This document shows, in pieces, positions 1 through 40,851 of a DNA stretch of 40,851 nt (positions within the stretch are counted from its first letter, which is position 1; the number at the start of each line of letters is the position of its first letter). Source of the stretch: Candidatus Edwardsbacteria bacterium (lineage in GTDB: Bacteria; Edwardsbacteria; AC1; EtOH8); assembly GCA_018821925.1 (NCBI GenBank), contig JAHJLF010000069.1, positions 1 through 40,851 of the forward strand, read 5' to 3'. The position numbers were made by a program, and so were the translations under genes. The notes under the pieces were generated by a model. That model had not been told where the DNA came from and ran no database searches. It saw nothing but the letters and a program-made list of their open reading frames with translations.

Positions 1-492
1 GCCACCAATGGCACCACCACCGTGGCGGCGGGGAACGCTCCCAATGCCGTGGCTGTGAACCCGGTAACCAACAAGATTTACGTGGCCAATCGAAGCAGCA
101 ACAACGTCACGGTGATAGACGGGGCCACCAATGGCACCACCACCGTGGCGGCGGGGAACGCTCCCAATGCCGTGGCTGTGAACCCGGTAACCAACAAGAT
201 TTACGTGGCCAATCGAAGCAGCAACAACGTAACGGTAATCGACGGGGTCACCAATGACACCATTATCGTAGCGGCGGGGACCGCTCCCTATGCCGTGTCT
301 TGCAACCCGGTAACCAACAAGATCTTCGTGCCGAATGTCTACAGTGCCAATGTCACGGTGATAGACGGAGCCACCAATACCACCGCTTCCGTGGCGGCGG
401 GAGATAGTTCCCATGCCGTAGCGGTGAATCCGGTAACCAACAAGATCTACGTGGCGAATGGCAGCAGCGCTAACGTAACGGTGATAGACGAG
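1..492 (+). repeat. 123-bp coding tandem repeat, four units
   Basis: Units begin at 1, 124, 247 and 370, each encoding 41 residues of the YVTN propeller. Units 1 and 2 are identical over about their first 107 bases. Units 3 and 4 are clearly diverged but keep the period. The array probably continues upstream of the window. Confidence 0.9.
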
Positions 493-1173
493 GCCCCTGT
501 TTACGATACCGGGGTGCGGGCGGTGATTAATCCGTTGGCAAACAACAGCACCTATCTGTCCCAGCCGACCTTGGCTGGCAAGGCCGTCAACCGCTGGCCT
601 GCCGGTAAAACCGATATGATGGGTGTCATCAACGACTGCTTGCCCTGCCCCAATTCCTGGCAATGGTCGGCGGGCCCGTTCGACAGCACCTCATCGGATT
701 CCATAGGGTTTAACTTCAACTGGGGTGACTCGCTGATCTGGGGGGAGAACTTCGTCACCTTCGTCCCGCTGGAGATGCAGGCCGCCACCAGCAACAACCT
801 GGGTTTGGGCACGCCATTCGCCGGGAACATGCTGGTCTATCCGGTGTACCGGATAGATTCAACCGCCTATTATGGGGTGGGTGGCCAGCCGGCTGATGGC
901 GGAAAGCCTCTGGTCTTACGGCTGGAACAGAACTGGCCCAATCCCATGAAGGATCGGACAACCATCAGGTATCAACTTTCCAAATCCACGGCAGTCAAGG
1001 TGGAAATATACAACGTGGCCGGTCAGAGGGTTAAGACCCTGGTTCAGGGGATACAGCCGGCCGGATATCATACGGTGCAATGGAACGCTATCGGCGTGTC
1101 GGCCGGGGTGTACTTCTATCGCTTGCAGACCGGGGAGTTCAGCTCTACCAAGAAGCTGATGATAGTCAGGTAA
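1..1173 (+). CDS. YVTN beta-propeller secreted protein with C-terminal sorting-type domain (5' partial)
   Basis: The frame is open to the left edge, so the true start lies outside the window. Residues 1 to about 165 are four copies of a 41-residue repeat (NPVTNKIYVAN, NVTVIDG) typical of YVTN-family beta-propellers, which are usually secreted or surface proteins. A middle stretch of about 130 residues (around NRWPAGKTDMMG) is not recognised. The last 85 or so residues (LEQNWPNPMKDRTTIRYQL, VKVEIYNVAGQRVKTL, SAGVYFYRL, TKKLMIVR) match the FlgD-like / type IX secretion C-terminal sorting domain. That suggests export through the outer membrane, known in FCB-group bacteria. No signal peptide can be seen because the N terminus is missing. 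Family assignment is firm; the ligand or role is unknown. Confidence 0.85.
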   Translation, partial: ATNGTTTVAAGNAPNAVAVNPVTNKIYVANRSSNNVTVIDGATNGTTTVAAGNAPNAVAVNPVTNKIYVANRSSNNVTVIDGVTNDTIIVAAGTAPYAVSCNPVTNKIFVPNVYSANVTVIDGATNTTASVAAGDSSHAVAVNPVTNKIYVANGSSANVTVIDEAPVYDTGVRAVINPLANNSTYLSQPTLAGKAVNRWPAGKTDMMGVINDCLPCPNSWQWSAGPFDSTSSDSIGFNFNWGDSLIWGENFVTFVPLEMQAATSNNLGLGTPFAGNMLVYPVYRIDSTAYYGVGGQPADGGKPLVLRLEQNWPNPMKDRTTIRYQLSKSTAVKVEIYNVAGQRVKTLVQGIQPAGYHTVQWNAIGVSAGVYFYRLQTGEFSSTKKLMIVR

Positions 1174-1188
1174 ATATCTAATATCCGC

Positions 1189-1217
1189 AACGGGCCGCCC
1201 CAAGGGGGCGGCCCGTT
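1189..1217 (+). terminator. GC-rich hairpin after the propeller gene
   Basis: A 13-bp perfect stem (1189-1201 with 1205-1217) encloses an AAG loop, 16 bases after the stop codon. There is no T-run behind it, so it is a terminator-like or mRNA 3'-end structure rather than a textbook intrinsic terminator. Confidence 0.6.
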
Positions 1218-1274
1218 CTGATCATCTATCAGCGATGCCCGGGCTCAAAACAGCTCACAAACGCTTAAAAATTC

Positions 1275-1303
1275 TTGACTTTGGGGCTGTTTTAAGCTAT
1301 CAT
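1275..1303 (+). promoter_or_regulatory. Sigma70-type promoter for the rpmH operon
   Basis: TTGACT at 1275-1280 and TATCAT at 1298-1303 are separated by 17 bases. It lies 58 bases before rpmH and just after the preceding gene's hairpin, as expected for the first gene of this operon. CATAAT at 1301 is an alternative -10 element with a longer spacer. Confidence 0.55.
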
Positions 1304-1360
1304 AATACGTTAATTTGTAAATACATCTACCAACATTGGATAATCAAACAGGAGGATTAA

Positions 1361-1528
1361 ATGACCAAGAGAACCTACCAGCCAAGCCAGGTGAAGAGGG
1401 CCAGGAAGCATGGTTTTCGCAAACGGATGGAAACGGCTGACGGCCGGAAGATACTGGCCCGCCGGCGGGCCAAGGGCCGTCATAAGCTGACGGTGTCCGA
1501 CGAAAAAGTCAGCCTGAAGCACACCTAA
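1361..1528 (+). CDS. rpmH: 50S ribosomal protein L34
   Basis: This 55-residue basic protein is a structural component of the large ribosomal subunit. It starts [19 protein letters not shown] and contains [19 protein letters not shown], the universal L34 signature. Bacterial L34 is usually about 44-46 residues; here a tail of about ten residues ([13 protein letters not shown]) follows the usual end near KGRHKL. The start is fixed by AGGAGG at 1350-1355. It is the first gene of the conserved rpmH-rnpA-yidD-yidC-jag block, with rnpA starting 17 bases after its stop. Confidence 0.97.
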
Positions 1529-1545
1529 GAGCCGGAGAGCGGCAG

Positions 1546-1905
1546 TTGACGGTAATGGACCAGACATTCAAAAAGGATGAACGGCTGCGGAGATCGCAGG
1601 ACATTACCGAAGCGCTGAAGACCGGCACCCGCCTGGGCCAAGACGGGATCTCCCTGACCTTCAGGGAAAGGAAAGGGGCGCCCGGCACCAGGGCCGGTTT
1701 TATCGTAAGGAAAAAGCTGGGAAAGGCGGTGTCCCGGAACCTGATGAAACGCAGGATGCGCGAAGCATACCGCAGGATCAAGAACCGGCTGAAGCCGGGC
1801 TACGATCTGGTATTCTCCGCAAATCAGATAATTGAATACATCAGGGTGCGGGAGGCGATGGCCGAACTTATCAAACGGGGAAAGATCGAACCGGAGGATC
1901 AGTAA
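1546..1905 (+). CDS. rnpA: Ribonuclease P protein component
   Basis: This is the protein subunit of RNase P, which helps the catalytic RNA remove 5' leaders from tRNA precursors. The 119-residue length is normal for the family. The family core is visible as GFIVRKKLGKAVSRNLMKRRMREAYR, containing the RNR-type basic helix (here SRNLMKRRMRE). The TTG start at 1546 is preferred because the only Shine-Dalgarno-like GGAG (1534-1537) sits 8 bases before it. An in-frame ATG at 1555 would have a 17-base gap but gives the more usual N terminus. Position between rpmH and yidD is the standard bacterial order. Confidence 0.95.
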   Translation: MTVMDQTFKKDERLRRSQDITEALKTGTRLGQDGISLTFRERKGAPGTRAGFIVRKKLGKAVSRNLMKRRMREAYRRIKNRLKPGYDLVFSANQIIEYIRVREAMAELIKRGKIEPEDQ

Positions 1906-1908
1906 AAC

Positions 1909-2163
1909 ATGCTGAGAGGGTTGCTGACAGCCATATTGGTATCCGTTATCCAACTCTACCGGATGACGGTGGGTCTGCTATTGCCAAATTCCTGCCGGTA
2001 CAGCCCCTCCTGCTCGGTCTATGCCATGGGGGCCCTTAAGAGCCACGGGCCGTGGCGCGGGCTGTGGCTGGCTGTTCGCCGGGTGCTGCGCTGCCATCCG
2101 TTTCATGCCGGCGGTTATGACCCGGTCCCCGGCCTCAAAACAAAAGAAGGGAAGAATATTTAG
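1909..2163 (+). CDS. yidD: Membrane protein insertion efficiency factor YidD
   Basis: This 84-residue protein belongs to the YidD family, small membrane-associated proteins that assist insertion of inner-membrane proteins with YidC. The family signature is clear: the amphipathic N terminus LTAILVSVIQLYRMTV, then CRYSPSCSVYA, then CHPFHAGGYDPVP, with three Cys residues in the usual places. It starts three bases after the rnpA stop with GGAGG at 1892-1896, and yidC follows three bases after its own stop, so the genes are translationally packed. Confidence 0.95.
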   Translation: MLRGLLTAILVSVIQLYRMTVGLLLPNSCRYSPSCSVYAMGALKSHGPWRGLWLAVRRVLRCHPFHAGGYDPVPGLKTKEGKNI

Positions 2164-2165
2164 TA

Positions 2166-3758
2166 ATGGATTCCAACAAAAGAACATTTATCGCGTTGAT
2201 CATGATCCTGGGGGTATTCGTGGCCTTCCAGTATTTAAGCCCCAAGGGCCAAGCCCCGGTCCAGCAATCGCAGGAACAACAGCCTGTGGCCGCCGTGCCG
2301 GAGGCGGAAAGCACCGCCGGACAGCAGGAAGCCTTGATAGCTGCTCAACCCCAAAAAAGAAACGCAGTCAAGGGAGCCGCCCCGCAGATCCCGGTGACCC
2401 AGTCAACCTTAGAGACCAAGGATTTTAGGGCAGTGTTCAGCAATCAGGGAGCCTGTCTGGTGGAGTACTCTCTTAAGAGATACAAACTGCCGGACGGCAA
2501 GGTGGTCCAGTTCATTCCCGAAAACGGCCAGGCCCTGACCATAGATCTTACCGCCAACGGCGTTCCGGTGGACCTTTCCCAGTATGGATTCACCGTGGAC
2601 GAGGAGACCGCCAGATCGGTGACCTACCAGACCAAGCTGGCCAACGGCCTGATCGTTACCAAGCGCTATGCGCTGCTGGACAAAGGCCCCGGCCTGGCCC
2701 TTAACATCTCCATAGAAAACCCGGACGGAGTCGCCCTGGGCCCGCGCTACAACCTCTCTTGGAATTGCGGCCTCAATTTTACCGAGAAAGACCAGAAGAT
2801 AGACGAGAACGAGTATGCCGCGATCTCTATGCTGGGTAAGGAGCTGGCTAGCGACAAGGCGGGAAAACTGGCCAAGCCGGACCTGGTCGAGATAGAAGGG
2901 GATATCATATTCAGCGGGGTGCGCACCAAATATTTCCTAGCGGCAATGGTCCCGATAAACAAGACGGCGGCTGCGGTCAAGCAGGGGATCAATGAAGGCC
3001 GGATATCCAGCCGGCTTTCGTTAAAGGCGGAACCACAGGGATATGACAGCATAGCGATATACTTGGGGCCGATCCACCACCAGATGCTATCCGGTGTTTT
3101 TCCCCAGCTTGACAAGGTGGCCGATACCGGGTGGAAGCCTTTGCAGCCGGTAACCCGGGGGATATTATGGCTGCTGCTGTTCCTGCACAGCTTCATCCCC
3201 AACTACGGATTGGTGATCATCCTGTTCTCGGTCATCATCAAGGTAGCTTTCTTTCCGCTGTCCTACAAGGGCATGAAATCCATGAAGCACATGCAGCAGC
3301 TCCAGCCCAAGATGAAGAAGATCCAGGAGCAGCACAAGAAGGATCCCGGCAAATTGAACCAGGAGACCATGGCCCTTTATAAAAAGCACGGGGTCAATCC
3401 GCTGGGCGGCTGCCTGCCCCTGCTTCTCCAGATGCCGGTATTCTTTGCCCTGTACAGCGTGCTGGCCAACACCATCGAACTGCGCCAGGCCCCATTCATC
3501 TTCTGGATCAACGATCTGGCCATCAAGGATCCCTATTATGTGCTGCCGGCCCTGATGGGAATAGCCATGTTCTTCCAGCAGAAGATGACCACGGTGGATC
3601 CCAAGCAGAAATTCATGATCTATATGATGCCGCCGTTCATGGTGTTCATCTTCAGCAGCTTGCCGGCCGGACTTAACCTCTACTGGCTGATATACAACAT
3701 CCTCTCCATCGGCGAGCAGTACATCATCCATCTCCGCCACAAACCGATCGAGGACTGA
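2166..3758 (+). CDS. yidC: Membrane protein insertase YidC
   Basis: YidC inserts and folds inner-membrane proteins, alone or with SecYEG. The 530-residue protein has the long Gram-negative form. A first membrane segment (ALIMILGVFVAFQYL, residues about 10-24) is followed by a Gln/Pro-rich linker and a large periplasmic beta domain to about residue 330. The conserved insertase core follows, with membrane segments around GLVIILFSVIIKVAFFPL, GCLPLLLQMPVFFALYSVL, YYVLPALMGIAMFF and FMVFIFSSLPAGLNLYWL. The cytosolic hairpin MKSMKHMQQLQPKMKKIQEQ carries the family signature. The large periplasmic domain indicates a two-membrane (diderm) bacterium. Confidence 0.97.
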   Translation: MDSNKRTFIALIMILGVFVAFQYLSPKGQAPVQQSQEQQPVAAVPEAESTAGQQEALIAAQPQKRNAVKGAAPQIPVTQSTLETKDFRAVFSNQGACLVEYSLKRYKLPDGKVVQFIPENGQALTIDLTANGVPVDLSQYGFTVDEETARSVTYQTKLANGLIVTKRYALLDKGPGLALNISIENPDGVALGPRYNLSWNCGLNFTEKDQKIDENEYAAISMLGKELASDKAGKLAKPDLVEIEGDIIFSGVRTKYFLAAMVPINKTAAAVKQGINEGRISSRLSLKAEPQGYDSIAIYLGPIHHQMLSGVFPQLDKVADTGWKPLQPVTRGILWLLLFLHSFIPNYGLVIILFSVIIKVAFFPLSYKGMKSMKHMQQLQPKMKKIQEQHKKDPGKLNQETMALYKKHGVNPLGGCLPLLLQMPVFFALYSVLANTIELRQAPFIFWINDLAIKDPYYVLPALMGIAMFFQQKMTTVDPKQKFMIYMMPPFMVFIFSSLPAGLNLYWLIYNILSIGEQYIIHLRHKPIED

Positions 3759-3826
3759 TCCGCCGTTCATCAAAAGGCTGGACAGACATCACTTTTAAAT
3801 TAAGAACCAAATCAAAAGAGAACCAA

Positions 3827-4843
3827 ATGAGCGTATTCATAGAAAAAGAAGCCAAGACCGTCGAACAGGCCATCGATAAGGGCCTGGCCCAAATGGGGAT
3901 CCAGCGGGAGGACGTGGAGATTGAGATAGTCAGCCTGGGCACCGCCGGATTTCTGGGGATATTCGGGGGCAAGCCGGCCAAGGTCCGGCTTAAAGTACTT
4001 CCCCAGCCCAGAGTCAAGCGTCTGGTGGAGAGCATCCTGGAGAAGATGGAAATCCCGGGCATGGTCAGTTCCTTCCACGAGGAGGGGAACATCCTGGTGG
4101 CCACAATTGATTCCTTCGAGGGCGAAAAATACCTTAAGTCCAACCAGGGGGCGGCCATCTCCGCCATGGAATATCTGATTAACAAGATCTACCGTGATTC
4201 GGAATACGAGGTCCGGCTGGATATCGGGGGCTTTAGGGAGAAGCAGAACGACGACCTGAAATCCCGCGCTTTGCAGCTGGCGGCCAAGGTCAAGGAGAGC
4301 GGCCAGGAGCACAAGATGGAGCCGATGCCGCCGCACCAGAGAAAGATCGTCCACAAGACCCTGGAAAACAGCCCCGATGTCAAGACCTTCGCGGTGGGCA
4401 ACGCCGACTTCCGCCGGGTGATAATCGCCCCGCGTTTGCCGGGAGATAAACCCGGCCAGAGGGGAGCCCCGATAACCCCCCGTCACGAATCCGGAGACAG
4501 GGGAAAATTCAGGGGATCCCCAAAAGGCAAGTTACCGCAGCCCCGGCCGGCCGGCAAAGGACAGCCGCAGGCCAGGCCCGCTCCGCCGAAGCCCCAGCCC
4601 GCCGGCAAAGTGCAGCCTCAGGTAAGACCCGTTCCGCCAAAGCCCCAGCCCGCCAGGGAGAGGCCGGCTCCCAAGCCGGCGAATGATTTCAAATCGAGGA
4701 GCAAAAGCCCCAAGGGGCCCAGACCTCAGACGGCAGCCAAGAACGAGAATGCCTTAAGAAGCACCACCGTTGCCAGCGGCATGGCCAGTCGCCCGTCGGA
4801 ACCATTCGTGCCCCGCGGTAAAAAGACCAAAGGCGGAAGATAA
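3827..4843 (+). CDS. jag: Jag/KhpB RNA-binding protein with long Pro/Lys-rich tail
   Basis: This 338-residue cytosolic RNA-binding protein has three recognisable parts. Residues 1-55 are a Jag-N domain (KTVEQAIDKGLAQMGI, GTAGFLGIFGGKPAKV). Residues about 65-140 are a KH-like domain. Residues about 145-205 are an R3H domain with RKIVH matching the R-x-x-x-H motif. After about residue 215 comes roughly 120 residues of low-complexity Pro/Lys/Arg/Gln sequence with repeated PPKPQPA and AGK-x-QPQ-x-RP units; most Jag proteins end at the R3H domain. It follows yidC after 68 bases, the usual place. The usual neighbour mnmE is absent, and a terminator follows instead. Confidence 0.93.
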   Translation: MSVFIEKEAKTVEQAIDKGLAQMGIQREDVEIEIVSLGTAGFLGIFGGKPAKVRLKVLPQPRVKRLVESILEKMEIPGMVSSFHEEGNILVATIDSFEGEKYLKSNQGAAISAMEYLINKIYRDSEYEVRLDIGGFREKQNDDLKSRALQLAAKVKESGQEHKMEPMPPHQRKIVHKTLENSPDVKTFAVGNADFRRVIIAPRLPGDKPGQRGAPITPRHESGDRGKFRGSPKGKLPQPRPAGKGQPQARPAPPKPQPAGKVQPQVRPVPPKPQPARERPAPKPANDFKSRSKSPKGPRPQTAAKNENALRSTTVASGMASRPSEPFVPRGKKTKGGR

Positions 4844-4896
4844 AAACAATGTCAAGGGCAGAAGATAAAAAGGCTGTGTCCTTTATGTAGATTCAT

Positions 4897-4935
4897 AAAA
4901 ACCTCTTCATCATATATATGGAGAGGTTTTTATTT
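4897..4935 (+). terminator. Intrinsic terminator after jag
   Basis: Arms AAACCTCT and AGAGGTTT (about 4898-4905 and 4921-4928) enclose an AT-rich loop, and the hairpin runs into a T-rich stretch. It closes the rpmH-jag operon. The arms recur almost exactly in the hairpin at 7237-7275. Confidence 0.75.
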
Positions 4936-5012
4936 AAACAGATACCTAAATAAGATGTTATTAACCAGAGCGGGGTATTGATTGCATATGATATTGTCTG
5001 ATTGCGTTCGTT

Positions 5013-5101
5013 TGTCATTCCCGCACTTCATTGCATTCAGCATAAACTCCGGCGGGAATCCAGTGTAAGCCTTCTGGATACCTGCTTTCGCTGGTATGAC
5101 A
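5013..5101. repeat. Dispersed palindromic intergenic repeat (GTCATTCCCGC type)
   Basis: TGTCATTCCCGC at about 5013 is followed by GCGGGAATCCAG at about 5053-5064. CTGGATACC then leads to GGTATGACA around 5073-5101, giving nested imperfect inverted repeats. Elements of this form (GTCATTCCCGC...GCGGGAATCCAG) are common non-coding repeats in many bacterial genomes. The 343-base gap between jag and the next gene otherwise holds only the terminator at 4897-4935 and AT-rich sequence with no gene that I can support. Confidence 0.6.
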
Positions 5102-5186
5102 AGAAGTTGCGCTGATACATTATTGTCGACATTACGCCGGATAAATGCAATCTATTAACCGCCCCCATTATTATTCTACTCAAACA

Positions 5187-6149
5187 ATGAATAAACCTTC
5201 AGAAGTCATACTGATCCAAACCCTGGGCGTGCCCCGGGAACTGGTGCAGCAACGCTTTGCCGAGATACTGCCCGGACATTCCCTGGTCTGGAAGGGCTCC
5301 GAATTGGCCGAGGGAAAAGCGCTGGCCGATCTGGTGGGCAATGCCAAGTACCTGATCACCGGCAGCCTGCCGATAGACGGCCAGACCATTCGTAACTGCG
5401 CGCTGTCCATGATCTCCATTTCCTTCACCGGGTATGACCACGTGGACCTGGCGGCCTGTCGGGAGAAGGGAATTGCGGTCTACAACACGCCGGGATATTC
5501 CACTGATTCGGTGGCCGAGCTGGCGCTGGGTCTGGCCTTGTCTCTTCTTCGCAATATACCTAAGGGCGACTCCCACGCTCGCCAGACCGAGGAGAAGTTC
5601 TATGCTTTCCCGAATGGCACGGAGCTTAAGGGAAAGACCGTGGGGATAGTCGGCACCGGGGCCACCGGGAGGGCCGCGGCCAGGCTGTTCGCCGCCTTCG
5701 GCTGCAAAGTGCTGGGCTACAACCGGGCCAAAAAAGAGGAATTCATAAAACTGGGCGGGACCTATTGCGGCCTGGACGATCTGCTGAAGAACTCGGACAT
5801 AGTTTCTCTGCACCTGGCGCTCAATGCCGAGACAAAGCATATCATGAACGCGGAGCGGATAGCCAAGATGAAACCATCCGCCTATCTGATCAACACCGCC
5901 CGGGGCGGGTTGATTGACGAGGCGGCTTTGGCCAAGGCGCTCAATAAAAATGAACTGGCGGGCGCCGGGCTGGATGTGTTCGGAAGCGAGCCGCCGGCTA
6001 AGGACAACCCCCTGCTGACCGCGCAGAACACAGTGCTAACGCCGCATTTGGGTTATAAGACCGATGAGGCGCTGTTGCGGAAGTTGGAAGTGACTTTCAG
6101 GAATATTGCGGATTTTGAGAATGGGATAGGAACCAACCGGGTGGCGTGA
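5187..6149 (+). CDS. D-2-hydroxyacid dehydrogenase (NAD-dependent)
   Basis: This cytosolic oxidoreductase of the D-isomer-specific 2-hydroxyacid dehydrogenase family reduces 2-oxoacids (glyoxylate, pyruvate, phosphohydroxypyruvate or similar) with NAD(P)H. The Rossmann motif is GIVGTGATGRAAARLF (G-x-G-x-x-G). The catalytic set is complete: Arg in INTARGGLID, Glu in DVFGSEPP and His in LTPHLGY. From the ATG at 5187 it is 320 residues, a normal length. An upstream in-frame ATG at 5145 would add 14 residues (MQSINRPHYYSTQT) that look non-native; neither start has a clear ribosome-binding site. The true substrate cannot be told from sequence alone. Confidence 0.9.
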   Translation: MNKPSEVILIQTLGVPRELVQQRFAEILPGHSLVWKGSELAEGKALADLVGNAKYLITGSLPIDGQTIRNCALSMISISFTGYDHVDLAACREKGIAVYNTPGYSTDSVAELALGLALSLLRNIPKGDSHARQTEEKFYAFPNGTELKGKTVGIVGTGATGRAAARLFAAFGCKVLGYNRAKKEEFIKLGGTYCGLDDLLKNSDIVSLHLALNAETKHIMNAERIAKMKPSAYLINTARGGLIDEAALAKALNKNELAGAGLDVFGSEPPAKDNPLLTAQNTVLTPHLGYKTDEALLRKLEVTFRNIADFENGIGTNRVA

Positions 6150-6185
6150 TTTAACCATTAGATATTAAGTATGAAAGGCATGAAA

Positions 6186-7100
6186 ATGTACAGAAAAATA
6201 TCTTACATCTCTTTAGCGTTATGTCTATTATTTATCAATGCTATCGGGCAGACACTAAAAGAACAATTCAATGAATTGCTTTCAAAAAAAGATGATTCCG
6301 GACAACAAGCATTGCTTAAAAGGTGGGAACAACAGCATCCCAATGACCCGGAATTATATGTAGCCTACTTTAATTATTATGCGAATAAAAGCAGAAAAGA
6401 AGTTGTGGAGTTGGGGACACAACCAAAAGGCGAGAAATATCTGAAATTGCTTGACAAAGACAGCACTAAGAAAGAGCCTGTTGGCTATATGTACGGTGAT
6501 ATATATTATGAACCTGAAATATTAAATAAGGGAATTGCATATATTGATAAGGGGATACTTAAATATCCGAATAGGTTGGATATGAGATTTGGTAAGATTT
6601 ATATGTATGGTCAAATCAAAGATTATGATAACTTTACTAAAGATATCATAAAAACAATTAAATATTCCACTGTTATCAATAATGGATGGACTTGGTCTGA
6701 TAATAAGCCGTTAGAAGAACCAAAGAAATTCATGTTAAACGCCGTTCAAGACTATGTCAATCAATTATATAATACAGAGGAAGATGCATTACTTGAAAAC
6801 ATGAAGCAAATTTCCGAAACTGTGCTTAAACATTATCCAGACCATGTTGAGAGTATGTCAAATGTTGCAATTGTACATCTTTTGAAGAAGCAATATGAAC
6901 AAGGTTTAAATATGCTTTTCAAGGCAGAAAAATTAGCGCCTAAAGACCCCATAATTCTAAACAATATCGCTCAGGTGTATAAACGAAAAGGTGATAGTAG
7001 AAATGCAATTAAATATTATGAAAAAACCATGAAATATGGTGATGGTCAATCAAAAGAATATGCAAAACAGCAGATTGAAGAACTTAAAAAGAAACAATAA
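6186..7100 (+). CDS. Exported TPR-repeat protein, AT-rich gene
   Basis: The protein of about 304 residues starts with a hydrophobic signal segment (MYRKISYISLALCLLFINAIG), so it is probably exported to the periplasm. The C-terminal third reads as tetratricopeptide repeats (ALLENMKQISETVLKHYPD, NVAIVHLLKKQYEQGLNML, NNIAQVYKRKGDSRNAIKY). The start at 6186 is chosen because AAAGG at 6174-6178 lies 7 bases before it; ATGs at 6171 and 6180 are alternatives. Base use is unlike the neighbours: a hand count of 6481-6540 gives 17 G or C in 60. That suggests transfer from an AT-rich donor. Function is unknown; TPRs point to a protein-binding role. Confidence 0.75.
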   Translation: MYRKISYISLALCLLFINAIGQTLKEQFNELLSKKDDSGQQALLKRWEQQHPNDPELYVAYFNYYANKSRKEVVELGTQPKGEKYLKLLDKDSTKKEPVGYMYGDIYYEPEILNKGIAYIDKGILKYPNRLDMRFGKIYMYGQIKDYDNFTKDIIKTIKYSTVINNGWTWSDNKPLEEPKKFMLNAVQDYVNQLYNTEEDALLENMKQISETVLKHYPDHVESMSNVAIVHLLKKQYEQGLNMLFKAEKLAPKDPIILNNIAQVYKRKGDSRNAIKYYEKTMKYGDGQSKEYAKQQIEELKKKQ

Positions 7101-7115
7101 TATCTAACAGAAAAC

Positions 7116-7229
7116 ATGAACATTCACGAATATCAAGCCCGGCAGCTGCTGTGCGACCATGAGACCACGGTCATACAGATGAGCCTTTTGTGTCCGGCAG
7201 CAGACAATAAGTGTCCTGGAAATATATGA
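7116..7229 (+). pseudogene. 5' remnant of a second succinyl-CoA synthetase beta (sucC) gene
   Basis: An ATG at 7116 opens a 37-codon frame beginning MNIHEYQARQLL. This is the conserved N terminus of the ATP-grasp beta subunit; the intact sucC at 10577 begins [12 protein letters not shown]. The two share 15 identical bases (cacgaatatcaagcc) there. After about 12 residues the frame loses all resemblance and stops at 7227-7229. The simplest reading is the truncated start of a duplicated or rearranged sucC. Chance similarity is unlikely but not excluded, because the match is short. Confidence 0.55.
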
Positions 7230-7236
7230 ATTTAAC

Positions 7237-7275
7237 AAACCTCTTCACCATCGCTGATGGAGAGGTTTTTTTTCT
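7237..7275 (+). terminator. Intrinsic terminator before malic enzyme gene
   Basis: The stem AAACCTCT / AGAGGTTT continues inward as CCATC / GATGG with a GCT loop and one TCA bulge, followed by eight or more T residues. The outer arms match the terminator at 4897-4935. It closes the AT-rich TPR gene region. Confidence 0.8.
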
Positions 7276-7304
7276 TTACAAGACCGGTAGATTTATGTTT
7301 TAAT
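7275..7304 (+). promoter_or_regulatory. Probable promoter for the malic enzyme gene
   Basis: TTTACA (7275-7280) and TTTAAT (7299-7304) are 18 bases apart, leaving about 43 bases of leader before the ORF and 49 before the chosen ATG. A further TATAAT at 7314-7319 lacks a good -35 element. The placement directly behind the preceding terminator supports the call. Confidence 0.4.
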
Positions 7305-7353
7305 ATAATATAACCAAATACCGAAGCTATTAAATATGAAAGGAAGTCGGGTT

Positions 7354-8808
7354 ATGGCGAATTTTGATTTGACCCTGAAAAATCTGGAAGAATTGTTTCC
7401 GGAGGGTTTTACCCAGGAACAGTTGGCCAAGGGGAAAACGGTTCTGCTTAAAGAGCTGGCTTATGATCTTCATAAATATTACGGCGGCAAGATGATCACC
7501 GTGCCCAAGGCCGGGGTCTACGGTTTCAACTGGTTCAACATCTGGTACACGCCGGGCGTATCAAAGATCTCCACCACCATCAGGGACAACAATGACGCCT
7601 CGTTCGAACTTACCAACCGCGGCAACACGGTGGCGGTGGTCTCCGACTCCACCCGGGTGCTGGGCGACGGCGACTGTACCCCTCCCGGCGGCCTGGGGGT
7701 GATGGAGGGCAAGGCCTTTTTAATGAAGTATCTGGGCGGCTGCGACGGGGTGGCTCTGTGCATGGACAGCCGCAATAGCAAGGGCGAACACGATGCCCAA
7801 AAGATAATAGATTTTGTAAAGATGGCCGAGCCCAGCTTTGGGGCCATCAACCTGGAGGATATCTCACAGCCCAACTGCTACAAAGTGCTGGACACCCTGC
7901 GCGAGGAATGCAACATTCCGGTGTGGCACGACGACGCCCAGGGAACCGGCTGCGTTACCCTGGCCGGATTGATCAACGCCCTGAAGATAGTGGGAAAGAA
8001 TATGTCCGAGGTCAAGATAGTATTCTACGGCGCCGGGGCCTCCAACACCACCATCTTCCGCCTGATCGAGACCGACGGCGGCGACGCCAAGAACATGATC
8101 ATGTTCGACACCAAGGGCACCCTGGGCTCATTCCGCGAGGACATCAAGAACAACCCGGCCCATTACCGCAAGTGGGAGATCTGCCAGAAGACCAATCCCA
8201 AAAATATCAAGACCATGGAGGAGGCCATCAAGGGGGCCGACGTGCTGATATCCCTGTCCACCCCCGGCCCCGATGTCATCAAGCCGGAATGGATAAAATC
8301 CATGGCCCCAAAATCCATCGTCTTCGTCTGCGCCAACCCGGTGCCGGAGATATATCCCTACGCCGCCAAAGAGGCCGGGGCCTACATCGTGGCCACCGGG
8401 CGGGGCGACTTCCCCAACCAGGTCAACAATTCCCTGGGCTTTCCCGGCATCCTGAAGGGGGCGCTGATGGTGCGGGCCAAGAAGATCACCGACAACATGG
8501 CCATCGCCGCCGCCCACTCGCTGGCCGATTACGCCGAGAAGAAAGTGCTGTCGCCGGACAACATCATCCCCAAGATGAGCGACGCCGAGGTATTTCCCAC
8601 CGAGGCCCGCGATGTGGCCATGCAGGCCATCAAGGACGGGGTGGCCCGGGTAAAGATGACCGCCGAAGAGGCCTTCGCCAAGGCCGAAACTGATATCAAA
8701 GAGGCCCGGGAGATAACCGACAGGATGATGGAGCTGGGCCTGATCAAGAAACCGCCGGTGGAAATGCTGGAGGCGGCGGTCAAGCGGGCTATCGCCCAGA
8801 TAAAATAA
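7354..8808 (+). CDS. NAD(P)-dependent malic enzyme (oxaloacetate-decarboxylating)
   Basis: This cytosolic enzyme converts malate to pyruvate, CO2 and NAD(P)H, or the reverse. The family markers are YTPGVSK (catalytic Tyr), GLGVMEGKAFLMKYL (catalytic Lys), INLEDISQPN and WHDDAQGTG (metal Asp residues), and a Rossmann motif VFYGAGASNTT. The third motif differs from the commoner HDDQHGTA, so this is a divergent subgroup. From the ATG at 7354 it is 484 residues, longer than the common bacterial form of about 400, with a helical C-terminal extension. The start is preferred over the ATG at 7336 because AGGA at 7341-7344 precedes it by 9 bases. It feeds the fumarase just downstream. Confidence 0.88.
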   Translation: MANFDLTLKNLEELFPEGFTQEQLAKGKTVLLKELAYDLHKYYGGKMITVPKAGVYGFNWFNIWYTPGVSKISTTIRDNNDASFELTNRGNTVAVVSDSTRVLGDGDCTPPGGLGVMEGKAFLMKYLGGCDGVALCMDSRNSKGEHDAQKIIDFVKMAEPSFGAINLEDISQPNCYKVLDTLREECNIPVWHDDAQGTGCVTLAGLINALKIVGKNMSEVKIVFYGAGASNTTIFRLIETDGGDAKNMIMFDTKGTLGSFREDIKNNPAHYRKWEICQKTNPKNIKTMEEAIKGADVLISLSTPGPDVIKPEWIKSMAPKSIVFVCANPVPEIYPYAAKEAGAYIVATGRGDFPNQVNNSLGFPGILKGALMVRAKKITDNMAIAAAHSLADYAEKKVLSPDNIIPKMSDAEVFPTEARDVAMQAIKDGVARVKMTAEEAFAKAETDIKEAREITDRMMELGLIKKPPVEMLEAAVKRAIAQIK

Positions 8809-8814
8809 CCTTTA

Positions 8815-8924
8815 CTACAGAGACACCGAGGCGCAGAGAAAATTCGAATACTTGTTCGAGTGCCCAGCCGTCTAATAATTTAGGACCATCAAAGAAAAAA
8901 CTCAGTGTCTTTGTGCCTCTGTGG
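8815..8924. repeat. Inverted-repeat intergenic element (CACAGAG family), copy 1
   Basis: The left arm at about 8815-8838 (CTACAGAGACACCGAGGCGC...) is an imperfect inverted copy of the right arm at about 8901-8924 (...TTTGTGCCTCTGTGG). About 60 bases lie between. The element fills most of the 146-base gap between malic enzyme and fumarase. A related copy lies at 13862-14012. Confidence 0.6.
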
Positions 8925-8954
8925 CAAGGATAAATTGTTATAAGGAGAAATATA

Positions 8955-9800
8955 ATGCGGACCATCGAATACAAAAAGATAGTGGACGCGGTCAAGGAGA
9001 TGTGCCTGGAGGCCAACTACGACCTGCCCCAGGACGTGGTCGACGGTTTTAAGAAGGCGGTGGCCCAGGAGGAATCGCCCCTGGGGAAATCCATTCTGGA
9101 GCAGTGCCTGAAGAATGCCCAGATAGCCAAGGATGAACGGGTGCCCATCTGCCAGGATACCGGCCTGTCGGTGTTCTTCATAAATATCGGCCAGGATGTC
9201 AAGGTTGAAGGTGGGTTGCTCAAGGATGCCATCAACGAGGGGGTGCGGCAGGGGTACAAGGATGGCTATCTCAGAAAATCATCCCTGGACGACCCCCTGT
9301 TCGCCCGGAAGAACACCGGGGATAACACTCCGGCCATCATCCATCTGGACATCGTGGCCGGGGATAAGCTGGACATAACCATGGCCCCCAAGGGCGGCGG
9401 GGCCGAGAACATGAGCCGGTTGGCTATGCTGCCGCCATCGGCCGGGGAAAAAGGAGTGATTGATTTCGTGGTGGACACCATCGTCAAGGCCGGGGGAAAT
9501 CCCTGCCCGCCGACGGTGGTTGGGGTGGGCATCGGCGGCACCTTTGAGAAGGTGGCGTTCTTGGCCAAGAAAGCCCTGCTGTGGCCGCTGAATGCTCCCA
9601 ACCAGGATGAACGATACGATCAACTTGAAAAGAAGATCCTGCAAAGGATCAACAATTCCGGGGTCGGCCCCCAGGGACTGGGGGGGAATATCACCTCCTT
9701 TGCCATCCATGTCGAACATCACCCCTGCCATCTGGCTTCATTGCCGGTAGCGGTAAATGTCAACTGTCATGCCCATCGGCATGCCCATCGCGTATTATAG
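8955..9800 (+). CDS. Fumarate hydratase class I, alpha (N-terminal) subunit
   Basis: This is one chain of the oxygen-sensitive [4Fe-4S] two-subunit fumarase that interconverts malate and fumarate; tartrate dehydratase is a close relative. The 281-residue protein carries the three cluster Cys motifs: VPICQDTG, GGNPCPPTVVGVGIGG and HHPCHLASLPVAVNVNCHAHR. The catalytic domain is also marked by RKNTGDNTPAIIHLD and MAPKGGGAENMS. It ends with an unusual small repeat, HAHRHAHRVL, from a duplicated catgcccatcg. GGAGAAA lies 6-7 bases before the ATG. The beta-subunit gene starts 12 bases after its stop. Malic enzyme upstream and sucCD downstream favour fumarase over tartrate dehydratase. Confidence 0.93.
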   Translation: MRTIEYKKIVDAVKEMCLEANYDLPQDVVDGFKKAVAQEESPLGKSILEQCLKNAQIAKDERVPICQDTGLSVFFINIGQDVKVEGGLLKDAINEGVRQGYKDGYLRKSSLDDPLFARKNTGDNTPAIIHLDIVAGDKLDITMAPKGGGAENMSRLAMLPPSAGEKGVIDFVVDTIVKAGGNPCPPTVVGVGIGGTFEKVAFLAKKALLWPLNAPNQDERYDQLEKKILQRINNSGVGPQGLGGNITSFAIHVEHHPCHLASLPVAVNVNCHAHRHAHRVL

Positions 9801-9812
9801 GAGAAATGCAAT

Positions 9813-10373
9813 ATGGCAAATCCCAAAAAAATAACCACCCCCCTCAGCGAGGAGACCGCCCGGTCGCTTAAAATGGGCGATGAGGTACTGATCACCGGAA
9901 CCATCTATACCGGAAGGGATGCCGCCCATAAAAGGCTGTGCGAGGCTCTGGAGAAGGACGGCAAGCTGCCGGTTGATCTGAAGGGCGAGATCATTTACTA
10001 TGTGGGGCCCTCGCCGGCCAAACCGGGAAAGGCCATCGGCAGCGCCGGCCCCACCACCAGCTATAGAATGGACGCCTATTCCCCGGCCATGATCCATAAG
10101 GGCGGGCTGCGGGGCATGATCGGCAAGGGCGAGCGCGGCGAAGAGGTCATCAAGGCCATGAAGGAAAAGGGAGCGGTGTATTTCGCCGCCATCGGAGGGG
10201 CCGCCGCCCTGATCTCCAAGTCCATCAAGAAATCCACCCCCATCCTTTACGAGGAGCTGGGACCCGAGGCGGTATGCAAATACGAGGTGGAGGACTTTCC
10301 GGCCATTGTGGCCACCGATTCGGAGGGGAACGATCTGTATAAGGAAGGCCCCAAAAAATTCAAAAAAGCCTGA
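9813..10373 (+). CDS. Fumarate hydratase class I, beta (C-terminal) subunit
   Basis: This is the second chain of the two-subunit fumarase, forming the swivelling domain that completes the active site. The 186-residue length is typical. Family markers include GDEVLITGTIYTGRDAAHKR, IIYYVGPSPAKPGKAIGSAGPTTSYRMD, GMIGKG and YFAAIGGAAALISKSIK. The GGAGAAATGCAAT leader gives a good ribosome-binding site. It is co-transcribed with the alpha gene 12 bases upstream. A 203-base gap with a hairpin and a poly-C run separates it from sucC. Confidence 0.93.
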   Translation: MANPKKITTPLSEETARSLKMGDEVLITGTIYTGRDAAHKRLCEALEKDGKLPVDLKGEIIYYVGPSPAKPGKAIGSAGPTTSYRMDAYSPAMIHKGGLRGMIGKGERGEEVIKAMKEKGAVYFAAIGGAAALISKSIKKSTPILYEELGPEAVCKYEVEDFPAIVATDSEGNDLYKEGPKKFKKA

Positions 10374-10394
10374 GGTGCATTCTGAATAGGCGTT

Positions 10395-10424
10395 CTTAAC
10401 CCAGCCCTTAAGGACTGGGTTAAG
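10395..10424 (+). terminator. Perfect 10-bp inverted repeat after the fumarase genes
   Basis: CTTAACCCAG (10395-10404) pairs with CTGGGTTAAG (10415-10424) around a ten-base loop that is itself partly palindromic (CCTTAAGG). No T-run follows. It could be a weak terminator, an mRNA-stabilising hairpin or an operator. Confidence 0.45.
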
Positions 10425-10435
10425 AGCAGAGACTA

Positions 10436-10445
10436 CCCCCCCCCC
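10436..10445. repeat. Ten-base poly-C tract upstream of sucC
   Basis: Ten consecutive C residues lie 131 bases before the sucC start, just after the hairpin at 10395-10424. Such homopolymers are prone to slippage in replication and in sequencing. It lies in non-coding DNA. Confidence 0.9.
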
Positions 10446-10576
10446 GGTCTTTGTCTCAACAACAGGAAAACATGCTGAGCTGGTTGAAGCCTGATCCAGC
10501 TCGGCATGAATTTTCCCAGATTCGGCATGGCTGAAAAATGACAAAAATTATCCGTATAACATTGGGAGCAGGTTAG

Positions 10577-11737
10577 ATGAATGTCCACGAATATCAAGCC
10601 AAGGAATTGCTGAAAAGCTACGGCGTTCCGGTGGACCGGGGGTTCATGGTGCAGTCGCTCGAAGAGATCGGGAGAAAACTAAACGAGCTTCCGGGCCCCG
10701 GCTATGTGGTCAAGGCCCAGATACACTCCGGGGGGCGGGGAAAGGGCGGCGGGGTGAAGCTGGCCCGAAGCAAAGAGGAAACCCTGGAGCAGGCCGGGAA
10801 TATTCTGGGGATAACCCTGGTGACCAACCAGACCGGTCCACAAGGCAGGCTGGTTAGCAGGCTGCTGATCACAGAAGCGGTGGACATAGACAAGGAATAT
10901 TATATCAGCCTGCTGATAGACCGGGCGGTTCATAAGTACGTCTTTGTGGCTTCCACCGAAGGCGGGATGGAGATAGAAAAAGTGGCCCAGGAAAACCCCG
11001 GCAGCATCGTCAAAATTTACATCGATCCTTTCAGCGGGTTTAAGAATTTCCATGGCCTGGAGATGGCCGGAAAACTAGGATTCTCCGGGGACCTGGCCAA
11101 GCAGTTGACCGGCATCATGAAGGGGTTGTTCAATCTCTTTACTGAGAAGGACGCCTCGCTGGTGGAGATCAATCCGCTGGTGAAGACCAAAGGGGGCAAA
11201 CTGCTGGCCATAGATGCCAAGGTCAATTTTGATGACAACGGCCTGGGCCGTCACCCCGATATCATGGAACTGCGCGATGTTGACCAGGAGGATCCCAACG
11301 AGGTCCAGGCCTCGAAATACGACCTGAGCTACATCAAGCTGGACGGCACCATCGGCTGCCTGGTCAACGGGGCCGGGCTGGCCATGGCCACCATGGACAT
11401 CGTCAAGTTTCACGGCGGCAGTCCGGCCAATTTCCTGGATGTGGGCGGCAGCGCCACCGCCGAAAAGGTGACCGAGGCATTCAAGATCATTTTGAGCGAC
11501 CCCAATGTAAAAGGGATCCTGGTGAACATCTTCGGCGGGATCATGAAATGTGACGTGATCGCCGAGGGTATCGTCTCGGCCTCCAGGAGCCTGGGGGTGA
11601 AGGTGCCGATAGTAGCCCGGCTGGACGGCACCAATGTGGGGCAGGGCAAGCGGATCCTGTCCGAGTCGGGCCTGAAGATCATCCCGGCATCGTCCCTAAG
11701 CGAGGCGGCCCAACGGATCGTAAAGGAATCGGCATGA
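10577..11737 (+). CDS. sucC: Succinyl-CoA synthetase (ADP-forming) beta subunit
   Basis: Together with SucD it interconverts succinate, CoA and ATP with succinyl-CoA, linking the fumarate reductase step to methylmalonyl-CoA mutase. The 386-residue length matches the family. The ATP-grasp domain opens with [18 protein letters not shown] and contains the glycine-rich [31 protein letters not shown] and [12 protein letters not shown]. The C-terminal CoA-ligase domain is marked by [23 protein letters not shown] and [16 protein letters not shown]. Its last four bases overlap the next gene (ATGA). sucD follows only after that extra gene, which is unusual. Confidence 0.96.
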
Positions 11738-12306
11738 ATGAGAAATATGCCAGGGGACCGAGCTTTGTTTTTGCCAAGGAGTATGTGATTAAAACCAACG
11801 GCGAGCAAATCTGGGACGCTGTGCTGAAGCGTTTACCGCCAGAGTATGAGCAGGTTTGGAGAGGCACACTCCTTATCTCCGATGATTTTCCGTTTCAGGC
11901 CTTCAGGGACATGATCAAGGCTTGGTCGGAAACGACGGGAGCCGCCAGTAACGAGGCCACGGCCACGCTTTACGGGTATATCGCCGACCGCAGCCTGAGC
12001 TCGGTGTACCGCTTCTTTTTCAAGTTCGCCCAACCGGCGCTGGTGCTTAAGAACTTTCCCAAGCTGTGGGCGCGCTTTTTTAACACCGGGACGGTCACCG
12101 TGCCGATGGCCGAGAAGGGGCATGCCGTCATCCAGTTCCAGCTTCCCGAAATATTCCAGGGCTGGCTGGAACCCGCCTGTTACGGCTATTCCAAGAAGGC
12201 AATAGAAATGGCCGGGGGCAAGAACGTAAAGATGATGCCCTCGGGGAAAGAGCTGCTCCAAAACGGCACGCTGAAGGCCGCATACGAATTGACCTGGACA
12301 GAATAA
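11734..12306 (+). CDS. Unassigned 190-residue protein between sucC and sucD
   Basis: It overlaps sucC by ATGA and ends 37 bases before sucD, so it must be co-translated with the synthetase. No signal peptide or membrane segment is visible. The second half has a pattern I associate with small sensory domains of the DUF2378 / V4R / haem-NO-binding-like kind: [17 protein letters not shown], then [26 protein letters not shown], then a final strand YELTW. That is a tentative resemblance only. Base composition resembles its neighbours, so it does not look recently acquired. It might regulate or stabilise the synthetase, or simply be lodged in the operon. Confidence 0.7.
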
Positions 12307-12343
12307 GCATTGATCGAGAAATCAAATTGTTGAAGGAGTTTCC

Positions 12344-13210
12344 ATGGCGATCCTAGTCGATAAGGACACCCGTTTGATATGCCAGGGCTTCACCGGCCAG
12401 CACGGCACGTTCCACACCCTGAAATCGGCCGAATACGGAACCAAGGTGGTGGGCGGCGTGGTGCCCGGAAAAGGGGGGACCGTTCATGAGGGCTTCCCGG
12501 TGTTCGACACCGTAGCCCAGGCCAGGGAAAAGGGCGGGGCCAACGCCTCGATGATCTTCGTTCCGGCTAATTTCTGCAAGGATGCCCTGATCGAGGCCAT
12601 CGACGCCGAGCTGGAGTTGGTGATCTGCATCACCGAGGGCGTTCCGGTCAACGATATGCTGTTCGTCAAACGTTATTTGATGGGAAAGAAAACCAGGCTG
12701 ATAGGCCCGAACTGCCCCGGGGTCATCTCCCCCGGCCTGGCCAAAGCCGGGATCATGCCGGCCTCCATACATAAGAAGGGCGGGGTGGGAGTGATCTCCC
12801 GAAGCGGAACTCTGACCTATGAGGCCGTCAACCAGCTGACCCAGATGGGTATCGGGCAGTCGACCTGCCTTGGGATCGGCGGGGACCCGGTGATAGGCAC
12901 CACTTTCATCGACGCCTTTGAACTGTTCAAGAAGGACCGCCAGACCAAGGCGGTGCTGATGATCGGCGAGATCGGCGGGTCCATGGAGGAGGAGACCGCC
13001 CGGTGGATAAAGAATAATTTCGACAAGCCGGTGGCGGCTTTCATCGCCGGGGCCACCGCCCCCGCAGGGAAGCGGATGGGGCATGCCGGAGCCATCATCT
13101 CCGGGGGAAAGGGAACCTACCAGGAGAAGGTCAAGGTCCTGAAATCCTGCGGAATAAAGGTGGCCAAAAGCCCGGCCGAGATGGGGAAGACGCTGAAGAG
13201 CGTGTTATAA
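12344..13210 (+). CDS. sucD: Succinyl-CoA synthetase alpha subunit
   Basis: This is the CoA-binding, phosphohistidine-carrying chain of succinyl-CoA synthetase. The 288-residue protein shows the CoA-binding Rossmann start ([11 protein letters not shown]), the conserved [22 protein letters not shown] and [11 protein letters not shown], and the active-site His in [19 protein letters not shown] lies 6 bases before the ATG. The partner sucC is upstream, separated by the unassigned gene at 11734. Confidence 0.96.
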
Positions 13211-13241
13211 TAAGTCTTATGTCCAAAGGAAAGATTATCTA

Positions 13242-13269
13242 TTGACTTTTTGAGATTATGTGATAAACT
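13242..13269 (+). promoter_or_regulatory. Possible promoter for the hdr/frd/mvh cluster
   Basis: TTGACT (13242-13247) and TAAACT (13264-13269) are 16 bases apart, in the 187-base gap after sucD. The leader to hdrC would be about 125 bases and contains AT-rich sequence with no other recognised signal. Confidence 0.4.
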
Positions 13270-13397
13270 TAATTGGTTAGGGACGTTACACCGAAGGTAT
13301 TTCGGATAATAGAAGGGGATTCAATATCACCTTTTGATGAACGGCATTTTGTTTGTTGAGTCCTTTTTTTATTAGCAAAAATAAAATTTGGAGAATA

Positions 13398-13850
13398 ATG
13401 ATGGCCAAAATACCTCTGAATTATTCCCCGGTCGAGACCAACGATACCCTGCAACTCAGCGGAGAGAGGATCGGCGACAAGGTCTTTTTGAAGATCGAGG
13501 AGATCAGCGGGGAGAAAGTATTCCGCTGCATGCAATGCGGCTCCTGTTCGGCCGGCTGCCCCATGCACGATCGGATGGACATTGCCCCGAACCAGATCTG
13601 GAAACTGCTGCAGATGGGCGAGTACGAAAAGGTGAAGAATTCCGAATCTATCTGGGCCTGCCTGTCGTGCTTCACCTGCGGGGTGCGCTGTCCCAAGGGC
13701 ATCGACCTGGCCAAGGTGATGGAGGCGGTGCGCCAGCTGCTGGTCAGAAAAAGGCTGGACCGGGTGGATGGCAATAAAATACCGAAAGAGATATTGGAGG
13801 AGGTTCCCCAAATCGCATTGATCAGTTGTCTGCGCAAGCAGTCCAGCTGA
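13398..13850 (+). CDS. hdrC: Heterodisulfide reductase subunit C-like ferredoxin
   Basis: This small soluble protein with two [4Fe-4S] clusters passes electrons between HdrA and HdrB. The 150-residue protein has the two cluster motifs CMQCGSCSAGCP and CLSCFTCGVRCPKGID at the expected spacing. GGAGA at 13390-13394 sets the start at 13398 (or the adjacent ATG at 13401). Its gene is separated from hdrB by a 184-base gap holding an inverted-repeat element. It opens the redox cluster that runs to 24090. Confidence 0.9.
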   Translation: MMAKIPLNYSPVETNDTLQLSGERIGDKVFLKIEEISGEKVFRCMQCGSCSAGCPMHDRMDIAPNQIWKLLQMGEYEKVKNSESIWACLSCFTCGVRCPKGIDLAKVMEAVRQLLVRKRLDRVDGNKIPKEILEEVPQIALISCLRKQSS

Positions 13851-13861
13851 TTTTTGTTTTA

Positions 13862-14012
13862 TACCACAGAGGCGTCCCTCTATTCATCGGGATAAACTCC
13901 GTCACAATGAAATTCTTGAACAAGCTATACTTTAACACCGACATGATGAAACGGGGCATCAAAAGGGTCATCTTATAAATTATCTCTGGGTCTTTGGGCC
14001 TCTGTGGTTAAG
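13862..14012. repeat. Inverted-repeat intergenic element (CACAGAG family), copy 2
   Basis: ACCACAGAGGC at about 13863 and GCCTCTGTGGT at about 13998-14008 are inverted, with further matches on either side (TCTGGGTCTTTGG in the right arm). The arms resemble those at 8815-8924. About 100 bases lie between them, including a 23-codon frame at 13907-13978 that I do not call as a gene. Confidence 0.55.
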
Positions 14013-14034
14013 GTTTAATGGAAATGGAGAAAAC

Positions 14035-14925
14035 ATGAACAAGATATCCTATTATCCTGGCTGTACTCTTAGCAACACTGCAAAGAATTTTGACCTTTCG
14101 GCCAGGGAATCGATGAAAGCCCTGGGCTGGGAGCTGGAGGAGTTGCCCAGATGGAACTGTTGCGGCACCGTTTATTCCCTGGCCTCGGACAACCTGATCA
14201 ACCATGTGGCTCCAATCAGGCTGTTGATCCATACCCAGGAATTGGGCCGGGATAAACTAACCACCCTGTGCAGCATGTGCTACCATACCCTGAAAATGTC
14301 CAATCTGATGGTACAGCAAGATAAGGACAAGCTGGAGAAGATCAATTTCTTCATCAAGGACAAGGATGCCGAGTATAAGGGCAAAGTAGAGGTGCTGCAT
14401 CTGTTGGAGATAATTAAAAACGACATCGGTTTCGATAAAATAAAGGAAAAAACCTCCAAACCGCTAAAAGGGCTTAAGCTGGCGCCGTACTATGGCTGCC
14501 TGCTCACACGTCCCAAAGCCGCAGCTATCGATGATGTGGAGATGCCGACCATCATGAGCGATTTTATCAATTCCCTGGGCGCCCAGGCGGTGTACGATCC
14601 CTGTCTCACCGAATGCTGCGGATCCTACCACACCGTGATGGACCAGGAGGTGGTGGCCGACAAGGCCGAGCGGATAATATCGTCGGCCATAAAGAACGGC
14701 GCCGAGGCCATAATCACCAGCTGTCCGCTGTGCTTCTTCAACCTGGATGAGCGCCAGAAGAACATCCAGGAAAAAACCGGCAAGACCTATGATCTCCCCA
14801 TCCTGTATTTTACCCAGCTGCTGGCCCTGGGACTGGGATTGGGAGCGGAGGTCTGTAAATTCGACCTGCATCATATCGATCCCCGGCCGCTGCTAAGGGC
14901 TAAAAAAATTCTAGAGGAGGAATAA
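14035..14925 (+). CDS. hdrB: Heterodisulfide reductase subunit B-like CCG protein
   Basis: HdrB is the catalytic subunit with two non-cubane [4Fe-4S] clusters in methanogens; in bacteria the natural substrate is often unknown. The 296-residue protein has two CCG domains. The first is canonical, C-x31-CC-x35-CxxC (PGCTLS, NCCGTVYS, CSMC). The second is C-x38-CC-x34-CxxC (YGCLLTRP, ECCGSYH, CPLC). There is no membrane segment. Related CCG proteins also act as the SdhE anchor subunit of some succinate dehydrogenases, which matters here because frdBA lie just downstream. GGAGAAAAC precedes the ATG. Confidence 0.93.
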   Translation: MNKISYYPGCTLSNTAKNFDLSARESMKALGWELEELPRWNCCGTVYSLASDNLINHVAPIRLLIHTQELGRDKLTTLCSMCYHTLKMSNLMVQQDKDKLEKINFFIKDKDAEYKGKVEVLHLLEIIKNDIGFDKIKEKTSKPLKGLKLAPYYGCLLTRPKAAAIDDVEMPTIMSDFINSLGAQAVYDPCLTECCGSYHTVMDQEVVADKAERIISSAIKNGAEAIITSCPLCFFNLDERQKNIQEKTGKTYDLPILYFTQLLALGLGLGAEVCKFDLHHIDPRPLLRAKKILEEE

Positions 14926-14929
14926 AATA

Positions 14930-16345
14930 ATGTTTATTAGTACTTTTGTTGTGCTCGTTGATATTTCAAAGTATACTCAATTAACAGAGGAAGACCCAAA
15001 TAAGGCATCACAGGCTTCGCGAATTCTTGAAGATATTACACAGAAAGTTCTAGAGATAAGGGATGGAGAGTATATTAAATCAAAAGGTGATTCGGTATTA
15101 TTAAAAATTGAAACGTTCGATAATGCATATGATATAACCAAAATGATACATTCTAGATGGTGTTATGCGAAAAAGATTATTGGTATTGATAATGATCTAC
15201 ATTCTTGTATTACATACGGACAAGTTACTTATGATGGCCGACCGAAAGTTGATATTCTTGGAGGCCCTGTAAACCAAACAGATAGAATATCAAAGCAAAC
15301 ACCCACAAATAGCATATATATTTCCGAAGATGTAAAAACACAGATTGCAGGTGATAGTAATTATATAAGTGAAGATAAGGGTGAATTTGATTTGACTGAT
15401 TTTGGGCAAAAACATTTATATTCTGTTATGCGAAAGAATGACGATTTGATATCTATCGTTAATAAGATCATTAATAAAATCAAAGAAATAAGAAAAACGA
15501 TTTTAGAGGAAGTAAAATTCACTACAGCTCGAAGTGATCTGCCCCGACTTGGGGATCAACATCCTATGACGGATGATGAAGTCGCTGATAAATTTGAAAA
15601 GGCGTTAAGTGGTATTGATGTTTATTTTGTTTCTGAACATAAGACGGCAGTTGAACTAGATGAACTAAAGAAATATAAGTATGTTTGTATCCTTGATCCC
15701 ATAGATGGTTCAGTAAATTCAATGCATGGTCTGCCCTTTGGTTCTAATTTTGCGATAGGTAAAGTAAGAGATAATGTATTTTCGATTAAGGATATTGATG
15801 CAGTAATTGTTGTTGATTATCAAAGTGGTATTTATCATAAATGGGTTATGGGTGATGCTGCGGAGTTAGTGCGTATACTTGACGATGGTTCACAAATCCA
15901 ATTGGATATTACCTATAAAGATCCATCTTTATTTGAAGTCCCTGATGAAAACAGTTATATTAGAGACGAGAATGGGAAGAAAAGACAAGAAAAATTACTA
16001 CATGTATTTAGGCAGATGTTCCCTGTCATTCAAAGACGTTCATTAGACAGCACTGGACTGCGTATGTTGGCTGTTGTAGATAGAAATTTAAGAGCTTATG
16101 GTGATAACCGTGAAGTAACCTACATTTGGGATACAATACCATCTATTAGGTATATGATGGAGTTTAATGATATAAAACTATTGAAAGGCGACGGCACAGA
16201 GTATAAAGGTTCTGATTGGATAATTCGCTCACAAGATAAAAAGACAGTGAAGAATAATATTGGTACATCTTCGATAATTCTTTTCGAACAAGATTACAGC
16301 GATTTTATGAAAATCGCCGAGCAAGAAATTTTCAAGCAGGAGTAA
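14930..16345 (+). CDS. Class III adenylyl cyclase fused to inositol-monophosphatase-like domain
   Basis: This 471-residue protein has two enzyme domains. Residues 1 to about 170 read as a class III nucleotidyl cyclase: metal Asp11 (VDISKYT) and Asp54 (KSKGD), purine-site Lys50 and Asp108 (DILGGPVN), and Asn115 and Arg119 (VNQTDRI). The Lys/Asp pair favours ATP over GTP. Residues about 190-470 read as an inositol monophosphatase/CysQ-type phosphatase: Glu236 (SEH), Asp256 and Asp259 (LDPIDGS) and Asp401 (YIWDTIP). No signal or membrane segment is seen. GAGGAGG at 14914-14920 lies inside the hdrB 3' end, and the stop is 4 bases before frdB, so it is co-transcribed with the redox genes. The gene is strikingly AT-rich (16 of 60 G+C at 15361-15420) beside GC-rich frdB (46 of 60 at 16441-16500), suggesting acquisition. 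The products are inferred. Confidence 0.8.
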   Translation: MFISTFVVLVDISKYTQLTEEDPNKASQASRILEDITQKVLEIRDGEYIKSKGDSVLLKIETFDNAYDITKMIHSRWCYAKKIIGIDNDLHSCITYGQVTYDGRPKVDILGGPVNQTDRISKQTPTNSIYISEDVKTQIAGDSNYISEDKGEFDLTDFGQKHLYSVMRKNDDLISIVNKIINKIKEIRKTILEEVKFTTARSDLPRLGDQHPMTDDEVADKFEKALSGIDVYFVSEHKTAVELDELKKYKYVCILDPIDGSVNSMHGLPFGSNFAIGKVRDNVFSIKDIDAVIVVDYQSGIYHKWVMGDAAELVRILDDGSQIQLDITYKDPSLFEVPDENSYIRDENGKKRQEKLLHVFRQMFPVIQRRSLDSTGLRMLAVVDRNLRAYGDNREVTYIWDTIPSIRYMMEFNDIKLLKGDGTEYKGSDWIIRSQDKKTVKNNIGTSSIILFEQDYSDFMKIAEQEIFKQE

Positions 16346-16349
16346 ATGT

Positions 16350-17078
16350 ATGGAAGCCAAAGTAAACCTGATCCCCATCCACGTGATGGGCAAACAGTAC
16401 ATGGTGCCGGACACCCTAACTGTCATGAAGGCCATGGAGTACGCTGGCTATCAGCTGACCCGGGGCTGCGGCTGCCGGGGCGGCATCTGCGGCGCCTGCG
16501 GCATGGCCTTTCGCCTGCCCGACAGCTTCAAGATCGAGGTGGGACTGGCCTGTCAGGCCATGGTCCAGCCCAACATGTACCTGGCCATCCTGCCGTTCTT
16601 CCCCACCAAGCGCGGCATCCACGACCTGGACAAGCTCAAGGCCACCGTTGACACCTTCAAGACCCTGTACCCGGAGGTGTTCAAGTGCGTGTCCTGCAAC
16701 ACCTGCACCAAGTCCTGTCCCATGTCCATCGAAGTGATGGATTACATCAATGCGGTCATCCGGGGCGATATCGTGCAGGCGGCCGAGCTCTCTTTCGACT
16801 GCGTGATGTGCGGGCTGTGCTCCAGCCGCTGCCCGGCCGAGATCTCCCACGCCAACGTGGCCATCCTGGCCCGGCGGCTGTACGGCTCGCAGATCGCGCC
16901 GCCGGCCGAGCACCTGGCCAAACAGGCCAAACAGGTTCGAGAGGGGAAGTTCAAAGAGGGACTGGACCAGCTGAAGAAGGCTGACGTCAACAAGCTGAAG
17001 GAACTGTATAAGGCCCGGGAAGCCGAGCCGGACAACACGCCGGATGAATGGGCCCCGAAATCTAACGACTATTTATAA
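16350..17078 (+). CDS. frdB: Fumarate reductase/succinate dehydrogenase iron-sulfur subunit
   Basis: This protein carries electrons between the flavoprotein and its partner. The 242-residue length is normal. The N-terminal [2Fe-2S] domain has GCGCRGGICGACGM and the later Cys in LACQ. The C-terminal part has two cluster motifs, CVSCNTCTKSCP and CVMCGLCSSRCP. Its CAGGAG ribosome-binding site (16337-16342) lies inside the end of the cyclase-fusion gene. frdA follows 11 bases after the stop. No SdhC/D-type membrane anchor is encoded nearby, so the partner may be HdrB/HdrC. Direction (fumarate reduction or succinate oxidation) cannot be told from sequence. Confidence 0.88.
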   Translation: MEAKVNLIPIHVMGKQYMVPDTLTVMKAMEYAGYQLTRGCGCRGGICGACGMAFRLPDSFKIEVGLACQAMVQPNMYLAILPFFPTKRGIHDLDKLKATVDTFKTLYPEVFKCVSCNTCTKSCPMSIEVMDYINAVIRGDIVQAAELSFDCVMCGLCSSRCPAEISHANVAILARRLYGSQIAPPAEHLAKQAKQVREGKFKEGLDQLKKADVNKLKELYKAREAEPDNTPDEWAPKSNDYL

Positions 17079-17089
17079 GGAGATGAGCG

Positions 17090-18760
17090 ATGCCATATAC
17101 CCCTGAACTGAAACAGTTGATCAAAAAGGTCGAGGCCACCAGGCCGGAGCGGGTCCGCCGGAAGAAGGAGGGCCAGGAAATGCCGGCCATGTCGCTGGAG
17201 GAACGCCAAGCGGTGCTGGACGCCTTCCATCCGGACTGCAAAAAAACCTCCAAGCGTCCCATCGGGGTCGGAGTCAACAAGGGCTACGCTATCTCCCCGG
17301 AGATAGTGGATCAGCTGGAGGCCAAGAGCCGGGTAAACCCCGACAAGGTCGACCTGAACCCGCGCTTTACCACCGACGTGCTGGTGGTGGGCGGGGGCGG
17401 GGCCGGCGTGGCCGCGGCCATCATGGCCAAGGAACACGGGGCCAAGGTGCTGATTCTGACCAAGCTGCGGGTGGGCGACGCCAACACCATGATGGCCGAG
17501 GGCGGGATCCAGTCCTCTTCCAAACTGCACAAGGACTCTCCCTACTATCACTATCTGGACGTGCTGGGCGGCGGCCATTTCAAGAACGTGCCGGAGCTGG
17601 CCGAGGCCCTGGTGGGCGACGCGCCCGAGACCCTGGCCTGGCTGGAGTCCCTGGGCTGCATGTTCACCAAATACCCGGACGGCCGGCTGCTGACCATCCA
17701 CGGCGGCGGCACCTGCCGCAAGCGGATGCATTACGCGGCCGACATTACCGGGGCCGAGATCATGCGGACCCTGCGGGACGAGGCCCTCAACTTCCCCGAA
17801 GACATCAAAGGCATCGACTTCACCTCGGCGGTGGAGCTGATCCTGAACGATAAGGGCCAGTGCGCCGGGGTGGTGGCCTATAACCACGAGACCGAGGAAT
17901 ACTTCACCATCAAAGCCAAGGCGGTGATCATGGCCACCGGCGGCTCGGGCCGGCTCCACATCCAGAATTTTATGACCACCAACCATTACGGGGCCACCGG
18001 CGACGGGCTGGTGATGGGCTACCGGGCCGGAGTGGAGTTGAATTTTCTGCATACCGTCCAGTTTCATCCCACCGGCGTCTCCTTCCCCGACCAGATTGAG
18101 GGCCTGCTGCTGACCGAAAAATTCCGGGGCATGGGCGCCAACATCCTAAATATCGACGCCGAGCAGTTCGTGTTCGAGCGCGAGCCCCGTGACGTAGAGG
18201 CCGCAGCCTTCATCCGCGAATGCGAGGAGCGTAAGAAAGGCGTCGCCACGCCCTCGGGAAAGGTCGGGGTCTGGCTGGATTCGCCCATGATCGACGACCT
18301 GAAGGGCAAGGGCACGGTGGAGAAGGAGTTCGTGGGCAAGTGGAAGCTCTACATGCGGCACGACATCGACATCTCCAAGGAGCCGATGCTGACCTATCCC
18401 ACCCTGCATTACCAGAACGGCGGATTGAAGATCAACGCCCGCTCGGAAACCTCGTTGCCCGGGCTGTATGCCGCCGGAGAGGTGGCCGGGGGGATCCACG
18501 GGGAGAACCGGCTGATGGGTAACTCCCTGCTGGATGTATGCGTGTTCGGCCGTCGGGCCGGGCAGTTTGCGGCCGAGTATATCAAGACAACAGCCAAGGA
18601 CGGAAAGCTCAGCTTGGAACATGTCAAGAAATATCATAAGGAGCTGGAGGCTGCCGGCATCGGCGGAGAAAGGGTCTCTCCCATGCTGCTGCCGGATTAC
18701 AGCAATCCCGAAGTGCGGAAAAACCAGATAACCACCTGCTACCTGGGGAATATCCGGTAA
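17090..18760 (+). CDS. frdA: Fumarate reductase/succinate dehydrogenase flavoprotein subunit
   Basis: This FAD-containing catalytic chain interconverts fumarate and succinate. In 556 residues, the FAD-binding motif VLVVGGGGAGVAAAIMA begins only near residue 98, after a Lys/Arg-rich N-terminal extension. Active-site features are present: QFHPTG, the catalytic-Arg region LLTEKFRGMGANILN, EPRDVEAAAF, HYQNGG and GEVAGGIHGENRLMGNSLLD. The helical C-terminal domain of SdhA/FrdA is short (about 65 residues after FGRRAG). The N-terminal extension and short tail set it apart from membrane-bound SdhA. AAGGAGATG provides a strong ribosome-binding site. A 76-base gap separates it from hdrA. Confidence 0.9.
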   Translation: MPYTPELKQLIKKVEATRPERVRRKKEGQEMPAMSLEERQAVLDAFHPDCKKTSKRPIGVGVNKGYAISPEIVDQLEAKSRVNPDKVDLNPRFTTDVLVVGGGGAGVAAAIMAKEHGAKVLILTKLRVGDANTMMAEGGIQSSSKLHKDSPYYHYLDVLGGGHFKNVPELAEALVGDAPETLAWLESLGCMFTKYPDGRLLTIHGGGTCRKRMHYAADITGAEIMRTLRDEALNFPEDIKGIDFTSAVELILNDKGQCAGVVAYNHETEEYFTIKAKAVIMATGGSGRLHIQNFMTTNHYGATGDGLVMGYRAGVELNFLHTVQFHPTGVSFPDQIEGLLLTEKFRGMGANILNIDAEQFVFEREPRDVEAAAFIRECEERKKGVATPSGKVGVWLDSPMIDDLKGKGTVEKEFVGKWKLYMRHDIDISKEPMLTYPTLHYQNGGLKINARSETSLPGLYAAGEVAGGIHGENRLMGNSLLDVCVFGRRAGQFAAEYIKTTAKDGKLSLEHVKKYHKELEAAGIGGERVSPMLLPDYSNPEVRKNQITTCYLGNIR

Positions 18761-18836
18761 TTACAAACCACTCAATTGTGAAAAACGGATTTAGACAGCG
18801 ATCCTTAATATTTCAGCCATTAGCTAGGAGCCTTTA

Positions 18837-20801
18837 ATGGAAAAAATCGGAGTCTTTGTCTGCCACTGTGGCCTCAACATCGCCGGAACGGTGGATGTCA
18901 AGAAAGTCGTTTCGGCCATCTCCACTTACCGTGATGTGGCCCATGCCGAGGATTATAAATACATGTGTTCGGATCCCGGGCAGAACCTGGTGATCAAGGC
19001 CATCAAGGAGAAGGGGCTTACCGGGATAGTGGTGGCCGCCTGCTCTCCCACCCTGCATGAGATCACCTTCCGAAAAGCGGCCGAGCGGGCCGGACTCAAT
19101 CCCTACAAGGTGGAGATCGCCAACATCCGCGAACAATGCAGCTGGGTCCATGACGATAAGGCCCTGGCCACGGCTAAGGCCATCAAGATAGTCCGGACCA
19201 TGGTGGAGAAGGCCCGGGGAGATAGCCCCCTGGAGACCATCAAGGTGGATGTCACCAAAAAGGCCCTGGTGATCGGCGGCGGGGTGGCCGGGATCCAGGC
19301 GGCCCTGGATATCGCCAACAGCGGATATCCGGTTATTCTGGTGGAACGCCAGCCCTCGATCGGCGGCCACATGGCCCAGCTTTCGGAAACCTTTCCCACC
19401 CTTGATTGTTCCCAATGCATCCTGACTCCCAAGATGGTCGACGTCAGCAAGCACCCCAACATCACCCTTTACACCTATTCCGAGGTGGAGGAGGTTTCGG
19501 GCTATGTGGGAAATTTCAAGGTTCGGATCAAAAAGAAGGCCGCCTATGTGGACCGGGAAAAATGCACCGGCTGCGGGCTGTGCTCAGAAAAATGCCCCAG
19601 CAAAAACAATTCCAGCGAATTCGAGAGGGGGATGGCATCCAGGAAGGCCATCTACACCCCCTTCCCCCAGGCGGTCCCCAATAAGCCGGTGATCGACCGG
19701 GAGAGCTGCACCTATTTTCAAACCGGCAAATGCGGGATATGCGCCAAGGTATGCACGGTGGGAGCCATCAATTACGAGCAGCAGGATGAGATGATCGAGG
19801 AACAGGTGGGCTCAATCGTGATAGCCACCGGATACGAGGTCCATCCGGTCAGCAAATTCGCCGAGTACGGTTACGGCACCATCCCCGATGTGATAGATGG
19901 TTTGCAGTTCGAAAGGATGCTGTCGGCCTCCGGGCCCACCGAGGGAGAGGTAAAAAGGCCCTCGGACGGCAAGATCCCCAAGGAGGTGGTTTTCATCCAG
20001 TGCGCCGGCTCGCGGGATCCGGAGAAATACTTTCCCTATTGCTCCAAGATCTGCTGCATGTATACCGCCAAACACGCCAAACTTTACAAGCACAAGGTGC
20101 ATGACGGACAGCCTTATGTCTTTTACATAGATATCCGGGCGGGAGGCAAGAAGTACGAGGAGTTTGTCCAGCAGGCCATCGAGGAGGAGAAGGTGGTCTA
20201 TCTGCGGGGCAAGGTTTCCCGGGTCTATCAGGACGGCGACAAGGTAATGGTCTGCGGCGAGGATACCCTGTTGGGCAAAAAGGTGGAGATAGCTGCCGAT
20301 CTGGTGGTGCTGGCCTCGGCCATTACCGCCCAGTCCGATTCCAGGGAGCTGGCCCAGAAATTGAAAGTGGCGGTAGATGAATTCGGGTTCTTCAGCGAAG
20401 CCCATCCCAAGCTTCGTCCGGTGGAAAGCAATACCGGCGGATTTTTCCTGGCCGGCGCCGCCCAGGCCCCCAAGGATATTCCGGAGGCCGTGGCCCAGGC
20501 CAGCGCCACCGCCGCCAAGGTGTTGTCCCTGTTCAGCGGAAAGTACCTGGAGCACGAGCCGATAGTGGCCAAGGTGAACGAGGATCTTTGCTCGGGATGC
20601 CGGATCTGCGTCCCGGCCTGCCCCTACGGCGCCCGGGAGTACGATAAAGAGAAAAAAGTGGCCAAGGTCAATGAAGTGCTTTGCGAGGGTTGCGGAGCCT
20701 GCGTTTCGGCCTGCGCCTCTGGTGCCACCCAGCAGAACAATTTTTCCGACCAGCAATTTTATGAAATGATATCCACCGCATTGGAGGAGAGCAATGTTTG
20801 A
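18837..20801 (+). CDS. hdrA: Heterodisulfide reductase subunit A (FAD, bifurcating subunit)
   Basis: HdrA holds the FAD that splits or merges electron pairs between hydrogenase, ferredoxin and HdrBC. The 654-residue length is that of full HdrA. The N-terminal part contains VCHCGLNIAG; FAD binding is at VIGGGVAGIQAALDIA (about residue 142); the cluster-ligand loop is LDCSQCILTPKMVD. Four ferredoxin-type motifs follow: CTGCGLCSEKCP, CGICAKVCTVGA, CSGCRICVPACP and CEGCGACVSACASGA. There is no in-frame UGA, so no selenocysteine form. AGGAG precedes the ATG, and mvhD overlaps its end by 8 bases. Confidence 0.95.
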   Translation: MEKIGVFVCHCGLNIAGTVDVKKVVSAISTYRDVAHAEDYKYMCSDPGQNLVIKAIKEKGLTGIVVAACSPTLHEITFRKAAERAGLNPYKVEIANIREQCSWVHDDKALATAKAIKIVRTMVEKARGDSPLETIKVDVTKKALVIGGGVAGIQAALDIANSGYPVILVERQPSIGGHMAQLSETFPTLDCSQCILTPKMVDVSKHPNITLYTYSEVEEVSGYVGNFKVRIKKKAAYVDREKCTGCGLCSEKCPSKNNSSEFERGMASRKAIYTPFPQAVPNKPVIDRESCTYFQTGKCGICAKVCTVGAINYEQQDEMIEEQVGSIVIATGYEVHPVSKFAEYGYGTIPDVIDGLQFERMLSASGPTEGEVKRPSDGKIPKEVVFIQCAGSRDPEKYFPYCSKICCMYTAKHAKLYKHKVHDGQPYVFYIDIRAGGKKYEEFVQQAIEEEKVVYLRGKVSRVYQDGDKVMVCGEDTLLGKKVEIAADLVVLASAITAQSDSRELAQKLKVAVDEFGFFSEAHPKLRPVESNTGGFFLAGAAQAPKDIPEAVAQASATAAKVLSLFSGKYLEHEPIVAKVNEDLCSGCRICVPACPYGAREYDKEKKVAKVNEVLCEGCGACVSACASGATQQNNFSDQQFYEMISTALEESNV

Positions 20802-21195
20802 GCCGAAAATGATTTGCTTCTATTGTAAGTGGTGCACTTACACCGGAGCCGACCTGGCCGGGACCAGCCGGATGAAATATGTGTCCAACGGAGTGGTCCT
20901 CAAAACGATGTGCTCCAGTCGGATCGATCCCCAACATATTCTGGAGGCCTTCAAAAAAGGGGCCGACGGAGTGTTGATCGGCGGTTGCCATTACGGCGAC
21001 TGTCATTATGTTACCGGAAACCAGCTGACCCATAACCGGGTAGCCATGCTGCAAAAAATACTGCCCGATTTCGGCATAGATCCCCAGAGGCTTCGGATAG
21101 AATGGATCTCGGCGGCCGAGGGCGCCAAGCTGGTGAAGGTCATCAACACCTTTACCGAAGATTTAAGAGCAATGGGACCGAGGAGGAAAGAATAA
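20794..21195 (+). CDS. mvhD: F420-non-reducing hydrogenase/Hdr linker iron-sulfur subunit
   Basis: MvhD (FlpD family) carries a [2Fe-2S] cluster and passes electrons from the NiFe hydrogenase to HdrA. The 133-residue protein has CFYCKWCTYTGADLAGTSR, then TMCSSRIDP, then IGGCHYGDCHYVTGN, the full set of family Cys motifs. It overlaps hdrA by 8 bases and is followed one base later by mvhG, so translation is coupled. It is strong evidence that hdrA and the hydrogenase form one complex. Confidence 0.94.
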   Translation: MFEPKMICFYCKWCTYTGADLAGTSRMKYVSNGVVLKTMCSSRIDPQHILEAFKKGADGVLIGGCHYGDCHYVTGNQLTHNRVAMLQKILPDFGIDPQRLRIEWISAAEGAKLVKVINTFTEDLRAMGPRRKE

Positions 21196-21196
21196 G

Positions 21197-22168
21197 ATGG
21201 CAAAATTAAAATTGGGCATATACTGGGCGGCCACCTGCGGGGGCTGTGATGTTTCCGTATTAGACACCCATGAGCGGCTACTCAAGATCGTGGAGGCGGC
21301 CGATATCTATTTCTGGCCCATCGCCATGGATTTCAAATACAAGGATGTTGAAGCTATGGCCGACGGCTTTCTGGACGTCTGCCTGTTCAACGGCGCCATC
21401 CGGAATTCGGAGAACGAGCATCTGGCCAAACTGTTAAGGAAAAAATCAAAGGTGATGGTGGCCTACGGGGCCTGCGCCGCCTTTGGCGGCATCCCGGCCC
21501 TGGCCAATTTCACCACCAGGGAAAAAATATTAGAGAAGGCCTATAAAACCACGGTCTCCACCGATAATCCCCAGGGAGTATACCCCCAGCCCTCCACCAA
21601 AATGCCGGAAGGAGAGCTTACCATTCCCGAGTTCTACAATAACGTCTATAAGCTGAGCGATATCGTAGCGGTGGAATACACCATCCCGGGCTGCCCGCCA
21701 CCAGCCGATCTGCTGATGACTGCGGTGGAGGCCATCGTTACCGGCAAACTGCCCCCGGCGGGAAGCACCATTGCCGGAGAGAAGACCCTGTGCGACGAGT
21801 GCCCTCTGGAGAAATCCGAGAAGCCGGTGATTACCGAGATCAAGCGGCCCTTCCAGGTGATCCCCGACGGCAAGAAATGCCTGCTGGAACAGGGGCTGAT
21901 CTGCATGGGCCCGGCCACCCTCAGCGGCTGCGGGGCAGCCTGCATAAAGGTCAACATGCCCTGCCGGGGCTGCTTCGGCCCGGCCAAGGACATCAAGGAC
22001 CAGGGGGCCAAAATGCTGTCGGCCCTGGCCAGCATCGTCAAGTTCGATGACGAACAAAAGGCCGATAAAATAATCAACTCCATGGTAGATGCAACCGGGA
22101 CACTCTATCGTTTTGGAGGCGCCAACGCAATTTTAAGTCCCACCAGATCAAAGGGGGAAAAGCCATGA
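21197..22168 (+). CDS. mvhG: NiFe hydrogenase small subunit (MvhG type)
   Basis: This is the iron-sulfur relay subunit of a soluble group 3c NiFe hydrogenase. The 323-residue protein has ATCGGCDVSVLD for the proximal cluster, YGACAAFGGIP, PGCPPPADL, LCDECPLE and the distal-cluster region SGCGAACIKVNMPCRGCFGP. There is no twin-arginine signal or membrane anchor, so it is cytosolic. The last four bases overlap mvhA. It receives electrons from, or delivers them to, the MvhA active site and passes them to MvhD. Confidence 0.95.
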   Translation: MAKLKLGIYWAATCGGCDVSVLDTHERLLKIVEAADIYFWPIAMDFKYKDVEAMADGFLDVCLFNGAIRNSENEHLAKLLRKKSKVMVAYGACAAFGGIPALANFTTREKILEKAYKTTVSTDNPQGVYPQPSTKMPEGELTIPEFYNNVYKLSDIVAVEYTIPGCPPPADLLMTAVEAIVTGKLPPAGSTIAGEKTLCDECPLEKSEKPVITEIKRPFQVIPDGKKCLLEQGLICMGPATLSGCGAACIKVNMPCRGCFGPAKDIKDQGAKMLSALASIVKFDDEQKADKIINSMVDATGTLYRFGGANAILSPTRSKGEKP

Positions 22169-23625
22169 AGAGAATAACCATAGATCCCATCACCCGCCTG
22201 GAAGGCCACGGGAAGATCGATATTTTTCTTAACGACCAGGGAAATGTGGAGAATGCCTATTTTCAAATCCCCGAGCTCCGGGGATTCGAGCAGTTCTGCA
22301 TCGGCCGCCCGGTGGAGGAGATGCCCCGGATAACCACCCGGCTGTGTGGCGTCTGCCCCGGGGCCCATCATATGGCTTCGGCCAAGGCGGTGGACAATGT
22401 TTATAAGGCCGATCCCACCCCGGCGGCCAAAAAATTAAGGGAGCTTTTCTATAACGCCCATGTGGTGCATTCCCACATCGCCCATTTCTATGCCCTGGGC
22501 GCGCCGGATTTTATCGTGGGCCCGGAGGCCGATCCGGCCAAGCGGAACATCCTGGGGGTGATCGAGAAAGTGGGGCTGGAGGCGGGAACCGAGGTGATCA
22601 AGCATCGGGCCTATGCCCAGAAGATACAGGAGATAATCGGCGGCAAGGCCACCCATCCGGTGTGCGCCCTGCCGGGGGGCATGAGCAAGGCCCTTAAAAA
22701 AGAGGAGCGGGACGAGATGGAGAAGTGGATAATCTCCACCATCGAGTTCGCCAAATTCACCCTGAAGGCCTTCGAGGACATCGTGCTCAAGAACCAGGAA
22801 TACGTAGATCTGATCCTGAGCGACGTCTACATGCTGAAGACCTATTACATCGGCATGGTGGATGAGAACAACCGCCCCAATTTCTATCACGGCAAGATCA
22901 GGATCGTGGATCCCGACGGCAAGGAATTCGCCAAGTTCGACCAGCAGGATTACCTGGACCATGTCCGGGAGCACGTGGAATCGTGGACCTATCTTAAATT
23001 CCCCTTTCTTAAGAATGTGGGATGGAAGGGTTTGATTGACGGGAAAGAAAGCGGCGTGGTCCGGGCCGCCCCCCTGGCCCGGCTCAATGTATCCGAGGGA
23101 ATGGCCACTCCGCTGGCCGATGCCGAATATCAGAAGATGTTCCAGACCCTGGGCGGCAAGCCGGTGCATCATACCCTGGCCATGCACTGGGCCCGGATAA
23201 TCGAGTTGATGTATTCGGCCGAGAGACAGCTGGAGCTGATCCGGGATCCCGAAATAACCTCCCCGGATGTCAGGACCATTCCCACCGAGACCCCCAGCGA
23301 AGGGGTGGGGATAGTGGAGGCTCCGCGGGGAACCCTGATTCATCACTATAAGACCGACTCCAATGGGATCCTGACGGATGTCAACCTGGTGGTGGCCACC
23401 GTCTTCAACAACGCCGCCATGTGCCTGGACATCAAGAGCGCCGCCCAGAAACTGATAAAGAACGGCAACGTCACCCAGGGAATTTTAAATAAAGTGGAGA
23501 TGGCCTTCCGGGCCTACGATCCCTGCTTTGCCTGTTCCACCAACACCCTGCCGGGCGAGATGCCGCTGATCGTGAAACTCCATAATGCCGACGGCAGCCT
23601 GGCCGACGAGTGGCGGCGCGATTAG
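22165..23625 (+). CDS. mvhA: NiFe hydrogenase large subunit (MvhA type)
   Basis: MvhA holds the NiFe(CN)2CO site that splits or makes H2. The 486-residue protein has the N-terminal ligand motif RLCGVCPGAHH and the C-terminal motif DPCFACSTN. The last residue of that motif is Asn (codon AAC) where His or Arg usually marks the protease cleavage point, and 25 residues follow it. A maturation-protease gene starts 3 bases after the stop. Four bases overlap mvhG. The soluble group 3c type fits the Hdr neighbours. Confidence 0.94.
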   Translation: MKRITIDPITRLEGHGKIDIFLNDQGNVENAYFQIPELRGFEQFCIGRPVEEMPRITTRLCGVCPGAHHMASAKAVDNVYKADPTPAAKKLRELFYNAHVVHSHIAHFYALGAPDFIVGPEADPAKRNILGVIEKVGLEAGTEVIKHRAYAQKIQEIIGGKATHPVCALPGGMSKALKKEERDEMEKWIISTIEFAKFTLKAFEDIVLKNQEYVDLILSDVYMLKTYYIGMVDENNRPNFYHGKIRIVDPDGKEFAKFDQQDYLDHVREHVESWTYLKFPFLKNVGWKGLIDGKESGVVRAAPLARLNVSEGMATPLADAEYQKMFQTLGGKPVHHTLAMHWARIIELMYSAERQLELIRDPEITSPDVRTIPTETPSEGVGIVEAPRGTLIHHYKTDSNGILTDVNLVVATVFNNAAMCLDIKSAAQKLIKNGNVTQGILNKVEMAFRAYDPCFACSTNTLPGEMPLIVKLHNADGSLADEWRRD

Positions 23626-23628
23626 CAA

Positions 23629-24090
23629 TTGAGCGAAAAAGCCAAAACTCTGATTCTGGGGATGGGGAACGCCATCGCCTCGGACGATGCCATCGGCCTG
23701 ATCATCGCCGAAAGGATCAAACAGGATCAAAAATTTTCGGGCATAGATGTTGAGACCATCGAAAGCGGCGGGCTGGCCATTCTGGAGATGCTGCAGGGCT
23801 ACGATACGGCCATAATAATTGACTCCATCAAGACCGGCCTGCATCGGCCCGGCGAGATACTCCGGTTCCGACCGGAGGACTTCGACTGCACCCAGCGCAG
23901 CGCCGGGGTTCATGATGTCGGTTTCTTTACCTCCCTGAAGCTGGGCCGGAAGCTTAATATGAAGATCCCGGAGCGGATAGAGATCATAGCGGTGGAGATA
24001 CTGGAGAACCGCCTGGTAAGCGAGGATATCACCCCGGAGGTAAGGGCGGCCGTCGGTCCGGTGATCGAAATGATAAAAGGCATGCTGTGA
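23629..24090 (+). CDS. Hydrogenase maturation endopeptidase
   Basis: This cytosolic protease trims the C-terminal tail of the hydrogenase large subunit after nickel insertion. The 153-residue length is typical of the HyaD/HycI/FrcD family. Predicted nickel-sensing residues are the Asp of GNAIASDDAIG, the Asp of IIIDSIKTG and the His of GVHDVGF. It starts at a TTG only 3 bases after the mvhA stop with no clear Shine-Dalgarno, so it probably depends on translational coupling. An internal ATG at 23662 would break the GMGN motif. It is the last gene of the redox cluster. Confidence 0.92.
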   Translation: MSEKAKTLILGMGNAIASDDAIGLIIAERIKQDQKFSGIDVETIESGGLAILEMLQGYDTAIIIDSIKTGLHRPGEILRFRPEDFDCTQRSAGVHDVGFFTSLKLGRKLNMKIPERIEIIAVEILENRLVSEDITPEVRAAVGPVIEMIKGML

Positions 24091-24102
24091 CAGTCCCGCA
24101 GG

Positions 24103-24140
24103 AAAGAAGAACCTCCCGGAAAGACGGGAGGTTCTTCTTT
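24103..24140 (+). terminator. Strong intrinsic terminator ending the hdr-mvh cluster
   Basis: A 16-bp perfect stem (24103-24118 with 24125-24140) has a six-base loop and ends in a T-rich right arm, 12 bases after the protease stop codon. Confidence 0.92.
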
Positions 24141-24186
24141 TACAGGCCGGCAAACTGACCTTGGGGGCAAATACAATAATTAGTGC

Positions 24187-24216
24187 TTGACTTTGCCTCC
24201 GGTTTGAAAATATACT
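24187..24216 (+). promoter_or_regulatory. Sigma70-type promoter before the AT-rich HEAT-like gene
   Basis: TTGACT (24187-24192) and TATACT (24211-24216) are 18 bases apart, placed after the strong terminator and about 130 bases before the next gene. Confidence 0.5.
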
Positions 24217-24348
24217 ATTACCATCAACCTGCCTTGATAAACCGTATCTTTTACCACATAGCAGGTTCAGCCCTACTTGATGTTCCAACCACTAACATAA
24301 GTAACAAAACACACAGCGTTACTTGATGGGCTTTGTAACCAAAGGAGA

Positions 24349-25248
24349 ATGAAAATGCAATTCATACATCTGTTGTTGATACCTACACTGATGACAGCAT
24401 CGATTCAGGATTCATTATTGAATAACTATAAGAGAGATTATGAGATACTGTATCACACTTCTATAAATGAGGTTAAAAAAATTACCACAGGTGAGCAGAT
24501 TGATTTAGATTCCACGCAAAACGCCTTTCATATTCTGTTTAAGATGCAGAGACGGAGTTGTGTTAATATGATGATGAATATATTGAAATATCCGGGTGAT
24601 GTTAGATACAAGATACCAGAGACATATCAAATCGGAGTTAGCCCGATAATTGGCATAAAAATACTGGCTGCCTTGGTACTATCAAATTGCATTGAAAAAA
24701 GAGACCCAAGTGAAATTATTTCTTTTAGAAACGGTTTAAGCAAAAGTGATTTTGATGATAAATATAATATTTCGATAAGCACACTGGATAATATAATAGC
24801 TAGTTGTAAAAATGAAAAGAAAAAGGAAAGTGCGGTAGCGATAATAAGTGCTTTAAAAAATAAGCAAGATAAAGATGAGGCAATAATTAATTTGTTGGAT
24901 AGTATCTTAATTAAACCTAAGATGGAATACGATCTTACACCTCGGTCAGATGTTTTATTGCCGTATTTAAACAATTATATAAAACCAGGTTTTAATGATG
25001 AAATAAGAATAAAAGCAATAGAAGCTATGGCTAGGTTAGATCCAGATGGGTCCGTAGAGTACATTTATAAATATCTTTGGGATAAGGATAAAATAATCAG
25101 AAGAACAGTATTGGAATGTTTAGGGTATAGCACTAACAGCACATTATTGCCAATTTTTAAATATATTAGTGAAAACGATGTTGATGGAGAAATCAGGCGT
25201 TTATCTGAAGATATGTATCGGTATAATTCCACAGGAATCAAAAGATGA
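24349..25248 (+). CDS. Hypothetical HEAT-like repeat protein, AT-rich gene
   Basis: A 299-residue protein with a short hydrophobic N terminus (MQFIHLLLIPTLMTASI) that may be a signal peptide. The last 100 or so residues resemble paired helices of HEAT repeats (DEIRIKAIEAMARLDPDGSVEYI, KIIRRTVLECLGYSTNSTLL, DVDGEIRRLSEDMYRYN). The rest is not recognised. It is preceded by AAAGGAGAATGAAA, so the ATG at 24349 or 24355 can serve. The gene and its flank to about 25500 are AT-rich (20 of 60 G+C at 24781-24840), unlike the hydrogenase genes before it. That suggests separate origin. Function unknown. Confidence 0.7.
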   Translation: MKMQFIHLLLIPTLMTASIQDSLLNNYKRDYEILYHTSINEVKKITTGEQIDLDSTQNAFHILFKMQRRSCVNMMMNILKYPGDVRYKIPETYQIGVSPIIGIKILAALVLSNCIEKRDPSEIISFRNGLSKSDFDDKYNISISTLDNIIASCKNEKKKESAVAIISALKNKQDKDEAIINLLDSILIKPKMEYDLTPRSDVLLPYLNNYIKPGFNDEIRIKAIEAMARLDPDGSVEYIYKYLWDKDKIIRRTVLECLGYSTNSTLLPIFKYISENDVDGEIRRLSEDMYRYNSTGIKR

Positions 25249-25517
25249 GGAGTTTCCTGCAGTAAGTCTGCCTGTTTAAGGAGTGACCCAAAACTTATTG
25301 TAAATGAAAATATATTAGATAATGGCGTTTGTAACATTACTGATTATGGTATTACTTCCAAACAAAGTTTTAGCAAATATATGCTAATTGCTTGTCAGGG
25401 GTAAGCAAATTGTTGGGTTCAGACAAGGAAGGGGATATTGATAAATAGCGGTTAAGTTGATATTTATACAGTTAGCTTAGTGCGCAATCTATTATTAACC
25501 GAAAAGGGAAGCATCCT

Positions 25518-26192
25518 ATGGATCTGCTTATCTCGATGATCTGGCTGGGCCTGCTGGCCGGGGTGGCCGGCATTCTAAGCTTTCCCGCCAGCCGGGAAAC
25601 CTTCGTGATCATCACCAAGGCCCACCCCCTCGTTATGGGAATGGCCAAATTCGCCCTGCTGGGGACCATGGGGGAACTGCTGGGGACCAAGGTGATCACC
25701 GGGCGCTGGCGGCTTAAGGGGATCCGTCTTCATCAGCGGATCGCTGTCTGGGCCTTTCTGGGTCTGGTCTTCACCGTCATTCTGCCGCTTTTTTCCTACG
25801 GCATAGACGGGCTGTTGGGGAACGGTCTGCTGCCCGGCAGGAACATCAGGCTGCTGGAGGCCTTCTGGAAATCCTTTTTCATGCAGCTGATCTTCGCCTT
25901 CCCCTTCATGGTCTTCCACCGGATAACCGATACCCTGATAGAGAAAAATAAGCTATTTGCCAGGTGGCCGCTGATCGAGACAGTTGTGAACATCGACTGG
26001 AAAAATATGTTTACCGTGGTGGGCTGGTCCATCATCTGGTTCTGGCTGCCGGTGCAGACCATCAATTACCTTCTGCCTCCGGAATTCCGAGTGGTGGTGG
26101 CCGCCCTGCTGGCGGTGGCGCTGGGCTTTATTCTGGGCCTGGCAAAAAGACTCTCGGTCAAGAATACGATAGGAAATGCCGTTGGGTCTTGA
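25518..26192 (+). CDS. Integral membrane protein, possibly Mpv17/PMP22-like
   Basis: A 224-residue protein with about five hydrophobic segments (ISMIWLGLLAGVAGILSF, AVWAFLGLVFTVILPLF, FFMQLIFAFPFMVF, MFTVVGWSIIWFWLPVQTI, VVVAALLAVALGFILGLA). The order of features faintly resembles the Mpv17/PMP22 family: HPLVMGMAKFALLGTMGEL near the N terminus and GWSIIWFWLPVQTINYLLP near the C terminus. The assignment is tentative. AAAAGGGA lies upstream of the ATG. Its stop falls 58 bases before the aldehyde dehydrogenase start, so the two may be co-transcribed. Confidence 0.75.
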   Translation: MDLLISMIWLGLLAGVAGILSFPASRETFVIITKAHPLVMGMAKFALLGTMGELLGTKVITGRWRLKGIRLHQRIAVWAFLGLVFTVILPLFSYGIDGLLGNGLLPGRNIRLLEAFWKSFFMQLIFAFPFMVFHRITDTLIEKNKLFARWPLIETVVNIDWKNMFTVVGWSIIWFWLPVQTINYLLPPEFRVVVAALLAVALGFILGLAKRLSVKNTIGNAVGS

Positions 26193-26250
26193 AAGCAGAG
26201 GCAATCAAACGGTTGTAGAAAACAGCCCATCGCAAATAAAGAGGTTTTTA

Positions 26251-27684
26251 ATGAAAGATAGTTACAAGCTGATAATCGGGGGCCGGGAGGCTGAATCGTC
26301 AAAGACCCAAAAGGTATTTGATAAATACACCAATGAAGCGATAGCGGAAATATTCGTTGCCGGGCCAACCGAAACCGACCGGGCCTTGTCCTGCGCCGCC
26401 GATGCCCGAAGGGTCATGGCCGACCTGCCGGTTCATCGCCGGGCGGAGATCATCAGAAAGGTCGCCGGCATACTGGAGGAAAAAAAAGAGGAGCTGGCAA
26501 TCATGATCTCCCGGGAGGCCGGCAAGCCTCTAAGATACTCCCGGGCCGAGGTGGAGCGGTGCATCGAGAATATCGAATACATATCCGAGGAGGCCAAGAG
26601 GATACACGGTGAAACCATGCCCATCGACGCCGGAAAGTCGGGCGAAGGGCGGGTGGGTCATTACGAGAGGCACCCCATCGGCGTGGTGGCGGCCGTCACC
26701 CCCTTCAATTTTCCCCTGAACCTGGCGGCCCACAAGGTGGCTCCGGCCATCGCCGCCGGCTGCCCGGTGATCCTCAAACCGGCCACAGCCACGCCGCTGT
26801 CGGGCATAGAGCTTATCAAGGCTTTTCTCGAGGCCGGCCTGCCCCAGGAGGCCATCAGCGTTCTGCCTGGGCCGGGAAGCGAAGTCGGCGAGATGCTGAT
26901 CAGGGACGACCGGGTATCCAAGATAAGCTTCACCGGAAGCCGGGAGGTGGGTGAACATATCATCAGGAACGCCGGGTTGAAGCGGGTCACTCTCGAGCTG
27001 GGATCCAACAGCGCGGTAGTGATAGATGAGGATGTCGAGGACATGGACTACGCCGTAAAACGTTGTGTTTTGGGGGCGTTCTACAATCAGGGCCAGGTCT
27101 GCATCTCTGTGCAGAGGATATATGTGCATCAAAGCCGGTATGCGGAATTCATGGATAAATTCGCCGCGGGAACCCAAAGGCTTAAAATAGGCAATCCCCT
27201 GGATCAGGATACCGATATCGGCCCAATGATAGCGGCATCGGAGGCCGACCGGGTTCAGGACTGGGTGAAGGAGGCCGTGACCCAGGGGGCCCAGGTCGTC
27301 TGCGGAGGGAACAGGGAGGAAAATATATATCATCCCACCATCCTCATCAATACCAAACCGGAGATGAAAGTGGTCAAGGAGGAAATATTCGGCCCGGTGG
27401 CGGTGGTGGAAAAAGTCTCCAGTTTTGAAGAGGGCATTACCAAATGCGATCAGAGCCAGTACGGCCTACAGGCCGGCATATTTACCTCCAATATCAGCCG
27501 GGCATTGACGGCCATTAAAAGGATCAATGTGGGAGGCATACTTATCAACGATTTCCCATCCTACCGGATCGACCACATGCCCTATGGGGGCAATAAAAAC
27601 AGCGGAATGGGCAGGGAGGGGGCAAAATTTGCCATCGAGGAGATGACCACCCTGAGAATGGTTATCTTCAACATGAATAAATAA
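26251..27684 (+). CDS. NAD(P)-dependent aldehyde dehydrogenase
   Basis: This cytosolic enzyme of the ALDH superfamily oxidises an aldehyde to its acid or acyl derivative. The 478-residue protein has the catalytic Cys284 in QGQVCISVQR, the general-base Glu249 in TLELGSNSAVV, the cofactor-binding VTPFNFPLNLAAHKVAPAI and SFTGSREVGEHI, and the C-terminal FGPVAVV. The GQVCISVQR form is seen in the lactaldehyde / non-phosphorylating glyceraldehyde-3-phosphate dehydrogenase branch, but the substrate is not certain. The ATG at 26251 follows GAGG at 26241-26244; an open frame continues upstream to 26176 but overlaps the preceding gene. Confidence 0.93.
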   Translation: MKDSYKLIIGGREAESSKTQKVFDKYTNEAIAEIFVAGPTETDRALSCAADARRVMADLPVHRRAEIIRKVAGILEEKKEELAIMISREAGKPLRYSRAEVERCIENIEYISEEAKRIHGETMPIDAGKSGEGRVGHYERHPIGVVAAVTPFNFPLNLAAHKVAPAIAAGCPVILKPATATPLSGIELIKAFLEAGLPQEAISVLPGPGSEVGEMLIRDDRVSKISFTGSREVGEHIIRNAGLKRVTLELGSNSAVVIDEDVEDMDYAVKRCVLGAFYNQGQVCISVQRIYVHQSRYAEFMDKFAAGTQRLKIGNPLDQDTDIGPMIAASEADRVQDWVKEAVTQGAQVVCGGNREENIYHPTILINTKPEMKVVKEEIFGPVAVVEKVSSFEEGITKCDQSQYGLQAGIFTSNISRALTAIKRINVGGILINDFPSYRIDHMPYGGNKNSGMGREGAKFAIEEMTTLRMVIFNMNK

Positions 27685-27686
27685 GA

Positions 27687-27704
27687 GCCGCAAATTTCTG
27701 CGGC
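27687..27704 (+). terminator. Short hairpin after the aldehyde dehydrogenase gene
   Basis: GCCGCA and TGCGGC pair around AATTTC, three bases after the stop. No T-run follows, so termination is uncertain. Confidence 0.3.
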
Positions 27705-27749
27705 CGACATAATTTAACCCTGTAAAAATAGAGTGAGAAGAAAGCGATA

Positions 27750-29723
27750 ATGTTACTGAAGCCACCATTATTAAAAACCAAACTGGTATTGAGCTTTTCC
27801 AGCATCATAGTGGTGGGGGTCTCCCTGTCGGCCTTGGTGGGCATCATACTTATCGGCAATACCGTTATCGGACAGGCTCAGGATAAAGTAAGGCTGGACC
27901 TTAATACTGCCCGGGAGATCTACCAGCAGGAAGGGAAAATGGTAAATAACACCATGTACCTGTTGGCCCAAAGATACGATCTATTAGACGCGGTAAAGCA
28001 AGAAAACAGAAGATATCTTTTAAGGGAGCTTCGGAAAATTAAGGAAAAGGAACAATTGGATATACTATCCGTTACTGATTTAAAAAGCCGGGTAATAATG
28101 CGGGGACGAAATCCAGTTGCTTTTGGCGACAAACCTTATAATGAACTGATCGACTGGGTTCTTCGTAACAAGCTGCCAGCAACCTCTACGGAAAGCATTC
28201 CGGCCGATGAACTGGTTAAAGAGGGCGGGGATTTAGCCCAGAGCGCCAGGGTCAATATGATCCCCACCCCTAAGGCGCGGACGATAAAAGACACTGTAGA
28301 AACATCCGGTTTAATGATCATGGCTGCCTCCCCCCTGTTTGATAAAAACGGGCAGTTTATTGGAATTCTATATGGCGGAAAATTGATAAACAACAGTTAT
28401 GAAATTGTTGATAAGGTTAAGGATATCGTTTACAAAGGAGAAAAATATAAAGGGAAGGATATTGGGACAACCACTATTTTTCTGAACGATCTCAGGATAT
28501 CAACCAATGTTCACGGAGTAACCGGAACCAGGGCGGTGGGAACCAGAGTTTCTCAAGAAGTATATGATCAGGTGATGACCAGGGGGCTCTCTTGGATAGG
28601 CAGGGCTTTCGTGGTCAACGACTGGTACCGGACGGCCTATGAACCGATTCAAAACATCAACGGAAAAATTGTGGGCATTCTTTATGTAGGTATGCTTGAA
28701 GCGCCATATATAGATTTGAGAAATAGAACCCTGGGCCTTTTCCTGGCCATTGCCGGCCTGACGGTGATCCTACTGTGGTTCTCGGCCAACTACCTGGCCG
28801 GCCGGATCGTCGGGCCGATCAAGGACCTGGTCTTGGCCAACAGCCAGGTGGCAGGGGGCGATCTTTCGGTCAGGGTTCAAATATCATCCCAGGATGAAAT
28901 AGGCCAGTTGTCGGAATCCTTCAACAAAATGACCGCCGAGCTGCAGCGGACCACCGGGGAATACCGAGCGTTGACCCTGACCCTGGAACAAAAGGTGCGT
29001 GAAAAAACAGAAGAACTGCAGGCCGCCCAGGCCCAGCTGATCCAGACCGAAAAGCTGTCTTCTTTGGGCAAAATGGCAGCCGGGGTGGCTCACGAGATAA
29101 ACAATCCCCTGACCTCGATCCTGATAAACAGCCATTTGATGTTGGAAAAGATAAAGGGGCGCTCCAAGACCAAGGAAAGTCTCCAGCTGATAATCGACGA
29201 GACATCCCGCTGCAGCTCCATCGTCAAAAGGCTGCTGGAATTCTCCCGGCAGAGTCCGCCGGAAAAAAAGCCGGAGGATATCAACAGCCTGATCGTGATG
29301 TTGCTAAAGCTTTTCAAGAACCAGCTGCTGTTCAACCGGATCGATCTGAAGACAAGCCTGGATAAGCGGCTGCCCCAGGTGGTGGTTGACGCCAATAAAA
29401 TAAAACAGGTCTTTACCAATATCTTAGTCAATGCCATCGACGCCATGCCCCAGGGCGGAACCTTCAAGGTGGGCACCGGGGTCTCCAGTGATCTGCGCTT
29501 TGCCGAAATATTTTTCCAGGACAACGGAATCGGGATCCCCAAGGATGTCGTCAACAAGGTGTTCGATCCGTTCTTCACTACCAAGGGCATTAAGGGCACC
29601 GGTCTGGGGCTGGCCATCAGCTATGGCATCATCCAGCAGCACAACGGAGCCATTGATATCATCAACCAAAAAACCAAGGGAGTCAGGGTGCTGGTAAGGC
29701 TGCCGATAAGTGATAATCAGTAA
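27750..29723 (+). CDS. Membrane sensor histidine kinase with extracytoplasmic Cache-like domain
   Basis: A 657-residue inner-membrane sensor that should phosphorylate the response regulator encoded 15 bases downstream. It has a first membrane helix (about residues 12-32), a large extracytoplasmic region of about 290 residues with Cache-like features, and a second membrane helix near 327-350 (LFLAIAGLTVILLWFSANY). HAMP follows to about 400 (DLSVRVQISSQDEIGQLSESF), then a coiled coil to about 435. The kinase core has phospho-acceptor His448 in AHEINNPLTSIL, an N box NILVNAIDAMP, DNGIGIPKD and GTGLGLAISYGI. The ligand is unknown; related Cache domains bind small organic acids or amines. Confidence 0.92.
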   Translation: MLLKPPLLKTKLVLSFSSIIVVGVSLSALVGIILIGNTVIGQAQDKVRLDLNTAREIYQQEGKMVNNTMYLLAQRYDLLDAVKQENRRYLLRELRKIKEKEQLDILSVTDLKSRVIMRGRNPVAFGDKPYNELIDWVLRNKLPATSTESIPADELVKEGGDLAQSARVNMIPTPKARTIKDTVETSGLMIMAASPLFDKNGQFIGILYGGKLINNSYEIVDKVKDIVYKGEKYKGKDIGTTTIFLNDLRISTNVHGVTGTRAVGTRVSQEVYDQVMTRGLSWIGRAFVVNDWYRTAYEPIQNINGKIVGILYVGMLEAPYIDLRNRTLGLFLAIAGLTVILLWFSANYLAGRIVGPIKDLVLANSQVAGGDLSVRVQISSQDEIGQLSESFNKMTAELQRTTGEYRALTLTLEQKVREKTEELQAAQAQLIQTEKLSSLGKMAAGVAHEINNPLTSILINSHLMLEKIKGRSKTKESLQLIIDETSRCSSIVKRLLEFSRQSPPEKKPEDINSLIVMLLKLFKNQLLFNRIDLKTSLDKRLPQVVVDANKIKQVFTNILVNAIDAMPQGGTFKVGTGVSSDLRFAEIFFQDNGIGIPKDVVNKVFDPFFTTKGIKGTGLGLAISYGIIQQHNGAIDIINQKTKGVRVLVRLPISDNQ

Positions 29724-29738
29724 ATAGGGGATTGAACG

Positions 29739-30512
29739 ATGGCTGGAAAATTAAAAATACTAGTGGTGGACGACGAGCTGCCGGTCTGTAAAAGCATCGC
29801 CAGCGTACTGGAAAACAGAAACAGCTTGGTGGAGACCGCTTTGAGCGGCGAGGAAGCCCTGAAAAAGGACCTGAAGCAACGCTATGATCTGATAATAACC
29901 GATCTGATGATGCCCGGAATCAGCGGCCTGGAGGTGTTGGCGACAATAAAAAAGAGGCGAGCCCGGGCCGCTGTCATAATGATCACCGGATTCCCGTCGA
30001 TAAAAACAGCCGTGGAGTCAATAAAATCAGGGGCTTTCGACTATCTTCCCAAGCCCTTCACCCCCCAGGACCTGCGCAATATAGTCCAGAGGGTAAGGGC
30101 GAGCCGAAAAACAGACCGAACCGCCGAAACCGCCCCGAAGATGAAAACGCATCAGCCGCAGTTGTACTGCATTCCGGATAATTCTTGGGTCCAGGTCGGC
30201 CGGGACGGTCTGGTAACGGTGGGCATTCATCATAAGTTTTTGAAAGGCCTGGGGCCGGCCTCCGCCATCGAGCTTCCTGAGGTGGGTGATAAAATAATCC
30301 AGGGGGAAGCCTATGCTGCTATCCGCGACACTAAAAAGCATTCTCACCGCCTGTGGATGCCGGTATCGGGACAGATCGCCTCGGTAAACAAGGAGATAAA
30401 AAACGACATGTCCTTATTGGAACGTGAGCCTTACGGACGGGGATGGCTGGTAAAAGTGAGCCCGACCCAGCTGGAAGACGATCTGAACAGCCTGTTGGTC
30501 CTGAATTCGTGA
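29739..30512 (+). CDS. Response regulator receiver fused to GcvH/lipoyl-like domain
   Basis: The 257-residue protein has an N-terminal receiver domain (residues 1-120): acidic pocket VVDDE, phospho-acceptor Asp55 in IITDLMMPG, Thr in MITGF and Lys105 in YLPKPF. A linker leads to a C-terminal domain (about 148-245) with the layout of glycine-cleavage H protein: GLVTVGIHHKFLKGLGP, ELPEVGDKIIQGE, MPVSGQIASVN and PYGRGWLVKV. Lys200 sits 8 residues before the conserved Pro of PVSG, the position of the lipoylated lysine in GcvH. There is no DNA-binding domain. The output may therefore be a protein interaction or lipoyl-dependent contact; lipoylation is inferred only. Confidence 0.88.
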   Translation: MAGKLKILVVDDELPVCKSIASVLENRNSLVETALSGEEALKKDLKQRYDLIITDLMMPGISGLEVLATIKKRRARAAVIMITGFPSIKTAVESIKSGAFDYLPKPFTPQDLRNIVQRVRASRKTDRTAETAPKMKTHQPQLYCIPDNSWVQVGRDGLVTVGIHHKFLKGLGPASAIELPEVGDKIIQGEAYAAIRDTKKHSHRLWMPVSGQIASVNKEIKNDMSLLEREPYGRGWLVKVSPTQLEDDLNSLLVLNS

Positions 30513-33500
30513 AGCAGTCTAAAATGCCGACACCCCGCATAAAAAATATTGTGAGCGCTTTCAACCAGCGCCTGGCCGAATACATACCGAGCCGGATGTC
30601 GTTCCTGGACGAGCAGGGACGATGGCAGAAAGACCCCGGGGAGGTATGGGAAAAGGCCTCCGCCGAACTGTGGTACCGGCTATGGGAGCAGGCCACCGCC
30701 TCCGGGCGGCCGGCAGATTTTGAAAACCTGGTAACAATCCTGGCTTCAAGAGAGGCCGATTGGAGAAGCATAAAAAAAACATTCGGTCAGGGCCCAGCAG
30801 CCTCCAGCCCTGAGGCAGTCCTGATAACCTTCCTGAACGCCTTATGCCGGTTGATAGAATTCTCCTGTTATAAAAATAATGCCAGCCGGCCGGTGGCCGA
30901 ATGGGACCAGCAGGGCAGAAGGTTGTCAGAAGAATACGCCTTAAAAACACAGGAGGCTTACAATCGATGGGGGGTGGCAGGCCAGGAAGATTCTCGGGCC
31001 AATGCCCTTGATCGGCTGGCCGATGAGCTGCTGCAGGGTTCCGAGATGTTCGTTAAAATATCCCGGCTGATTGCCGAGGAGGACCGGTTGAACCGGAAGA
31101 TCAAAGGACTGCTGACCGGGCCATCCGATCCAAAGCTCAGGAGCGAGGCGTACGAACTGATCCTGGAACAGCTCGACGGTTCCGTGGCTTGGCCGGTTGA
31201 CCGGCTGCAGCACATGGTAAGGCCCTGCTTGGGGCTGCTGGGCAATCCCGACATTCCAATATCCAGCGGCATTCAGTACGAGGCTACCTGCATCTTGGGA
31301 AAGGTTCGGGACAGGCGGTGCGCTGAAGCCATAGTAGATCAATTGAAACTGGTGGACGGAAAGCATGATAACCTCAGCTCCGGCTTGCTTTACGTTTTAG
31401 GTCGGCTTGAGGAGCCCAAGGCCGCGGGGTCTTTTATCGAAAAATTAAAGGCTGGATCGCCCGGGCTGGAAATACGAGAGGCAATATGGGCATTGGGGAA
31501 ACTTGAAGAAACACCGGCTCCGGCAATACCTTTTCTTGTTGCGCAAGCTGATAACAGGGACAGGGATGTAAAGGCAGTTTTGGCCTGGGCCTTGGGGAGA
31601 ATAGGCCGAGCCCGGTTAAGGGAAGCCGGGGCTGTCGAACCAGAGGTTGTTGCGGCGTTGTTGAAACTGCTTAAGGACGATCATCTGCGGGTATCGGAAG
31701 AGGCTTTATTGGGTTTGAAAAACCTTGGATTACCGGAGCTGTTTAACCGTCTGCATATGCACAACACCGCCGGAAAAGATCTATTGTCGCTTCAACCAAG
31801 CCGTCAGGGATTGTATGAACTTTCGGAGACTTTGTGGTACTTGATGGAAAAACAATCACCGATTGTAATGGCTGTCACTGGAGATTCAGGGACCGGCAAG
31901 ACCTATTTCTGCCAGTGTCTGACCAACGGATTTGGCCGATGGGCACCAAAGGACATTCTGTATTTAGCCCGGGATAACGCGGACCACAATGATATCTTCA
32001 ACCGGATGCTGGGTTTGAAATTTCTAAAGAAACGCGTCCTGCCGCAATTCTATCAGAACTATCCCCTGTCGGAGGAGGACGACCGCCCGGAGGAATATTT
32101 TGAGCAATTTATGAAGGAGAATCGGGATAAAAAATTGATTATCCTGGACGGCTGGAGGGACGATGCCTATTTTCACCATTTGGTCAACTTGTTTAATGAG
32201 TATGAACATTTAGACGTACTTTTAAAATTTCGGGCCGCATACTCCACCCGTCGGATAAACCTTGAGGAGCGGGAAGGGTTGTTGGATAACGTAACCACCT
32301 GCCTGTCATATGTGGAAGAACAGAATCTCCGGGAGACCAGGTTGCATCGCGACGGCAGAGTGCTGATATATCAACTGGAAAACTCCCTTCCCGCCCGGCC
32401 GGACCGGGAAGAAATTCAGGGGCTGTTTCAGCAAAGGAAGATCGAAAGCTGGGGACGTTTCATCCGGGTTGGCAGGTTTGGCCAGGCAACCGGAAAGATG
32501 CAGAGCATTCATAAAAATAGTGGCTGTCAAAAAGAAAAGATAGAAATCATAAAGGAAAGTTCAGCCGTTGGAGAAAAGCTGGCAATAGACCCCTGTGAAA
32601 AACCATATATCCGGAGAACGAGCGTTAATTCAAAATCCACCCGGTATTTACTGGAAACCATAGAAACAGAGGGTATTTCACTAAATTGCATTGCTCTGAT
32701 GGGCCCCGGTCAGGTGGCTTTCGGGGGAAAGGACGGTCAAGTGGGGGTCTTCTCCGGACCCAGCAATCATCTGAAATATCACACCGTCCCCGGCGGAGAT
32801 ATCAGGCAAATTGCTATACTGGGAGACGAAATATGGTCCCTTGACGGTGCTGGCCGATTGGCCGTCACTTCCTTAAAGCAAGGATATTATAGCAACTGGG
32901 GAAAGAACCAACCACTGGTAACGGCCATTGCCTCAAACCGCGATCAGCTGATTGCCACCGGGCATTCGGACGGGAGCATTCGCCTGTGGAACCAAGGAGA
33001 GGGACTGGTCGGCTCGGCAAAGCTATCCCGGAAAAACATTGCGGCAATTGCAATGGGGCCCGGGAACAGGGTGTTTTCCCTTGATGGTGGTGGTAAATTG
33101 ACCGTCTGGGAAACGGGAAAAGGTTTAGCCTTATCATATAACACCGGCCTGGCCGGCGGGGCAAACCTTTGCCGATATCCGGGAGGAATGATAGCCATCG
33201 GCCGGACCGGCAAAGGCTCCAAGGGTATCACTGAGATTGGGATTATCGATTGCCTGACGGGCCAGATGGAAACCCTGGCTTCCGATATAGAGGGCGAGGT
33301 AGCCAGTATCAGCGCGTATTTCGATGGCCGCCTGTTGGTGGGCTTAAAAGGGCGGCCCGGCAATAAAAATGCCGGCACCTTAATGATAATAAAGCCCGGT
33401 AAAAACGCCCCGGGTTATTGGCTGTTGCCGGGGCATAAAATCGAAAGCCGGAGCTGCCTGAGCATGGGGCCTCAAATTCTCACCTGCGGCAGCGACACTG

Positions 33501-33619
33501 GTTCAGATGATTCGTTAAAAATCTGGGGATCGGCCGATTACGTTAAACAGGAAAGAAAACGATCAAGTTTATTGGACAGCAGCATGATAAAACACAGCCA
33601 TTTCCAAAATATTTTATGA
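30509..33619 (+). CDS. Large HEAT-repeat / P-loop / beta-propeller protein
   Basis: A 1036-residue protein beginning at GTG, which overlaps the stop of the receiver gene (GTGA); an ATG at 30524 is an alternative. Residues 1 to about 230 are unassigned helical sequence. Residues about 230-415 show HEAT-like repeats (AAGSFIEKLKAGSPGLEIRE, VVAALLKLLKDDHLRVSEE). A P-loop NTPase follows with Walker A GDSGTGKTYF near residue 457 and a Walker B-like LIILDGW near 543. Residues about 725-1010 are WD40-like blades (TGHSDGSIRLWNQGEG, FSLDGGGKLTVWETG, ILTCGSDTGSDDSLKIWG). There is no signal peptide or membrane segment. Translational coupling to the two-component genes suggests it acts in the same signalling route. 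Function unknown. Confidence 0.85.
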   Translation: MKQSKMPTPRIKNIVSAFNQRLAEYIPSRMSFLDEQGRWQKDPGEVWEKASAELWYRLWEQATASGRPADFENLVTILASREADWRSIKKTFGQGPAASSPEAVLITFLNALCRLIEFSCYKNNASRPVAEWDQQGRRLSEEYALKTQEAYNRWGVAGQEDSRANALDRLADELLQGSEMFVKISRLIAEEDRLNRKIKGLLTGPSDPKLRSEAYELILEQLDGSVAWPVDRLQHMVRPCLGLLGNPDIPISSGIQYEATCILGKVRDRRCAEAIVDQLKLVDGKHDNLSSGLLYVLGRLEEPKAAGSFIEKLKAGSPGLEIREAIWALGKLEETPAPAIPFLVAQADNRDRDVKAVLAWALGRIGRARLREAGAVEPEVVAALLKLLKDDHLRVSEEALLGLKNLGLPELFNRLHMHNTAGKDLLSLQPSRQGLYELSETLWYLMEKQSPIVMAVTGDSGTGKTYFCQCLTNGFGRWAPKDILYLARDNADHNDIFNRMLGLKFLKKRVLPQFYQNYPLSEEDDRPEEYFEQFMKENRDKKLIILDGWRDDAYFHHLVNLFNEYEHLDVLLKFRAAYSTRRINLEEREGLLDNVTTCLSYVEEQNLRETRLHRDGRVLIYQLENSLPARPDREEIQGLFQQRKIESWGRFIRVGRFGQATGKMQSIHKNSGCQKEKIEIIKESSAVGEKLAIDPCEKPYIRRTSVNSKSTRYLLETIETEGISLNCIALMGPGQVAFGGKDGQVGVFSGPSNHLKYHTVPGGDIRQIAILGDEIWSLDGAGRLAVTSLKQGYYSNWGKNQPLVTAIASNRDQLIATGHSDGSIRLWNQGEGLVGSAKLSRKNIAAIAMGPGNRVFSLDGGGKLTVWETGKGLALSYNTGLAGGANLCRYPGGMIAIGRTGKGSKGITEIGIIDCLTGQMETLASDIEGEVASISAYFDGRLLVGLKGRPGNKNAGTLMIIKPGKNAPGYWLLPGHKIESRSCLSMGPQILTCGSDTGSDDSLKIWGSADYVKQERKRSSLLDSSMIKHSHFQNIL

Positions 33620-33685
33620 CCTGCTTTTAGGACCAGATGCTGCCCCCATTCGTGATGCTCCATAATTTATAGGTCAAGAGGAAAA

Positions 33686-34159
33686 ATGAGTGAATATTCA
33701 AAAATAATTATAACAACTTTGGCGTTTGTATTATTTGCCGGCTGCCGTCAAAAGGCCGAAAAAACTTACCGGCCGGATAAAACAGAGCAAGTCCAACCGG
33801 AGCGGCATGGGAGAATCAAGCTTACCGTGGGGCAGAGTGTCTTATGGGTGGAAGTGGTAGATAACCCAAGATCCCGGGAGCAGGGACTGATGTTTCGGAA
33901 AAGTATGCCGGAGGACGAGGGGATGCTTTTCATCTTCGAGTATCCCCAGATGCAGTCCTTCTGGATGAAGAACACCTTCCTGCCCCTGGATATAGCCTTT
34001 ATATCCGACCAGGGCGTAATTATCAACATCCTGACCATGAAGCCCCTGGACGAGGGGCCGCGCTATCATTCGCTGGCTCCGGCTCTTTATGTGATCGAGG
34101 CCAACGCCGGTTGGTTTGGGCAGAACGGGGTCAAAGCCGGGGATAAGGTGATTTTTTAA
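33686..34159 (+). CDS. DUF192 lipoprotein
   Basis: A 157-residue protein with a lipoprotein signal (TTLAFVLFAGC, Cys at about residue 19) followed by a single DUF192 domain (about residues 42-157). Family markers are VVDNPRSREQGLMFRKSMPEDEGMLFIFE, seen in parts as EQGLMFR and GMLFIFE, and then FWMKNTFLPLDIAFI and the C-terminal AGDKVIF. Proteins of this family are exported and small; their function is not established. GAGG lies before the ATG. A bidirectional terminator separates it from the convergent PilZ gene. Confidence 0.88.
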   Translation: MSEYSKIIITTLAFVLFAGCRQKAEKTYRPDKTEQVQPERHGRIKLTVGQSVLWVEVVDNPRSREQGLMFRKSMPEDEGMLFIFEYPQMQSFWMKNTFLPLDIAFISDQGVIINILTMKPLDEGPRYHSLAPALYVIEANAGWFGQNGVKAGDKVIF

Positions 34160-34224
34160 TTGCCTATAACTGCGACAACGCTGGCTGGCATCTTTGAACA
34201 GGATGGGCGTACAAAAGTCGAAAT

Positions 34225-34261
34225 AAACGAAACGGGGCGATATTATCGCCCCGTTTCGTTT
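34225..34261. terminator. Bidirectional intrinsic terminator between convergent genes
   Basis: A 16-bp perfect stem (34225-34240 with 34246-34261) has a TATTA loop, A-rich on the left and T-rich on the right. It can therefore end transcription from the DUF192 gene on + and from the PilZ gene on -. Confidence 0.92.
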
Positions 34262-34274
34262 TAAATAGGATATA

Positions 34275-34655
34275 TCATTTATCGGATTTTATCACCTTCT
34301 TCTCAATATACCCTTTCAGTAAATTCAAGTCGTCGGAATATATCTCCATAAACCGCACCCCGATGGTGTATTGTCCGTTTTTCAATGCGCTGCAACGCAC
34401 CACCCGTCCGATAGCCGCCAAATCATATTTGCTTTTGCCCCTGGCAAAATCAAGTTTTAACTGCAGGGTATCGTCTTTGCTTAGTTTTTTGCCGGAATGA
34501 AAAAGTATCCCCCCGGAGCTCAAGTTTTTCACCTTGGCCGGTTTTAAGCCGCTGGTGTCAATGATCTCCTTAAGGGCTTTATATTTTACCCTTATTTCCA
34601 CCGGCAGCCGTATGAACTTTCTTCTTTCTTTTGACTTGGCTGATTTTTTCATCAA
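34275..34655 (-). CDS. PilZ-domain protein (predicted c-di-GMP receptor)
   Basis: A 126-residue single-domain cytosolic protein. The c-di-GMP-binding signature is present as RRKFIRLP (R-x-x-x-R) near residue 12 and NLSSGGILF ([D/N]-x-S-x-x-G) near residue 44. The rest (IGRVVRC, YTIGVRFMEI) fits the PilZ barrel. It overlaps ogt by four bases on the - strand, so the two are expressed together. No diguanylate cyclase is encoded in this window. Confidence 0.88.
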   Translation of the reverse strand: MMKKSAKSKERRKFIRLPVEIRVKYKALKEIIDTSGLKPAKVKNLSSGGILFHSGKKLSKDDTLQLKLDFARGKSKYDLAAIGRVVRCSALKNGQYTIGVRFMEIYSDDLNLLKGYIEKKVIKSDK

Positions 34656-35161
34656 CGTATCCCTTCAATGGATAACAATTTTTTCTTGACGTTTATTCCC
34701 CAGGCAAAGCCGCCCAGCGAGCCGTCGGAGGCTATTACCCGGTGGCAGGGGATTACTATCGGCAGCGGATTGGCCCCCACTGCCTGGCCAACGGCGCGGT
34801 AAGCTTTGGGCCGGCCGATCTCCCTGGCCAGCATGCCGTAGGTCATCATCTGCCCGGGCAACAGGCCGGACAGCTTTTCCCAGACCTTTCTCTGGAAGGC
34901 TGTGCCGCGGCTAAGGTCTGCCTTGAAGCTGAAGACCACCGGCAGCCCCCGGAAATACTTGTCCAGCTGTTTTTTGATAGGTATAAAAGGTTTTTCGCTG
35001 CGCACCAGATCGTAATGCCTGATCGGAAGAGCCATTAGGAAGGCCAGCTCGGAGCCTTTTCCCGGAGCAATGCTCAGCAAACCCTTATCGGTGGCGGCCA
35101 GGTATAGCTGGCCGATGGGTGAGCTGTATCTGGTAAAGTATATTTTGGTATATCTGACCAT
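34652..35161 (-). CDS. ogt: Methylated-DNA--protein-cysteine methyltransferase
   Basis: This suicide DNA-repair enzyme removes O6-alkyl groups from guanine onto its own cysteine. The 169-residue protein has the active-site IPCHRV motif, the helix-turn-helix region TYGMLAREIGRPKAYRAVG and the Asn hinge in GANPLPI. The ATG at 35161 is chosen because GGGAG (complement of 35171-35175) lies 9 bases before it; a GTG at 35170 would overlap that site. Its promoter appears at 35184-35212 on the - strand, divergent from the mutase promoter. Confidence 0.94.
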   Translation of the reverse strand: MVRYTKIYFTRYSSPIGQLYLAATDKGLLSIAPGKGSELAFLMALPIRHYDLVRSEKPFIPIKKQLDKYFRGLPVVFSFKADLSRGTAFQRKVWEKLSGLLPGQMMTYGMLAREIGRPKAYRAVGQAVGANPLPIVIPCHRVIASDGSLGGFAWGINVKKKLLSIEGIR

Positions 35162-35183
35162 TTTTATCACTCCCGTTGCATTA

Positions 35184-35212
35184 AGAATAATTGATTAGCG
35201 ATATTTTGTCAA
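35184..35212 (-). promoter_or_regulatory. Promoter for ogt-pilZ
   Basis: On the - strand, TTGACA (35212-35207) and TATTCT (35189-35184) are 17 bases apart, 22 bases before the ogt start. The -35 element is a perfect consensus match. Confidence 0.6.
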
Positions 35213-35233
35213 TAAATAAATTAAATTAAAATT

Positions 35234-35262
35234 TTGCTTTTTTATATCCATAGTGTTATAAT
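35234..35262 (+). promoter_or_regulatory. Promoter for the methylmalonyl-CoA mutase genes
   Basis: TTGCTT (35234-35239) and a consensus TATAAT (35257-35262) are 17 bases apart, 50 bases before the mutase start codon, in an AT-rich divergent gap. Confidence 0.6.
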
Positions 35263-35312
35263 AATTGATTATAAGTTGTGAAACATATCAATCAATATAT
35301 TGCAGGGAAGAT

Positions 35313-37097
35313 ATGAAAACCGTTAAAATAGCAGCTAAAAAGAAGGGACTAAAAAAGCCCAGCCCGGTCAGTAAAAAAAAGACCGATAAAAAGGCTCAAG
35401 TTCCCGAACCGGCAGTAATTAAAAAAGCCCTCGTCACTGACGATCTGAAAAAGCAGATCGCCGAATGGCAGTCCAACAGCGTTGCTCCATTGCTGGCCAA
35501 ATATCCCGAAAGAAAAGAGAAATTTATACTCACTTCGGGGGCCGAGGTCAACCGGCTTTATACCCCGGATGATGTCGGGGAAGTGGATTATCCCAAAGAG
35601 CTGGGCTTCCCCGGGCAATATCCTTACACCCGAGGCGTCCAGCCAACCATGTACCGGGGCAAGTTCTGGACCATGCGGCAGTATGCCGGTTTCGGGGATG
35701 CTGCCGAATCCAACAAACGTTATAAATATCTTCTCGCCCAGGGCCAGACCGGCCTGTCGATCGCTTTTGACCTTCCAACCCAGATCGGATATGATTCCGA
35801 TCACCCGATGTCAACCGGGGAGGTGGGAAAGGTCGGAGTGGCGATAGACTCGCTTACCGATATGGAGATCCTTTTCGACGGAATTCCCTTGGACAAGGTA
35901 TCCACCTCCATGACCATTAACGCTCCGGCCTCGGTATTGCTGGCCATGTATATTGCAGTTGCCGAAAAACAGGGAGTTGGTCCGTCTCAGATACACGGCA
36001 CCATCCAAAACGATATCTTAAAGGAATATATAGCCCGGGGAACCTATATTTTTCCGCCCGAGCCTTCCATGCGCCTGATCACGGATATCTTTGAATACTG
36101 CGCCAAGGAAGTGCCCAAATGGAACACCATTTCCATTTCGGGCTACCATATCAGGGAGGCCGGAGCCAGCGCCACCCAGGAGGTGGCATTCACCCTGGCC
36201 GATGGAATCGCCTATGTTCAGGCCGCCCTGGATACCGGGTTGAACGTGGACGACTTTGCCAGCCGGCTGTCGTTCTTCTTCAATGCCAACAATAATCTGT
36301 TCGAAGAGGTGGCCAAGTTCCGGGCGGCCCGGAGAATGTGGGCCAGGATCATGAAGGAACGTTTTAACGCCCAAAAGCCCAGCTCGCTGATGCTTCGTTT
36401 CCACTCGCAAACAGCCGGGTCCACCATGACCGCCCAGCAGCCGGATAATAACATAGTCCGGGTAACCATTCAAACCTTAGCGGCTGTCATGGGCGGGGCC
36501 CAGAGCTTGCATACCAACTCCAAGGACGAAGCCCTGGCCCTGCCGACCGAGGAATCGGTAAGGATAGCCCTGCGTACCCAGCAGATCGTAGCCTATGAAT
36601 CGGGGGTGGCCGACACTATAGATCCCCTAGCGGGTTCGTATTATATCGAAGCCAAAACCAATGAGATCGAGAAGACCGCCATGGAATACATAAATAAGAT
36701 AGACAAGATGGGTGGCATGGTCCGGGCGGTGGAGAAGGGCTATATTCAGAGCGAGATCCAGGAGTCGGCTTACCGCTATCAACTGGATGTTGAGAGTAAA
36801 GAACGGGTAGTGGTGGGGGTCAATAAATTCATCGTCCAGGAAGAACCGATGAAAAATCTGCTTAAGGTTTCACAGGCGGTGGCCGAGGCTCAGATAATAA
36901 AAATAAACCAGATAAAGGCCAAGCGCGATAATATGGCGGTTCAAAGTTCGCTGGAAAAGATTCGCCAGGCCGCTCAAGGCAAGGATAATCTGATGCCGCT
37001 CATTTTAACTGCGGTCAAGCAGTATGCCACTCTGGGGGAAATATGCCAAGTGCTCCGGGAGGAATTCGGCGAATACCGGGAATCGGTGGTACTATAA
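35313..37097 (+). CDS. mcmA1: Methylmalonyl-CoA mutase, catalytic (large) chain
   Basis: With the separate B12-binding chain downstream it interconverts succinyl-CoA and (R)-methylmalonyl-CoA by adenosylcobalamin radical chemistry. The ATG at 35313 follows AGGGAAG and gives 594 residues. The first 40 are a Lys-rich extension ([19 protein letters not shown]) not typical of the family. The catalytic TIM barrel is clear: [57 protein letters not shown] (active-site His) and [19 protein letters not shown]. No C-terminal B12 domain is fused, as in archaeal and many anaerobe enzymes. Isobutyryl-CoA mutase is a possible alternative, but MeaB and the epimerase nearby favour methylmalonyl-CoA. Confidence 0.93.
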
Positions 37098-37170
37098 AAC
37101 AGGTCAATCCTCTCGCCGGGCAAAATCGGAATGAGAGGGGCAGATAAATTTTCATGGAGAAATTACATAT

Positions 37171-37560
37171 ATGTCAAACAAAAAGACCAGAATATTAATT
37201 GCTAAGCCCGGCTTGGATGGGCACGATCGGGGGGCTAAGTTCATTGCCCGAGCGCTACGGGACGCCGGCTTCGAAGTGATATATACCGGTTTGAGGCAAA
37301 CCCCGGAAGCCATTGCCAGTGCGGCCATACAGGAGGACGTTCAATGGGTGGGACTGTCCTGTCTTTCGGGGGCTCACAACTCCCTGTTTCCCAAAGTGGT
37401 GGAAATCTTGAAACAGAGGCAGGCGGAAGATATCAAGGTGTTCGGCGGAGGGGTTATCCCGGCCGACGATATACCGGCATTGAAGGAAGCGGGGATAAAG
37501 GAGATATTTACCCCCGGCGCAACCTCCAAGTCGGTGATAGATTATATCAATTCAAATTGA
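37171..37560 (+). CDS. mcmA2: Methylmalonyl-CoA mutase, B12-binding (small) chain
   Basis: The 129-residue cobalamin-binding domain supplies the lower axial His ligand to B12 in the motif [12 protein letters not shown] (D-x-H-x-x-G). Other family elements are [13 protein letters not shown] (S-x-L) and [13 protein letters not shown] (GG), with TPGAT near the end. GGAGAAAT lies ahead of the ATG. It pairs with the catalytic chain 74 bases upstream to form the split mutase. Confidence 0.95.
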
Positions 37561-37663
37561 GTCAGTAAATGTGTTTTAAACATTGACAAACAGCATCCGG
37601 CCGCACTTGATAAATGGCGCAAAGAGATTTATATTTTTTAAACAATTAATTTTATAAAAACCT

Positions 37664-38653
37664 GTGAAGAACTTGGTTCAAAAGATACTGGCCGGGGATA
37701 TCCGCTCGATAGCTCGAGCGATAACCTTGGCTGAAAACGAGGATTATCAGGCTGTCGAGCTGTTGAGATCCTTATATCCCCATACCGGGCAAGCCTATTT
37801 AGTGGGCATAACCGGCCCTCCCGGTGGGGGGAAATCCACGTTGGTTGACAGAATGATCGCCTACTACCGGAAGCTGGGCTTAAAGGTGGCCGTTATCGGG
37901 ATAGACCCTTCCAGCACCTTCACTGGCGGCGCCCTTTTGGGTGACCGGGTAAGAATGCAGGCCCACGCTACCGACAACGGGGTGTTCATTCGTTCCATGG
38001 GCAGTCGGGGGCATCTGGGAGGATTGGCTGTGGCCACGGCCGATTCCGCCAAGATCCTGGATGCGGCCGGTTATGATATTATAATCTTCGAGACGGTGGG
38101 GATAGGCCAATCCGAAATAGAAGTGGCCAGCCAGGTGGACACCACGGTCCTGGTAACCGTGCCGGGTTTGGGGGATGATATTCAGGTGCTGAAGGCCGGC
38201 ACCATGGAGATCGCAGACATTTTCGTGGTAAATAAGGCCGACCGTGACGGGGTGGAAAAAAGCGTCATGGCTATAGAACAGCTGCTCTCAACCTGGGATA
38301 TGACCGAAGACGATTTCGTGCCGCCGATCCTAAAAGTCACCGCCAAAGATAATATTGGCATTGGGGAGTTGGCCCAAGCCATTGAACAGCATAAAAAGCA
38401 CCTTAATGATAGCGGCAAGTTTGAAACCCGCAGAAGGAACCGGGCCGTTACCGAAGTCCATACCTTGATCCTGAATCAGCTTGATAAGTGGGCCCGCGAC
38501 AAAATGACCAAGGATATCACCACTAGGGATAATATTGAGGAGGTATATTTAAAATTCATTGACCCTCATACCGTCGCCAGGGAGGCATTAAGGGAACTGG
38601 AGATGGAGACTATGTGGGATAAATGGGGACAGGGGGCCGACGGGGGAGGTTAG
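37664..38653 (+). CDS. meaB: MeaB/ArgK-type GTPase, mutase chaperone
   Basis: This G3E-family P-loop GTPase protects and reloads methylmalonyl-CoA mutase with adenosylcobalamin. The 329-residue length is typical. Walker A is GITGPPGGGKSTLVD; other motifs are IDPSSTFTGGALLGDRVRM, FIRSMGSRGHLGGL, the Walker B region IIFETVGIGQSE and the guanine-specificity NKAD. The start is a GTG at 37664 with no obvious Shine-Dalgarno; the 103-base gap before it contains a TTGACA at 37583. Position behind both mutase chains is the classical arrangement. Confidence 0.95.
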   Translation: MKNLVQKILAGDIRSIARAITLAENEDYQAVELLRSLYPHTGQAYLVGITGPPGGGKSTLVDRMIAYYRKLGLKVAVIGIDPSSTFTGGALLGDRVRMQAHATDNGVFIRSMGSRGHLGGLAVATADSAKILDAAGYDIIIFETVGIGQSEIEVASQVDTTVLVTVPGLGDDIQVLKAGTMEIADIFVVNKADRDGVEKSVMAIEQLLSTWDMTEDDFVPPILKVTAKDNIGIGELAQAIEQHKKHLNDSGKFETRRRNRAVTEVHTLILNQLDKWARDKMTKDITTRDNIEEVYLKFIDPHTVAREALRELEMETMWDKWGQGADGGG

Positions 38654-38763
38654 ACAGAAGCAAATCTATTATTGGACTCTATTGCCGCTGAAACATCCCG
38701 AGTATAAAATGTTTTTGACAATCCGATAGATACCGTCAGAGGGATTGGGAAAGGAAAGGTACG

Positions 38764-39819
38764 ATGATCAGGGAGTTTATGGAGCTTAGCTATTTTAATA
38801 ATCAAATATCAGATTATTTAATAAGCCTGGCAATTTTGGCGGGCTCCGTTATAATAATCAAAGTCGTGGATCTGATAGCGGTCCACCGGCTGAAGAAAAT
38901 CACCGCCCGGACCGAGAGCCAATTCGACGACCGCCTGGTTGAGGCCGTTGATAAAAAGATCGTCCCGCTGCTATACCTGGGGGCAGTCTACCTGAGCACC
39001 AAGAACCTGATGATTACGCCGCTGATTCAGAAGATCATCAACGTTTCCGGGGCCGTGATCCTGACCTACCTGGCGGCCAAGTTCATTCTGTCCCTGTCAG
39101 TTTATTCTGTGGAGGCCTATTGGAAGAAGCGGGGCGGGGAGGACTCTTCACAGAACGCCGCCTACCGGGGGATACTGACCATACTCAAACTGGTAGTCTG
39201 GGGTCTGGCCTTGATCATCCTGTTGGACAACCTCGGGGTTAAGGTCTCGGCCCTGGTGGCCGGGCTGGGCATCGGCGGCTTGGCAATAGCCTTTGCTGCC
39301 CAGAAGGTGCTGGGCGACCTGTTCAGCTACTTCTCCATCTTCTTCGACCGGCCGTTCGAGATCGGCGATTTCGTGGTGGTGGGCGAATTCATGGGGACGG
39401 TGGAACACATCGGGATCAAGAGCACCCGGATCCGCAGTTTGAGCGGCGAACAGCTGATATTTGCCAACACCGACCTTACCAATTCCCGCCTGCGCAATTA
39501 CAAGCGGATGATCAATCGCCGGGTGCTGTTCAAGATCGGGGTCACCTATGGTACTGATCCCAAGAAGGTGAAGGATATCCCGGGTATGATCGGGAAGATC
39601 ATCCGGGATGTTCCCTGCGCCATCTTTGACCGGGCGCATTTTTCCTCCTACGGTGATTTCAGCCTTAACTTCGAGATCGTCTATTACGTGGAAGGCGGGG
39701 ATTATCTGAAATATATGGACATCCAGCAACAGATCAACCTGGCCATCATGGAGGCATTCGCCAAAAAGAAGATAGAATTTGCCTATCCCACCCAGACCAT
39801 ACATTTAACTAAGATATAA
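38764..39819 (+). CDS. MscS-family mechanosensitive ion channel
   Basis: A 351-residue inner-membrane channel that releases solutes on osmotic downshock. About five hydrophobic segments are visible: LAILAGSVIIIKVVDLIAV, VPLLYLGAVYL, GAVILTYLAAKFILSLSV, ILKLVVWGLALIILLDNL, and the pore helix VAGLGIGGLAIAFAAQKVLGD. The MscS beta domain follows (RPFEIGDFVVVGEFMGTVEHIG, ANTDLTNSRLRNYKRM) and then the C-terminal vestibule. AAAGG lies before the ATG. It sits between meaB and the epimerase with no evident metabolic link. Confidence 0.93.
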   Translation: MIREFMELSYFNNQISDYLISLAILAGSVIIIKVVDLIAVHRLKKITARTESQFDDRLVEAVDKKIVPLLYLGAVYLSTKNLMITPLIQKIINVSGAVILTYLAAKFILSLSVYSVEAYWKKRGGEDSSQNAAYRGILTILKLVVWGLALIILLDNLGVKVSALVAGLGIGGLAIAFAAQKVLGDLFSYFSIFFDRPFEIGDFVVVGEFMGTVEHIGIKSTRIRSLSGEQLIFANTDLTNSRLRNYKRMINRRVLFKIGVTYGTDPKKVKDIPGMIGKIIRDVPCAIFDRAHFSSYGDFSLNFEIVYYVEGGDYLKYMDIQQQINLAIMEAFAKKKIEFAYPTQTIHLTKI

Positions 39820-39846
39820 AAAATAAAATATACCGGAGAATCAAAA

Positions 39847-40251
39847 ATGCATATCCATGGGATTGATCATATCGGCATAGCCGTGAAAAACCTCGAAGAG
39901 GCTCAGAAATTTTACACCGAAGGATTGAGCCTGGCGCTGGAAGCAACCGAGACGGTGGAGAGCCAAAAGGTGAAAGTAGCCTTCATTCCGGTGGGAGACA
40001 GTCGCATCGAACTGCTGGAGTCCACCGCGCCGGACGGCAATATCGCCAAGTTCATCGAGGCCAAGGGAGAGGGCATCCACCACCTGGCGCTGAAGGTGGA
40101 TAATATCGAAAAGGCCCTGGAGGAGCTGACTGCCAAAGGGTATCAGCTGATAGACAAGGTTCCCCGAGTGGGGGCCGGCGGCCACAAGATCGCCTTCGTG
40201 CATCCCAAGTCCACCAAAGGGGTTTTGCTGGAGCTTTCCGAGAGCCATTAA
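39847..40251 (+). CDS. mce: Methylmalonyl-CoA epimerase
   Basis: This 134-residue metal-dependent enzyme of the vicinal-oxygen-chelate fold interconverts the (R) and (S) forms of methylmalonyl-CoA. It opens with [21 protein letters not shown] (first metal His), contains [13 protein letters not shown] (second metal His) and ends KGVLLELSE (metal Glu). Family markers [11 protein letters not shown] and [14 protein letters not shown] are present. CCGGAG precedes the ATG, and the stop is followed by a terminator at 40399. It completes the mutase set. Confidence 0.95.
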
Positions 40252-40261
40252 AATAATACCT

Positions 40262-40600
40262 TGGTCATCCTTCATCCGGCCTTGCTTTGAAGTATCCTCA
40301 GGATGACAATTGCTGTCACCCTGAGATTGCTCTTGTGCTTGACAGGTTGAATGGGTGAGTAAGAATAAATGTTTCGGTTATGTAACAGGCTTTTAGCCAC
40401 CCAGACCGCATCTGCGGCCTGGGTTTTTTGCTTAGTCTTAGTCATCCTGAGATTGGCTATTTGACAGGCTCTCGAAGGATCTGACAGAATTGCGTTTTGC
40501 AGATAGATTCTTCGGTGGGAAAGCAGGCGGTAAAACTCAGAATGACGGGATCTGGGAATTTTATTGGTCTGTGGGGTTAAAAGAATCTCTCGCAATGACA
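40262..40600. repeat. Cluster of GTCATCCTGAG-type dispersed repeats
   Basis: The 376-base gap between mce and the last gene has several inverted or direct copies of a GTCATCCTGAG motif. Examples are CTCAGGATGACA next to TGTCACCCTGAG (about 40288-40324), GTCATCCTGAGATTGG (40441) with TCGAAGGATCTGAC, CTCAGAATGACGGGATCTGG (about 40536) and CTCGCAATGAC (about 40590). Such motifs are common mobile or non-coding repeats in many bacteria. Apart from the terminator at 40399-40429, I see no gene here. Confidence 0.6.
40399..40429 (+). terminator. Intrinsic terminator after mce
   Basis: ACCCAG (40399-40404) and CCGC (40406-40409) pair with GCGG (40414-40417) and CTGGGT (40419-40424) across a single A/C mismatch and an ATCT loop. 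Six T residues follow at 40424-40429. Confidence 0.85.
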
Positions 40601-40627
40601 AAAAGCAAAAACAGAGAGGGGAGTGTT

Positions 40628-40851
40628 ATGAATAAATATGCCCTGCTGGTGATAGATGTTCAGAATTATTTTTTCGATAAAAATTCACAGGCCTATCTGC
40701 CGGACAGCGTAAAGATCATTCCTAAAATAAATAATTTGATAAAATTCGCCCGCGATAAAAAATGGTCGGTCATCTATACCAGCCATACTGCACCATCAAG
40801 GCCAGGAAATCTCATGGCCGAACGCTGGGAGCATCTGCCGTCGGGATGGGA
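40628..40851 (+). CDS. Isochorismatase-family cysteine hydrolase (3' partial)
   Basis: The frame opens at ATG 40628 behind GAGGGGAG and runs off the right edge after 74 codons. MNKYALLVIDVQNYFF carries the catalytic Asp of the isochorismatase-like/nicotinamidase hydrolase fold. IIPKINNLIKFARDKKWSVIYTSH matches the second helix-strand unit of the family. The catalytic Lys and Cys would lie beyond the window, so activity and substrate cannot be judged. Confidence 0.85.
   Translation, partial: MNKYALLVIDVQNYFFDKNSQAYLPDSVKIIPKINNLIKFARDKKWSVIYTSHTAPSRPGNLMAERWEHLPSGW

Follow-up and report, generated by a model that had tools for sequence, protein, structure and literature searches.

We identified a single gene, on the forward strand of the 40,851-nt stretch of Candidatus Edwardsbacteria DNA analyzed here (the window), whose predicted product joins a class III nucleotidyl cyclase domain to a phosphatase-superfamily domain. 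We consider it probable that this is a horizontally acquired fusion in an hdr/frd operon, in which an active adenylyl cyclase is joined to a phosphatase fold that either adds a second enzyme activity or senses a metabolite. Judged by sequence comparison, the presence of both domains in one protein is a real and apparently new pairing of known parent families, seen in one species so far.

One open reading frame carries two domains

The fusion gene (P0001) occupies positions 14930 to 16345 as one unbroken open reading frame of 471 codons, running from ATG to TAA and encoding 471 amino acids, exactly where the initial annotation had placed a single frame. It is the sole open frame at this position on the forward strand or its complement. 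The remaining five frames contain 16 to 69 stops each, and, given the local composition, an open frame of 471 codons would arise by chance with p = 1.4e-18. The assembly carrying the gene is a draft. The class III nucleotidyl cyclase domain covers residues 1–170 (14930 to 15439), as delimited using Pfam, hhalign, shuffled sequences, and control proteins. The IMPase/FBPase/NADPase-superfamily phosphatase domain covers residues 174–471 (15449 to 16342), according to NCBIfam, Pfam, hhalign, and comparison with 1dk4. These and all further features of the locus described below are on the forward strand. In profile-profile comparisons, both domains scored about twice as high as every shuffle and as 73 control proteins. 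The residues that had been named earlier as catalytic or metal-binding (D11, K50, D54, D108, N115, R119, E236, D256, D259, and D401) were all in place.

The N-terminal cyclase domain

When the fusion was aligned with three bona fide class III cyclases (alignment A2), its D11, K50, D54, D108, N115, and R119 fell in invariant columns. These residues comprise both metal-binding aspartates of class III cyclases (D11, the first, encoded at 14960 to 14962, and D54, the second), the adenine-selecting Lys/Asp pair (K50 and D108), and the Asn/Arg transition-state pair (N115 and R119). Lys50 to Asp54 form the motif KSKGD (15077 to 15091), and Asp108, Asn115, and Arg119 fall within the motif DILGGPVNQTDR (15251 to 15286). 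Among class III cyclases, the Lys/Asp pair marks the ATP-selecting type. The active site of the N-terminal domain is complete and of this ATP type, and the domain is expected to act as an adenylyl cyclase.

Comparison of the domain against a profile of seven cyclases using hhalign gave E = 1.3e-11 and a score of 73.5; the highest values were 19.2 among 200 shuffles and 25.1 among 73 control proteins. This result, with six of six invariant residues, bears out the initial proposal of a class III cyclase with an ATP-type Lys/Asp set. The HMM check suggested for residues 1–170 also matched a cyclase profile, though below the curated threshold, as Pfam Guanylate_cyc (PF00211), run on residues 1–174, hit residues 8–159 with E = 1e-3 and 19.2 bits against a gathering cut-off of 21.9. 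The fusion shares with PF00211 cyclases the whole catalytic domain, including both metal aspartates, the Lys/Asp pair, and the Asn and Arg residues, but is divergent, scoring 19.2 bits at best, and has a phosphatase-fold partner that the searches made did not find joined to such a cyclase elsewhere.

The C-terminal phosphatase-superfamily domain

Several profile comparisons support placing residues ~174–471 in the IMPase/FBPase/NADPase superfamily, at superfamily level. NCBIfam searches of residues 174–471 matched PRK14076 (NADP phosphatase/NAD kinase; E = 1.4e-6), class 1 FBPase (E = 1.2e-5), and the archaeal-type FBPase/IMPase PRK12676 (E = 3e-5). With the isolated C-terminal domain, Pfam matched FBPase (E = 1.9e-4; 21.5 bits, gathering cut-off 34.8) and Inositol_P (E = 9e-4; 19.2 bits, gathering cut-off 27). 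An HMM check had been suggested for residues 190–471; the profiles matched by residues 174–471 belong to the IMPase/FBPase superfamily, with Pfam scores below the gathering cut-offs. Because the family-profile matches are weak and all below curated cut-offs, no phosphatase subfamily or substrate is assignable. Against a profile of 31 IMPases, hhalign gave E = 5.7e-7, with a score that neither any of 200 shuffles nor any of 73 controls reached. The nearest PDB sequence was that of the inositol monophosphatase 1dk4 (E = 0.006), in an alignment spanning fusion residues 207–282 with only short gaps. The signal lies mostly within the first 130 residues of the domain; residues 286–471, which include D401, were not significant when scored alone, with 17 of 200 shuffles reaching their score.

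The DP(I/L)DG(S/T) motif is present as D256-P-I-D259-G-S261, together with the upstream metal glutamate E236. Pfam, 1dk4, hhalign, and MAFFT all located this DPIDGS metal/phosphate motif, which contains Asp256 and Asp259 (15695 to 15712). Glu236 (15635 to 15637) corresponds to the metal Glu of the IMPase EE motif in the 1dk4, hhalign, and pairwise MAFFT alignments, though another MAFFT alignment places it differently. His237 stands at the position of the second Glu, such that the motif reads Glu-His in the fusion. Trp400-Asp401 (16127 to 16132), the likely WD metal motif, aligned with the IMPase WD by hhalign and MAFFT, without the GG of WD-x11-GG. D401 is a probable metal residue, and D215 is probably another. 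Of the phosphatase metal set originally listed, E236, D256, and D259 stand, being aligned with IMPase metal residues by hhalign and by pairwise MAFFT; D401 is aligned in the same way, but within the segment that is not significant alone. Compared with the IMPase/FBPase superfamily as represented by 1dk4 and PRK14076, the fusion has the GD-x(5)-D, SE, and DPIDGS motifs and probably the WD motif in common, but differs in its His237, the missing GG, larger loops, and low scores.

These features are compatible with two uses of the domain. It is possible, though short of probable, that the same protein makes cAMP and also hydrolyzes a phospho-nucleotide or sugar phosphate (NADP, pAp, FBP, or inositol phosphate). 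Both active sites look intact in the alignments, and the best phosphatase profile, PRK14076, is itself a two-enzyme fusion, but the matches are too weak to assign a substrate, and no homologues were found from which it could be judged whether the phosphatase site is conserved. We take PRK14076 to be the archaeal NADP phosphatase/NAD kinase of the MJ0917 type. It is likewise a natural fusion of a superfamily phosphatase with a second nucleotide enzyme, though its partner is a kinase and that of the fusion a cyclase. The more specific proposal of a bifunctional signaling enzyme, the first of its kind, in which one polypeptide would hold a working class III adenylyl cyclase and a working IMPase/FBPase/NADPase-type phosphatase and so tie cAMP output directly to a phosphometabolite or NADP, is speculative and seems somewhat unlikely. 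Alternatively, and as likely as a bifunctional enzyme in the broader sense, the IMPase/FBPase-like domain may act as a sensor through which binding of a phosphometabolite or nucleotide switches the cyclase, while catalyzing little or nothing itself. Sensory domains are the usual fusion partners of class III cyclases, and both the replacement of the second Glu by His237 and the absence of the GG would suit such a role, although E236, D256, D259, S261, W400, and D401 are all kept and would be unneeded by a pure sensor.

The fungal adenylyl cyclase Cyr1, which carries a PP2C-like domain, resembles the fusion in having a class III cyclase beside a phosphatase-family domain. It differs in that the PP2C fold is unrelated and on the N-terminal side, and in that the protein is very large.

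Structures of the fusion were also predicted. AlphaFold2 returned a pLDDT of 44 for the fusion as a single sequence and of 54 for the C-terminal domain together with one viral-contig IMPase relative. Using the latter model, Foldseek found no match in the PDB below E = 0.001; CysQ 3b8b and FBPases were among the weak matches. We consider these models too poor to weigh either for or against the domain assignments.

Search for the same pairing elsewhere

Searches of ~430 genomes and of plasmids, phages, and viral contigs turned up no other protein that combines both domains. The 386 diverse genomes and two further phyla yielded no fusion, with matches covering one domain only. Neither 72,556 plasmids (one cyclase-only match) nor 50,697 phages contained a whole-protein homologue, and 8-mer patterns run against viral contigs and GTDB contigs revealed no fusion homologue. 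The gene was also missing from all nine other genomes of the family that were searched. A DNA architecture pattern, consisting of the cyclase D..G..VN...R followed by DP(I/L)DG about 379–439 nt on, matched only the fusion gene within the window. Across the contigs of 84,980 species it gave four matches, none of them a fusion, which is about the number estimated by chance, and when allowed either GAT or GAC it matched nothing in viral contigs. As applied to genome contigs, the pattern allows only GAT at one codon and only a narrow range of spacings, so that many candidates escape it; the search therefore shows that the pairing is rare, not that it is absent. Among the papers searched, none joined the two domain names. 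The first reading of this DNA had treated the pairing as unfamiliar, and no sign of it emerged elsewhere in genomes, plasmids, phages, viral contigs, or the pattern search of 84,980 species. Against our preferred explanation, no homologue was found that would show selection keeping both domains together.

The hdrB-frdB junction varies among relatives

The left neighbor of the fusion gene encodes an HdrB-like CCG-domain subunit (14035 to 14925; PF02754, E = 5.5e-17), which is 93% identical in the congeners G002 and G003. The right neighbor encodes an FrdB/SdhB-like iron-sulfur subunit (16350 to 17078; Fer4 families), 92% identical in the same two genomes, and is followed by genes for FrdA, HdrA, MvhD/G/A, and a hydrogenase protease. 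The gap from the fusion gene to each neighbor is 4 nt, in agreement with the tight spacing first described. From the sequence, the fit is seamless: a Shine-Dalgarno AGGAGG for the fusion gene (14915 to 14920) lies within the last hdrB codons. The end of hdrB is extended here, reading ...AKKILEEE*, whereas sister hdrB genes end ...QKNLL*, AKSII*, AKNLM*, or AKGLL*. The Shine-Dalgarno AGGAG of frdB (16338 to 16342) in turn makes up the final codons of the fusion gene, and the same GGAG spacing precedes frdB in sister genomes.

Among relatives, this junction is variable. It is empty in G002 and G003 (44 and 81 bp, respectively). G005 carries there an AT-rich gene (GC 0.28) of 195 aa, another gene of 88 aa, and one resembling a signal peptidase gene, while in G009 the junction holds DUF4258, DUF2283, and 23S-IVP genes plus a diverged copy of the 3′ end of hdrB. 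This last copy (L024:10085-10234) comprises the final 54 hdrB codons and follows the DUF4258/DUF2283 pair, as if the insert had brought its own gene end.

The initial annotation had linked the fusion to the H2/fumarate redox state. A regulator of the redox operon that senses and reports this state would fit the tight position between hdrB and frdB. It would also have a precedent in CyaC of Sinorhizobium meliloti, a redox-regulated class III cyclase whose SDH/FRD-like membrane haem-B domain responds to quinones (PMC10463352). That domain has no counterpart in the fusion, however, and searches of Pfam and NCBIfam matched the fusion protein to no haem, flavin, or Fe-S family. The fusion is moreover found in this species only, being missing from congeners that share the operon, and in other species unrelated genes occupy the junction. 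We therefore regard a redox regulator as very unlikely. The proposed link was not supported, the gene being a species-specific AT-rich insert; two congeners have no gene at this junction, and two family members have unrelated ones. Since the same junction varies among relatives and the genome is peppered with AT-rich inserts, the redox neighbors are informative on expression and not on function; the hdr/frd genes probably supply expression alone.

AT-rich gene acquisition in this genome

The fusion gene has a GC content of 0.34 and a GC3 of 0.25, compared with GC of 0.51 and 0.61 and GC3 of 0.68 and 0.86 in its direct neighbors, confirming its reported AT-richness. Because the halves are equally AT-rich (GC 0.324 for the N-terminal and 0.347 for the C-terminal half), the gene appears to have been acquired in one piece and not to be a joint between native and foreign parts. 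In the 571 kb sampled from this genome (the window and L067-L106), 52 ORFs fell below a GC of 0.42; a 53rd entry was a run of N and was left out. Most of these ORFs stand alone, surrounded by genes with a GC of about 0.55. With the two higher-GC neighbors on one strand, the AT-rich ORF was codirectional with them in 21 of 21 cases, some with gaps of a few bases or short overlaps. The families represented include restriction-modification, nuclease, and methyltransferase proteins, as well as TonB receptors. As the fusion gene is missing from nine family genomes, two congener junctions are empty, and it is one of ~50 AT-rich genes, it is, on sequence grounds, a lateral acquisition, and a recent one. 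With this genome-wide pattern, the genome is a clear case of operon-embedded gene acquisition and cautions against inferring function from operon neighbors.

Two further AT-rich genes in the window can be compared with congeners. A TPR gene (6171-7100) lies at the junction of 2-hydroxyacid dehydrogenase and malic enzyme, where G003 has an unrelated AT-rich gene of 272 aa (L022:1198-2016) and G002 another stretch of 0.35 GC; this is a second variable junction. A HEAT-repeat gene (24349-25248) is 95% identical in G003 over the available stretch and missing at the syntenic place in G002.

An acquired gene of this kind could be defense or selfish cargo, a phage-defense-type cyclic-nucleotide gene riding in the operon and unrelated to host metabolism. 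Its AT-rich, sporadic character, as one of many inserts that include restriction-modification and nuclease families, would agree with this, as would a weak match to PycC (E = 0.0027). That match covers only 40 residues, however, the adjacent genes encode HdrB and FrdB and no cyclic-nucleotide effector, and PADLOC returned no cyclase-IMPase system; we consider such cargo unlikely. Membership of Pycsar itself was rejected given the 40-residue extent of the PycC match, the HdrB and FrdB neighbors, and the adenine-type Lys/Asp pair.

Proposed role in the host

The analysis establishes the single gene, its two domain assignments and their motifs, the sporadic AT-rich acquisition, and cNMP-binding proteins in the host, and from these we can postulate how the fusion might work. 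A species-specific AT-rich gene was acquired horizontally and came to lie in a hydrogenase/heterodisulfide-reductase/fumarate-reductase-like operon, with hdrB on one side and frdB on the other. The gene brings its own ribosome-binding site and is presumably co-transcribed with the operon. The product is predicted to be soluble and is probably a homodimer, as both parent families need or prefer dimers. Its N-terminal class III adenylyl cyclase would most likely make cAMP for the existing cNMP-binding regulators of the host. The C-terminal metal-dependent phosphatase domain, by profile nearest to archaeal-type FBPase/IMPase and NADP phosphatase, may be active as a second enzyme, with a small phosphate ester as its substrate, or may instead bind a metabolite and regulate the cyclase, and the two domains would presumably be coupled.

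Fused domains are the source of the diversity of class III cyclases. A partner from the phosphatase superfamily would link cAMP to a phosphometabolite in a manner for which our searches returned no description. The fusion is one small soluble protein and is easily assayed.

The host genome also encodes other class III cyclases, 11 cNMP-binding matches, and its own ordinary IMPase. With 11 cNMP-binding matches at hand, a new source of cAMP would be expected to meet candidate receptors. Another cyclase of this genome (L029:3473-4468), for which no effector was identified, matches PycC with E = 9e-12 and adjoins a type IIG-like restriction-modification gene.
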